Origin: Anaeramoeba flamelloides
Lineage: Eukaryota > Metamonada > Anaeramoebidae
Length of the DNA: 64,000 bases
Assembly: GCA_027625915.1 (NCBI GenBank)
Contig: JANTQA010000038.1
Coordinates: 504,001-568,000, forward strand
Reading direction: 5' to 3'
The position numbers and the translations under genes are program-made. The first letter of the stretch is position 1; the number at the start of each line of letters is the position of its first letter. Below the pieces are notes generated by a model. The model did no database searches. It was not told the origin of the DNA and was given only the letters and a program-made list of their open reading frames with translations. This document shows, in pieces, positions 1 to 64,000 of the stretch.

Positions 1-467
1 TTTAGTAAATTGAACAACCATAAATTGTGGTTTTATGTGATTCTTTGAATTCTGTTATGGTTTAAATAATCAGTCTAATTTTTGTACTTGCTTTTTGTCT
101 TAAAACGATGGCAATAAATAAGAAAAAAAATTTGAAAATGAGAACTTTAAGGTCTATTTTCAAATTAAAACTCTTTGACAATTTGTTTCCTGAATGGTTA
201 TTTTTCATTTTCAGGTTTTTTTAAGGTTTCCAATTAAAAATAGTCTTTTTTTGAAACTTTTTCACTTTTTTTTCTCCAAAGACTCATTCCAAAAAAGCAT
301 GAAATCTTTAAAATGACAAGAATTTGAAAATAAAACAAACAAATTCTAATAGTTTGTAATACATTTTTAATTCAGTTGTGTTTTTGAAATAATGTCTTCA
401 TTTTTTCTCATTTTTATTTGAACAGAATTTATTCTTTTTGCAAAACAAAAAATAAGACAATTCCAAA
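1..467. other. 5' flank, no gene seen
   Basis: This is AT-rich sequence with T and A runs. I see no coding exon or RNA gene. It presumably holds the promoter and 5' UTR of the CinA-like gene that starts at 468; the last 30 bases before that ATG are A-rich, as is usual before starts in this window. Confidence 0.5.
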
Positions 468-1514
468 ATGATTAGTAACTTCTTTAAACAAGACTATAAA
501 ATTGTTTTTAATATTACAGGCTTTGGTGGAACCTTAGCAAACCTATTTCTTCAGACCCCATCTTGTTCATCTACTTTACTGGAATATAACATCCCCTACT
601 CTACTGTCGCAAGTGATTCCATTGCTGGCAAACCAATTGAGCAGTATGTCTCAAAGGAAACATCAGAAATGTTTGCGTTCGAGTCAAGAGAACGGGCCCA
701 GCATTTATTGGATTACAATTCAGGGATGTCCAAGGTTTTAGGGTTTGGTGGGACAGGCTCGATCATTTCAAAGAAAGTGCATCGTGGCGATCACCGTGCC
801 CACTTCTCCATCCGATCACACAACCGACTTGCTTCGTACAAATTGACATTAGACAAAGGAACAAGAAACCGATTTGAAGAAGAAACCTTTGTCTCTAAAA
901 CAGCGCTTCATTGCCTCTTTGATTTTGTTAATTTTGAAAATCATAACAGATGGTCAGAGGATTATCTCAAAATCAAAGGACATCGAAAAGACAAGATCGA
1001 AAAAGAAATCACCAACCTTGGTAGTCTTCATCAGCAGTTGCACACTGAAAAGAAATTAAATCTTCTTTGGCTCCCGAATGCGAATATGAAAGATGAAGAA
1101 ATTGTCGCACTAAAGAAATTTGATCATGACAGGTTTGCACGAGAGAAATCAATTCCAGTTGTTTTCCCTTTAACAATACAAGACCAAATCAAAGAAAACG
1201 AAATCCAATTAATGATGAATACTTGTTCACGGGTGAAAGAACTTACAAATCTAACACCATTGCCGTTTTGGGAAATTTCAACTTTCGATTCCTTTAAGAA
1301 TCTAATCGAGCTCAAAACATTGAAAAAATGGATTTCAAAAAATAAAAAAACAAAAAACCACAACTTTCTATTCACAAAAAAGAATAAATTATTAGAGAAA
1401 ATCTCTCTTTTTAAAAAATCGGCATTAATAATCCCTTCAAAAGAAAAAAATAATGAAATCATCCAAGAGTCGATAAAACATGAAATTAAAATAGCTTTTG
1501 ATGGATCTTTATAA
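468..1514 (+). CDS. CinA-C domain protein of the eukaryotic CinA/nucleotidyltransferase family, transferase half degenerate
   Basis: A 348-residue single-exon gene. Residues about 12-150 follow the eukaryotic CinA C-terminal (PncC-like, NMN-deamidase fold) pattern. Visible blocks are ITGFGGTLANLF, then TPSCSSTLLEYNIPYS, then EQYVSKETSEMFA, VLGFGGTGSII, RGDHRAHFS and YKLTLDKGTRNRFEEE. The same blocks occur in plant proteins of this family, which I recall as having a nucleotidylyltransferase domain after CinA-C. Residues about 195-330 look like that second domain: a strand (IPVVFP), then LTPLPFWEIS and a hydrophobic FKKSALIIPS stretch. However, the GSFNPLHxGH-type nucleotide-binding loop is absent; the matching place reads PLTIQDQIKENE. 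The CinA half may keep an amide-hydrolase-like role, while the second half is probably not catalytic. The start is the first ATG after an A-rich leader, and the CinA block begins at once, so the N-terminus looks whole. The family's substrate in eukaryotes is not something I can state. Confidence 0.8.
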   Translation: MISNFFKQDYKIVFNITGFGGTLANLFLQTPSCSSTLLEYNIPYSTVASDSIAGKPIEQYVSKETSEMFAFESRERAQHLLDYNSGMSKVLGFGGTGSIISKKVHRGDHRAHFSIRSHNRLASYKLTLDKGTRNRFEEETFVSKTALHCLFDFVNFENHNRWSEDYLKIKGHRKDKIEKEITNLGSLHQQLHTEKKLNLLWLPNANMKDEEIVALKKFDHDRFAREKSIPVVFPLTIQDQIKENEIQLMMNTCSRVKELTNLTPLPFWEISTFDSFKNLIELKTLKKWISKNKKTKNHNFLFTKKNKLLEKISLFKKSALIIPSKEKNNEIIQESIKHEIKIAFDGSL

Positions 1515-2005
1515 AGTGGCAAGAGCTATTTTCGATCTGTTTTTCCCAAAAGGTCCTTCCTTTAATCAAATGTTTAGATCGTGAGAAATATCTCTATTTC
1601 TGTTCCAATCACAATTTTTTATCAATTTCTATGTTTTTTTTTTTTTAAATGTTATATCATATAAATTTTTATTAATCTTTTTAGAATTTAAATAATTTTA
1701 ATCCCCTAATATTTTTATCGGGGCATACACAGCCATTTAAAAAAGGTATCCTAAATAAATAATCACAAATTTTTTTTTTTTTTGTATTTTTTTTTTTTTT
1801 CTTTGAATTATTTCAAAGCATTTAAAAATTAGGGCATATTTTAAATATATTCAATGTATTTTTATCAATTTTAAATATTTGTACAAAAAATGATTATAAA
1901 AATTATCAAATACAAAATTTTATAATTTGTTGTTGGGAATATGTATTTATTTAAATTGATTCCTTTGATTTTATAATTATACTATTTTTTATTTAGCTTT
2001 GGTTA

Positions 2006-2375
2006 AAAAGTGAGAACTTTTTTAAAAAATTTTATCAAGTTTTCAATTATTAAAAAGTTGCAGCTTGTTTATTATAAAATTTTTTTAGAGTTTTCTATTT
2101 TAAAATAGTAAAAACTTTTGAAGAATTAATACCCAATTTTCCTGACTTTTCTATTATCAAACGGTATAAACTTTTTCATAATTAAAAATTTATCAAAAAA
2201 TAAAGTTTTCTGTTTTAATAAAGGGGGGGGGGGGGTCAACCTTTAATTGTAATATAGATGTTGAAGAGGAAAAAAAAAACACTTTTAAGAAAAAAAAATA
2301 AAAAGAACTCATTTTATTAAAATGGAAAAGTTTAAAAAAAGTTTTAATTATGATCTAAAAAAATCCCTACTTTTT
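2006..2375. repeat. possible fold-back repeat around a poly-G tract
   Basis: The ends are loosely inverted: AAAAAGTGAGAA on the left, and the complement of CCTACTTTTT on the right. Inside there are several AAACTTTTT/AAAAAGTTTT stretches able to pair. The size and end sequence resemble the clearer fold-back at 52280-52640. The poly-G run at 2223-2235 lies inside it. The evidence is weak because such A/T words are common here. Confidence 0.3.
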
Positions 2376-4281
2376 GAAAATTATTTTACAGTGTTCATAC
2401 TATTTAATATACAAACTTATTAATCTAATATGGAACTAAAAAAAATTTTTTTAAGGTAGAATTCTTGAATAGAGGATACTGATTTTTTTTAGGGTTATTC
2501 AGAATTATTAGAATTTTTAGAATTTTCGTAACTAATCCTCAAATTTATATTTAATTTATCTTTCCGCGATAATGTAGAATATCATCAATTTGTTCTTTCT
2601 GTTGATAATTCTAAATTATGGAAGAAAAAAACCGATGTAATAAATTGAAAAAATCTTTGTTGTTTGAATAAATGTGTAAAAATTTTAAATTATTATTATA
2701 AAAAGTCAATATAAGTTCACTTTAATAGGGTATAATCAATCAAAATAATGCTGTATTATTTAGTTTTTTTTATTAAACAGAATAAAATTATTACTTAAAT
2801 TTTTGAGTTTGTGTTAAGAAATTTTCAGGGATATATTTTAAATTTGTGAAAACTTTTTTTGGCCGGGAGAAAATCTGTAATTTTCGATATTCATACAAAT
2901 TCTTTATAATCTTATTTTCTCACTATAAATAATTGTGGAAAATATTGTTATTTTTTGGTTTGCTAAAAAAAAGATTCAGTACTATTAGTAACTTTTTTTT
3001 TGAGTATATTATTTTTTTTTTGTGGTCGAAATTAATTATTTTGTTCAATAAGTTTTTTTCTGTTAGTAAGTTCTAAAATGTCCAAGAATTGTATAATTTT
3101 AACTTGATTTAATTTCTTTTTAAGATATATTTTGTTAGTGCCATGATTTTTTTTTTTTTTTTTTTTTTCATAGTTTTTAAGGTGGGGGGATAACAGGGAA
3201 GACAAAACCCTTTTCAGAATTTGTAAATTTTTTATTATTATTAGATCCCAACAAAATAACTTTCCACGATACGATCTTAAATAAAAGAAATTTTTTCTTG
3301 TTAATTCTTTAATAAAATGAACTCCACTGAAATAACTGGATGGAAATAAAGTTGTTAAATTTAAATCAATTTAAATGAACTAAATAAATATTTCAGTGTA
3401 ACTACAAGGTAATTACTTGAATTTGATAAAGAAGAATGAATCTATGCAATTTACCTGGATTTTTTCAAAAGAAGATTATGGTAATTTGCAATAATAAGAA
3501 AAAAAATAACTAAAAAAGCAAAATAAAAAAGTAAAAAAAAAAAAATGAAAGTGTTTCGTCATCAAATACTCTTTCTTAAAAAAGGGTGATTTTTTAGATG
3601 CTCAGTCTTGATAAAGTTGTAATTAAAATTAAATAGTGTAACGGTTTTATATTGGTTCTATATTTTTTCAAATAGTTAAATCACGATATTGGTGTAAATT
3701 ATACTGGTGATTCAAGAAAATTCAACAGAAGGAAACAACCATTAACTCATTCAAACTTGGTGTAAAAAACTTTTTGTTTAATATTTTATGTTTTTTTAAT
3801 TGTTTTTTTATTTACTTTTATTTATTATTCTAATTTTTATTTTTCGGTCTTTTTTACAAAAATGAAAATAAATAATCTTTTTTTTCATAGAAAAAGGCTA
3901 TTATGTTGGTTATAATCGAGTCTATATTATATCTTAGATAAAAATAATTTAATTATGTATTTATTATCCAATGGGAATAGGGCGTAATTTTGTTAAATCG
4001 CCTCTCCTTAATTTCTATGGCAACTAAATAATTGTTTTTAGTTTTTTTACAATAACTTTTGGAAATTTTAATGGTATTAATAATATAGATATATTTATTA
4101 TTGTTTCTTTAATTTTTAAATAAATCCTGTTATTTATTAAAATAAATCAAATAATTATGAAAGTCTATTGTTTTTTTCTTATTTGTGCAAATTATTAAAA
4201 TTACCAGTTTTGTTTATATGTAATTTTTAAAAATTATATTGTTTTATAAACTGTTATTACTTTTATTTTATAAAGATCTTA

Positions 4282-4478
4282 CAGTCAGTTTCACTTTTAA
4301 GGCACAAACTTTCATCGAAATTTAAGGTACAATAAAAATCTCAAATTAAGGCATAAAATTTGGAATTTTTTTTTTTACAATTTATTTTACTAGAATTTGA
4401 ATTTTGTGCTTTAATTTGAGATTTTTTTTGTGCCTTAAATTTAGTTGAAAGTTTGTGCCTTAAAAGTGAAACTGACTG
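4282..4478. mobile_element. palindromic Tc1/mariner-like MITE, copy 1
   Basis: A 197 bp near-perfect palindrome. The left end CAGTCAGTTTCACTTTTAAG is matched by the inverted right end CTTAAAAGTGAAACTGACTG, and pairing continues inward for about 80 bases per arm through GGCACAAACTTTCA and AATCTCAAATTAA. It is flanked on both sides by TA (4280-4281 and 4479-4480). TA duplication and CAGT termini are the marks of Tc1/mariner elements. It has no coding capacity. Three related copies lie at 12823, 42246 and 49295. Confidence 0.85.
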
Positions 4479-5499
4479 TATCTTATTTTTTTTTGGTTTT
4501 AGTTATAAATTAATTTCATTTATCATGAGATGGATTTTAGTAGATTATGATTTAAAGTTTGAAAAAAAATTTTTTTAGTTATTTTTTAAATCAAGATTTC
4601 ATTCTTAAAATAAAAAAATATATTTAATACATTAAAAAATAATGAGAATCTTCAAATTTTTGGCCGGCTCTAAGATATTATTACTATTTAAAAAAGGGCA
4701 CGGGTCTAAATTAAGTAATGATTGCTCTCTATAATAAAATGGGGAGAACAAATGATATCACTTCTTTTTGGATATTATATAAAGTATATATAACTAAAAT
4801 TGGCCAAATAATTTATTTTAGGGTAGAAACATTATGATGATTAAAAAATATTAATTTTGGCATAAGTTTAATGGCAATCTAAAAAAATATATATGAGATG
4901 TCTAATAGATTTCAAAAAAATAGCAATTGAATATAAATATTCTTTTTATAAAAAAAAAGTTAAATTATATCTCCTAATTTTCAATTCAAATAATTTGAAT
5001 TATAATTTTGAATAAAAAATATCCCCTTTGTAAAGTGTCTATCGTTTATATTTTTTATGATCTCACATATTTTTTTTCTCATTTTTTCCTATTTCTCAAA
5101 TGATATTTTTTTTTATTGGAAGGGTATTACAAAATTCTAAATTAAAAATGTGGTGGATTAGAATATGCCAACAAACTGGATTCAATTGGGATAAAATGAT
5201 TCTATACTGAAGAGAAACGATTTATGTCAAATTGGGGTATAATTGGGGTTTGAACATGATCTTCTTGAAATTCAATATAATTTAAGTGAAATTATTCAGA
5301 AAGGTTTTTAGCATCAAAACTAAAAGAAGAAAACAATGTTACATAGGATTTACTTAAAAAAAAAAAATAAATTAACCATATGAGCCAAAAATTTGAAAAA
5401 TTTCTTTTAATAGGTGCCTTATTAGAATCATAGAAACTTGAAAAAAGCAAATAAGTGCAATTAGTGAAAGAAAAAATAAATAAATGTTTAAATACAAAT

Positions 5500-5760
5500 G
5501 AAGGATTCAAAACAATAATAGTTTTTTTTAAAACTATCTTTTTGATATGTTTTTTTCTTTTGATTGATCAATAATTAAATATTTTAGAAAAATTTAATAT
5601 TTTTGAGATCTACAAAAAACCATTCAAGAGATTTAGATAATCAAAGAGATTTAAATTTGTTTTGTTGGTTTAATTGGGAATGGTGGAATGGGTTATTAAT
5701 CTATTAAGTTAATTTGTTTCTTATATTAATTGATTTTTCTTTTTGTTTTACATTAAGGTT
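5500..5760. repeat. diverged copy of the 39510-39790 segment
   Basis: In the same orientation it shares runs such as TTTTTGAGATCT, GATTGATCAA and AAGTTAATTTGTTTC, in the same order and spacing, with 39510-39790. Identity looks like roughly 70 percent by eye. This copy is interrupted by stops on the minus strand, where the other copy is open for 87 codons. It could be a decayed duplicate of a coding exon or two copies of a repeat. Confidence 0.5.
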
Positions 5761-6636
5761 TGCAATTATAACACGTGTGTGGGCTTTTTTTTCCATGTTG
5801 TACTTTTTTTCAGAAAGAGTAATATAATAAAGTTTCATAAGGTTACCAATTGATAAAAAAAAATAAAAGGGGGTAAAAAGGATACCAATATCCAAAAATA
5901 CACATTTTAGAAAATAATCACAGACTCTTAATTCCTATTATTTTAATTCATTGAAAAATCCAATATTTTCTAGTTTGATCCTGACACTTACTTAAATTTC
6001 TTTTATTTGAAATAAAAAGTTTTCTTTCAGGGCAAAACTGGATTTAATTAATCGGCATCTGTTTAATTTATGGTTGGTTTTTAGCCCTCTATATTTGATC
6101 TGAAATGATTTTTTAATATTCTTTTTTTATAAAAAAAATAACTTTCGTGAAAAGAAAAATCTTTGAGATCTCAAAAAAGCACCAAAGATCTAAACTCCAA
6201 AACCAACACATGGTTAAATTTAAAACAATAACTTACAACAATTTCAATTGGATCTTGATTGTCTCTTCTTAAGTTTTTTTCAACTTATAAATGTATTGTT
6301 TCTCATTGAATATTTTTTTTCAAGATTTTTCTTACATTATATACTAAATTTTATTTCAAGTTATTTTGCAACATCTTAAAAATTTATAAAAAATTCGGTT
6401 GCTTTGCGCTAATAAACTCTAACATTTTCATTACATGAAAATGATCTCAGAAAGGGTTAATAAAAAAAAAAAAAATAAAAAACGAAAAAATATTTTGGTT
6501 TTATAGTGTAAGTGATAAGATCATTGATTTATTTATTTATTATAAGTAGTTAATCTATGGGAGAAAAGAAAAAATAACAATTTTCAAAGGGAAAGAAAGT
6601 TAAATTCAATAAAATTCAAAAGAATGAAGAGTAAAA

Positions 6637-7977
6637 TTATTTCTTTTTGGAAGCAGATTTGGTGACCTTTCCTGAAACTTCTTTTCTTTCGATGGCCTTG
6701 ATGACACCGACTGCGACTGTTTGTCTCATATCTCTGACAGCGAATCTTCCAAGAGGTGGGTATGAAGTATAGGCTTCAACACACATTGGTTTTGTTGGTT
6801 CAAGGATGACGATAGCGGAGTCTCCGTTTTTGATTGAAACTGGTTTTTCGTCGAGGACTTCTCCTGATCTTTTATCCATCTTTTTGAGGAGAGTTGTGAA
6901 TTTACAGGCGATGTGAGATGTATGACAATCAAGAACTGGTGTGTAGTTGACCTTGATTTGACCTGGGTGGTTCATGACGATGACTTGAGCGGTGAAATTT
7001 TTGACAGCTGCTGGTGGATCGTTTTTGGAGTCACCGGCGACCATTCCTCTTCTGATATCCTTAACGGAAATGTTTTTTACATTGAAACCAACATTGTCAC
7101 CTGGGAAGGCTTCGCTAAGGGTTTCGTGATGCATTTCGACGGATTTGACTTCAGTGGTGATGTTGACTGGAGCAAAGGTAACAACCATACCTGGTCTGAG
7201 GATACCTGTTTCTACTCTACCGACTGGGACTGTACCGATACCGGAGATTTTGTAGACATCTTGTAATGGGAGTCTGAGTGGCTTGTCTGTTGGTCTTTTT
7301 GGTGGGATGACAGTATCGAGGATTTCTAAGAGTGTTGGTCCTTTCCACCATTTCATGTTTGTGGATTTTGTGGTCATGTTATCACCTTGGAAACCGGAGA
7401 TTGGGACAACTGGGACTTTCTTTGGGTTGTATCCAAGTCTTTTCAAGTATCTGTGGATTTCCTTTTTGATTTCTTCGTATCTCTTTTGAGAGTATTGGAC
7501 AGATTTATCATCCATCTTGTTGACAAGGACGATCATTTGTCTGACACCAAGGGTGGATGCAAGGAGTGCATGTTCCCTTGTTTGTCCTCCTTTGGAGATA
7601 CCTGTTTCAAAACCACCTTGGGTTCCGTCAATGACCAATAAGGCAACATCGGCTTGGGAGGTTCCTGTGATCATGTTTTTGATAAAATCTTTATGACCTG
7701 GAGCATCAATAATTGTGAAGTAGAATTTGGAGGTTTCGAATTTCCAGAGAGCAATATCAATTGTGATACCTCTTTCTCTTTCGGCCTTGAGTTTATCTAA
7801 TACCCAAGCGTATTTGAAAGATCCTTTTCCCATTTGGTCGGCTTCTTTTTCGTATTTGGCAATGGTTCTTTTATCAATACCGCCACATTTGTAGATTAAA
7901 TGTCCGGTGGTGGTGGATTTACCAGCATCAACATGTCCAATGACAACTAAATTAATGTGTTGTTTTTCTTTACCCAT
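6637..7977 (-). CDS. EEF1A: translation elongation factor 1-alpha
   Basis: A 446-residue intronless gene for the GTPase that delivers aminoacyl-tRNA to the cytosolic ribosome. All GTPase motifs are present: G1 GHVDAGKST (residues 14-22), the RGITIDIA switch region, G3 DAPGHKD (about 91-97), G4 NKMD (about 153-156) and the G5 region PISGFQGDN. Domains II and III follow intact ([11 protein letters not shown], then the C-terminal [18 protein letters not shown]). The length matches the family (about 445-460), and it ends in a basic Lys-rich tail as usual. Base composition is much less AT-biased than the flanks, as expected for a highly expressed gene. The start is MGKEKQHIN, the canonical eukaryotic N-terminus. 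Reading frames on the opposite strand here are antisense shadows. Confidence 0.99.
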
Positions 7978-10730
7978 TTGAAGTGATTGTTATTAACTGT
8001 TGTTTTTTGATTTTTTGTTCATTTATATACAAAAAAAATTAGGAAGAAAAAAAAAAAAAATTAAAAAAGCAAAATGGATAAAATAAGAAGAAGTTTAATT
8101 CTGAGTGTTTCTCAAAAGGAAAAAAGAAATTAAAAAAAAAAAAAAACAAGGAATAAGAAAAAAACATACTATTAAGAATGTATTACAAAAAAAATGATTT
8201 TAACTTCACAAAAAGCTCTTCTTAAGGTGTTTTCTTTAACCATTAATATGAAGAAGATCAACATCATTTCAGTTTTGTTTCATCCTTTTTTTCAATTCTG
8301 ATTAAATATTCTTCATCCTACGAAAAAATAATCTCGCAAAAACAATTTTAAACTGTTTATACTACAAGGTAATGGTATAATTTTTTTTACAAGTTACGTA
8401 ATCGATATTTTTAGAAAAAAAAAGGATTACTGAAGACTTGTCAAAAAACAAAGTCATAATTTTAAAAGTAAATTTTATTTTTCGTTTACGACGCCTCTTT
8501 AAATTTCAAAAACAGCTGATTTGGAACTGAATATTTTTGAAAAATAAACAATATTTAAAAAATAAGAGCAATTCGAAGAAGCCTTTTCCAATGATCAGTG
8601 CTTAAAAAGAGGATCTTAAAATTGTTGTTTGATTTATACAGAGAAAGTTGTTAATTGTTTTTTATTTCTTTTTGGTGAAATAAAGAGTATTTTCAAATCA
8701 TTTTGCATTATTACAACAAAAAGACTTTTTATATTCGTAATTTTTAGAATTTGAATTCGTAAAGTTAGCATTTTATGAAATTAATCCCAAAAAATAGATT
8801 TTGAAAAGAAATTAAAAAAAAAAACAAGAGTATGAAAGATCTTGATTCAAATTGGTTCTCTCCTCAAGTCCAAAAATGCTTTTTTACCGTTCTTCTAATC
8901 CCAATTGAAAATAATTACAAAAATCTATTCAAGTTGTATTCTAAAAGTAAGAGAAAAATTTTATCGAGTTTGATTCTAACTGTTATAAAAAAAAAGTGAA
9001 TGAGAGTCTTTGGAGTCATACTTTGAAAACTTTTTGTAAAACAATTTTATCACATTTTTTGAAATTATTTTGATGGTTTTGTCATTTGGAAAATCAAAAT
9101 TGTTCAGAAAAGTTATAATGAAACCAAAAGTTGACGAGTAAAAAAACAGTTACTTTTTTTTCAGGTCTGTTTTTTGTTTTTTTGTTTCTAGAAAAAAATA
9201 AAATCATTTCTTGGAACTTCTTTAATTTCCTTCTGTTACCAAAAGTGTGTTGTGGTTTTCTTATCAGAAGATTTGTATTGAAAAAAAAAAAAAAAAAAAA
9301 GTAGTCTATTACAATTTGTAAATGGTTTTGAAAGAAAGCAACAATTTAATTCCAGATCACATTTTGAATAGTTTGGCGGTTAGGCGATGTTAACCAAAAG
9401 AAAGTGAAATTGATTTAATTTTCGAAAACCTCAATAATTGCTCCAATCTCACCTTTCTTCCTTTTCAAAAATAAAAAACAAAAAAAAATCCAGATAATTG
9501 AAAAAAGAAACATTAATTGTTTTTTATTTTTGAAATAGAAAAACACACTCAAAAATCCCTATAATCATTTAACAAACTTGTTTGTGATTGTAATACAATG
9601 TGCTGTATATTTTAAAGAGCGTTTGGTGGTTGGTAATTCTCACAAATTTTATACTCTGTAAGATCTCAGAAGAAATATTTTTCTAGAAATAAAAAAAAAG
9701 AAAAAGCAGGTTGGGAAAAACTTCTTTTTGAGAAATTTTCCATGAAGTCAATTTTACTGTTACTGAACCATTGTTGGTAATTTTTAACAATGTTTTTTTT
9801 TTTAGTCTGTGAGTCTTGAAGGTTGAAAATTCTGATTCAAATAACCAAAATGGAGGAAAATCCTAAAATTTTAGAGTTTTTTATGTGTTATTTTATGTTT
9901 TGATGTAATTTTGACAAAAGTCTAAAAATGTGTCTGTAGTGAAGTATAATTCCCAAATACCCATTTTCTAAATGAAATATCATTTTTTCTCAACCAACTT
10001 TGGATTTTTTGAAAATAAAAAAAAAAAATTATTGACTCGCTTTTTCAAATTTTCTTTTCTCATTAGGGATTTGTTAAAGGAAAAATTCCTCAAAAGCTTG
10101 CAAACAATTTGTCTTCAAACAAACAATTGAGTTTTGAGAGAAACATAACAAATAAAAAAATAGACACACGAAAATAAACCAAATGTTCAGAGTTTTTAGC
10201 AAGGGAAATTCTGTTTAAAAATCAAATAGAGTAAAAGACTAGCCTCAAAATCATTGTTGGGGGGCTTTAATGCAAGAAAAAACAAAAAGAATCAGCCAAA
10301 ATCTAAAAAAAGACAAAGAGACAATCCGAATTTCTTTGTAAAAAAAGTTTTGATTTTTGAAGACAATATAACAACTCAAGTCACCCATTGGTAAAAAACT
10401 CACAGACAATACGATCTTTTAAAGTTTAAGTTGTTTATTGGTGGTGTTGTCAATGATCGTCATTTTGTCTGCTCGAAAATCGAGATATATTTTTCTTTTT
10501 CACACTCACGTTTCTTAATAAGGGTTTTGAAAAATTTCTTTTGAATTTTTTCATTCAAAATAAACACAAAATGGTTTTTTTGATCCAAACTGGAGAATAT
10601 TTCGATGAACATGACTTTGCAATTTAAATGAGATTGGATCAAAAGGTTTTAAGACAACTTGGTTGTTTACAACATGTCCTTAAGTTCAATCAATTCGAAA
10701 ACAGAAAAAAAAAACATTTTAATCAATTAA

Positions 10731-10732
<2 letters not shown>

Positions 10733-10772
<40 letters not shown>
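10733..10772 (+). repeat. 40-base poly-A tract
   Basis: An uninterrupted run of 40 A residues, the longest homopolymer in the window. There is no gene or target duplication around it that would mark it as the tail of a retrotransposed copy. Its length may not be exact in the assembly. Confidence 0.8.
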
Positions 10773-10773
<1 letters not shown>

Positions 10774-12822
10774 AAAATAAAGAAATAGAATTTTAAAAAT
10801 AAAATATCTTAAAACAATACACTACAATACCCTGTCTTTTCGAAAACTGTCACGAGATCGATCAGTTCATATATCATCAAATTTTTTTTTTTTTAATAAT
10901 ATTTTAGGTTAGAAAGCAAGCAATTTTTGAGAAAGTTTCCAAATTGAATGTTTGACCTTTAAATACCACCCAAAAGTAATTTGAAATGTTTACTATTTAT
11001 TAATAAATAACATTTAAATAAAAAAAAAATATGAAAAAAAGTAATAAAAAAAAAAGGGAAGAATAAAGACCAATTGAAGAAATAAAAAAAAATTTTAAAA
11101 GCAAAATTATTCAAAAATGAAAATTTTTATTTTCCATTCAGTTTCATGACAAGTGCCTTCAAAACAAACCTTATGCTATGGGGTGGTTTGTAAAATTAGC
11201 TTTTTTTTATAAATTCATTTTTCTAATAGGTTTATTTTGGAAATGGTTTTAAGTTTTCTTTTTTTGTTGTGATTGGTGACTTGTTATTTTTTCTCTTCAC
11301 ACCATTTAATTTTATTCCTTAAATTGTGTGGGTTTTTTAGTGATAACTTTCAAGTGTTTGAGTTGATCTTTTTTTTACCTTTTTTGTTTCTATTATTACA
11401 TTTAATTTCTTTATGCTATGAAAATGGCATGGTAGAGACTTTATTTTTGACTGTAACATTTTTTAGAAAAAAGAATACCTTTGATTTTTTTTTTATTGAA
11501 AGTGTCCTAAAATACACACAACAGATACTTTGGAAATATGTTTGTAATTATCCTATGATTTTTTTTTTCTTCTTGTCCCAATAGAATATCGAATTTTCTA
11601 CCACTAGTATACCTAACGGCAAATCAATTTTGAAGGTAAACTCCTCGATATTTCAAGTAAATTATTATTTAGGAATCGAATTTGTTGATAAATTTTAAAT
11701 TATGATTTGAATTTGTATAATTATTTTTGGTATTTTTTAGATGATTAAAAATAATTCAAAATTTAATAACTTTTTTTTGAGATAAATTTTTGATTTGATC
11801 CTTCATTTTTAGAATCTTTTCTAAGAGTCAAACTTTAAGAAGTAATAGGAAATAATAATTTTTTATTTAAAGTCAGTTTTGGTTAATTCTCGAACCTTCC
11901 TGAATAAAGAAACATGGCTTTTAATCTTCAACAAGTATTTGTTTAATCTGACTGGCCCATTTTAACAACAGTAGATCGAACTCTATGATAAAGATAAAAT
12001 AACATACCGTTGTATGAGATTCACAAAACAAAATCCAAGTTGAAAGGTAACCCTTTATTGATATACCCAAACAAAACTGTCTATATTGTTTTTTATTGTT
12101 ATAAAGTTGTGAAAAGGAAAAAATTTTCAAATATTTTTTTTGTTTATTATTTTTTGCTAATCAATAGATATATCTGAGATTGACATTTCACATTTGGCGA
12201 TTAACCTTTTCTTTCTAAACTCTGTGAGTTAATCCCGCTTGGGTTTTAAAAACCGATTAACAATAAAAAACGATATATAAGTAAATTATACAAAGTTTTT
12301 AATTAAAAAACAAAAATTTCCAAAATTATCGATTGTTCTTTGGGTTTCATTTGATCCCTTAAATTGCATTTTATCTCTAGTTATTAGTCTGATTTTTAAG
12401 ATTTTGTGGTTAAAAAAAGAAAAAAATAATTTAAAAAATAATTGAAATTAAGAAATTTTCTAACTTCTTTAGATACAAAAGTCAATAACAATTTATTTTA
12501 ATTTTTCAATGTTTTTTCTTTAATCATTTTTACCCACAAAACGGATATAAAAGAGGAAAAAAATAAGTCACCCAACACTACTTAAGATCCAAATATCAAT
12601 TCTTAATGGTTTTCAATATTTTGAACTTTTCAAATTGAGTATTTAGTATGTCAAAATTTAATATTCAAAAGATGGTATGTAAATTGTTCTTTTATCATAA
12701 AATAAAATTCCAGACAGATCATTATTTGAATTTTTTTTCAAACCCCTTCCATTTGCTATTTTGGAAATTTTCTTGGAATTTTTATTTTTAACAACATAAA
12801 TGAGACCTTTGTATAATTTTTA

Positions 12823-13023
12823 CAACCGGCTCCACTTTTAAGATACAATCTTTCAATGAATATTTAATGCAAATAAAAAAAACTCAAATTAAGGTACAAA
12901 ATTCTAATTTTGGAAGATTAATTTGTAGAATTTAAATAATTCCAAAAAATGTATCCTTATTTTAGATTATTTTGTGCCTTAAATTTTTATTGAAAGTTTG
13001 CTTCTTGAAAGTGGAACCGACTC
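12823..13023. mobile_element. palindromic Tc1/mariner-like MITE, copy 2 (decayed)
   Basis: It shares the architecture of the 4282 copy: an arm containing CCACTTTTAAG, then AAACTCAAATTAAGGTACAAAATTCTA, and an inverted right arm with TTTGTGCCTTAAATTT and GTGGAACCGACT. It is flanked by TA at 12821-12822 and 13024-13025. The outer CAGT is mutated (CAAC on the left), so this is an older copy. Confidence 0.75.
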
Positions 13024-15121
13024 TAACTATTTTTTTGATTTTTTAATTTCATAGATTAACTCAATTACTATCAACATAAAACCCCCAAAACTTAATATTA
13101 TTGCACCCTTATTATAAATTTGGTTCTTCTCATCAATATATTCCCAAGATGTAAGAAATAATTTGATAATTTAATTTGATTGCTTAATTATTTATTTTTT
13201 TAATAAATTAAATTTTTTATCTATTCATCTACATTTTACAACAACCTTAAGAAAGATATTGGGCAACGCGGGAGTCTGAATATTGATAATTCAACTTTTA
13301 AATTTATGCTAAAAACCGATTTTTTTCCTGAAATTATTTGGTTTTTATACTAAGACAAATATCTTTTTTAATTGATAAGATCAATGAAGAACACTACTTT
13401 AAAAATCAATATTTTAGAGAATTTGAACTATGGAATAATGATGTGATTTACACCCAATAAAAACACAAGTTAATCCTAGACCCCCATCCCCATTGAAGAA
13501 CCCACTTCTTAAGAGTAAGAAGTTAAAGTGGATTGCTGGAAAATTGTTTTATACTGAGAAGATAATATTATTGTGAGTTTGACAGGATATCACCAATTTC
13601 TGCTTTTAACACTAATAAAAATAGTTTTTATAAATTTAATAGTAATTTATGAAAAATACTTTGCCTACTCAAAATTTTAAGATATAATTTTATTATGTTA
13701 CAAAAACCTGAATTTATAAAGCACAAGTTACCATATTTTTAGATATTGTTGAATGTTTTGTTGACTTTTTTAGTACATTTTGTTCCTTATTATTTAAAAA
13801 TTTAAAATTTTTCTATATATAAAAAAAAATTTTTTTTTTTGGTGATCGCTAATCTGTCAATTATAACCAATTTTAAAATATTTTTAGGAATAGTTCAGAT
13901 TATCAGCAAAAAAACATAACTTGAAGATACTCTGTATTATCTTGAAAAAATAAATTAATCACTAATTTGTCAATTGGTTATGAAAATTCTAATATTACTG
14001 ATAATCCTAAATATCATTATTTAAATAGATGTGGTACATTACACTTGAAACACATATACAACTAACTAGATTACAAAACTTCAAAAAGAATCCAGAGTTT
14101 TAATAGAACCCACAAACACATCCACACCATTGGAATTAAAAAAGTAAAAAAATTATCCAGATTTCATACTTTTAAAAAAATTTCAACCAAACTAGAATCA
14201 CAAAGCACTTCCCACTATTTAACATTATTTTTTTATAACTAGATATATAATTTAGATCATTGGAAAATATTTTGATATTTTCCATTCAAAAAAATAACTC
14301 TTTTTTTAATTTTTTAATCTTCAATTTTTTAAAAAATATTTGAGAGTAATTTTGGATATTTCTCTAAAAATAATCTAAATGTTCTCTGAATACCACTTGT
14401 TCCACTACAATTATAACGAAAATAGAAAATAAAATTCTTTTTTATTTACAAAATATCTCCAATGAAAAAAAATTAAAATTTTAACAAACAAAATCAATTT
14501 AGGATTATTGTAACAAATTTCTTCCATTTTTTATTCAAATAATTTATTGTTTTTTTAAAGAAAGATATAGATTTCAATCAAGAGATAATTACAAGATAAA
14601 TAAATCATTTTTTTCCTTTTCAAGTCTGTAATCTTCAAAAAGAATAAAATGTTGAACGAATTTGAAAATAATTTCTTTGATGAAAAAATGTAGTTTTTAA
14701 CCTAAAAGGAATTTGTAAACTTTTATACCTTTGTCAGTGTTTTAAAATTTCCATAAAAATGTTCTTTAAATTTACCCGTAATTTCCCTTAGCTTTTTCAA
14801 AGATATTTCAATTATTTCATTAAGAAAAACCAATTGATTTTTAAAAAAAATTTCATTTCTTTTCCGAAAAATTAACCCTCAATAAGAATCCCAAATTTGA
14901 TTCATTTTTGTACTCATGTGAGATATTGAATCTCAAATAAAGAACATTTAAAACCTTCCTTAAAAAGGAACTGTCATTAAATAAAAGATCTTTCAACTTT
15001 TTCCCCAATTGCCTATTAAGGTAACACTCTTAACTTTTTAACCCTCACTCTTGAAATAAAAAGGAATTGCAACAAAAAGTTCATTTTTCATTTTTCTTCT
15101 GCTCACTTTCTGGAATAATTA

Positions 15122-18100
15122 ATGTTAAAATTGTCTTCAAGGCAGAAAGATTCATTAAGATTAAGAAGGCATCCACAACACCGCTATGTCTCCATTTTCG
15201 ATAACACAGGAAAATCAAGTATCATTCCATTAGCGCAGTCCTTGCCTGTCTCTTATGAAAGTGTACCGTTGTCTGTGCTTGTGATTTCAAAGAAATCCAA
15301 TGGGATTTCGATTGAGAAATTACATAACATTATAGGCCGGATCGTGCATAAGAAAGAAACCAAATTCCGTTTAACTTTAATTTACAATTCCAAGAATTGT
15401 GAAATGACTGAGAGTGATGTCTACTTTCGAATTTTAAAGGATCGTGTAATGGTTGTATCTACGACTCGAAGCCAACAAAATAAAGAACCCGAAATTCTAC
15501 TTGAAGAAAGCTATCATATCTCACAAAAGCTATTCCTTCACGCGAATAACCACTTATTACTCTTGTTTATTTCAAGGACTGGTGAACGCTTTGTTTTCTC
15601 GGCAAAGGATCCTCTTTTCAGTAATGTGATCCTGAACACCTTCATTACTTTTTCCCAGTTCCATTTCAAAATCCGTTCGAGATCAACTTTGGCTACATAC
15701 GTGCATTTGTTAGTCCCTGAACAGCAAGCAGGGAGAATTGAAGGGGACATTGGTACTTCACATCTTTTGTCAAAATATAAATTGAAAGCAAACGATCTAA
15801 AAAAAAACAAAAAAAATCCATTGCACTCTTTTGAAGTAACGTTGTACAATTCCTCTGAAGTGGTTGTTGGGTTTGGAAAATTATTTCTTTATGAAAATTA
15901 CTTTGGAATAAATTTTAATTTAATAAAAAACCAAAAAGAACAACAACAACAACAACAACAACAAAAAGGGGGAAAAGAAACAGAAACAGAAACAGAAACA
16001 GAGCAAAAAGAATTGAATGAAAAAATTCTTAAAATCCAAAGAAAATATAGCATTTATTCCAAGATTTTTAGCGATTTAAACGATCCTACCTTCTGTAGAT
16101 TTAATTTTGATGAAAACAATTATATTAATATTTCCTTTGTGAGTAAAGCAATGAAAGATCAATTTGTAAAAGAATTCAAAATTAGAAAGCATCAGTTTTC
16201 AAGAGGGATTATTGAAGATGAAATTAATATTTTTAAAATCCAAATCCAAACCAAAAATGGAGGGATAATAGACGGCCACATTCTGATCAAACACTCTTGT
16301 TTTATTGTCAAAACAAAAATTCAAAATTTATATTATGAATACCTGCCGAGGATTTCGATAAATTATGAACAAAAGAATAAGAAAAACGAAAAAAACTTTT
16401 CCAAGCAATCAATTGTTTTAGAATTAGGGAAGCAAACGGGCTTTTTAAAATTATTCTTTTCAAATTCAATTGAAGCGAAAGATTTTTGTTCATCCTTTAA
16501 GGACGCGCATCAAAGGTATATAGCCGGCGCAATCTCGCAGCCAATTAGGGCGCTAAGGGCGAAAGTCAACGGCTGCATTTCGACATTGCTACTAACAAAT
16601 TTAAGGGTAACAATATTAAAATTCAAAAAGACATTCAACATGAACCAAAATATGAAACAGTTTGGGGATCAGAAAAACCAAAAAAATATGAGGAAAAAAA
16701 AAGGTAAAAAGAAAGCAAAGAAAAAGAAAAAGAAAAAGAGTCAGAATAAGAAAGGCAAAATTAATGTGATCGATAAGAATTTGACAAGCAGAGAAGACAA
16801 TGAAAAAGAGGTCCAGAACAATAAAGATAACGACTATGGCACGGGTAATAACAGCAGCATGGGCAAGAGCGGGGACAGAGAAACAGGGAGTAGAAATGAG
16901 GATGAATCCGAATCAGAATCAAATTCAATGTATTCTTCGGAGGACAATTTAAATTTTAATAGCAACGAAAGTTTCCAAAAAAAAAAATTATTAAAGAATA
17001 AAAATTATTTCCAAACAATCTCAATTGGCAATAACGTGATTGTTGACGCCTTTGACACTAGGAGCGTTCAAATTATTATCGACAAGCAACGGGATACTTT
17101 AATTAGGGTGAACTTTCTAAATCTGAGTCGGAATGGAACACGGAATCGGAACACAAGGCCCGGCGCGAACAGCTCAACGAATAAAAATAATTTAATCAAA
17201 AAGCAAAGACACATTGAAATTGAATTTGCCAATAAAGGGCATAAAAACGCCTTTATCATTTTTTATAAGAGGATTTGCTTACGGAAATCAATTATTCTAT
17301 TTGACAGCCCGGAAACTATTAAAAAATATGGAACAAACGTCATTTCTTTTAGAATTGTTTTGTATAATAATAAAATGAAAAGAACGGAAAACGAAGCCAT
17401 TTTAAGGCTGTACCCAACGGGGGTTTCGCTTAGTGTATTCCAGAACGTTGAAATCAATCAAAAGAAAAAAAATGAAAAAAAGAAAAAAAATCGAAATATT
17501 TATAATTACCAAAGGCAAAATTTGAAACAAATTGATGCCACAATTGCGAATGTTGATTTTGAATTTTCAATCTTTAATACTTCTTTACTTGATTTAATTT
17601 TTAGGCCCAACGGCAACCTTAACAATGAAGAATTTTTCCACGTTTCCTTTAGTAACCCTAAACAAAAAATGTATTTCATTTGGAGGTTTTCGAGATTCAA
17701 ACAGGCGCAGGTTGTGAAATATATCCCCATAGGCCTGTATTTCAAAGTACAAAGAATGAAAGAAAATAAGGAGATTTTCGATAAAGATACAATAATTAAA
17801 TTAAATGACGACCATTTGAAAATCATCACGACAGACCAGCAGTATTTTTGCAAATATAACAAATTGCTAATTCAATTCGATCCAAAGAATTTGATAAATT
17901 GCACCTTGATCTTAAATTATAATAGCAATCAAACCAACGAAGCCAACAAGGATCAGATCAATAAACCTAAAAATATAAATAACAGCCCGAATAATACAAA
18001 TAAAAACGACGCCATTGACGAAAATGCGATTTCGAACAAGAACCATACAGAGCCGAATTCTGAAAAGGTTTTTATAAAGTTTCCAGATCCACTGTTAAGT

Positions 18101-18577
18101 GAAGAATTTTTAAAAATTTTGCATTTTCTTCATGATACAATCGACAAAACTTTATTAAAGCAAAAAATCATCAGGGATATTGAAAAATTACAAAACAGCT
18201 CATTGCTAAGGAATACAGAAACAATTAATAAACAGGAAAAAATTAAAGAATTTAAAGTCGAAATTCTTGACCAAAATTTTAATATTGTTAGCAACGGATC
18301 AATTCAATTTTTCCCAAATAAATGGGAAATTAAAATTATAGGGTTTTTTCAAAACAAAGAAGAATTTTCATTCAAGGAAATTGACCAAGTAAGAATAACA
18401 CCACACCCTAAAAAAAATAAAATCGTTAAATTGGAAATGGGGTTTAAATATGCTTTCATCTGTTCCTTGCCCAACAGCCAAAGTAAATATAAACTCGCTA
18501 AAATAATTATTAAAATGCAAAATGACTTTAGATCACATATTAATGAAATTTATCAAACGAGAAGTAGTAATATGTAA
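15122..18577 (+). CDS. 1151-residue protein with about seven divergent PH-like modules
   Basis: A single-exon gene I cannot match to a named family. The same pattern recurs about seven times: an opening strand F-x-V/L-x-L, a turn with Gly or charged residues, a second strand, and a closing hydrophobic stretch followed by an amphipathic helix. Openings are at residues about 81 (FRLTLIYNSKNC), 237 (FEVTLYNSSEVVVGFG), 368 (FKIQIQTKNGGIIDGHI), 480 (IRALRAKVNGCIS), 742 (FRIVLYNNKMK), 868 (FKVQRMKENKEIF) and 1042 (FKVEILDQNFNIVSNGSI). Closing parts such as FFSNSIEAKDFCSSF and FSNPKQKMYFIWRF look like the last strand and C-terminal helix of a PH fold. Low-complexity inserts (Gln and Glu-Thr repeats at 272-295, Lys-rich and acidic 515-640) interrupt modules 2 and 4. 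No transmembrane segment or signal peptide is visible. A membrane-lipid or scaffold role is inference only. Confidence 0.75.
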   Translation: MLKLSSRQKDSLRLRRHPQHRYVSIFDNTGKSSIIPLAQSLPVSYESVPLSVLVISKKSNGISIEKLHNIIGRIVHKKETKFRLTLIYNSKNCEMTESDVYFRILKDRVMVVSTTRSQQNKEPEILLEESYHISQKLFLHANNHLLLLFISRTGERFVFSAKDPLFSNVILNTFITFSQFHFKIRSRSTLATYVHLLVPEQQAGRIEGDIGTSHLLSKYKLKANDLKKNKKNPLHSFEVTLYNSSEVVVGFGKLFLYENYFGINFNLIKNQKEQQQQQQQQKGGKETETETETEQKELNEKILKIQRKYSIYSKIFSDLNDPTFCRFNFDENNYINISFVSKAMKDQFVKEFKIRKHQFSRGIIEDEINIFKIQIQTKNGGIIDGHILIKHSCFIVKTKIQNLYYEYLPRISINYEQKNKKNEKNFSKQSIVLELGKQTGFLKLFFSNSIEAKDFCSSFKDAHQRYIAGAISQPIRALRAKVNGCISTLLLTNLRVTILKFKKTFNMNQNMKQFGDQKNQKNMRKKKGKKKAKKKKKKKSQNKKGKINVIDKNLTSREDNEKEVQNNKDNDYGTGNNSSMGKSGDRETGSRNEDESESESNSMYSSEDNLNFNSNESFQKKKLLKNKNYFQTISIGNNVIVDAFDTRSVQIIIDKQRDTLIRVNFLNLSRNGTRNRNTRPGANSSTNKNNLIKKQRHIEIEFANKGHKNAFIIFYKRICLRKSIILFDSPETIKKYGTNVISFRIVLYNNKMKRTENEAILRLYPTGVSLSVFQNVEINQKKKNEKKKKNRNIYNYQRQNLKQIDATIANVDFEFSIFNTSLLDLIFRPNGNLNNEEFFHVSFSNPKQKMYFIWRFSRFKQAQVVKYIPIGLYFKVQRMKENKEIFDKDTIIKLNDDHLKIITTDQQYFCKYNKLLIQFDPKNLINCTLILNYNSNQTNEANKDQINKPKNINNSPNNTNKNDAIDENAISNKNHTEPNSEKVFIKFPDPLLSEEFLKILHFLHDTIDKTLLKQKIIRDIEKLQNSSLLRNTETINKQEKIKEFKVEILDQNFNIVSNGSIQFFPNKWEIKIIGFFQNKEEFSFKEIDQVRITPHPKKNKIVKLEMGFKYAFICSLPNSQSKYKLAKIIIKMQNDFRSHINEIYQTRSSNM
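15941..16004 (+). repeat. CAA and ACAGAA microsatellites inside the PH-like array gene
   Basis: A CAA trinucleotide run encoding poly-Gln is followed, after a short Lys/Gly stretch, by ACAGAA hexamers encoding Glu-Thr repeats. Both stay in frame and sit in a loop of the second PH-like module. Confidence 0.85.
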
Positions 18578-18966
18578 TTTAAGAATCTTTTTCTTTTTTT
18601 TTTTTTTTTCTTTATGTTTTAGTTTTTTTTTTTGTTAACTTTAATTGATATATATATATATAATTATATAATTGGAATAGTATAGATATATATATATAAT
18701 GTTAATAAAATAATGGGAAAGTTTTATTTCAATATTTATTATTGTTATCAATATATATTTTTTTCAAACAGTGTAATCTTGGTATTTGGGTTTTAAACCA
18801 AGTCTAAATTATGAAAAATGTAAAAATTCTATTGTGATTATTTGTTAAAAATTTCCATTGAATAAGATTTTTAATGACTGATCAGAAAGTAAACAATTTT
18901 TTTTAAAATACCTTTTTTTTTTTTTTTTATTTTGAACGGTGGAAATGAATTTTTGTCTTACAGACG

Positions 18967-19205
18967 TGAGGTTTACCAGAATTCAAAAGAATAGAGTAAA
19001 ATCTTTCATTTTTCTCCATTCTTTTGAATTCTGGAAAAGATCCGTTGGGTTTTCTTGAGTTTTCTGTTTATTTCTGAAATGTTCTAGGTTTTTTTCACTT
19101 TTTGAAATAAACCGAAAATTTATTAAAATTTTCTGTTTATTTCTAAAGTAAAAAAAACCTAACGAAAATCTAGTGATTTTCCACATAAAATAGAAAACCT
19201 CAAAA
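18967..19205. repeat. hairpin repeat family H, copy a
   Basis: It consists of two neighbouring hairpins. The first pairs ACCAGAATTCAAAAGAAT with ATTCTTTTGAATTCTGGA. The second pairs GGTTTTTTTCACTTTTTGAAATAAACCG with the complementary TCTGTTTATTTCTAAAGTAAAAAAAACC. The same words recur at 40057-40385 and in shorter form near 19700, 40600, 49090, 57000 and 58100. Confidence 0.7.
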
Positions 19206-19442
19206 CAAACCTAGAGCACCTAACAAATAAAACAGAACCCCCCAAGAAAAGCTAGGCAAATGAGGGCACTCAATGTCACTTTCATTAATTTCTAAATTTT
19301 TGTTTAGACATTTTAATACAGAATCATAATTTTCTTTATCGTTAACCAATGATAAGAAAAATAACGAGTCTTTATTATGAATAATATGGAAAATGTTATT
19401 CATTAGTTGATTGTTTTGGTTTATTTGAATTAATTCAATCAT
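19200..19442 (-). pseudogene. ORF fragment of a composite repeat, copy 1
   Basis: An open minus-strand stretch of about 80 codons with the core NNIFHIIHNKDSLFFLSLVN followed by LKCLNKNLEI. A second copy at 57884-58060 on the plus strand reads NNIFDIIQNKDSLFILYTVN and FKFLNKNFDI at matching places, so this was a real coding sequence. I do not recognise the family. In both places it lies beyond a LINE-type reverse transcriptase and next to hairpin repeats, in the same relative order. It is likely part of the same mobile element. Confidence 0.55.
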
Positions 19443-19654
19443 TCAAAAGTTTCCATTTTTTTCATAGAATGGGCAGCAACATAAAAAAAAATCAATATCT
19501 TCATCTGTTTCTTGGTTTAAAAATTTTTTGTATAAATTGTAAAATTTTGTTTTTATTTTATTTCAGTCATAAACATAAGAATATCTATTTTAGTAATTTG
19601 TAAAATTTCTTAGTTTTAGTATGGGAGTAGAACCCTTCTATTTTTAGTATTTTT

Positions 19655-19905
19655 TGTCGTTGGGTTTTTTTTTAATTTTGGAAATAAAAAGAAAATTTAA
19701 TTATTTTTTAGTTTATTTCTCAAATTAAAAAAAACTGTATATAGATTTACTAGAATTCAAATAAATTGGATTAAATCTTTGATTTTACAATATTCTTTTA
19801 AATTTTTGAAAAATGCCATTAGGTTTTTCATAATATAAAAGAATTGACTTAAATCTTTAATTGTACTCTATTCTTTTAAATTCTGGAAAACCTAGGTACT
19901 TAGCA
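19655..19905. repeat. hairpin repeat family H, copy c
   Basis: It contains TTTCTCAAATTAAAAAAAAC and AATTCTGGAAAACCTAGGTA words in hairpin arrangement. It abuts the 3' end of the minus-strand reverse transcriptase relic. The border CCTAGGTACTTAGCAGTACTTGA resembles the CCTAGGCACTTGGCTGATACTT word seen inverted near 58070. Confidence 0.55.
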
Positions 19906-21180
19906 GTACTTGACCTCACTCTACGACACGACTTTTTGTTTCTATTGTTATTATACCTAATAATTGTTAAATATTCCTGTCCTTTCCATCTAGCGTTATT
20001 AATTATTGGATTTACTCTAAATTGGTTAAGATTTTATTCTTATAATTTTAAGTTTTCTAATAACCAGTTGATATTTTCATTATCTTGATTTGAAAATTTC
20101 AAATTTTTACGATATGTGTTTAAAGCCCGAAAATTTCTAATTTCTTTTTTCAGTTGATATCTTCTTTTATAGATTGGAATTCTAACTTGGCCTATTTTCG
20201 TTTAAGTTTTAAAAATTATCCTTTGAGAATATGGATTAATTTTTAAAAATCTAGTGGCTTTTTTTATTTATCTAAACATCAATTGCGTTGAAATCATTTT
20301 TGAGTCAAATTAAATTTTACAAAACCATAAAATAATAGGTTGGTTCGTATTGATTTAAACATTTGTAAATTTACTCCATTGCGTAAATTTTGCTGTTTAA
20401 AAATATCATTTGGATTTTTTTAAAATTATCTTATATCTTTACGAAGTTTTTTTGTAGATGTTTCTCTTTTTTCCAGTTGTAATTCCTAAATAATTTATTA
20501 ATCGTCATTTGTTTGTTTTTAAAGTTTTATCAATATTTGAATCCATTACAAATTTTTTGGATAATTTTTATAAATTATTATCAACTTTATATCAATTTCT
20601 GAAACAGTGCCTTTCATTATTAAAATCAATTTATTTACAAATATTTAAGCATGACGAACTTATTCTTTTATTGTTTCGATTAAAAAATATCTATAAATCC
20701 AAATATTAAAGGAGAAAAGAGACCTAGTTGAAAAACTCCTATTCCTTCTTTTTTATAATATTTTTGTATCCAAATTTCGATTTTTTCCTTTTTAACTTAT
20801 TTATTGGGTGTTTAGTGAATTGATATAGGATTGTTTGTATCAAAGAATTTTTTAATATCAATTTTAACAATAAAAAATTCTTTATTTTGATATCTTTCTT
20901 TTTGGGGTTTTTAAGTTCAAACAATAAATTAAAAACCGTTATTGTTGCATTTAATTTTTTTAAAACCAAATTGGAAATCTGAAACTATATTCCAAGATTC
21001 TTCTATCACTTTATAAAAAAGTTTTTGAAAGAAAATAGAAAACGTATTATTAATTGAATTTTGTCTATAATTTTTATGAATCCCCTTCATCCCCAGCTTT
21101 GTGAATAAATAAAATATTTCTTTCTTTAATAAAATTAATTCTTGAATCATTTCGTTTATTAATCCAATGTAAACATATTT
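19880..21180 (-). mobile_element. LINE-type (non-LTR) reverse transcriptase relic, copy 1
   Basis: Read on the minus strand from about 21150 downward. The first block has the order typical of non-LTR reverse transcriptases: NYR(P/Q)-x(2)-I-N-NT, then ESWNIVSDFQFGFKK. In another frame follows motif A, FFIVKIDIKKFFDT. Further down come a VRHA block, LILIMKG, and a basic end with WKGQEYL. The whole order repeats in the plus-strand copy at 55610-56830. The catalytic FADD-type motif is not preserved (it reads as FVNK after a stop) and there are several frame changes and stops, so it is dead. No first ORF or poly-A tail was identified. Confidence 0.75.
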
Positions 21181-21299
21181 TTTGAACCTTTTTTAAAAAA
21201 TTATATATTCTTTAATCGTTCATTTTTACTTTTTTATTTTTTTTGATTTTTTTTTGATACCAAATTTATATGCAAATTTTTTTTTTACTGCAAGATCTT

Positions 21300-21640
21300 A
21301 AGTCAGTAGATAAAAACCTGTTATTCTTTGTGTTATTTGAAAAAATGGAAATAATTGTAGAGAAATCATATTTATTTCGAATAGAATTTATTTGGATCTT
21401 CAATTGAAGATCAAAATGAGCATTTATGTTTTTCTCAGTAGGGAAGGTTCCCTAAGAATTTGAGTTTTTCAATTTTTATAAAAATTTATTGATTTATTAG
21501 TTTTATTTCCGATGGTACTAAACAATTCTTTGATAGTGTTTTATTCTACGCATTTCTTATTTGTTCTTCAAAGGCTAATTATAAAAAATAATTGATATTT
21601 GAAAAAAATGTTGCAAGCCTTTGAGTGAAACAAAGTTTCG
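21300..21640 (+). repeat. dispersed repeat A, copy 1
   Basis: It shares long runs with 57405-57750 (plus) and 62740-62990 (minus): AAATTGTAGAGAAATCA, then TTTATTTGGATCTTCAATTGAAG, CAATTCTTTGATAG and AAAAAATAATTGATAT. No coding capacity and no clear terminal repeats. Confidence 0.65.
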
Positions 21641-22168
21641 TTTATTTTTGTGTGTAAAGTTCAAATTCATAAAAGTATCTATCCTTAAAAATAAAATTTT
21701 ATTCCAAAAAAAATGCTAAAAAAATGGTATTATCGATTAAAAAATATTATAACATGACTAATATTTATCACGATTAAAAAACTTTGTCAAAAACAAATAT
21801 GTGGTAAAATTAAAAAAAAATGGATATTTTTTGATGATTAAAGATCTAAAATTATTTTAATCAATCAATAGTAAACTCTTTTGAACCAATTTGACTCAAA
21901 AAACTTTGAAATGTATTAAAAAGATAAAATTTTCATAACAATAAACACAAAATGATAAATAATAACTTAAAATACTTTAAACTGTTCTTGTTTTTATTTT
22001 TGTCGAGACAAAAAGCGGTTTGAAAAAAAAAAAATAACAAAGAGAGAGGATCAGAGTATAATAAATTAAAATGATTTTTTTTTTTTGGGCTCAATAGTAA
22101 ATGGATCAAAAATTGAGAAACCCATCAATAGAAATAAATAATTTATTTAATTAGTTCCGAGTCAAAAA

Positions 22169-23423
22169 TTATTTTTTGATTTTTTTAAAGTAATTGTCAA
22201 CCATTGTAACAAGTTCTGGTTGTGAATTACAAACTCTGTTTGTAATTTTTTGTGGGATTCTTCCTATTGTTTGGTAATATTTTATAAATAAAAGAAATAA
22301 CAGTAAAAAAAAAAAAAAATTTTAATTAATGAGGTTTACAACCAATCTTTGTTTTGGTATTTTTGTTTCAAATACACAAAAAAAAAAACAAAGAGGAAAA
22401 AATTTTTCAATAAACTTACCACAAAGGTCAAAAGCAGCAATATAAATGGCATGGCATTCAGTTCCTTCTTCATTAGGTGTTAAATACCAATCGCTGCTAT
22501 GTAATTTTGCACGGGTGGTTTTCTTTTGTTCTCCATATCCAGAGTATTCGACGGATCTGGCAACCATCATATAGTCTTTTTCGATTTTGGTATATCCTCC
22601 AGCAAGAACAAAGTCTCTTTGTTGAACCATAAATTGGCCATTAAATAAAACTCTAGAAAGTGTTGCCCATTCTGTAACTTCTCCAAGAACAGTTCCAGTA
22701 TTGAAATCACCAGCTATTGTATTGTTTGATTTTTTTTTTTTTTTTTTAAAAAATAATAATCGAAAAATGGGGTTTGATTGAAAGTGAGTAAATAAATTTG
22801 GTTGTTGATCAAGAATCAGTTTTTAATGAATTTGTAAAAGAAAAGTAAACATTTAAATAAGCTTTTTCAAAAATCGTGTCAAAAAAGTTCTTTTATACAG
22901 TTCTTGAAAGTACTCATGAGATTAAACAACTGTTTTAGAGATACTTTTTTGTCATCACTTTTTGATATGAAAAGAAAATGAAATTTGAAATAAAAAAAAA
23001 AAAAATACTGAAAAAAAAAGAAGTAAAAAGAAAAAGTCTCGAAAAAAGGAGAAAAAAAAATTCAATCAAAAGAAAAATTTAAGGATCTTTCTTACTTTTA
23101 TCCCATTTAGATCTAAGTCTAATATCGCCAATAAGTCTAATAATTTCTTCTGGGCTAGCATGGATTGTACCTTCTCCACGAACATAGTGAATATTGTCAA
23201 TGTCCTTAACTTTTTTGATTAATCCCTTTTTGTTGTAGGTTTCTTTCCATCCATCAGATTCAGATCCTTTAACTTTGTCATAGATTTCTTGTAAACCTTT
23301 TTTGACAGTAGAGATCATTGTTTTGACTTCGTCTTTTTCTTTGTCAAGTGTGACCAACTCTGGATAGTTTTCACGAAGATCGTCAAATCCAAAAGGGTTA
23401 TCAATTACAATTTCTTTTGACAT
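22169..23423 (-). CDS. START-domain lipid-binding protein, three exons
   Basis: Exons on the minus strand are 23423-23096, 22713-22420 and 22263-22169. They join in frame (phase 1 at both junctions) to give 238 residues. The introns (382 and 156 bp) have GTAAGA and GTAAGT donors and both end in CAATAG. The protein is essentially one START domain: IHYVRGEGTIHASPEEI, SKWDKTGDFNTG, VLFNGQFMVQQRDFVLAGGY, the charged core DYMMVARSVEYSG, a YIAAFDLCGRIPQKI strand-to-helix turn, and a C-terminal amphipathic helix (PELVTMVDNYFKKIKK) that closes the lipid cavity in this family. The RDFVL block is typical of StAR/PCTP-type domains. No signal peptide, membrane anchor or extra domain is seen, so it is probably a soluble lipid carrier; the ligand cannot be read from sequence. 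Confidence 0.9.
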
Positions 23424-24863
23424 TTTATTGAGATTATTGAGAAATAAAAAAAAAATGATTTTGGAAATTTCGAATTTGTCTTTTGAATAAGCATGGTTGG
23501 TTTCACGAAAAGAACACGATTCAACACTGGGTATTTTTTGATTAGATCAAATGCTCAATTTCTTTTATTAAGTTTTTTGTGTAAAGTTCTTGATTTTTTA
23601 TTCTTAGAAACACTTTTAGTGAGGTTTAAAAATTGTGTGTTATATAATGTTGATCACTTTGTTTGATGCTATTTGATTTTTACTTGTGTCAAAAAAATTT
23701 CCTTTTTTTTAATTGATAAAGCAAAAAATACTTTTTAAAACAAGTTTTCGCATTTCTTGTGTTCAATTCCTCTATCACTTTAGGAAAACCAATTCATAAA
23801 CTTTGGTATTTCGTGGTCTCACATGGGTGAAACCTAGTCGGCAAAGATTATCGTGTGATAGAATTATCGCATTTCCAAGAAACAAAACCGAAAAAAATTT
23901 TCAACCTTAAATCTCCACCAATTCAGCCTTCTCTTGTTCTAAAATTTGGTAAAAGGGTTTCTACATGTTTTGGATTCTTGATTTTTTTTTGATTTACAAG
24001 TAAAACTTGTAATTTTCCAATTAAGTCCTTAAAAGTTTTGCTTCTTTTTAATAAAAAAATTGTTTATGATGATACCAAAAAACTTTTACAAGATCTAGGT
24101 AAATTATTTGAAAAGGAAAACGGTGAAAGTAAATTTTGTTTATCAATTTTTATGTATCATTTTGAGCCAAAATTCAAATTTTTAAAGAAAGAGAGGAGTG
24201 TTTAGATCCTGAATTCTAAAACAGAAGTAGTTAATGGAATTAAACTCTCAAATAAATCTCATTAGTTCAATCTTTTCCAAATTTATCTCAAAAATTTCCA
24301 TTTAAAAAGTAAAAAAAAGTTGTTTCAATGTAATTAAGGAAAGATTTTTACCATGTAAAAGTCGAAAATCAAAGTATGTCACCACTGGACGTAAAGAGTA
24401 TTAGTGCTCCTAGATTCTAATGACTCTCAAATTCTATGTGGATATCGGACTTTTGGCTTTTGTATGATTAATGGGAAAAATTTTGAAAATCATCAACAAT
24501 CTCTTTTTTGCTTCGAAGACGAGATTTCGAATAGTTTATAATTTGTGATCTTTCAGTATTTTTTTAACACCTTTTTTCGTAATATATGATGTGTTGTGGG
24601 TGTTAGAAGAAGGATCCATCCATAAACCCAGATTTCAGAATAGAAAAAAAAAATTACCAAATCCGAAGAAATTTTATCACATTTGAATTTTAAATACCAG
24701 TATATTACTAAAAGTAACACGTTTTAAATACTATTTGGGCTTTTACCAACCTCTATGGAGTGATTTTCAGTTCAATCAATTCTTTCGATTAATTAAAGTG
24801 TGAAGGTTATTGTGTTAAGGGATTAGAGTTTACCACAGAGAAGTCTAAGATTAAAGTGTGTTA

Positions 24864-25194
24864 TTATTGAAAGTAAATCTTAATAGTTTTACATGGTTCG
24901 AATGTCTCTAAAAAATCAATAAGTAAAATAATACCAAAAGTTGGTTCATATCTATTAAAAATGATTTTGTGTTCCTTTGTCTTTGTAAAACTACCCGAGA
25001 ATTTTTTTGAAAAATCTGCATTTAAAGACGAATTTAAACAATCTATCAGCAATATTCGGGTTCCACCTTTTAAAAACATCTTTTTGAAATATGTTGCAAA
25101 TAGTAATTTTTGAAAAAAAAAAATAATCAACTCTTGAATGATTATTACAAATTATTTCAAACAATTCGAAATTTAAAAAAAAACCAACCATCAT
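24864..25194 (-). other. unassigned open stretch, possible exon or relic
   Basis: Two overlapping minus-strand frames stay open here (88 and 67 codons). One carries NPNIADRLFKFVFKCRFFKKIL and the other YEPTFGIILLIDFLETFEP. Base composition is less biased than the surroundings. I do not recognise a family, and no convincing splice pair or partner exon is seen. It could be a decayed transposon ORF. Confidence 0.25.
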
Positions 25195-26979
25195 TATCGT
25201 TAAAGGAAATTAAAATATACAGTCTTGGTTTTTTTATATTATGAATATATTCTAGTAAATCTTGAAATTAATAAAATTGAAAAAAATAGTTCCTTTAGAA
25301 ATTTCTATTTATCAATTTTCTAAATACTGAAATAAAATTATACTGGGTTCTCTCTTTATATCTGAAAAAAAAAAAAACAAAACTGAAAAAACAATTTTTA
25401 TTTTTGATTATTGAAAAAAATCAAGAATATATTGTTCAATTATCTTTAGTATAGATTTTTTAGAGACACCTAAACTACTGTCAACTACTTTAATTTACTT
25501 TTAATTATAACACGCCTTATTTAGATCTGAACAATAAATGAAGTTAATCCAAATAGTATTACACAAATTCTATAATAAATTGTTTTTCAACCGTTTTAAC
25601 AGATCTCAATTCGATTGTAAAGAAATTTTCATGTGAATATTCTACAATTAGTAACAAAAAATCATTTTATGATTATTTTTTTATAAAAAAATTTAAAAAA
25701 AATAGACACCTAAACTCGAAACTCCTTATTAAGAAACTTAAGCATGAAAACATAAAATAATTACCATTTTCTATAAAAAAAATCCAATACATATCAAACA
25801 CTTTTAATAACCAATTAAAACTTTTGAAGATCACATTTCCTATCATTTTTTATAATTAGATAACTTGAATTACCCCATTGTCCCCAGAAAACAGAATCAT
25901 TCCTTATATAATAATACTTTTGTCTTTGTTTTTTTTTTTTTGGTTTTGGATCTTTTTGTTTTTTTTTCTTATATTGAAGTTCCTAAAAACAACTCCAATG
26001 ATGGAATTATATTCAATCTATTTGATCATTGAACATAACCCGCTTTAGCAAATACTCTTAACATTTTGGTTTATTTTTATCTGGCCATTTTGTTTCTTTG
26101 AAAACATAATTTAAAGTTTCCAAGACAAATTGAGTAAAAGTATGGAGGTATTTTTCCTTCAAATATTTTGATGGAAAATTAATTTTCAAAAATTTATAAA
26201 GAGTTTATTTATATATATATAAAATTTATCAAGTCAATTCGAGAAAAACAGCACTTTTTTTTTTTTTTTGGAAATTTGGATTTTGGTTGGTTTCATACAG
26301 TTCCAAAGAATTTTCTGTTTTTGTGAATAATTCCTTCATTTAGGATCTATAAAGAATCAATAATCAAAAATTTTAAATCTTTTAAAATTTGATAGATAAA
26401 CCAAAATTTCCAAGATCTAAACTTAGTGACTACTTTAAGAAAAAAGAATAAAAAATTCCCAGCAATATCACAGGGTTAATCACTTTCACCCAAGAAGAAA
26501 TTTTATAAAAAAGTTCTTTTTTCCCAGCCTCCCCTCTTTTTCATTTTTTGAATACAATACTATGCAAATTTAGTAAAAAAATGAATTTTTTTTCTTTACA
26601 AGACCAAACCGAATAAAAATTTGTAAGAATTACAAACAACACAAACCCAGATTAACACGTTGCAAAACACAAGGAAACAAAGAGAGAAAATATGAAAAAA
26701 AAAGAATCATTTTTTCTTAAAAATGAAAGAATTGAATTTTCTACCCTATGGTAATAATTTACAAACTTTTTATTTAATTTAATTTGCTGTCGTTAAAAAA
26801 TACCATTTTCTTTGCAAAAAAACTTAGAAATTATCCAAAATGATCTACATTTTTATACAAATTTAAATAAAAAATTCTCGATATCCGAATTTCTTATTAC
26901 AGGGATGAATATCCTTAATTCCTTACAAAAATATGCAACTAAATGAGAATACTCGAATTAAAGAATTGTGAAATAATAC

Positions 26980-27290
26980 ACCTTACCCCTTGAGATCCAG
27001 AAAAACTATAAATTTTGCAAATTAACCAAACAACTACATTTTTAATTAGTACTTTCATACAAGGGCAATAACCCTCGATTAAATAGTTGCCCAAAAAAAA
27101 AAAAATAAATTAAAGTTCAAATTTTTTTGTATTTTCAAATTATACTTGATCCACTTTTTAATTGTAAGTAGATTTTGAAAACCACAGCCCAACCCCTATT
27201 CTTCTAAATCCAATATTATCTAATATACAATAAAAAAATTTTGAAAAAATTGAGTTTTGCGAATAATAGTTAGGTTGAATTTTTCTTGAC
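26980..27290. repeat. partial copy of the TTAA-element family
   Basis: It shares CCACAGCCCAACCCC, CCAATATTATCTA, ACAATAAAA and the order of the words GAGATCCAGAAAAACTATAAATTTT with 51678-52164 and 55173-55584. Terminal inverted repeats are not recognisable, so it is truncated or very old. Confidence 0.4.
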
Positions 27291-30056
27291 TTTAATTTCC
27301 GTTTTAATAATTAACAATTTTTTATTTCAAGTACCAAACTATTTATTTCCAAAATGAATAGAAAAAAAACTAAAATCTTCATAAATAAATTGGAAACGAT
27401 AAAAATCGGGAAAACCAGCATCTTTTCTCTTTTTCATTACAAGATAAATTATTTTTTTTTTAAATTGGAATTTAATAGTAAACACAACTGTTCCAACACA
27501 CTTTGAAAAGTTATAAGACCTAGGTATTAATTTTCTATTATAAAATTATCTATTAGGAAAAAATGGAATTCAATTTCGATCATATCATAATTAAATTTTC
27601 AATTTCTGTTAGAGTACAAGAAACAATTTCTTTTATCCAAAGCAAAGCTAATAATTAAATTTCCTCAAAAAATAACCCCTAGAAAATTTCAAAAATTTCA
27701 ACTTCTCTTACTTTATTAGAGAAATCAAAAACCAAGACAAAAATTATATTTTCTCAAGAAAAGAAATCACAGAAACCCTGGAAACTTGAAAGTATTTTAC
27801 TATAATTGATTTTAAATTGTTAAAACCCGATGTTTTTGCTATTTTTAGAAATTGTAGACCCATATTAACGTAAGTTTTTTTTAATGAATTTGTTTGTTAA
27901 TGTCAACACCAAAAAACTAGACAACTTATATTTTTTTAGTCTTCTATTGTAAAATTTAAGGGTTTATGATCAACTTTCGTAACCATTTTACAGTTTATCA
28001 TACAATGTAAAAACTTATAATAGAAAATAACTTTCTGATAAACTTTTATGCTTGGTTTTAAATGGTTATATTATCAACATAATGACAACACCTTCTTTTA
28101 TTGAAATTAGTTAAAATTTGTTTACATATTAAAAACATTAACATTCACACAATCTAGTTCTTTTGTCAATATCAACAAAAAAACCAACCTAACCAATTGC
28201 TTTCTTAGTCATCCATTCATTGTAAATCTTTGTGTTTGAAATTAACATTTGAAAGGAATAATATAAAAAGCACACGGCTTTGATTAAAAAGTTTTTTGTT
28301 TAAAAAGGTGAAAATTAAGACCTTTAACAACCATACCAACAAACACCATATTTGACACATAAAACCAAAAAGTAAAAATTTGGACAAAGTTAAAATAAGT
28401 TTGAAGAATTTACAACACTACAATTTCCATCCAAGTTGAGAATAATTTTGAATTTTTACAAACTATTTTTATCATTTTTTTATCTTTTATGTTTTGTTTT
28501 CATTTCCTTTTTTGCAGTCACATAATCTGTTTCGTTAGATCTGGCATTTTTTTAGATTGGTTGATAGAAGGTTAAAGTTGAGTTCAGTTAAATAGAAAAA
28601 CCACATAATATTATTTATTGGTATCCGAACCTTTGACCAACAAATAATTGTTTGGGAAATTTCAGAGAAATTTTTAGTAATAAAATTTTTTATTCCACTC
28701 ATTTCATCATTTTCAATACAGAGATTTTAATTTTTTTTTTTACATTTTCTTTTTTTTTTTATTTGTTTAAAAATAGTTACATATAAAAACTAATCATACT
28801 GGGTAACTTAAAGTGATTTAATATTATGTGTTGCAAAATTATAAAAAAATTAATATTTTTTTTGTCAATTTTCAATTTTTTTGGATGTGTTACAAATTTT
28901 TTGAATTGAGTTTAATAAACATTATTAAAGTGCCAATTTTTTTTTTTTTAAGGTTTTGAATCAATATTTGTCTTTTTCAGTTTTGTTTGGTTTGGTTTAT
29001 TTCTCAGTCAATATTTGCCACTTTCAGTTTGCTTTTTTTCACAATCAAAATTTACTTTTTTTTTTTGGATTCTTGTTGAATTTATGGATCTAAAAAAAAT
29101 ATTTTCATCAAAAATTTTGATAAAAATCTTAATTATAGGTTATATGCCACTTTTTTTTTAACAGCACCTCTTTGAATTTAATATTAAAATAGTCAATTTT
29201 TTCAAACATTTACAAAATTATTATTTTTCCAGTTTCTTGAAAAGGATAAATCTGAAAATTGTGAATTGTAATTTTCTTTATTAAGTTGTAAAATGATCGA
29301 AAATTCAAAATAAACCAAAACCTATGATAAAAAAACTCTTTAACCCATTCAAATTTGTTTTTAAACTTGGGAATAGTGATAATATCGAAAAAAGAGTGTT
29401 ATTTTCCTTCAGTTTAAATATTACCAAAAAAATACACTCCTATTTTTTAAAAATTAAATTTAAACCTTTCTTATTTTCAAAAACATTAAAAGACCGATTA
29501 GATTAAAAAACTATTCTGAACCCATTCTGATGTTTAAAAATATTGTGAAGTTTTCTCAATTGTTTTTAAAATTATCAAATAGAAATTTAATTTTTTCTTA
29601 AAAATTTTGAAAATCACAGAAACCAATTTTTCAAGGATCTGAAATTTCCAACTTTTTATCAAACACAATAAGGGTCTAGCTCTTGATAAATTAATTTAAT
29701 TTCCAATTTGAAACGAAACTCAGGAAAATAATTTACTAAAAAAAGTGTCGCCAATTGTCTGAATGGCATATATTATTTCTTTGAAAAACCCTTTTATTTC
29801 TTTCGTTGATTAATGTTGGTATTTTTACAGAGAAAAAATTAAAGAGATATTTAAAGAAAAAGGATCTAACAATTTTTTTTTTTTTATGCATACTATTTAA
29901 GAATTGAGTTCTTTATCAAAAATGAAAAGATCCTTATTGTAAAATTATTCTAAATATGGATTATTAAAAAAATAATTTTTTTTTTTTGGGTGTTGTTAAA
30001 GATTTGAAAATTATTATTGTATTCTAGTTACCCCGAAATTTAATTCGATAATCTTT

Positions 30057-30173
30057 TTAATCAGATTTCCAATCTAATGTGTCCAATATTGTGTCAATAT
30101 CTTGTTTTTCATTCGATTTATAAAATGTAATATAATTTGTGTTTTTGTTTGCATTTTTATTTATATTGTCCGT

Positions 30174-30217
<44 letters not shown>

Positions 30218-30406
30218 TATTATTATCATTATTATTAAAATTGTTGTTATTGTTGTTGTTATTATCATTTTGAGAAATTAATTTTTTTTGTTTTTCTTTG
30301 TTAGATAACGAGGGAAATTGCAAAATTTTTTCGAATTTTGGATTTTTATTTCTAATTTTAATAATTTTTTTATTATTGGATTTAGGAATTTGATATTCAT
30401 TCCAAC
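30057..30406 (-). CDS. Asn/Asp-rich acidic C-terminal tail of the kinase, in a shifted frame
   Basis: This frame overlaps the end of kinase exon 5 and runs on to a stop at 30057. It encodes IPKSNNKK, KFEKILQFPSLSNK, an Asn run, an Asp run from a CAT/ATC triplet repeat (about 30173-30235 on the plus strand), and the end DTILDTLDWKSD. It becomes continuous with exon 5 if the A run of six at 30407-30412 (T on the plus strand) had one more base. No intron of credible length would make the same shift. The tail reads more like the rest of this protein than the alternative end at 30278. Confidence 0.5.
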
Positions 30407-33400
30407 TTTTTTAATCTTCTTAATATTACTTGAATTCAAATCTGAACCTGTATTATAGAATTTTGGCAAAGATTTTGGGAAAACCACAGAATTGTAATGT
30501 TGCTTAATTTTCGAAACTTTCATTGAATTTGTAAAGAGCTTTTTTTGTAATTTAAAATTTATTTTAAATTGGTTATATTGTTTATTTTTGAAATTTAGTT
30601 TATTAAAACAAAATAGTCTCAAAAATAGAAAACATAGTAATTTGTGAATGTCATATGATTCATTTATTAATAATATTAGACAATCTATTCTAATTTCTTC
30701 GAATTTCTTCAAATTATTTAAATTTTGAAAAATTGATGTTTGTAAGTTATCTTTTAAATATTTTAATAAAGTTTTCTGATAATTAAGAAAATACTCTACA
30801 CAATTTACCGTGATAACATTTGTATCCATCATCGAGATAATGGGATCTATCGCACATAAATCTAAAATATAAGTATCCAAAGAATAATTACATTCAAACT
30901 GAGCATTATTCAAATGAAGATCAATTTTTTCTATTATAATTTTTATTAAATTATTTAATAATTGCTTTTCGGTTTTAGATCCATATTTTGATATTTTCCA
31001 CTTTTCTTTTAATTTGTGCAAAATCCTCCTTTGACAATTAATTTCACTGACAACCTAAAAAAAATATAAGAATATCAATAAAAGAATAGAAATTAAATAA
31101 TTATTTTTGAAATTTTGGAGAATAAACAAAGAAAAATGATAAATATAATGTGGAATTGTTTTTTAAAAAAATTTTTTTGTGAAAATTATTAGGCTAAAAA
31201 TAAAAATTATATTTGTAGATGTAAAAATCTATTATTTAATATTTAATGAACAACAATAATAATTTATTAATTGAATAAACCTTTTTATTCCAGAAAAATG
31301 AAAAAGTAATATATCTTTTTCAAATTAATATTTTTCAAAAAATTCATCGACCTTACTCCAAATGATTGTTCAACAAAAGATTTTTCGAGTTTAAATACTC
31401 AAGATTACAAGATAAAAAAATATTTTTTTTAATTTAATTTTCTTTTATTTAAAGCTTTGGAAAGCAACAGAGAGAAATAGAAATATAACTACTTTCAGGA
31501 TAAAATTCAAAATTTGATGTGTCATTTAAACCCAAAAAATGTTTTCCGAAAATAAAATAATTAATACAAATTTTAGTCCAATCTAAAAAAAAAATGAGTT
31601 TATTTCTGACAAATAAGTGAATTTATCCCTTTGATCCTCTTTATTAAGAAATTTCCGATTTGATAAACGGATCAAAATTGAAGTTAATTATTATTATTTA
31701 AATTATTTCAGATATTAATATTTTACTGTTTTTTTGGTCAGTAGGTTTATTATTCAGAAATATTTTTGAATAGACTTTTATTTTTAAAAATATAAATAAA
31801 AAAGAGAAATTCATTTGGAACTTATGTAGTATTTTTTGACCAAGAAATATTGAGATCATTTAATATTTTTTTAAAACAAATTGTGTGTTTAAGTTTAATG
31901 AAACCAAGGAGTTAACATTATCTTCACAATATATTAATATGAGAATAATTTATGAAATCAAAATTACTCATATTTCCAATATAAAACGAAAAAAAGTATT
32001 TATTATTTGAATTTCTCACTCGAGTTAATTCTTGAAATTTGATGTAATCATATTTTAAGTTTTATGTTAGAAAGCATTGTTTTTTTTTAACAATCTTTGA
32101 TTTTGTTTTTATTTTTAATTCTAACTTATTCCTATTTTTATTTCAACAAAGAAAAAAAAACAGAAAAAAATTATAAATGAATAATCTAAAGTTGAGAGAA
32201 GTTTAATTAAAAATTTTCAATTAAATTGAGATCTATTCAGTAATTTTTTTTTTTATTGTTTGATGTTTGAAAAAAGTCGTTTTATATTTTCAAAAAATGA
32301 AAAAAAATTGAACAAAAATTTTTATATTAAAAATTTTTTTAAAAAATTGTTTTTTGTCTTATTCACAAGAATTGTGATAACAATTTATATAATTTTTGAA
32401 ATAAAAAAATTGATTATGAATTTTGAGGTTAAAATTACCTAATTCCCAAAATATCTTTTAGAAAATTTGATTTTGAAAAAATGAAATATTAGTTGAAAAT
32501 TAAAAGTACAGTTTCTCTGATTAAAATTTTAAAAATATTTCAAAAAATTTATTGATCAAAGCTACCCTTCTTAAAACAATATCAGTATTTTCAAGAATGT
32601 TTCAATAAAACAATTTATTATTCTCCCAAAAGAATTATCTCAAAAAAGTAAAAAAAAAAATCTCTTGATTAATATTTCTTAAAATAAATACCATTTATAG
32701 CAGAAGTAGTAATGATGGGAATGGTAATAATCAAAGTAAAAAATGTTTTATTGTATAAGAAATAAAATCGATTTAATATTTTTCTTTTTATTAAAAAAAT
32801 TTCAAAAAAAAAAAATTTGATCTTACTGAGAAAAAATAACCTTTTTGTGTTTCTTAGTAGATCAGAATTTTTTGACACTTGGCATATACAAAATTTGTAA
32901 GTAAAGAATATCACCAATAACGTGTTTTAATATTGGGAGTTTTTATCAAAAAATATTAACACATTAAATAATTAAAAATTATTAATATATCAAAATAGTA
33001 TCCAAAAAACCTGTGGAATTTTATTATTGATTTAAATTAAATACGATTTGGTATATTTTTATTTCTTCTTCTTTTTATAGTTATACAATTTAAAAAAAAG
33101 ACACACGCTTCAATTGACGACAAAGTAAAAATAGATATAAATATTTGATATTTACATTATTATTATTTCACCATTTTTAATTCGAATTAACCCCAAATCT
33201 GATGTATATACAATTCTAAATAATATATATCTTAAACAATTCAATAAAATGTTGATAAGTTGTTTGATATACTGTAAAATTAACATTAAAGAATAAATAT
33301 ATTAAAAAAAAAAAAAAACAAGAATGAGAATAATATGAAAACTTACAGATATTGGACCACTTTGTAACAGTTTAATAATTAAAAATAAAAATTTTAAATA

Positions 33401-36400
33401 ATTTATTATCTTGTGATGAATAGAATTTTTTAATGAAATGATAAAAATTTCTTTGATTAAAAAATTTTTAAGATTAAAGGACTCATCCCAAATTAATTTA
33501 ACAATTTTTTCAAATAAATCCTTATTGTAAAAAACAGTTTTCAGAGAAAAATATTCTAAAATATAGGATTTCATTTTATTTTTTAGAATTAATTCTTCAT
33601 TATTAATGCCATTTTTTCCAATTATTATTTTTTTACTTTGCTTCTTATTAATCTGATTTTTAATTTCTCTTAATTGAATAGGTTTATTTGGCAAATGATG
33701 TATTTGGGTGTTATATTTATTTATTATTTTTTTAATTGAGTCTTGTTGTTTTTTTGAAATATTTAAAATTTCAATTTTTGGGAAAATTTTTGCTTGGTTT
33801 GTTTTAATTTTACTTTTCTTTTTCTTTTTATTTATTTGCTTTTTTTTGTATTTTTTTTTCTTAATATGCTTAGAACTCAATTCATTTTGATCCTTTTGAT
33901 CCTTTTTATTATTTTTATTATTAATAGCAATGATTTTTTTTAATTGGACATTTGTTTCAAATGGATTTACCTGGAGAAACGTATCATCGATATAGAAATG
34001 CCTTGGACAAAGTTTTTGATCGTAATCAAAGAAAACTTTGGACATGCTGACATTTTCAAATGGGTTCAAATTATAAATTTCTTCCTCATCAATTTGTATT
34101 TTCAATTTAACATCTAAAATTTTCTTTTTTCCCTCACTTTCAAGAATTTCTTCTTCACCCTCTGTATTTAATTCCTGTTCATGTTCTTTTTCTTGGCGAT
34201 TCTTTTTCTTCTTTTTTATTCCCATTTTTTTGATAAAGTTATTTTGATCATACGAATTGGCTTTTTTTTGATATTCAGATCCATTCTTATTTTTAACACC
34301 TTTTAAATTTTCTTTAAACTTTGGATTGAAATGTTCAATTTTATTTTCATTCTTTTTTTCCTTATCATTTTTAGTATCCTTTTCTTGATCAAGTTTATTC
34401 TCATGATTTTTTCCATACGATAAATGTTCAGATTGAGCATTATTTACATTTTTATCATCGTCGAATTTAATATCTGTAGTTGTTTGAGTAGTGAATTCAC
34501 CAAATTCAATTTCATTATTTTCTGATCCATTTTCAAGAAAATTATCATCAAATGAAACATCCCAATTATTATCCGATTCTTCAAAATGCTCTTCAAAATT
34601 ATTATTGTTTATAAAATTTTCTGATTTAACCCCTCCCCAAATAATTTCATTCCCATTTCCATTATAATTCCATTTGTTAACATCTTTCACCCTGCCATCA
34701 TTTACATGATCTTTATCGAAATTATTATTATTATGTAAGTTAATGTTTTCTTTATCATTGTTAATCTGCTTTTTTTTTTGTTTATTATTTTTTAAAAAAA
34801 GTTGTTTATCTGTTTTGATACCCTCTTTTATTTTTTTTGGTCTCGTTAATGCCAATGAATCAATTTTCATTATTTTTGAGAGACGGTCATAAACGTCATA
34901 AATGTCTGGTCTTTTTTGTGAATTTTTTTTTAACATAAAAGGAATTAAATCAATAACTTCTTTTCGATAATTATGATTCTCTGGGATTACATAATTATTA
35001 TTTAATATTTGCAAATTTGTTTCTTCATCAAAGGCATCTTTAAAAAATAATAATTTATACAAGACGCACCCAAGAGCCCAAATATCACTCTTTGTATTAA
35101 TTTTTTTATTACAAAACAAATCAACCATTTCCGGCGATCTATATGTTAATGTTGTATTTTTTTCAATGTCAGCTTCAGCTTCATATCTTTCTTCTTGTGT
35201 TTTTGGTGAGTAAACTTTTTGTGTTGCAGATCCAAAATCACAGAGCTTTATCTCCCCATCCTGAGAAATTAACAAATTTTCAACCTGATTAAATATTAGT
35301 ATTTTTATTTATTTGTTTTTTTTATTTTTTTTATAATATTGTAAATTTTAATATTAAGATAATTCCATGCTGTGGATATCGGTATCATGTCAAATTTGGT
35401 GTTATAATTGTTTTTTAAAACAATTTGATAACAGTTTTGTCGAAATTTAAAGTCCAAATTTATAAAGTAATTTCTGTTTTTGTGATAATTATTTTTATTT
35501 TTCGCAATTATTTTATTTTTCATCTCTTGAGTATTTATTAAATGCCTTCATATCACGGAGGCAATGTGCTTGTAATTTTTGAAAATGTTGTTTTGATGAA
35601 AATAAACACCCAAATTCGTTTAAAATACACTTTAGAATCCAAATCTTGATTTACTCTTTGAGTTTAATAAACCTCAACAATCTTTATCTGAAAGTCAACT
35701 GACGAGTACTTAATTAAGAAAAATATATCATATGTATATGAACAATAACAAATTGTTCGTAGTTTGGTTAGTTTTTTTTTTCTTTTCTTACAGTTGTAAA
35801 AAAAAAAAATGTGAAACATCAAAAAAGTGGCACATTTTTTTTTGTCAAATATTAAAAAATTTAATTGTTCACATTCATAAAACTGATCAAAATCACCAGA
35901 TTTTTTTAAAATTTTAATAAGAATTCAAATGAGGACTAAAACCGTTTTAGAAGTATCGAATCACACTTCGATTTTCTAAATTTCAATTTCACCAAGATCC
36001 TTCAAGTAAATTGTTTTAAAAATCAAATTCCTTATTTTTGATTGTTAAGGGAGTACCCACGGTATTGGAAAAATTTTCACTTTTTTGCAATTTTGAAGTG
36101 GATCAGAAAATAACATTTTTTACTCTGGTTGTAACCCATTGGTTTTTATTATTTAAAGTACTTCATTCATTAGATTTTTTAAATTTTTTTTTCAAAGTCT
36201 CAAAGAAATTGCCACAATAGAATCTTGAGTTGAATTGCTTAAAATAGGGTTTCCAATGTTGAATGACTCATCACTTATCCTTATCTCAAAATTCTATTGT
36301 GACATTTAATTTTTTCATTTTTTATTTTTTCATCATTTTTGAATTTTTTTAATCATGACAACAAAAAGCAATAAAAAAGATTTTTTTTATCAGTGGAATT

Positions 36401-38815
36401 TGGGATAAATGGATTTAGTTTAAAAATGAACAACAACATTACAATTGGGAGAATCACAAAAGGAAATACGAAAAGTGCTTAAATAACTATTTGGATTCCA
36501 AAAAATTATAATTATATCAAAAAATTACTGGTTAGGATTTTAAACACTTGAATTTGGTGGAATTGGAGAAATGAATGTGATTATATTTTATCAAATTTTA
36601 AATCACAAAATAGCTATAAGTTTTATTCTAAGAATCTAAAATTATCTTCTCCCAAAAAAAAACTAATGAAAAAAAAAAAAAAATCAAACCAATTTTATCA
36701 ATTCTTTTCTCTTTTTTTTTATTGTTTAATATTAGCTAAAAAAAAAATATAAATACTTTTTTAAAAAAAAATTTTAAATAATATACGATCACACACCACT
36801 AAAATAAAATACTCTTTTCTCATCTCTCTCAAAATTTTATCATGTCTTATAGTGTAGATACTCCCTTAAAGAGTGCAAAAATGATTCTAAAGTATATTTC
36901 AAGTGCAATCTATATCTCATAAAATACACCTTTCAGATATAATCCTTAATATTTAATCTGAATTATTTTGTGAATAAATTGATAAAAAACAAATTTTTGT
37001 ACTAATCACAAATTCTGAAAATGACCAATTTTTGAATTTTTCCATTTTTAATAGTAAATCTTTGTATAACCTGAAAAATTTATTTTTTTAATAAATTGCA
37101 TTGAATATCAAGACTAAGGAATTAAACACCCAAAGGAATTGAGATAAAAATCAAAGAATTAAAAAAAGAAATACTTTATTTTAAAATAATATTTAAAATT
37201 ACAAAGATAAAAAATTGTGATAGTGCATCACTTTCGGGTTCTATTAAGATTGAGTTTTAAAATAAAGTATTGAGTTTTAAGACATTTCTACTTGAACTAT
37301 CTTGTTGAAATTGAAATTTAGAAAATTGAAGTGTGATTCGATACTTCTAAAACGGTTTTAGTCCTCATTTGAATTCTTATTAAATTTTAAAAAAATCTGG
37401 TGGTTTTGATCAGTTTTATGAATGTTAACAATTAAATTTTTTAATATTTGACAAAAAAAAATGTGCCACTTTTTTGATGTGCCACTTTTTTGATGTGTCA
37501 CATTTTTTTTTCACAACATTGATGAAAATTTTATTTAATTCATTGAGCGTAGTCTTTCGAACATATCTATAACCAGGGCAACGTAGTATGAAATGTTAAA
37601 AATTGTTTAATTTATCCTTTTAGAATCTCAAGTTTTTCCTAAAAGTAGTAGATCAACAGAAAAAGTTTTAAACTGTCAGGATATCTAAGATCCGAAAACT
37701 TTTATTTAGAGTACAGCTTATTGAAGTTCTCATTTTTCTCTTGAAATTGGACACTATTAGTTTTTGATCTGTAATCTTATCTATTACAAAGAATGAATAA
37801 AAATTTGATTTCAAAAAAAAAAAAAAAACATTTAAATTGGAAACCTTCTTCGGTATAATAAATAGTTTCTTGGTTTCTGGTATTTGGTAAAGAAGTTTTA
37901 CCATAAATAATTTTCAGGTATCATCAATTGAATCAAAAAGTGTCTAAAATAGAATTTAAAAAAAGCCAACAAAAAGAAAAGAAAGACATTTCTTAAAAAA
38001 AAAAAAAGATAAAAACAAACCTTAATGTCACGATGTATTATTGGCGGATCTAAGGAGTGAAGAAAATGTATAGATCGACAGAGCTTTTCAAAGACCTTTA
38101 ATACATATTTCTCAGAGAATCTCGAATCTTTTTCTAATTTTTTGTTCATTTGGGTTATTACATCACCTTTTTAAGTTTGAAAACAAAAAACAAAAAACAA
38201 AAAACAGAAAAGAAAAGAAAAGAAAAGAAAAGAAACAATGATAATTTTAATTTGATTTGTAAAAGGTTATGAAGAAAAGGAAAAGAATTACTTGCACAAT
38301 ACTCCATGAGAATATACACATAATTGTTTCCATTTTCTTTTGTTTTGATCCAATTTATTAATTCAACGATCAATTTGTGATCTTTGCACATCTTTTGGTA
38401 TTTAATCTCTTTTTTAATTCCTTTCAACTCATCTTCTGATGAGTATATCAATTTTTTTACAGCATAAGTCTCTTTCGTTGATGTGTCTATTGCCTTAAAT
38501 ACAAAACCAAAGCCGCCTAGAAATGGAAAGAATACAGAAAAAAAGAAAAAGAAGTTTTAAAAGTGACACATTCACAAGTTATAATCAGACACATCCGACA
38601 TGTTTTGTGTTGGTTTTTAATTCTCGACACAAATAGTCCTTGCTCAAAAAAAAAATGGATTGTGCTTGAAGAGAAAGAGAAAGTAATTTCTTACCTTCAG
38701 CTATTAGTTTTTGGATTTTTAATTTGTGTTTCCCAATTTGAAGAACTTTTCCAATTGAAGAATTCGAGTGTTTGTTTGAACCTATTGATTTTCCAAAGAT
38801 TGACAAAAAACTCAT
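30278..38815 (-). CDS. AAK1/NAK-family protein kinase with NPF motifs and an ANTH-like C-terminal domain, five exons
   Basis: Exons are 38815-38695, 38516-38292, 38166-38021, 35284-33347 and 31054-30278; all four junctions keep frame (about 1068 residues, or more with the shifted tail). Kinase residues about 35-300: glycine loop AEGGFGFVF, catalytic Lys in YAVKKL, EYCAS, HRDIKVENLL (160-169), DFGSA (180-184), TLTYRSPEM and DIWALGC. HRDIKVEN, the TTLTYRSPEM segment and the PTHR-like spacing match animal AAK1/GAK kinases, which phosphorylate clathrin adaptors. A low-complexity Asn/Lys/Glu linker follows, containing FGEF and two NPFE motifs (about 571 and 604) of the kind that bind EH domains. 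Residues about 734-961 resemble an ANTH helical domain, with LKFLFLIIKLLQSGP and CLILLINESYDIHKLL. The kinase call is firm; the ANTH call is by pattern. Introns 3 and 4 are 2.7 and 2.3 kb. Confidence 0.85.
31055..33346 (-). other. intron 4 of the NAK-type kinase gene
   Basis: It starts with a strong donor (GTAAGT, immediately after codons for GPIS) and ends with TTTTTTTAG before VVSEIN. The 2292 bp are very AT-rich. The small frames inside (32260-32442 plus, 32669-32917 minus) show no domain. No repeat shared with other parts of the window was found. Confidence 0.7.
35285..38020 (-). other. intron 3 of the NAK-type kinase gene, with an inserted element
   Basis: The donor is GTTTGT after HRDIK and the acceptor TCAG before VENLL; the join restores the canonical catalytic loop. 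The intron is 2736 bp, of which 1725 bp is the inverted-repeat element 35793-37517. Without that element it would be about 1 kb. Confidence 0.8.
35793..37517. mobile_element. 1.7 kb element with long terminal inverted repeats, inside a kinase intron
   Basis: The left arm 35793-36008 and the right arm 37289-37517 are inverted copies. The matching runs include GTGGCACA, GTCAAATATTAAAAAATTTAA and CGAATCACACTTC. Identity looks about 95 percent; the right arm carries an extra 18-base unit (GTGCCACTTTTTTGAT-type) in tandem. The interior (about 1.28 kb) has another inverted pair (GGGAGTACCC near 36046 and the complement near 36860) and a small hairpin near 36200-36300, but no transposase. I could not define a target duplication. 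It is a non-autonomous fold-back or TIR element, and looks fairly young given the arm identity. Confidence 0.8.
38205..38240 (+). repeat. AAAAG microsatellite in kinase intron 2
   Basis: Short AAAAAC and AAAAG tandem units lie within the 125 bp second intron (38291-38167), forming a pyrimidine tract on the coding strand ahead of the acceptor. Confidence 0.7.
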
Positions 38816-39486
38816 TATTGAAACAAAGAAAAGGTTTTTGAAAAAAAATTAGAAAAATAAATTTAACTTTGGGAAAAAAATTAATGTATAATAATCAGTA
38901 TATGTAGAATAGAACGTAATGAGACTTCTTCAACTTGCCTAATTTAGATGTTTTTGAAAATACCAAATGTTTAAGTTTTTAGTATTATCATTGAGCCTTT
39001 GGATGAATTTCGAAAGATCGGTGATTATGAAGTTTAACAAATTTGAAAAAATCAATTTTAGTCAAGTATTTTCTTGATCTTGAATTGAGAAACATTATCA
39101 TTGGAGTAACTTATTAAAGTTCTGATTTATAATTCATTTTTTTTTGATAATTCTCAATGATTTCTTCAATATTGAAAAAAGAAAAACTTTGGATAAAGTC
39201 AACAAAATTACATCCAATTCTGGTACTTGAGATTGATATTTGGAGAATAAATGTTAAATAATTACACTTGATTTTTCTTTAAACTATGCTTACATTGAGA
39301 GTTTTCAAACAATTGAGTTGTAATTTGTGATGCCTTATTGGAGAAAGTGAAAATGAAAATTATGTCATTTTTTTCCCCCAGATCTTTTACAAACAACCTT
39401 ATCATTTGGAAAAAAAGAAAAAAAAGTTCGACACATTTTTGAATTGTTAACATTAATTGGACCTGAAAATTAAAAAGTAAGAAGAA

Positions 39487-39750
39487 TTAATAAAAGAATA
39501 AATAAATAAATAAAGACAAAATGGAAGATTCCACACAATAACAATTTTTTTTTATACTATCTTTTAGTATGGGGTTTTTCACTGATTGATCAATTATTAA
39601 AAATTTGTTGAAAAAGTTGACTATTTTTGAGATCTCCCAAACCGACTCATAGGATTTTGATAATAAAGTAGATTTAAATTGTGTTTGTTGGATTGACCGA
39701 AAATAATATGCTAGATTATTCTTCCAAGTTAATTTGTTTCTTTTTTTCAT
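39487..39750 (-). CDS. possible 87-residue ORF of unknown function
   Basis: It begins at an ATG (KKRNKLTWKNNLAYYF) and remains open through FFNKFLIIDQSVKNPILKD to a hydrophobic end that looks like translated T-runs. A diverged copy of the same DNA lies at 5500-5760, where the frame is broken. This may be a coding exon with a dead duplicate, or a frame inside an unrecognised repeat. No domain was recognised, and no splice partner is clear; a second open stretch lies just downstream at 39262-39453. Confidence 0.25.
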   Translation of the reverse strand: MKKRNKLTWKNNLAYYFRSIQQTQFKSTLLSKSYESVWEISKIVNFFNKFLIIDQSVKNPILKDSIKKNCYCVESSILSLFIYLFFY

Positions 39751-40056
39751 TGGTTTTACTTTTTATTTTCAGGTTCTATTAATGTTCCATTAATAACCAT
39801 TTTTCTCTTTTTTTACCTTATTTCTCTTTTTTTCCCCAACTATTATTATCCTTCATATAAGATATTGTAATTTGAAGTTTTGAATTTTTTGTTCATTTTC
39901 AATTTAAAATTCATAACTTTTTTTTTGAAAAAAATATCGCAAGTAAAAAGAAATAAAATTTGAGTTCTACAACAAAGCCAAGAATTAAAAGTGTTGAATA
40001 TTCAATTTATTATTTTATTTTATTTGAAGGGGGGGAATTAATCACTTTTAAAACGG

Positions 40057-40385
40057 TTAGGTTTTCCAGAATTCAATAAAATGGAGTTAAATCATAGAGT
40101 TTATTCAATTCTTATGAATTCTGGAAAATGCCATTAGGTTTTTTTTACTTTTTGAAATGTACAGAAAATTTATTTTATTTTCTTTTCAAATTAAAAATTA
40201 AAAAAAAAATACCGTTAGCTTTTCTTGAGTTTTCTGTTTATTTGTGAAGTGTTCTAGGTTTTTTTTTACTTTTTGAAATAAACAGAAAATTTTAATAAAT
40301 TTTCGGTTTATTTCAAAAAGTAAAAAAAAACCTCACGAAAATCAATAGATACACAGATAAAGCAGTAAACCTCAAGAAAACCACA
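40057..40385. repeat. hairpin repeat family H, copy b
   Basis: It repeats the layout of 18967-19205: a hairpin built on CCAGAATTCAATAAAATGGA and TTATGAATTCTGGA, then one built on GGTTTTTTTTTACTTTTTGAAATAAAC and its complement, ending with TAAACCTCAAGAAAACCAC. A shorter, rearranged relative follows at 40500-40960, including the word GGCACTTGGCTGATACTT. Confidence 0.7.
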
Positions 40386-42245
40386 TGTATGTTTCTTTAA
40401 TTTAAAATAATTGAGTAAAATTAGAGATTTTACTATATTGTTTTATATTATTTAACGCTACACACTCTACGGTACTTTACAGTAATCTATGGCACTTTAT
40501 TTTTGCTTTTTTTTTTTTTTAGTTTTCGATTAATTTGGATAATCAATAGATTTCACAGTTAAAAAAGAAACCCGAATTAAAAAAAAAGTTTTTAGCTTTT
40601 CTTGAGTTTTCGGTTTAAATGAAAAATGAATAGATTCTATCAGTAAAATAGGAAACCTCAAGAAAACCACGATTAGGTTTTTTTTACTTATTGAAGGAAA
40701 AAAACAAATGATTTTTCCTTTTAGTTACTCAATGTAAAAAAAAAAAATAGGTATTCTATAACACTATCAGGTAACCCAAGGCACTTGGCTGATACTTTTG
40801 TTACCTATTCAAGAGTTTAAAAGAATTATTTAAATTCAAAGATTTTTCTTCATTCTTTTTAATTCTGGAAAAGCATTGTTAGGTTTTTTTTTTTAGATTT
40901 TTTTTTAATTCGAAAATCAATGGATTTTCAAAACAAAAATAAGGATTAAAAATAAACTTATATACTCGACAGTAATTGGTGAAACTATATGCCACTCAAG
41001 GACACTTGGTAAAGCTATCCAGAATATTAATTATTGTTTAGAAACCCCAATAAAGAATCTTGATTTTCTTTATTATATACTAATGGGAAGATAAATAATG
41101 AGTTTCTATTTTGAAGATTAAAAAATATATTTTTCAAAAGTTGTTTATTATTTTTGCTGAATTTGGTTATTTTTAGAAAAGAAATTTTTCAATTTTTTTC
41201 ATAGGTGGAACAGTCCAATAAATTCTTGAATATTCATTATACACCATTGAAGACAAAATAGAAAAAACTCTTTACTGACCTAATATGTTGGAAAATGAAA
41301 AAAAGGGGGAAAGTTTATAAAAATTTGAAACAACCATTTCTCAATTTTAGACTATTTTCTAATTTAATTATTCATATATTATGTGATGTTCAATCGAGAA
41401 AAAATTCTTCTGGTATTACTTTTTTAATCATATATTAAATTTTTTAAACTTTGATATATTATTGTTTATGCAGGATGAAAAATGTGTCTTAAATGTTAAA
41501 GGAATAAATTAGAATTAATAAATTATATCCATGGACATCCATGATAATTTTAATATCTCACAAAATATTTTTAGGTTAAAACAAAAATTTTGAACCAGAA
41601 ATAAATTTGAAAAAAAGATAAAGGATAAAGGTTTTTCCAATGTAAATTCCCATCTTAAGATTCAGATTATAAAAAGGGGATATTGTGACAAAAATACCAT
41701 TTTATCCAGTTTTCAACATGCATTTCTATATTTAACAAACATACACACAAAATCAACAAAGGGAAAGAATTAATTAAACCTAAAAATGGGAATTTCATTT
41801 TAAATTTCAAAGTTTTATGAAATATTACTGAAAATTCAAAAAAAAAAAAAAGAAAAAAATAGAAATTATGCTATTAGGAACTTCAAAAATTCACTTAAAA
41901 TTGGTTTAAATTTGATAAAACACCCCTTAATCATGAGAAAAAGAGTTATTTTGTAAATATATCGTCTATCCCAAAATAGAATGGATTTTTTCAATATCAA
42001 ATTTTGATGTTGATATAGAGTTTTATTAAGTTGAATAGGAGAATCAGAAAGCTCATATTGGAAAAAAAAAAAAAAAAAATACATAAATGAGTAAATATTC
42101 AAGAATTTTTTTTGTTTTTCAACAAATAAATTTTCAGACCCGAAATGAGTTTAAACAGGGAAAATTCTCCGATAAACTACGTGCAATTTAGTCTCAAAAA
42201 TTATGAATTTTGCTTGATAATATCACAAGATTATATTTCTTATTA

Positions 42246-42442
42246 CAGCCAGTTCCACTTTCAAGACACAAACTTTTAATGAAATTTAAGACACAAAAAA
42301 ATCTCAAATTAAGGCATAAAATTTGGAATTTTTTTTACAAAAACCATTTTACTAGAATCCGAATTTTGTACCTTAATTTGAGATTTTAATTTGTACCTTA
42401 AAATTTCATTGAAAGTTTGTGTGTTAAAAGTAGAACTGACTG
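42246..42442. mobile_element. palindromic Tc1/mariner-like MITE, copy 3
   Basis: A 197 bp palindrome with left end CAGCCAGTTCCACTTTCAAG and inverted right end CTTTTAACAC/...GAACTGACTG. It is flanked by TA at 42244-42245 and 42443-42444. It is close in length and sequence to the 4282 copy (both share AAATCTCAAATTAAGGCATA). Confidence 0.85.
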
Positions 42443-43145
42443 TAATTCATATACGAAAAAAAAAAAAAAAACAATATAGAAGTGTTTATTCTCTTATATA
42501 ACTTTATAAAACTCAATATCAGTATCAAAAGTACATATCAAAAAAAAAAAAAACTTGGTCAACTTGAAAAATGTAAATCTTTCAGATCTTGAGTAAATAC
42601 CTTGTTTTTATATTTCTTTGAAATTGGGGTCTTCATGAAGTACAAGACAGTACTCGATCGTTCCATTTCTGAGACTATTTTATTGAAATTTCCAACAACA
42701 ACAATATAAATTGAACCCTTTCATATGTTTTTTTGAATTGGTGATGTTAAAAAAAAAAAAAATTGACAGTTTTTATTAGGATGCTTTTAAAAACAGATAA
42801 TTTTGACCCTGTCAAATGCATAACTCTATTAGATCGTCGAGTCTGTTTTTTTAATAACAATTTTCACCCAAAGATTACCAATTTTCAATTGGCCACCTTC
42901 TTATTAAATGTGCCATTCAAACTTTTAGATATGAGCTTTAGAAAGATCAATTAATTGTTCTCTGACCAGATTACAATCGAAGTTAGTCTTCGGAATATAA
43001 AAAATTTCAGTTTTTCACACCATATAAATTATTTTTCAACTTTAGAATAATAAAATCTATCTTATTTTTTACAATTTTCATAAATAAGAAAATCAAAGTT
43101 ATGAATGGGAAGCCGTAATTGAGTTATTATTTGAATTGACTTTTA

Positions 43146-43856
43146 CAGTGGTGTAACTAACCCGTGTTTTTTATTTTAACCCATTACTAAAATTTAACTC
43201 ATACTAAAAATATTGGCTGACTCTAGAAATAAAAGAAACAAATCAATGGGGTGGCAACAGTATATAAACAAGAAATAGGGTTCTTTAAATAAATTTTAAA
43301 AAAGAATTATGAAGATACTGATAAATTCTAATACATGGTAGAAAATTTTTACTTGATTTTCCTTTTTGAAATTTTTAATCTCAACTTTGAATAAAGCATT
43401 TTATAAGTCAAGTGTTAAGAAACTCAATAAAATTAGTTGTTCTTCGAAATATTCTTTGTACTAGAATATTTGATAAGTAACTGTTTGAAGATTTAAAAAA
43501 ATAGAAAAGGAACTAAAAATTTAATAGAAATTTATTAGAATTTATCAGTACTGGAAGTTTAAAATGTAATTTTTTGACAAAATAATGAGCATAATTTCAT
43601 TTTTTGAATTTTTATAAAAATATCATTGAATCTCACAAATTTTGAAAATATGATGAAATTTTTGAAACAAAAGCATTTAATATAATTGAGCCATTTTGAT
43701 TAATCAAAGATCTAACCTCCAAAGTCAATTTGGGTCCGAACCAAGAATCTATAAGTGTGTCTTCTGGTGTTCCAATACCCAATTCTGAAAAAAAAAACAC
43801 GAGTTAAATTTTAGTAATGGGTTAAAGGTTGTCTGAACGGGTTATTTCCACCACTG
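43146..43856. mobile_element. TA-flanked Tc1-like non-autonomous element
   Basis: A 711 bp element flanked by TA. The terminal inverted repeats are about 57-60 bp: left CAGTGGTGTAACTAACCCG, right (complement) CAGTGGTGGAAATAACCCG. Both then share TTTAACCCATTACTAAAATT. CAGTGGTGGAAA-type ends with TA duplication are characteristic of Tc1-like transposons. The interior has no transposase of useful length. A 70 bp less AT-rich patch near the right arm (about 43712-43785) could encode a peptide but is unassigned. Confidence 0.8.
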
Positions 43857-43971
43857 TACTTTTAAAAATTAGAATAAAATATGTTTGGAAAAGAAAGAAG
43901 AATTAAGATTTTTTTATTGTTTTTTGAATGTGGGTTTTTTTACTAAACAATGAAAAGAAATTTCCCAAAAT

Positions 43972-44550
43972 ATATGTCCTTAATAAAATTAAGCACTATT
44001 TTTTTCTGATTGATATTTTTCGAAATGAAGTTCATAACTTAATTCAATTAACCACCTGGTATAAATTTTTTTAGAATAAAAACACTCTCAGCTTTTGAAT
44101 ATCAAAATTATTTTTTGAAATTACTATAAACTTTTTTATTTTTTTTTGAAAAATTGGGCTTGAGAAAAGTTTGAAACCAAAGAATAAGTTAATATATTAA
44201 ATTAGAATTCTTTTCCAGAGAGTTTATCCTTTTAGTTTAACTTTTTTTTAATTTTACCATTTAAAACTAAAAAAAACATTTGAGGACCAAATTAGTCCCT
44301 TTTGTGAAAAGAAAATTCCCATAATTTAGAATTTGTTTTTGTAAATGAGTTAAAACAAGATAGTGAATCTAAAAATATACATAATTTCAAGTTTGAATTC
44401 AATGATTTTGGCAAAAAATGATTTCAAGAAAAAGTTAAATTGAAACTTTATTTATTTTAATTTTTTCATTTAGTTTTTTTAATTGTATTAATGGAAGGTA
44501 TTTGTTCAGTTTTTCATTTTTAGTGTTTTTTGGTTCGTAGGGACATATTA
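43972..44550. mobile_element. Harbinger-like MITE, copy 1
   Basis: About 579 bp and about 90-95 percent identical by eye to 60841-61420. The ends are short inverted repeats: TATGTCCTTA on the left and, inverted, TATGTCCCTA on the right. The flanks are ATA on the left and TTA on the right, close to the TTA/TAA target duplication used by PIF/Harbinger transposons. The class is inferred from the flanks only. No coding capacity. Confidence 0.7.
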
Positions 44551-44921
44551 ACAAATTGAGAAAAACACCGTAATATTCTACTTTGACAAAATAAACTTTT
44601 ACAAAGTGAATAATGAATTTAATAAAATAATTCGAGAACAAGATCAGAAAGTTTGAAGAAATCAATTAGAATATGGGCAACTGACTTTAATTTAATTTCT
44701 AAAACAAATTTATCTCTTCGTAGACTATTAAAAGTCTGTTTTAACAAAAATTTTTGCCTCACGAAATGTGATAATGCCAAAAGCCCTTTCTTTTGGTTTG
44801 AAATCAAAAAAAAACAAAAAGTAATTCCATCAACGTAAAACAAATTGAGAACTCTATTATTTTTTATCATTTTTATCAACTTAAGATTGATCTATTTGTT
44901 TCTTCATTGTCTTCGAATTCA

Positions 44922-47732
44922 ATGTCTCTTTTTGGGAATGACTTTTCGAACTTTAATTGGACAGCAAATAATCTTTCGACTGAAAACGAATTCTTCCATG
45001 ATTCTTTAAACCTTTATCCTCCTCCAATACAAAATTCATTCCAAAACAACAAGCAGCGAACAAAACAATCTCAACAGCAAGAAAACGAGAAGGAAAAAGA
45101 GAAAGAGAAAGAGAAAAGGAAAGAGAAAGAGGAAGAGAAAGAACAACAACAGCAAAATCCTCAGTCTTTAGATGACTTAACCTTACCGATCGCTTCTTTC
45201 ATGGAAAGTACCTTCACTGAAAACAACTTTGCACTTAACGGGTTTTGGGATCAGAAAAATAACGAAGGCAACAAAGAAGAGGGTTTCTATGAAAGCTATG
45301 ATCAAGAGGATGAACAACAACAACAACAACAACAACAAGTGCAACAACAGCAACTGGAAAACAATGAAGACAGTGTTCTTTCCTTTGGTGATCCTTTTGA
45401 ACACAAACAAAAGCCTTCTTTGCTGAACACCATAAATTTTTCGTTTCCAGGGATTGAACAAATTGAACCAAATTTTGTTGGCGCCAATGAAGAAAAATAT
45501 TTCATTGATAAAGTCCCAAAAAACAAAACTGTTTGGAAGGGTAATAATAGCCATTTTTTGAAAAACTCGAATAATTTGAATTTTTCACAAATCAAAAATG
45601 AGAACGAACAAAACAAAACACTCAACCAAGGCGATAATTATAAAGACAAGGCTCAACAAAACAATGAAAAAGAACACAAAGAAAACAAATATAACTCAAC
45701 TATTCATCAGAATTTTTCAACAAAACATCAAACACAGATAAAAACTAAAAATAATCCCAACGAATTTGAGCTTAAAATCAAGGAAGAGTCTGAAAGCTTA
45801 CCTTCGAAAAGAAATGCAATACCAAGACTTCAGGGCGATCCCATTGAAAATGAAAAATTTAACAATAGCAGCCAAAAAACATTCAACTCAACGCCCTTTG
45901 ATAAATTGCCAATAAATTCACGACAAAAGAAGAAGGATAAATCTAATAATAATAATAATAAAAGAAATACAAATGGAAATGAAAAAGAGATTGATAGTGT
46001 AAACGAAAAAGCGATTGACAATATAAACGAAAAAGCGATTGATAATGAAAAAAAGAATGATCTTTGTGATGAAATTAAATCCAAAAAATTGAAAAAAAAG
46101 TTAAATCCAAAATCTAAGAAGAAAAGAACCAAAATTGTTTTGGTGAAAAAGAAAATTTCCAATAATATTCAGAATTATATTCAAAAAACCCAAGGTAAGA
46201 AGAAAAAGAAAGACAAGAAAAAGATCAAGACAAAAAAAAATTTTTCTGATAATTATCAAAATAACAAAAATCTTAATAATCAGAAAAAAACGAAAAAAAA
46301 ATCAAATAAAATAAGTTATAGTCAAAATGATACTAATAATAAGAATTCAAAATTTTATATCAAAAAACCAAAAAAAAATAAAAATAATAAAAAAATCATT
46401 TTAAAATATTACAATATGCAAAATAACCATAATAATTTAAACAAATCCAATGTCAAACCTTCTAAAGAAAAAATTAAAATTTATGCTGATCATAATTATC
46501 AAAATAATCAGATCAAGATCAAGAAAAAAAAGAACGAGAAGAGGATAAGGAGACAAAGAGATTGTGGAAAAGAGAAAAGAAAAGAAAAAGAAAAGGAGAA
46601 AGGGAAAAAAAGAGGGAGAGGAAGGGAAAGAAAAAGAGAAAGGGGTGAAGAAAAAGCAAGAGAGAGGAAGAAGATGATGAAGATCCAATATTATTTTAAA
46701 AAAAAAAACAAGAAAAGTAAAAAAAGCAATAAATATAAATTAAAAGATAATTCTTATGGTGAAGAATTAAAAGAAAGAAAAAGAATACATAAACAATTAA
46801 GGTTAGATAAAAATAAGAATCGTTTGGAAAAAAACAGAAATAAGATCAATTCAAAAAAATCTTTCTTTTCTTTTAAATCTTCAATCATATTACATAAAAA
46901 TAAAAAAATCAGATTAAATTTTAAAACTTCAAGAACAGAGAATAATAATAATAATAATGATGATGATAATGATAATGATAATAATGTGGATGAGAATAAT
47001 ACACTTCATAGAATTTATAATTATGGTTTTGTTGAGGATCCAAAAACAAAAAGAAAAATTGGAAAATATTCAAACAATCATCCTAATTTTCGAAAAAAAA
47101 ATAAACTTTCTTCATCATTTCCAAACGATGCAATACGATTCTCATCATCTGGTTCAAATTCCTCTTCTTTAACTTTATCGATGTCATCATTATCGATGTC
47201 GTCTAATTCTTTAACCTTATCATCTTCATCTTCCTCGTTATCATTGAATTCTTCATTTTATTTAGATTCTGTAAACACATTATCATCCTCCCCTTCCTCA
47301 AATTCTTTATCATCGTCATTATCATCCTCGGGATTTCCTTCTTCGTTGGGTTATAAGAAGAAAAACAAATTAAATTCAAAAAACAAATTAAATTCAAAAA
47401 ACAAAATCACTACAATAAATAAAAGTAAACAAAACAATTACTGCAATGATAGCAATATGGATAATAAAGAAAATAAAGGTGAAAGAATGGTGACTTCAAA
47501 ATTAGCAAAAAGAATTTTCGAAAAATGGTTCCAAAAAAATTGTCAAAAAGAAGTTGGCCCATATCCAACTAAAAAAATTAAAAAAAAACTAGCAAAGAAA
47601 ACATTCACCTCCAAAATACATGTCAATCGGTGGTTTGCCCAGCGTAGAAGAGTGGAAAAAATGAAATGGGTAACCGAACAAATCGAAAAACCCCTTTGGC
47701 TGAAAAAAAAGGGAAGGCCAAGAAAGAAATAA
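44922..47732 (+). CDS. low-complexity protein with C-terminal divergent homeodomain and AT-hook-like tail
   Basis: A 936-residue single-exon gene counted from ATG 44922; a TTG five codons upstream is in frame but an ATG start is more likely. The first 850 residues are low complexity: Glu/Lys blocks, Gln and Asn runs, an Arg/Lys-rich stretch, an Asp/Asn run and a Ser-rich block near 730-790. The C-terminus holds a homeodomain-like three-helix unit from about residue 856: LAKRIFEKWFQKN, YPTKKIKKKLAKKTFTS, then the recognition helix HVNRWFAQRRRVEKM. Next comes KKGRPRKK, an AT-hook core, at the extreme end. It is probably a nuclear DNA-binding protein. The usually invariant Asn51 of homeodomains (WFxN) is replaced by Gln (WFAQ). 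The NYP-like spacing before helix 2 recalls TALE types, but I would not assign a class. Confidence 0.8.
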   Translation: MSLFGNDFSNFNWTANNLSTENEFFHDSLNLYPPPIQNSFQNNKQRTKQSQQQENEKEKEKEKEKRKEKEEEKEQQQQNPQSLDDLTLPIASFMESTFTENNFALNGFWDQKNNEGNKEEGFYESYDQEDEQQQQQQQQVQQQQLENNEDSVLSFGDPFEHKQKPSLLNTINFSFPGIEQIEPNFVGANEEKYFIDKVPKNKTVWKGNNSHFLKNSNNLNFSQIKNENEQNKTLNQGDNYKDKAQQNNEKEHKENKYNSTIHQNFSTKHQTQIKTKNNPNEFELKIKEESESLPSKRNAIPRLQGDPIENEKFNNSSQKTFNSTPFDKLPINSRQKKKDKSNNNNNKRNTNGNEKEIDSVNEKAIDNINEKAIDNEKKNDLCDEIKSKKLKKKLNPKSKKKRTKIVLVKKKISNNIQNYIQKTQGKKKKKDKKKIKTKKNFSDNYQNNKNLNNQKKTKKKSNKISYSQNDTNNKNSKFYIKKPKKNKNNKKIILKYYNMQNNHNNLNKSNVKPSKEKIKIYADHNYQNNQIKIKKKKNEKRIRRQRDCGKEKRKEKEKEKGKKRGRGRERKRERGEEKARERKKMMKIQYYFKKKNKKSKKSNKYKLKDNSYGEELKERKRIHKQLRLDKNKNRLEKNRNKINSKKSFFSFKSSIILHKNKKIRLNFKTSRTENNNNNNDDDNDNDNNVDENNTLHRIYNYGFVEDPKTKRKIGKYSNNHPNFRKKNKLSSSFPNDAIRFSSSGSNSSSLTLSMSSLSMSSNSLTLSSSSSSLSLNSSFYLDSVNTLSSSPSSNSLSSSLSSSGFPSSLGYKKKNKLNSKNKLNSKNKITTINKSKQNNYCNDSNMDNKENKGERMVTSKLAKRIFEKWFQKNCQKEVGPYPTKKIKKKLAKKTFTSKIHVNRWFAQRRRVEKMKWVTEQIEKPLWLKKKGRPRKK

Positions 47733-49059
47733 ACTAATAGTTTAATTATCTTAAACAATTTGGATCTTTATTTCCAAATTGAAGATTGTTTATAGATCAA
47801 ATATCGCATTATTTTTACTAAAAATAAATAAATAAATACATTTATTTAAAAAAATTTTTAATTTTTTTTTATTGTGAAAATTAAAAATATTTTTGTTATT
47901 TGAAGTTGGTAGATTTAAATTTTTGATTTAATATTATTAATAAAAAAAAATACCAAATAAAATCAGAACTCTACAACCATTCAAATCCTGGCGTGAAGGG
48001 TTTAACTTTTCCTGGGATTTTCAAATCAATTAAACTTTCTTTAAAAGAATTTCAATTTGAAATGATAAATTGTAGTTTCTGTCACAAATCTTTTCTTGAG
48101 ATGTTTTGTATTGAAGATCCTTTACCAAAAACAAAATTTTTATTGATTTATTTCTTGATAGAAAGGGCAATTTAAGAAAAATTTTATCAAAAAAAAAAAA
48201 AAGAGAGAAAGAAAATTATTTAAAATATTCAAATAATGAAATTATAATAATATCATTTGTTAAATCACATTAAAAATTACCCTCTTGTAGTTAGATTTTC
48301 CCGAATGTAAAATAATTGAAAAAAACCAATATATTTTCTAAAAAAAAAAAAAAAAACTAAGAAAAGCTTCAATAGATTTATTTCAACCTTAAAAATTAAA
48401 TAAAAAACAGTTATATTAGAAATTTTCTTTTAATTTCAAGAGTCAAATAAAAAAATGTACTAAGGTTTTCGAGGTTAGAAAAGAAGAGAGAAAAATCTTT
48501 GATTGTATTATTATTATTATTGAAGATATATAAGTTACAATCTAAATTTTCTTTTATTAGTATTCCCTTAAAGGATATTTAAGGGTAAAACCAGATATTC
48601 TGCATTTATTAAAGAGAATGACATTTGGAAATTATCTTTATGGTATTAAAAAGTATAAAAAAAATAGAGGAAAAAAAATAAAATAGAGAAAAACAAAAAA
48701 AAAATTTGACATTTAAAAAAGGTAAAATAGAAGCAATTGGTAAAACCCGAAAAAAAAAATCAATACAATTTTTAAAAAAAAAACACAAAACCACAGGCAT
48801 GATATTTTTTGTGTTTTTAATTTTATATTGAAAATTTATGATGAATTTTGACTTGGGGATCTTTTTTTAATTGTTTAATTTCTTTTTTTTTATCTGATTT
48901 GTTTTTTGCTTTGATCTTTTTTATATTTACCTTTTTTTTTTTATTTTCAAATTATCCATACTTTCTTGTTTGAAAGTCCACAATATTAAAAAGACCGCAT
49001 GATCTTTTTCTTTTGTAACTGTTTTTTCTAATATACAGAAAATTAGGCAAGTGAAAAAA

Positions 49060-49135
49060 CGAAAAAAAATCTAAAATATTTGATTTATTCTATTATTTCG
49101 AATTCTGGAAAACATAAGCACCTTTAGGTACTCTA
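49060..49135. repeat. hairpin repeat family H, fragment
   Basis: It shares TTCGAATTCTGGAAAAC and AGCACCTTTAGGTACTCT-like words with the other family H copies. It is a short piece only. Confidence 0.4.
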
Positions 49136-49294
49136 TAAAATTTGAAGGCATTTTCCCAGAAATTGTAGTAGGAGATAAAAAACCCCAGAAATGGATTATA
49201 AATTATAAATAAGAATTCCGCGATCTGAGATTAATAAATGGTATTCTGTAACTTCAAGGACGAATAATTATTCCCGCGATTAAATATATTTAAA

Positions 49295-49453
49295 CAGTTA
49301 CTTCCACTTTAAAGTTACAAACTTTAAACCAGATTTTAGTGGACAAAAAACTCTTAAATTAAGGTAGAAACATTGGAATTTTAATTTTTACAATTTTTTT
49401 ACGAGGATCCAAAAATTTGGTTGTAAGTTTTTCATTACAAGTGGAACTGACTG
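49295..49453. mobile_element. palindromic Tc1/mariner-like MITE, copy 4 (decayed)
   Basis: Left arm CAGTTACTTCCACTTTAAAG, middle CTCTTAAATTAAGGTA, and right end CAAGTGGAACTGACTG followed by TA. The left flanking TA is lost and the inner arms are shortened (159 bp against 197 bp), so this is an old copy. Confidence 0.65.
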
Positions 49454-51677
49454 TAATATAAACCACAATTCAAAATTTACTATACAATTAAAATTGCCTA
49501 ACAAAATTTAAGAATATAATTTCATTCAGTTTGTAAATAATTTTAATTTTTATGAAATTGAAAATCATTTTTTCATCTTTTAGTTTTTGAATTCATTTAA
49601 GTTTTTGAATTATGTAACTTGTTTCTTTAAATCAAAATATTTTTTTAACAATTGATATTAGTTTGAAGTTGAGTTTTTTACAATTAAAGAACTCAATATA
49701 TATATATATATAGTTGATTGTATCTAAACATTTGGCTGATCAATATTCCCATTAGTATTTTTATAAAGATATCAATATATTTTTTTGTTGTACTCTCTCC
49801 TTAATTTTTGATTACACTCTTTGCTTATTAGGATTAATAAGTATTATTTTTGTTCTTGCGAGTATTGTTATTTATAAAGAATTGTTTTCATTCCTTTTAG
49901 TGGATGGTTTTAATTGGGTATTTCTTGAAAATCTATTAACTAAGTTTTTAATTTTGAAAACTTAATTTTGGGGTGTTAAATATTTTGAATTCAGGTTTCT
50001 AATTTATTTTATTTTCACTTTTTTATTATGTGTTTTTCTTTTATTACCTAAAGTTTCAAATATTCCATTATTGTTTAAAATTTTATGATCAAACAATCAA
50101 AATTTTGTTGAATAAGGATTTTTTAATAGTGATCTTGTTTTTTTTAGAAAATATAAATTCACTATGTATATAAAATTTACTCTAAATTTGTTTCAACAAA
50201 GTTGAATTAATTTAAAAATCCTTTGAATTTTTACTATGTTAAAACTATGTTTGGAATTGACTTATTAATTAATTTTCGATTTATTGTTGTAATTTCTATT
50301 CATTAATAACAACTTTTTTTCATACTAAATGATTCAACTTAACAAATCCCAAAACAAAATTAAACTTTCGAAAAGAAAAATGATAAAATAATTTTTTATT
50401 TGAATAATTTTTATGAATTATTTTCATACATTAATTATTATTTTATTTTGTTCCAATCATAATATATGCTAAGAAAACATATGAAACAATCCTTCATTCA
50501 TGAAGTAAACACGTTTTCAAAAATAATAGATTATTAATAATAAAATATTTTTCATTTAAACTAGGCTCATTTTATTTGACAAAATAGAAGTAATTCTTTA
50601 TTTTTAATCCTAACTACTTCTCAAAATAATTGTTGAATTTTTTCAATCTTGTCCATTTTTTCTAATTTTTTCAAATTATTTACTTTTTTTAATATTCGAT
50701 TATGATTTTGTTTTCTATATTTCATTTCTTTTTTTTTAAAAATTTAATTTAAAAAAAAATCAAAAACGTTTCGAAAACTCCAAATTAACTTTAAGATATT
50801 TAGATATTGTAATTTCTTTGTACATCAGTATAATTACTATTAAAAATTATATTATCAACAAATTTAATTGTTTAAAGTCATTGATTATATTTCATGAGAA
50901 AGTTCAATTGGAATGGTTCCAAAAAACTTTTTTGATATTTTTTTTTTGTTGGAAAATTTTCTAGTTACTTCCAACATTTATTTTATGAATCCCAACTCTA
51001 ATAAGTAGTTAATGATTTAACATATTTCTAACTAATCATATATTAGTTTTATCTTTGAATCAAAATTAATTTTATCATTGTTAGTTAGAACTTTGAATGA
51101 ATTGGGTCTGATTTATTCGAAAAACAATATAACGGTTGATTTGCACAATTTGGAAATAAGTTTGATTATTTAAAATTTTTTGAAAATTTTTTATATTTTT
51201 TTTTTTTTTCAATTAAATAATTATTTACCCTAGATCTGATACAAGAAAAATCAGAGTAATCTAGTACAAGTTAAAGTTGAGTTGAGTTAAAGAGTAAAAA
51301 AAAAAAAAGAAAAATTGTATAAGAAATCTTTTCCATTAATAAATCAGTTCTTAGTAATAGAATTATACAGGATTTCTAAATAGATATTTTTTTGTTTTGA
51401 TAACTCGAAAATTAATTCAAAAATTATTTTTTTATTGTTAATTCATAAATATGAATTTTCTTGAAATGTTGAGTAAATTGAAAATATTTACTTTATACAG
51501 TATAAATATTAATATCAAATCTCAAAATATTTAGTACTTTAAGAGAAGTCCATTTTTTCATTCTCAATTATTGTAATTATTACTCTGAAAATTTCAGACT
51601 AATTCTTCATTTGCAAAATTTGATTTATAAACTCTTTAATAATGATAATGGAAGAAAAAAAAATCTATTTTAATTAA

Positions 51678-52164
51678 GGACTATCTAAAATATATCCATC
51701 GCAGAAGTTTCACGAATCAAAACATATGCAAATTAGACTCTTTATTTCTTAAGATCCATAAGAACAATTATATTTTGACTTTTTAGAAATTGTTAATTTT
51801 TACTTGATGGTTTTAAAAATTGTAAGCTGGTAATAAATACCTAAACCTAACCCTTTTTTTTCACAGGCAAGTATTATCTAGTTTACAATAAAAACCTCTG
51901 TAAAAACCACAACCCAGCCATTTTTCTTATAAGTCAAGTATTTTTTAAAATTCCAATAAAAATCTTTGAAAACAACCAATTTAGAATAAAAATTGTTGGG
52001 TTTAATATAACAGTCCTAACTGACAATGAAGAATCTGATCAGGGAAAATTTCTAATTCCAAAAAGTCGAAATTTTATAGTATCTAGATCTTAAGAAATAA
52101 AGAGTATAATTTACATATGTTCTGATTTGTGATACTCTTGTGATGACTTTATTTTAGATAGTCC
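51678..52164. mobile_element. TTAA-flanked TIR element, copy 1
   Basis: A 487 bp element. Its left end GGACTATCTAAAATATATCC is matched by the inverted right end GGACTATCTAAAATAAAGTC (15 of the first 15 bases identical). It is flanked by TTAA on both sides (51674-51677 and 52165-52168). TTAA duplication is the habit of piggyBac-type transposons, though these ends do not start with CCY, so the class is uncertain. No coding capacity. Confidence 0.75.
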
Positions 52165-52279
52165 TTAAAAATATCTTAAAAGGAATTATTGAATCAATAA
52201 AGATTTATACACAAAGTATATAATTACCTTTTAAAAAAGTGAGTAAATGATAAAACTTTTTCAAAGATCTCTATTTTAA

Positions 52280-52640
52280 AAAAGTGAGGAATTCTTTTTT
52301 TTTATATATAATACTGCCATAATTAAAACTTTTTAAAGTTTTCTGTTTTCAAAAAGTGAAAAATCGACTTTTGAATGCCAGGTAGATGTTCGAGTGGAAA
52401 GACAAACACTTTTTTTAAAAGATATTTTTTGCTTTATAAAAAATCCCATACTTTTAAAAAGGTTTTAATTCTGATAAATTCAAAAAAAAAAAGTCAAAAC
52501 TCTATTAAATATAAAACTTTAAAAAAGTTTTAATTCTGGCAGTATTATATATAAAAAAGTTTTCAATTTTTTAAAATAGAAAACCATAAAAAAGTTTTAA
52601 TTCCCACAGCCTAAAAAAAAAAAAAAAATTCCTCACTTTT
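52280..52640. repeat. fold-back repeat
   Basis: The outer ends are inverted (AAAAGTGAGGAATT and AATTCCTCACTTTT). An inner block on the left, TATATATAATACTGCCATAA, is repeated inverted on the right as CTGGCAGTATTATATATA, next to AAAACTTTTTAAAGTTTT. The arms are interrupted by a shifted copy, so it would fold imperfectly. Confidence 0.65.
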
Positions 52641-52896
52641 GAAAAATAGCTGTAATAATTTTATTTTTCTTTTTTTCTTATTGAATAATTATTTTATTTG
52701 TTAAAACAGAATCTTTTCAAGAAAAAAAAATAATGATGAAAATAAAAAAAATATTCAACAAAAAACAACCAAAAAACAAATAAAAACAAACAGTGAATCA
52801 AATGGTTCAAAAAATAAAAAATAAAAAATAAAAAATAAAAAAGAGAAAAGATAAAAGAGAAAAGATAAAAGATAAAAGAGAAAAGAAAAAAAAAGG

Positions 52897-53772
52897 TTAA
52901 AGATTCGAATATAAATTTCCAGAGTCGAGAAGCACTAAGGAACGCAAACCGTCTGGCTTTTTTTTTAATCTATTATTTGAAATGTCCAAATAATCGAATT
53001 CAAATTTGATCAGGTCTTGGGGCAGCGCTCTGATCATATTTTGATCTAAGGTTAGAACGGAAAGGGAAAAGCACTTGGTGATGCCTGATGGTATGTGTTC
53101 GATCAAGTTGTCTGAGAGGTACACGCCTTTTAAGCGTTCGAGTGAAAAGAATAATTTGGGCACACTGATGATGAAATTCTGGCGGATATATAAATATTGA
53201 AGCGTTTCCAAATTGACGATTTCGTCTGGGATCGATTGGATTTCATTATTCTCAAGGGAAAGCCAGTACAGCGTCTGCAATTTGCAAACCTCCTTTGGGA
53301 ATTGCCGGAATTTGTTATGGTTCAACGAGAGCCCAAACAGGTCCTCCAGATTTGAAATCTTGTCTGGGATTGATTTTAATAGATTATAATCCAAGCCCAA
53401 ATAGCGTAATGTTTCAATTTTCAAAATCACTGGCGGCAAGGTTTCAAATTTGTTATGTTGCAATTGAAGGTGCGTGATGTTCAACTTGGAAAACTCCTTT
53501 GGTAACGTTTTTAATTGGTTTCTTGATAAGTCGATTTTTTCTAAATTCCTCCAGAAGTTTAAGACATCGCCTGATAAGATCCCACTCACGGGGAAATTGG
53601 TTAGCTGGTGACACGAAAAATCGATAGAGTCTTTTTCTTCGTCAGAGAATTGTTTTAGCATCCGCTTTAAGATTCTTTTAAACTCTTGTTGTTGTGATTT
53701 TTTAATTTTTTTTAATTGCTTTGTTTCTTCTTTGGTCTTGTTTAGTGACGACAACATTGGGTACTTGGACAT
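52897..53772 (-). CDS. leucine-rich-repeat protein
   Basis: 291 residues from ATG 53772 (MSKYPMLSS). The frame is open upstream to 53919 but only from a non-ATG codon, so I treat that part as 5' UTR. A Lys/Glu-rich coiled segment (residues about 10-40) leads into nine to ten typical 23-residue LRRs: LEKIDLSRNQLKTLPKEF, ITHLQLQHNKFETLP, LRYLGLDYNLLKSIPDKI, LFGLSLNHNKFRQFP, LYWLSLENNEIQSIP, LQYLYIRQNFIISVP, LKGVYLSDNLIEHIP, LSVLTLDQNMIRALP and FDYLDISNNRLKKKP. This is the Shoc2/RSU1-like class common in protists. No signal peptide, membrane segment, kinase or GTPase domain is attached, so it is probably a cytosolic interaction scaffold. Base composition is clearly less AT-rich than the flanks. 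Confidence 0.92.
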   Translation of the reverse strand: MSKYPMLSSLNKTKEETKQLKKIKKSQQQEFKRILKRMLKQFSDEEKDSIDFSCHQLTNFPVSGILSGDVLNFWRNLEKIDLSRNQLKTLPKEFSKLNITHLQLQHNKFETLPPVILKIETLRYLGLDYNLLKSIPDKISNLEDLFGLSLNHNKFRQFPKEVCKLQTLYWLSLENNEIQSIPDEIVNLETLQYLYIRQNFIISVPKLFFSLERLKGVYLSDNLIEHIPSGITKCFSLSVLTLDQNMIRALPQDLIKFEFDYLDISNNRLKKKPDGLRSLVLLDSGNLYSNL

Positions 53773-55172
53773 TGTTGGGTTTGTGCTTTTTTGGTTTTTT
53801 GGTTGGAATGGTTTTGGTTTTGGGTTGTGTTTATACTCAATTTCTTTTTTTAAATTTAAAAGTAACAGGTTCTTTTCTTTTTTTGGTTTTTTTTGTTTTT
53901 GTTGATTTTTTTGGTTCAAGAAAATAAGCGAAAAATTAAAATTAAATTAGACAGAATTATTTTGTAATGCTTCGTCGAGTTTATTTAAAGCTTTTTCAAT
54001 TTATTTAAAGCCTTTTCAATTTGTTTAAAAGCTTTTGCAAATCGTGTTTCGTTTTTCAATTAAGGATATATAATTTTATTCTGTACAAAGCATTTTCAGA
54101 ATGCAGATTTAATCTTTGTTTCTATAAAAATAAATGCATAGATTGGCAAATGAGAGTGAAATTTCTGACTTCTGAAAATAAGCTTTCCAATAATTAATAG
54201 ACTTGTTTGGTTTTTCAATTTGACAATATTTAAGTGAGTCAAAATGTTTGGTTGAGATCGGAAAAATAGAGGTTTAAATTTTTTTTTTTTTAATTAACAA
54301 TAACTCATGCAAAAAAAAATAAATACAAAAGTTATTCCATTAAATTCAAGCAATTTTTTTGGTACTTGGTTTATTTGTTAATGTTTTGTTTTATTTTGTT
54401 TTCTTTTCTTTTTTTGTGATCTTTTGAATTTTTTCCTTTCAAAAAAAAGATGTTTTTCTTTTTTTTTCAAAAAAAAATGTCAATTAAAAAAAAAGGAAGA
54501 TAAAAGGTTCAATTTAGTTTTGAGAATTCGCTATTTGTGAAAAGTTAGAATCAATTCTTTGAGAAACTAGTTGCTTTTGTTTTGACTTTTGATTTTTTGT
54601 TAAAGAATAATTTTTAACAAAAAGAGTCTTTTTTATTCATTCGTTTGTAAATCGAAAAAAAAGTTTAAGTGAAAAACAAAAAATTCTTTTTTTATTTTTG
54701 AAACAACAAAGATCAAAAAAGAATATTAAACCCTATCTTCCAATTTCCATTTTGTTTAGTTCATTTTTTTTTTTTGATTTTTGAAAACGAAAAATAAGAG
54801 GCAAAAAATTTTTTTGTTAAAAAGGAAAAATTATTGGCTTGAAAAAAAAAAGAAATAGTTGGCATTTTCTTACCAGTTTATTTTTTTTATTTGGTTTTGT
54901 TGTCTTATTGAATTGCAATTTTTAAAATGATAAAAAAGAAAAGATGAAAAAATGGAAAAATATTTAAAATTGTTGATTTTTATTTTTGAAAGTTATTTTT
55001 ATTTTTATTGGTGGTGAGGGCATAATTGTTGACAACCTATGAAAATTTATAACTTATAGTCTTTGGAGTGAACTATTTTTAGAGAAAGAAAAAAATTCTT
55101 TTTTCTTGTTTGTAAAAAGTTTTCTCTTTTAAAGATAATTATTTCAAACTTTGTTAAATTAAAAAGTTTTAG

Positions 55173-55584
55173 AGATTATCTAAAATACAGTTGCCACAGG
55201 GGTCTTTTGAATCAAAATATTTTTGAATTAAGAATCTTTCTTTCTTGCATATCCAGAAGAACTTGTAAATTTTATAATTTTTTTCTGGATTGAATACTAA
55301 ATTAAAATTTGGTAGTCATTTCACAACACAACCATTATTCTTCTCAGGCCATTGTTATCTCGTTTCCAATAAAAAACCTCTGAAAAGATCAAGTTTTCTC
55401 AAATACAAATGGGATGTGGTTTACACTAGAGACTTACAATTAAGAATTTGATTGGCCAAAAATTCAAATTCCAATATTTTTGAAATTTTTTAGTTCTAAT
55501 GGTTATAAAGAGACAAAGTCTATAATTTAACACTGTTTTGACTGACAAGTTGTTCTCTTGAAGTAGATTTATTTTATATAATCC
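55173..55584. mobile_element. TTAA-element family, copy 2 (decayed)
   Basis: The ends AGATTATCTAAAATACAG and (inverted) GGATTATATAAAATAAATC match the ends of 51678-52164. The interior shares the CCAATAAAAAACCTCTG and ATAATTTAACA-type words in the same order. The flanks TTAG and TTAC look like mutated TTAA. 412 bp. Confidence 0.6.
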
Positions 55585-55609
55585 TTACGTCCTTGTGTTC
55601 CAAAAGAAT

Positions 55610-56830
55610 TCTTCAGATAGATGACAAAAACCATCCTTTTATACCCTTCTAATTATAGACCGATCGAAATTACTAATACTCTAGGAAGATTTTTACTAAA
55701 AATCATTTTTAAAAAAGTTCCTCAAGATTCTTGGAATTCACTATCAGTTTCTCAATTTGGTTTTTTAAAAAAATACTATCATATTTATTCTCAAATTTAA
55801 AATTCTAACTCAAAAAACCAAAAAAAAAAAAAAGATAAAAATAAAGAATTTTTTGTTGTCAAAATTGTTATTAAAAAATATTTTGATACAATTACCAATA
55901 TACTTGTTCATTCTACACCCAATAAATACATTAAATATGGAAACAATTTAATTTCATTTATATTATATCAAAGAAGGAATAGGAGTATATTAAGATCCTC
56001 TTCTCCCATTTATGTTTGGATTTATCATTTATTTCATAATTGAAAAAAAAAAATTTCATTAATTATAGATTTAGTTCGTCATGCTCAATTTTTTGCTTAT
56101 AACTTGATTTTAATAATGGAAGGACTTATTCCAGAAATTGACAAAAATTCAATAATAATCTATAAAATTATTGAAGAATTTAGCATGAACCCAAATATTG
56201 ATAAAACTTTTAAAATCAAGCCTGCTATCTGAGATAAAGTATTTCGGAATTTGAAAGAAAAATATGAATACATTTAGAAAAAAACCTTAAAAAAAGTATA
56301 AAAAATAATTGAATAAAATAAAAACGATTTTTAATCAAAAATAAATTATACAATGGAGTAAAAGTAAATATGTTCAAATAGGTATGTATTAGTCAAGTAT
56401 TTTATGGATTACTTTTTTTTAATCTAACCCAAAAAGATTTTGACCAAATTGATATTTGAATAAATAAAAAAAGTAACACATTTTTAAAAATTGATCCACA
56501 TTCTCCTAGAATTTTTTATAAAATTGAATCAAAAATAGACTGAGTTAGAATTTTAATTTATCAAAGAAGATTTAAACTTATAAAGAAATTAGAAATTTTT
56601 GACTTTAAACATATATCAAAAAAATTTTAAATTTGTAAAAAAAAGACAAAAATATTAATTCTATAATAGAAAAATTAAAATTATGAGATTCAAATCTTAA
56701 TTAATTGAGAGAAAATCCAATAACCGTTAAATCTATATGTTAAGCTCTGGAATAATTAAATTATTTGGTCTAATTACAATATAAATAGAGTTTCGTGTCC
56801 TAGAGTTACATTGGGTGTATGTTTTTTAAT
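55610..56830 (+). mobile_element. LINE-type (non-LTR) reverse transcriptase relic, copy 2
   Basis: In order on the plus strand: PSNYRPIEITNTLGRFLLKI, DSWNSLSVSQFGF, then motif A FFVVKIVIKKYFDT. Next come DLVRHAQFFAYNLILIMEG (the position of the catalytic FADD motif, here FAYN), an NIDKTFKIKP block, and near the end words matching the WKGQEYL end of copy 1. NYRPI...QFGF is the hallmark order of non-LTR reverse transcriptases. The motif A aspartate has also changed (KIVIKK where copy 1 has KIDIKK). Several stops and frame changes show that it is dead. No endonuclease domain is recognised. Confidence 0.8.
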
Positions 56831-56934
56831 CTTCTTTTTGGTTTGAAAATATACCAATTTGATATTCAAAATAAAAATTAAAAAAAAACCCAAAACCATT
56901 TTTCTAAAATTTAAACGAATTGTGGGAAATCTTT

Positions 56935-57135
56935 GATTTTACAGATAAAACAGAAAAATCATTAAAAACCTAACAAAGTTTTTTCATAATTCAAAAGAAT
57001 GAGTTAAAATCAAATATTTTACCCAATCTTTTAAATTTATGAAAAGTTAAAATTAGTGGTAAATTTAATTTGTGAGTTAAAACAAATATTTTTGAATTTT
57101 TCTCTTTATTTCAAAATTAAAAAAAAAACCTAATT
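56935..57135. repeat. hairpin repeat family H, copy f
   Basis: It contains CAGATAAAACAGAAAAATC, then TCATAATTCAAAAGAATGAG with its inverted partner CCAATCTTTTAAATTTATG, and AAAAAAAACCTAA. It lies just after the reverse transcriptase relic, mirroring copy c beside the other relic. Confidence 0.5.
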
Positions 57136-57404
57136 ACAAAAAATACTTTAAAATGAAAGAGCTACAACTTCCATTTCGAAACTAATAAATTTTACAAATT
57201 ACCTAAATAAATCATTTTCCATTCAACAGGTCCAATTTTATGAGTTAAAAATACGTGTTTCAAAGAGTTTATATGGATATTAAAAAAAAAAAAATTATTT
57301 TTGAAATTTCAAAATTAAAAAAATTTTTATCTCATTTGTTCTCTTTTTTTTTTCTGATTATTTTTCAGGACACCTAATTCATTTTCAAATTTAATTTTAT
57401 TACA

Positions 57405-57750
57405 AGACTGATATTCACTTGGTCAAAATATGTCTTTTTATTGTTACTGAACCAGTTAAAATGATTCTAGAGTCGCAACCAATTTGATTTCTATTGGAAT
57501 TTTATTTGGTCTTCAATTGAAGTTCAAAATTCACTATGTTGTTTTTCTGAATAATACACTAAGAATTTGTGTTTTTTATTTTTTAAGAAAATAAATTGAT
57601 TGTTTAGTTTTGTTTCATAGGAACATCAACTATTCCTTTAGGTGTACATTATTCTACTTATTTTTTTATTTTTTATTCAAAGGCCAATTATAAAAAATAA
57701 TTGATATATAAAATAAAATGCTGGGGGCACTTTTGACAGAAAAAAAGTTT
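57405..57750 (+). repeat. dispersed repeat A, copy 2
   Basis: It shares ACTTGGTCAAAA, TTTGATTTCTATTGGAATTT, GGTCTTCAATTGAAG and AAGGCCAATTATAAAAAATA with 21300-21640, and the first two words with the inverted copy at 62740-62990. Confidence 0.65.
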
Positions 57751-57883
57751 GGATATTCTTATGTTTACGATAAGAATTAAATAAAAACAAAATTTTATAA
57801 TTTATTCAAAAAAATATTTCAATTTAGAAATTAGTATAGATATCAATAATTTTTTATTTGTCTTTCAATTTGATCAAGAAAAT

Positions 57884-58060
57884 TAAATAATTAGGATTAA
57901 AGAATTAAATCAATTTAATAACGATTATAAAAATAATATCTTTGATATTATTCAAAATAAAGATTCATTATTTATTTTATACACAGTTAATTATAAAGAC
58001 TATTATAATTCTTTATTTAAATTTCTAAATAAAAATTTCGACATTATTGTAGTGCCTTCA
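57884..58060 (+). pseudogene. ORF fragment of a composite repeat, copy 2
   Basis: It reads KNNIFDIIQNKDSLFILYT, then YYNSLFKFLNKNFDI, collinear with the minus-strand fragment at 19200-19442 (NNIFHIIHNKDSLFFLSL; LKCLNKNLEI). The reading ends in the hairpin repeat that follows. The family is unknown; it is probably a remnant of a mobile-element protein. Confidence 0.55.
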
Positions 58061-58175
58061 AGTATCAGCCAAGTGCCTAGGTTTTTTTTTTAATTTAAGA
58101 AATAAACGGAAAATTAATTTAATTTTCCGTTGATTTCGCAAATTAAAATAAAAACCTAATGACAAGTGCCTATTT
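58060..58175. repeat. hairpin repeat family H, copy g
   Basis: It begins with AAGTATCAGCCAAGTGCC, the exact complement of GGCACTTGGCTGATACTT at about 40780. This is followed by a hairpin: AGAAATAAACGGAAAATTAA pairs with TTAATTTTCCGTTGATTTC. Confidence 0.65.
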
Positions 58176-59670
58176 TTCCATAATTTAATTTCCTGCCTTC
58201 AAAAAAAAATAATCTTTTTTTCAAATTTAAGCAATTGTAAACCTAAAATCATTCAGCAGAACTATTAAATTTTACAAATTGCTAATAATGAAAAAACCAC
58301 ACCAAGACACTAAGGCTTACAAAATAATAAACCATAATCAATTTTTTTTTTTTAATTGTTAATTAATTATCTTGATTTCAAAAAATAAAATTATTCAGTC
58401 CTCTTTCCCTATATCAGTAAACAATATTTCATTAAACAATTACATTTCTCAAATTAAAACAAAATTTAAAAAAAAAATTAGATCAAAGTAATAAAAATTA
58501 GTTGCAAAACTGAAATCGATTTTATCAATAAAGTTTTTGTTCTGATCTTAGATATTCAATTAATAAGGGTATTGAATTGGCTATTGGATCAAAAATTTTG
58601 GTTTCAAAAGTTACAAAAGAGAAAACCAAGAAATTGCTTTTCTCTGAATTCTTTCGATAAAAGTTTTTTTGAATTGTACCAAAACCAATAAAACCAAAAA
58701 GAATAAAATCAAATTTTTCCAAAATTTGAATTAAATTAAATTAAAAAGACGAATTTATACCAAAGAATATCAAAGAGTATAATATAAAACGATAAAATTT
58801 TATTTGAAAAATTCGATAGATCAAAAAACTTTAAAACTCAATATCTATATACAAATCTTTAAGACTTCTTTTAACGCTGTGACAAGAGTTGGGTGATATA
58901 TCTTATATGTTGTTTCCTCAAAAATTTCATTTTTCGATCCAAACGAGATAAGTATCTAAGAAATTTAAATTAAGGAAAAAAAAATAAAAGAATTCACACC
59001 AACTTAATTTGATCTTACATCAGTAATTCGGAGAAATTTTGGGAATCTTTCTCAAGTGCAATTAGTTTGCTGTTTCAAGGCAACGGTGGTGACAAGAGTA
59101 GGTTTAACTTCTGGTTGGTGGTAAAATGGGTACTTTGTCATAAAGTTTGTTAAAATTTAGCAAAAATTGCTTTCTTTAAAATCAAAAATTCTTTTTGTTT
59201 TTTTGGATTTTTTGTTTTGTGTTCACAACAACTTTAGATTTCCTAAAAAAACAAGATGGACACAGGAAGTATTATAATTCAAAATTGCATCCTCACGGAT
59301 GTTTGGTGTTAGTCGAGCAAGGGGTCAACAATTGTCTTCATCAAATACAAAAACATAGCTGATCATTAATTAAAGAGGAGTAGGAAAGTTTTTAAAAAAA
59401 TGACTTTTGAAAAGTCTGGAAAATCAATTATTCTTGCAAAATCTTTTGTCTTACAATTGCTCCTCTCAAGAGTTAGAACTAAAATTTTTTGGAAAAGAAG
59501 AAATTTATCCAATTACAAATAATTCTGAGAAGACAACCAAACGTCAACTGTTTTGCTTTGAAAAGAACTGAAAGTGTTTGTAGATGAGGGGGGAATTGTA
59601 CTGGGTCATTTTTGAGATGTAAATTTTTACTTGCAATTTCATTTTTTTTAAATACTTTTTTTCTTTTGTG

Positions 59671-62600
59671 ATGGGCAATTCGAATAATTCACCCAGACTT
59701 GATCAAATCAATTTTAAAATCTACAAAAAAAGTTTACAAGAATCTGAACACCCTGTCGTTCTTTTGGATCACTCTTTTCAAATTGTCAACCACAATGCAA
59801 AATTTCAGAGCATTATTAAAGGATCTGATAAAATAAAAACCAAAATAGATTCAATCGGTAATTCTTTTTATTTTTATTTTTTTTTAGCTTAATTAACAAA
59901 AAACCATTTTTTATTTCTTATGAGAACAATTTCTCTGACTGAATACTCCAGAACTACACATTTCTAAATCCTATATTAACAAGGCAAACTACTCATTTTA
60001 TCAAAGTAAGAAAAAAGGAAAACCAGCCAAAGGGCTAAAACAGAAATATTTCAAAAAATAAACAAGAAAGAGTCTTTTTTTTCTTGTTCAAATGCAAACA
60101 AAAAATGTCTTGCAAAATGAGTTGTAATTTGTTTGTTGTTACTCCACAAGAATTAAAAAAATATTACTGACAATTTACAAAAATTATTTCCTTACAAATT
60201 GTAGAAAAAAAAACACAAAAGATCCTTGCCGAATTGATTTAAAAATGGACCTTTTTGAAATCAGAAGATTGCTTCATTTTTGTCACCGAAAAGAAAATGA
60301 AAAGTTTTTTAATTTGAAAAAAACAGAAATGAGAAATTACACAAGTCCAAACCCAAACTAAACACTTGAAAATGGTTTACCGAAACAACCACACTTTTTT
60401 TTTTTTTTTTTTTTTTTTGTTTATTTTCAATTATGTCTGAAAATTCAGATGATGAATTTTACATCTAGGGTAAATACAAACATCTAAACACTCAACATTT
60501 CAAGGAATAATTATTTTTAATCAAAATACAGCTATTTTAAAGAAAGTGAGAGTAAATAGTTAACAAGCTGTTATTCAAACTGCATAAAAGAGTGAATCAA
60601 AAAGTTTCTGTAATGATTTCCTAAACTTTTTTTCAGCTCTTTTTTTAAGGGAGCAGCCTGATGGTTTGAATTTTTTCCAAAAAAAGTCCAAAATTCAAGA
60701 TCATTTTGAAAATTAGATTCTTATTATTGGTGGGTGCTATTGATTTTTTCAGGTTAAAAATGAACTTTCAATAAAAAAAGCCTTAATTTGTGAGTTTTTT
60801 TTTTTATCACAAAACTCCAAGTCCAGTTTTCAATAGTTTTATATGTCCTTAATAAAATTAAGCACTATTTTTTTCTGATTAATATTTTTCAAAATTAAGT
60901 TTATAACTTAATTAAATTAACCACTGGTATAAATTTTTTTAGAATAAAAACACTCTCAACTTTTGAATATCGAAAATATTTTTTGGAATTAGTGTGCACT
61001 TTTTTATTTTTTTTGAAAAATTGGGGTTGAGAAAAGTTTGAAATCAAAGAATAAGTTAATATATTAAATTAAAATGCTTTTCCAGAAAGTTTATCCTTTT
61101 TAGTTTAACTTTTTTTTTTTATTTTTACCATTTAAAACTAAAAAAACATTTGAGGACCAAATTAGTGCCTTTTGTGAAAAGAAAATTCCCATAATTTAGA
61201 ATTTGTTTTAGTAAATGAGTTAAAACAAGATAGTGAATCTAAAAATATACATAATTTCAAGTTTGAATTCAATGATTTTGGCAAAAAATGATTTCAAGAA
61301 AAAGTTAAATTGAAACTTTATTTAGTTTTATTTTTTCATTTAGTTTTTTTAATTGTATTAATGAAAAGTATTTGATCAGTTTTCCATTTTTAGTGTTTTT
61401 TGGGTCGTAGGGACATATTAATTCTGTAAAGATTAAGTTAATCAACTTTCTGTTTTTTTATGAAAGAGGGAGTGGGGGTTTTGAGAAATTACAAATTTTT
61501 TTTTTTCATTTATATGATTTTTATAATTTCAAGATACAAGTAAAAAGTAATTACAAATAGTAACATTAGGTATTAAGTGGCTTAATTATAAAAGGAAATA
61601 GAATATTGTAAAGTCGAAAATTACAAAAAACAATCCCTAAAACAAATTTGTTTTAGATCCTGAAAAGTGCAAGAAAAACAAACGAGTATTTGATAATAAC
61701 ATAGGAAAACCGCAATAACTTCAATATGTCGTGATATTAATCTGAAATCGTGATCACCTCATTCAATTTTAATGAGATTTGATAAAATTGTTTTAATCAA
61801 GAAAATTGTGATTAAAGTAAAGTATTTTATTTTCATAAAAAAAGAATTATTCTTTTGATTTTCTTCTTTTTTTTTATAATATTAAAATTTCCAAATGATT
61901 TGGTTAAATCAAAGAATAAATAACCCATTCAGAAAAAGTTGGTGTAACCTAATATAGATAACTTTTTTTGATAAGTGGGTATTAGTAACAAAAAGTTAAA
62001 TTCTCAAGAAGGAAGATAACTTTCAACACCTCATTCCTGATCGAGTATTTAAAAACTCTTTCTATTATAAACTTTGTTTCAGTCAAAGCAGTCCAACATT
62101 TTATTATAAATATTAATTTTTTTTTATAATTGACCTTTGAAGAACAAATAAGAAATAAGTAAGCTATTTCCAAGAATGTGGGGCAAATTTATTTTAAAAT
62201 ATATTTATGTAACCCATTCTTCAAAAAAGGATTTAAAAATATAAAATCATTAACCACCATTGATAAATTCTTGATAATAATTCAATTTGTTTCTTAGTAT
62301 TGTATTGCAGAAATAAAATTTATTAAAATTTATGATCTCGATTTTATCGGATTTTTTTTATGGTGAAAATTGGTGTTTATTATTTTTTTTTTGTCGAAAA
62401 AAATATTTTCATAACTTGTATAATCTCAACAAAATATACAATATAATTAAAAACATATAAATGCATTTTCGTGTATAAAAAATAATTTGTTCTCATTCCA
62501 TATTTCCAGTTTTTTATTGAAATTGGTCGTACTTTGCTTTCAGCAAAAAAAGTGCTATTTTTTTTTTCATTTTTTGGGAATATTTCAACTAACATGCTTT

Positions 62601-64000
62601 GAATTAAATACATAATTGGTTGATTCAATCAGTATAAATATCAAACTTAATTTGGTATAGTTGATTAATGATTACCATCACTAAAAAAGATTATTTTTTA
62701 TGAAATGTAAAAAAAAATGCCCCACTTTTTTGGAAATACCTTAGAATAATACACATCAAAGAATTATTGATATGTGTCTGAAAGAAAACTAATTAATCAA
62801 TAGATTTTCTTAAAAATTAAAAAAACCCAAATTCTTAGAAAAATTATTGAGAAAAACAACATTGTTCATTTTGATTTCCGATTGAAGATCAAATAAAATT
62901 CCAATAGAAATCAAATTGATTCCTCTACAATCATTTTAATCGTTTAAATAAGATTAAAATAACAGGTTTTTACCAAGTGACTATCGATCTTGAAATAAAA
63001 TTAAAATTTACAAATGAATTAGGTAAAAAAAAAGAAAGAAAGAAAGAAAGGAGAAAGTTTGTTGATTTTATGCTGGGAGGTGTAGGTATAGTAAAATTTT
63101 GGCTGTGTAAAATAGCACCTTCTTGGTTATTCGATCCACATTCAGCCGTTGCAAAAACAATTTTAAGGGATATTAAATGTTTGTAAATTGATATTTATTA
63201 AGAATTTTTGATTTTTTCGGGTCTATTTGTAATTTAATACAAAAAATGGCAATTTAATTTGAAAAACCTATAAAAAAATTTAACAAAAAATGAAATCAAA
63301 GAAACAGGAATTTTATTATTTATTTCTAATGACATTTCTATTTAACTAATCTTTGATAAAACAAAAATATATTTATTCTTTTCTTTACCTTTTTAACTAA
63401 TTATGTTTATAGAATTCCAACCTTTTTTTAATTCTTCTAAAGATGAAGTTTTTAAAAAACTGGCTTTGAACGAAATAAAAGAACAATATTTTGAATGGAC
63501 ATTTCTTAACTCTTCCAAGGAAAATATCAAATTAAATGGATATTTTTATCCTTTTTTAGTTGAAGAGAATAAATTTTATCAATTAGTCTTTCAGAGATTG
63601 AAAAATAATAAAATCAAAAACGAAAATGAAAATATAGATATCAAAAAAAATGAAGAAAACAAGAGAAAATTAAAATCAAAATTTGAAAATGAACAGGAAG
63701 AAGAGGATGAGGATGAGGATGAGGATGAGGATGAGGATGAGGATGAGGATGAGGATGAGGATGAGGAAAGTGACCAAGATAAAGATCTTGAAATTGAAAT
63801 AAAAAAATTAAAAGAGAAGGGAAAGGAAAAGGAAAGCAAAGAAGAGATTGAAAAGAAAAAGAAAAAGAAAAACGAAGGGGAAAAAGAAGATGGTGAAGAG
63901 AAAAAGAAAAAAGAAGACGAAGAGGGAGAAACAGAATTTAAAAATGAAAAAATATCAGAAAAATCTCAAGAAATAAATTCTTTGATGCAAATTTCACAAT
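59671..64000 (+). CDS. PAS-domain protein with N-myristoylation start, 5' part
   Basis: Exon 1 is 59671-59857; exon 2 starts at 63413 and runs open to the window edge, so the gene is partial. The 3555 bp intron has a GTAATT donor and TTTATAG acceptor, and the phase-1 join reads DSIEFQPFFN. The product begins MGNSNNSP, a good N-myristoylation signal (Gly2, Ser6), so it is probably membrane-tethered. Residues about 20-130 form a PAS domain: HPVVLLDHSFQIVNHNAKF before the intron, then DEVFKKLALNEIK, FEWTFLNSSKENIKLNGYFY and NKFYQLVFQRLK. The intron splits the domain in the middle. Afterwards comes a very acidic Asp/Glu stretch coded by a GAGGAT hexamer array, then Lys/Glu-rich sequence. Any effector domain lies beyond the window. 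Another in-frame codon before the ATG is GTG. Confidence 0.8.
60841..61420. mobile_element. Harbinger-like MITE, copy 2, in the PAS intron
   Basis: 580 bp, nearly identical to 43972-44550 along its whole length. The ends are TATGTCCTTA and inverted TATGTCCCTA, flanked by TTA on both sides. It inserted in the sense orientation relative to copy 1 in the window. It has no coding capacity. Confidence 0.75.
62740..62990 (-). repeat. dispersed repeat A, copy 3
   Basis: On the minus strand it reads GATAGTCACTTGGTAAAAAC, then ATTGTAGAGGAATCAATTTG, TTTCTATTGGAATTTTATTT and AATTCTTTGATGTG, in the same order as copies 1 and 2. It lies inside the PAS-gene intron. Confidence 0.65.
63703..63767 (+). repeat. 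GAGGAT hexamer array coding Glu-Asp repeats
   Basis: About ten tandem GAGGAT units in frame within the PAS gene, giving a Glu-Asp run. As a coding microsatellite it is likely variable in length between strains. Confidence 0.9.

Follow-up and report, generated by a model that had tools for sequence, protein, structure and literature searches.

Seven NAK kinase genes with a predicted C-terminal Sla2/HIP1R-type ANTH domain in Anaeramoeba flamelloides

The 64,000-nucleotide stretch of Anaeramoeba flamelloides DNA that was analyzed, hereafter the window, raised the question of whether a single gene encodes a kinase of the NAK family together with an ANTH domain and, if so, what such a protein would do. 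The original prediction had joined five exons into one polypeptide, which was to combine an AAK1-type regulator, a membrane-binding adaptor and an EH recruiter of endocytosis. The proposal is considered below for the kinase, the C-terminal domain, the linker, and the junction that unites them.

The NAK kinase gene and its paralogues

The five-exon splice held. The exons, all on the minus strand between positions 38815 and 30278, joined without a stop into an open frame of 1068 residues (3207 nt including the stop codon), and introns 1 to 4, of 178, 125, 2736 and 2292 nt, were all of the GT-AG type. All the window features located below lie on the same strand. Exon 1 (38695..38815) carries, according to the splice model, the start codon and residues 1–40; exon 2 (38292..38516) encodes the N-lobe of the kinase, with the AAK1 alignment crossing its junctions, and exon 3 (38021..38166) runs up to HRDIK. 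Exon 4 (33347..35284) consists of 646 open codons for the kinase C-lobe, the linker, a pre-ANTH block, and the first third of the ANTH domain, and exon 5 (30278..31054) supplies the remaining ANTH part, a basic tail, and the stop codon. The motifs quoted in the original prediction (HRDIKVEN, DFGSA, TLTYRSPEM, LLQSGP and LLINESYDIHKLL) were found in the protein, as was NPFE at residues 571 and 604. Scanning the window for Rfam families and for tRNAs gave 0 matches in each case. The observation of a kinase–ANTH gene was confirmed.

The kinase domain (residues 34–295, 34892..38716, spanning introns 1–3) was recognized by Pfam (Pkinase, E = 4.8e-49), and the top 12 entries of the PDB sequence search were AAK1, BIKE and GAK chains (E = 3e-62 to 3e-59, the best being AAK1 with 3.2e-62). 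The next kinases, NEK1 (4e-26) and STK16 (5e-23), followed after a gap of more than 30 orders of magnitude. The VAIK lysine, the C-helix glutamate, HRD and DFG all aligned with AAK1 in an alignment read by eye. The AAK1-type assignment was thereby borne out: judged by sequence, the window kinase is a member of the NAK family, closer to AAK1, BIKE and GAK than to other kinases. It has its domain type in common with AAK1, BIKE (BMP2K), GAK, and the yeast Ark1/Prk1. GAK additionally contains PTEN-like and J domains; no NAK member is known to carry an ANTH domain. The trypanosome kinase TbAAKL is described as an N-terminal kinase with a disordered C-terminus (PMC5399782).

When the 254-Mb assembly (76 contigs) was searched with the window ANTH domain, the query retrieved itself and six other loci (L018–L023), with E values between 1.5e-14 and 4.5e-23 among the 17 candidates scored. 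A NAK kinase C-lobe, 62–69% identical, lies upstream on the same strand in all six, and the exon 5 match begins at query residue 92 in every one of them. The exon 4 part of the ANTH domain was detected by tblastn in three of the six (L018–L020) and by frame reading and alignment in L021–L023. Exon 4 is a single open frame of 646–1093 codons in the window copy and L018–L022, i.e., in six of the seven genes; in L023 two overlapping frames share it, the break falling in a lysine-rich part of the linker, and an error in sequencing, an overlooked intron or a genuine lesion may be the cause. Among bacterial and archaeal contigs, one bacterial locus (L001) matched residues 3–216 of the exon 4 query at 25%, and no relatives were found in viral contigs.

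The window copy is 29–31% identical to the other six in the ANTH domain. Over codons 1–200 of exon 5, four close pairs gave dS/dN values of 0.091/0.013, 0.575/0.080, 0.295/0.048 and 0.647/0.134, corresponding to dN/dS of approximately 0.14, 0.14, 0.16 and 0.21. In three more distant pairs, two of them including the window copy, dS was 1.2–2.0 and thus little informative; since the two values for the window copy (1.5 and 2.0) are near saturation, the evidence of low dN/dS does not extend to it.

The kinase C-lobe query revealed at least 11 loci with E no higher than 4.1e-40, after which the values dropped to 1.4e-10 (150 of the 252 candidates were scored); the 11 comprise the seven fusions and four further NAK genes. 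Within the 9.9 kb surrounding the latter no ANTH score exceeded 6.2 bits, a span that a farther exon would escape, and their tails contain two or three DPF motifs each. The four formed one group in the kinase tree (12 rows, 140 columns; support 99/100), the root of which is unsure because of the long branch of AAK1. A single fusion event would rest on the common exon boundary and not on the tree.

Subfamily of the C-terminal ANTH domain

The predicted ANTH domain is encoded in two parts, residues 727–810 at the end of exon 4 (33347..33598) and residues 811–1006 in exon 5 (30467..31054). Pfam ANTH matched the C-terminal piece (residues 721–958) with 26.1 bits (E = 5.3e-6) and a second cut of the piece with 24.7 bits, both above the cut-off of 21.5. 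The match covers residues 791 to 951 or 955, across the exon 4–5 junction. ANTH was absent from the listing when the whole 1068-residue protein was scanned with Pfam, and neither exon 5 alone nor the exon 4 tail alone gave an ANTH match. Pfam ANTH matched each of the seven family members with E no higher than 0.01 (2.3e-14 for the best). Two other candidates for the C-terminal piece, ENTH (8.5 bits, cut-off 24) and DUF5043 (18 bits, cut-off 25), stayed under their cut-offs and were left aside.

Local HMMs built from Sla2 of two species and HIP1R, without and with CALM, gave 38.6 and 40.6 bits, compared to 13.3 and 9.2 bits for the best of 5000 shuffles and −0.2 and 0.2 bits for the reversed piece. 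The exon 5 frame ranked top among the 975 six-frame ORFs of the window with 30 codons or more (26.9 and 24.8 bits, the next reaching 3.8 and 4.2). The single-sequence structure model of the exon 5 part alone was uninformative on the fold (pLDDT 39.7).

Profile comparisons pointed to one branch of the superfamily. In the PDB library the window domain matched only the ANTH domains of Sla2 and HIP1R, besides one unrelated ligase hit with a shorter query. With the family profile, and E values allowed up to 10, the only matches were Sla2 (5.5e-13 to 3.4e-12) and HIP1R (6.5e-10); CALM and LAP chains were present in the library, yet unmatched up to this value. With hhalign, the window domain reached a probability of 93.6 (E = 2e-7) against the Sla2/HIP1R profile, 78.8 against Sla2 alone, and 81.6 against a four-sequence profile (best of 60 shuffles 2.3), with 1.9 against HIP1R alone and 0.4 against CALM. 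The corresponding values for the family profile were 98.6 (E = 4.8e-16) against Sla2/HIP1R, 97.6 against Sla2 alone, 95.6 against HIP1R alone, and 0.3 against CALM, the CALM model being built from one sequence. As the window copy alone scored only 1.9 with HIP1R alone, it is the family profile that provides the connection to HIP1R.

The genome encodes eight other ANTH loci (L002–L009), which scored 25.6–85.6 bits with the CALM model and 8.4–33.8 with that of Sla2/HIP1R; the family model gave them no more than 2.8 bits. A ninth Pfam ANTH match, on contig C30, corresponded to exon 4 of L018. ENTH matches numbered 16 in the genome, seven at the CALM-type ANTH loci and nine elsewhere.

The C-terminal domain might instead be a helical solenoid of the ENTH/ANTH/VHS kind with no special tie to Sla2/HIP1R, its assignment reflecting the few references used, and we regard this as rather improbable. 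Such a view would accommodate the low identity (24% over 145 columns), the low score of the window copy with HIP1R alone, the loss of the lipid motif in four of the seven copies, the single CALM reference, and the low-confidence structure model. It would also fit the Pfam scan of the window protein, in which no I/LWEQ domain was matched, and the genome search for this domain, which found none although its control was silent as well. Against it speak the CALM and LAP chains left unmatched in the PDB library, the probabilities of the family profile (high with Sla2 and with HIP1R taken singly, negligible with CALM), and the eight other loci that prefer the CALM model. By profile similarity, the ANTH domain of the family is thus assigned to the Sla2/HIP1R subfamily, to which it is closer than to CALM/AP180. 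The original prediction was right about an ANTH domain in the kinase gene, whereas the proteins it proposed for comparison, CALM/AP180, belong to another subfamily.

Sla2, HIP1R and HIP1, which are built of ANTH, coiled coil, and I/LWEQ, share the ANTH subfamily with the window protein by profile, but in the latter the domain is C-terminal, behind the kinase, and no I/LWEQ was matched. With CALM/AP180 the family has the ANTH superfamily in common, without profile similarity; the genome carries separate loci of the CALM type. A survey that covered 84 genomes and 1134 ENTH/ANTH/VHS proteins reports that these domains are N-terminal, that the surveyed Chromista and Excavata have no ANTH, and that the Sla2/HIP1R subfamily occurs in Opisthokonta and Amoebozoa only (PMC3473312).

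Lipid motif and linker of the window copy

The KxK[HY] motif of ANTH domains binds phosphoinositides. It is kept in three of the seven copies, L018–L020 (group A), as PKNKY, with KNKY where CALM has KKKH. The other four have lost it: KDLET was found in L021 and L022, KDLEY in L023, and YNKDL in the window copy (residues 750–754, 33515..33529), in the columns of PKRKH of Sla2. When the window copy was aligned alone, MAFFT placed YNKDL there in five of eight cases and LKNKM in three, and hmmalign left the motif unaligned in both of its two. Hence, a membrane-binding adaptor, as originally proposed, would be retained in the three paralogues with the motif, and for the window copy, from which KxK[HY] is absent, this role is unsupported. 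A polybasic stretch ahead of its ANTH domain (residues 631–660, 33797..33886, net charge +14 in 30 residues) could give weak membrane contact. It is followed by the pre-ANTH block (residues 661–708, 33653..33796), which scored 19.3 bits with the profile built from L018–L023, the best of 2000 shuffles reaching 10.9 bits.

The linker of the window protein contains two NPF motifs, each followed by E, at residues 571 (34058..34066) and 604 (33959..33967), compared to 0.06 expected by chance (P = 0.0013, 20,000 shuffles). It also contains FDDNF (residues 409–413, 34538..34552; P = 0.06 vs. shuffles), which we take to be an FxDxF motif of the AP2 alpha-ear type, and FGEF (residues 425–428, 34493..34504; P = 0.02 vs. 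shuffles), presumably a gamma-ear-type core. DPF, WxxF and clathrin-box motifs were sought in this linker and none was present. Across the family, in the order of the window and L018–L023, the linkers contain 2, 0, 0, 0, 11, 11 and 2 NPF and 0, 7, 7, 2, 1, 1 and 1 DPF or DPW motifs, those of L023 being counted on its second frame only. The tail of AAK1 resembles these linkers in its DPF/NPF-type motifs.

The EH recruiter thus stands as far as its NPF motifs are concerned, which are real and above chance; recruitment itself is a prediction, and candidate EH partners exist in the genome. Nine EH-domain matches passed the cut-off, all partial, and as EH is of the EF-hand kind, some of them may be other EF-hand proteins.

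Given its divergent ANTH domain, shorter linker with two NPF motifs, and lost lipid motif, the function of the window copy may have drifted. These features, together with the few linker motifs, would also suit a decaying or neofunctionalized duplicate in which the kinase is kept and the adaptor part is unused. This we hold to be unlikely in view of the 1068 open codons with canonical splice sites, the above-chance NPFE pair, and the catalytic residues aligned with AAK1.

The exon 4–5 junction and the predicted role of the fusion

The union of kinase and ANTH domain depends on intron 4 (31055..33346; 2292 nt). With profiles of known ANTH domains, exon 5 alone scored 29.5 and 30.2 bits and the exon 4 tail alone 2.2 and 1.7, and joining the tail to exon 5 added 9–10 bits, a joined score that 3 and 0 of 5000 shuffled tails matched. 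One profile put the true donor first among 212 candidates; the other ranked it third, the two ahead of it being pieces of the frame of exon 5 itself. This evidence that exon 5 is part of the gene was moderate, and the paralogues in the genome settled it. The six-paralogue profile, from which the window was left out, gave 36.9 bits for the exon 4 tail alone (its last 91 codons), 123.4 for exon 5 alone, and 166.7 for the two joined, the shuffle maxima being 10.4 for tails and 7.1 for joins (2000 each). Intron 4 is GT-AG and in phase 0 at a common alignment position in all seven gene models, with lengths of 589–2967 nt; the junctions of the paralogues were picked by hand from printed frames. Exon 5 therefore belongs to the kinase gene, as the six paralogues have the same domain order and intron 4 placement, and the prediction of both domains in one polypeptide was confirmed at the level of gene models. 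That two adjoining genes were misjoined, exon 4 ending in an intron and exon 5 being a separate ANTH gene, is hardly credible: the length and AT-richness (18% G+C) of intron 4, the origin of most of the window signal with known ANTH domains in exon 5, and the short in-frame extension to a stop past the intron 4 donor might favor it, but exon 5 begins without a start codon, the domain match crosses the junction, and the donor ranking, the shuffled tails, the exon 4 tail score and the junction common to six paralogues speak against it.

Altogether, it is highly probable that the gene belongs to a seven-gene family of NAK kinases which carry their own C-terminal Sla2/HIP1R-type ANTH domain and are presumably held by it on the clathrin coat. 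Most likely, the adaptor domain that each of these NAK kinases carries keeps it at endocytic sites. The ANTH domain and the linker would together put the kinase on the forming coat. In group A, direct phosphoinositide binding would fall to the ANTH domain and AP2-ear binding to the DPF motifs. For L021 and L022, and to a lesser degree for L023 and the window copy with two NPF motifs each, the expected partners of NPF would be EH-domain scaffolds, and an ANTH domain without the lipid motif may act as a docking site for proteins. Tethered in this way, the kinase would phosphorylate nearby adaptors, AP2 mu or epsin/Eps15-like proteins, as AAK1 and Ark1/Prk1 do. Phosphorylation of AP2 mu by AAK1 is reported (PMC5785209), as is, in yeast, the action of Ark1/Prk1 on Pan1 in endocytosis (PMC4775215).

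A kinase–ANTH fusion was not found among the papers listed by searches of an open-access library; as these covered neither subscription journals nor protein databases of eukaryotes, an unremarked record may well exist. One candidate paper (PMC10441952) was discarded, as it concerns anthocyanin. More tentatively, the Sla2/HIP1R-type ANTH domain might survive in this lineage mainly as the targeting arm of NAK kinases. Behind this doubtful reading are the two genome searches, in which no I/LWEQ-bearing Sla2/HIP1R was found (the control being silent) and the window ANTH query retrieved only the seven fusions.

If this tentative reading is true, the kinase, an external actor on the coat in other organisms, would here be a coat component itself, and its subtypes would be tuned in two ways, one combining lipid binding with AP2-ear motifs, the other using EH binding and no lipid. 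Independently of that reading, the fusion places a Sla2/HIP1R-type ANTH domain in a new position in a protein, C-terminal and without I/LWEQ, and the split of KxK[HY] among the paralogues raises the question of the role of an ANTH domain without its lipid site. In yeast, NAK kinases and Sla2/HIP1R-type adaptors come together in endocytosis as distinct proteins, and in animals, too, they are distinct; here they appear in one polypeptide. A fusion retained and expanded into seven genes points to kinase and adaptor being directly linked in function, and it may provide a system for studying kinase recruitment within a single polypeptide.

Sequence features of the kinase–ANTH family

Besides the kinase and ANTH domains, all seven family members could be aligned over a block of approximately 48 residues (window 33653–33796) that precedes the ANTH domain and corresponds to no named domain. 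A motif resembling F-x-x-L-D-W recurred in four of the seven (L018, L019, L020, and L023) in the variants FDTLDW, FAVLDW, IDTFDW, and FDSLDW; it was located either within the linker or at the C-terminal end.

In the paralogue L023, located on contig C70, exon 4 (locus positions 4500–8139) is divided between two overlapping frames, and the frame break falls inside a lysine/glutamate-rich stretch. The split may reflect a frameshift, a sequencing slip, or an unrecognised intron.

Additional NAK kinases

Four additional NAK kinases (L046–L049) were found in the genome, and no ANTH domain was detected within the 9.9 kb read around each locus. Two of them, L046 and L047, had identical kinase C-lobe pieces across the compared residues.

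Intron 3 and the neighbouring genes

Elsewhere, the window contains an eEF1A gene (6637–7989), a START-domain exon (22322–22822), and a leucine-rich-repeat gene (52897–53946); an open frame of 976 codons (44802–47732) carries a Homeobox_KN domain close to its end (E 1.6e-7).

Intron 3 of the kinase–ANTH gene of the window contains a long inverted repeat spanning approximately 1.7 kb, with arms at 35805–36038 and 37259–37491 that form two pairs, of 110 nt (95% complementary) and 137 nt (87% complementary). A 37-base probe derived from one arm matched only the two arms in the window. The repeat looks like a terminal-inverted-repeat element inserted into the intron.
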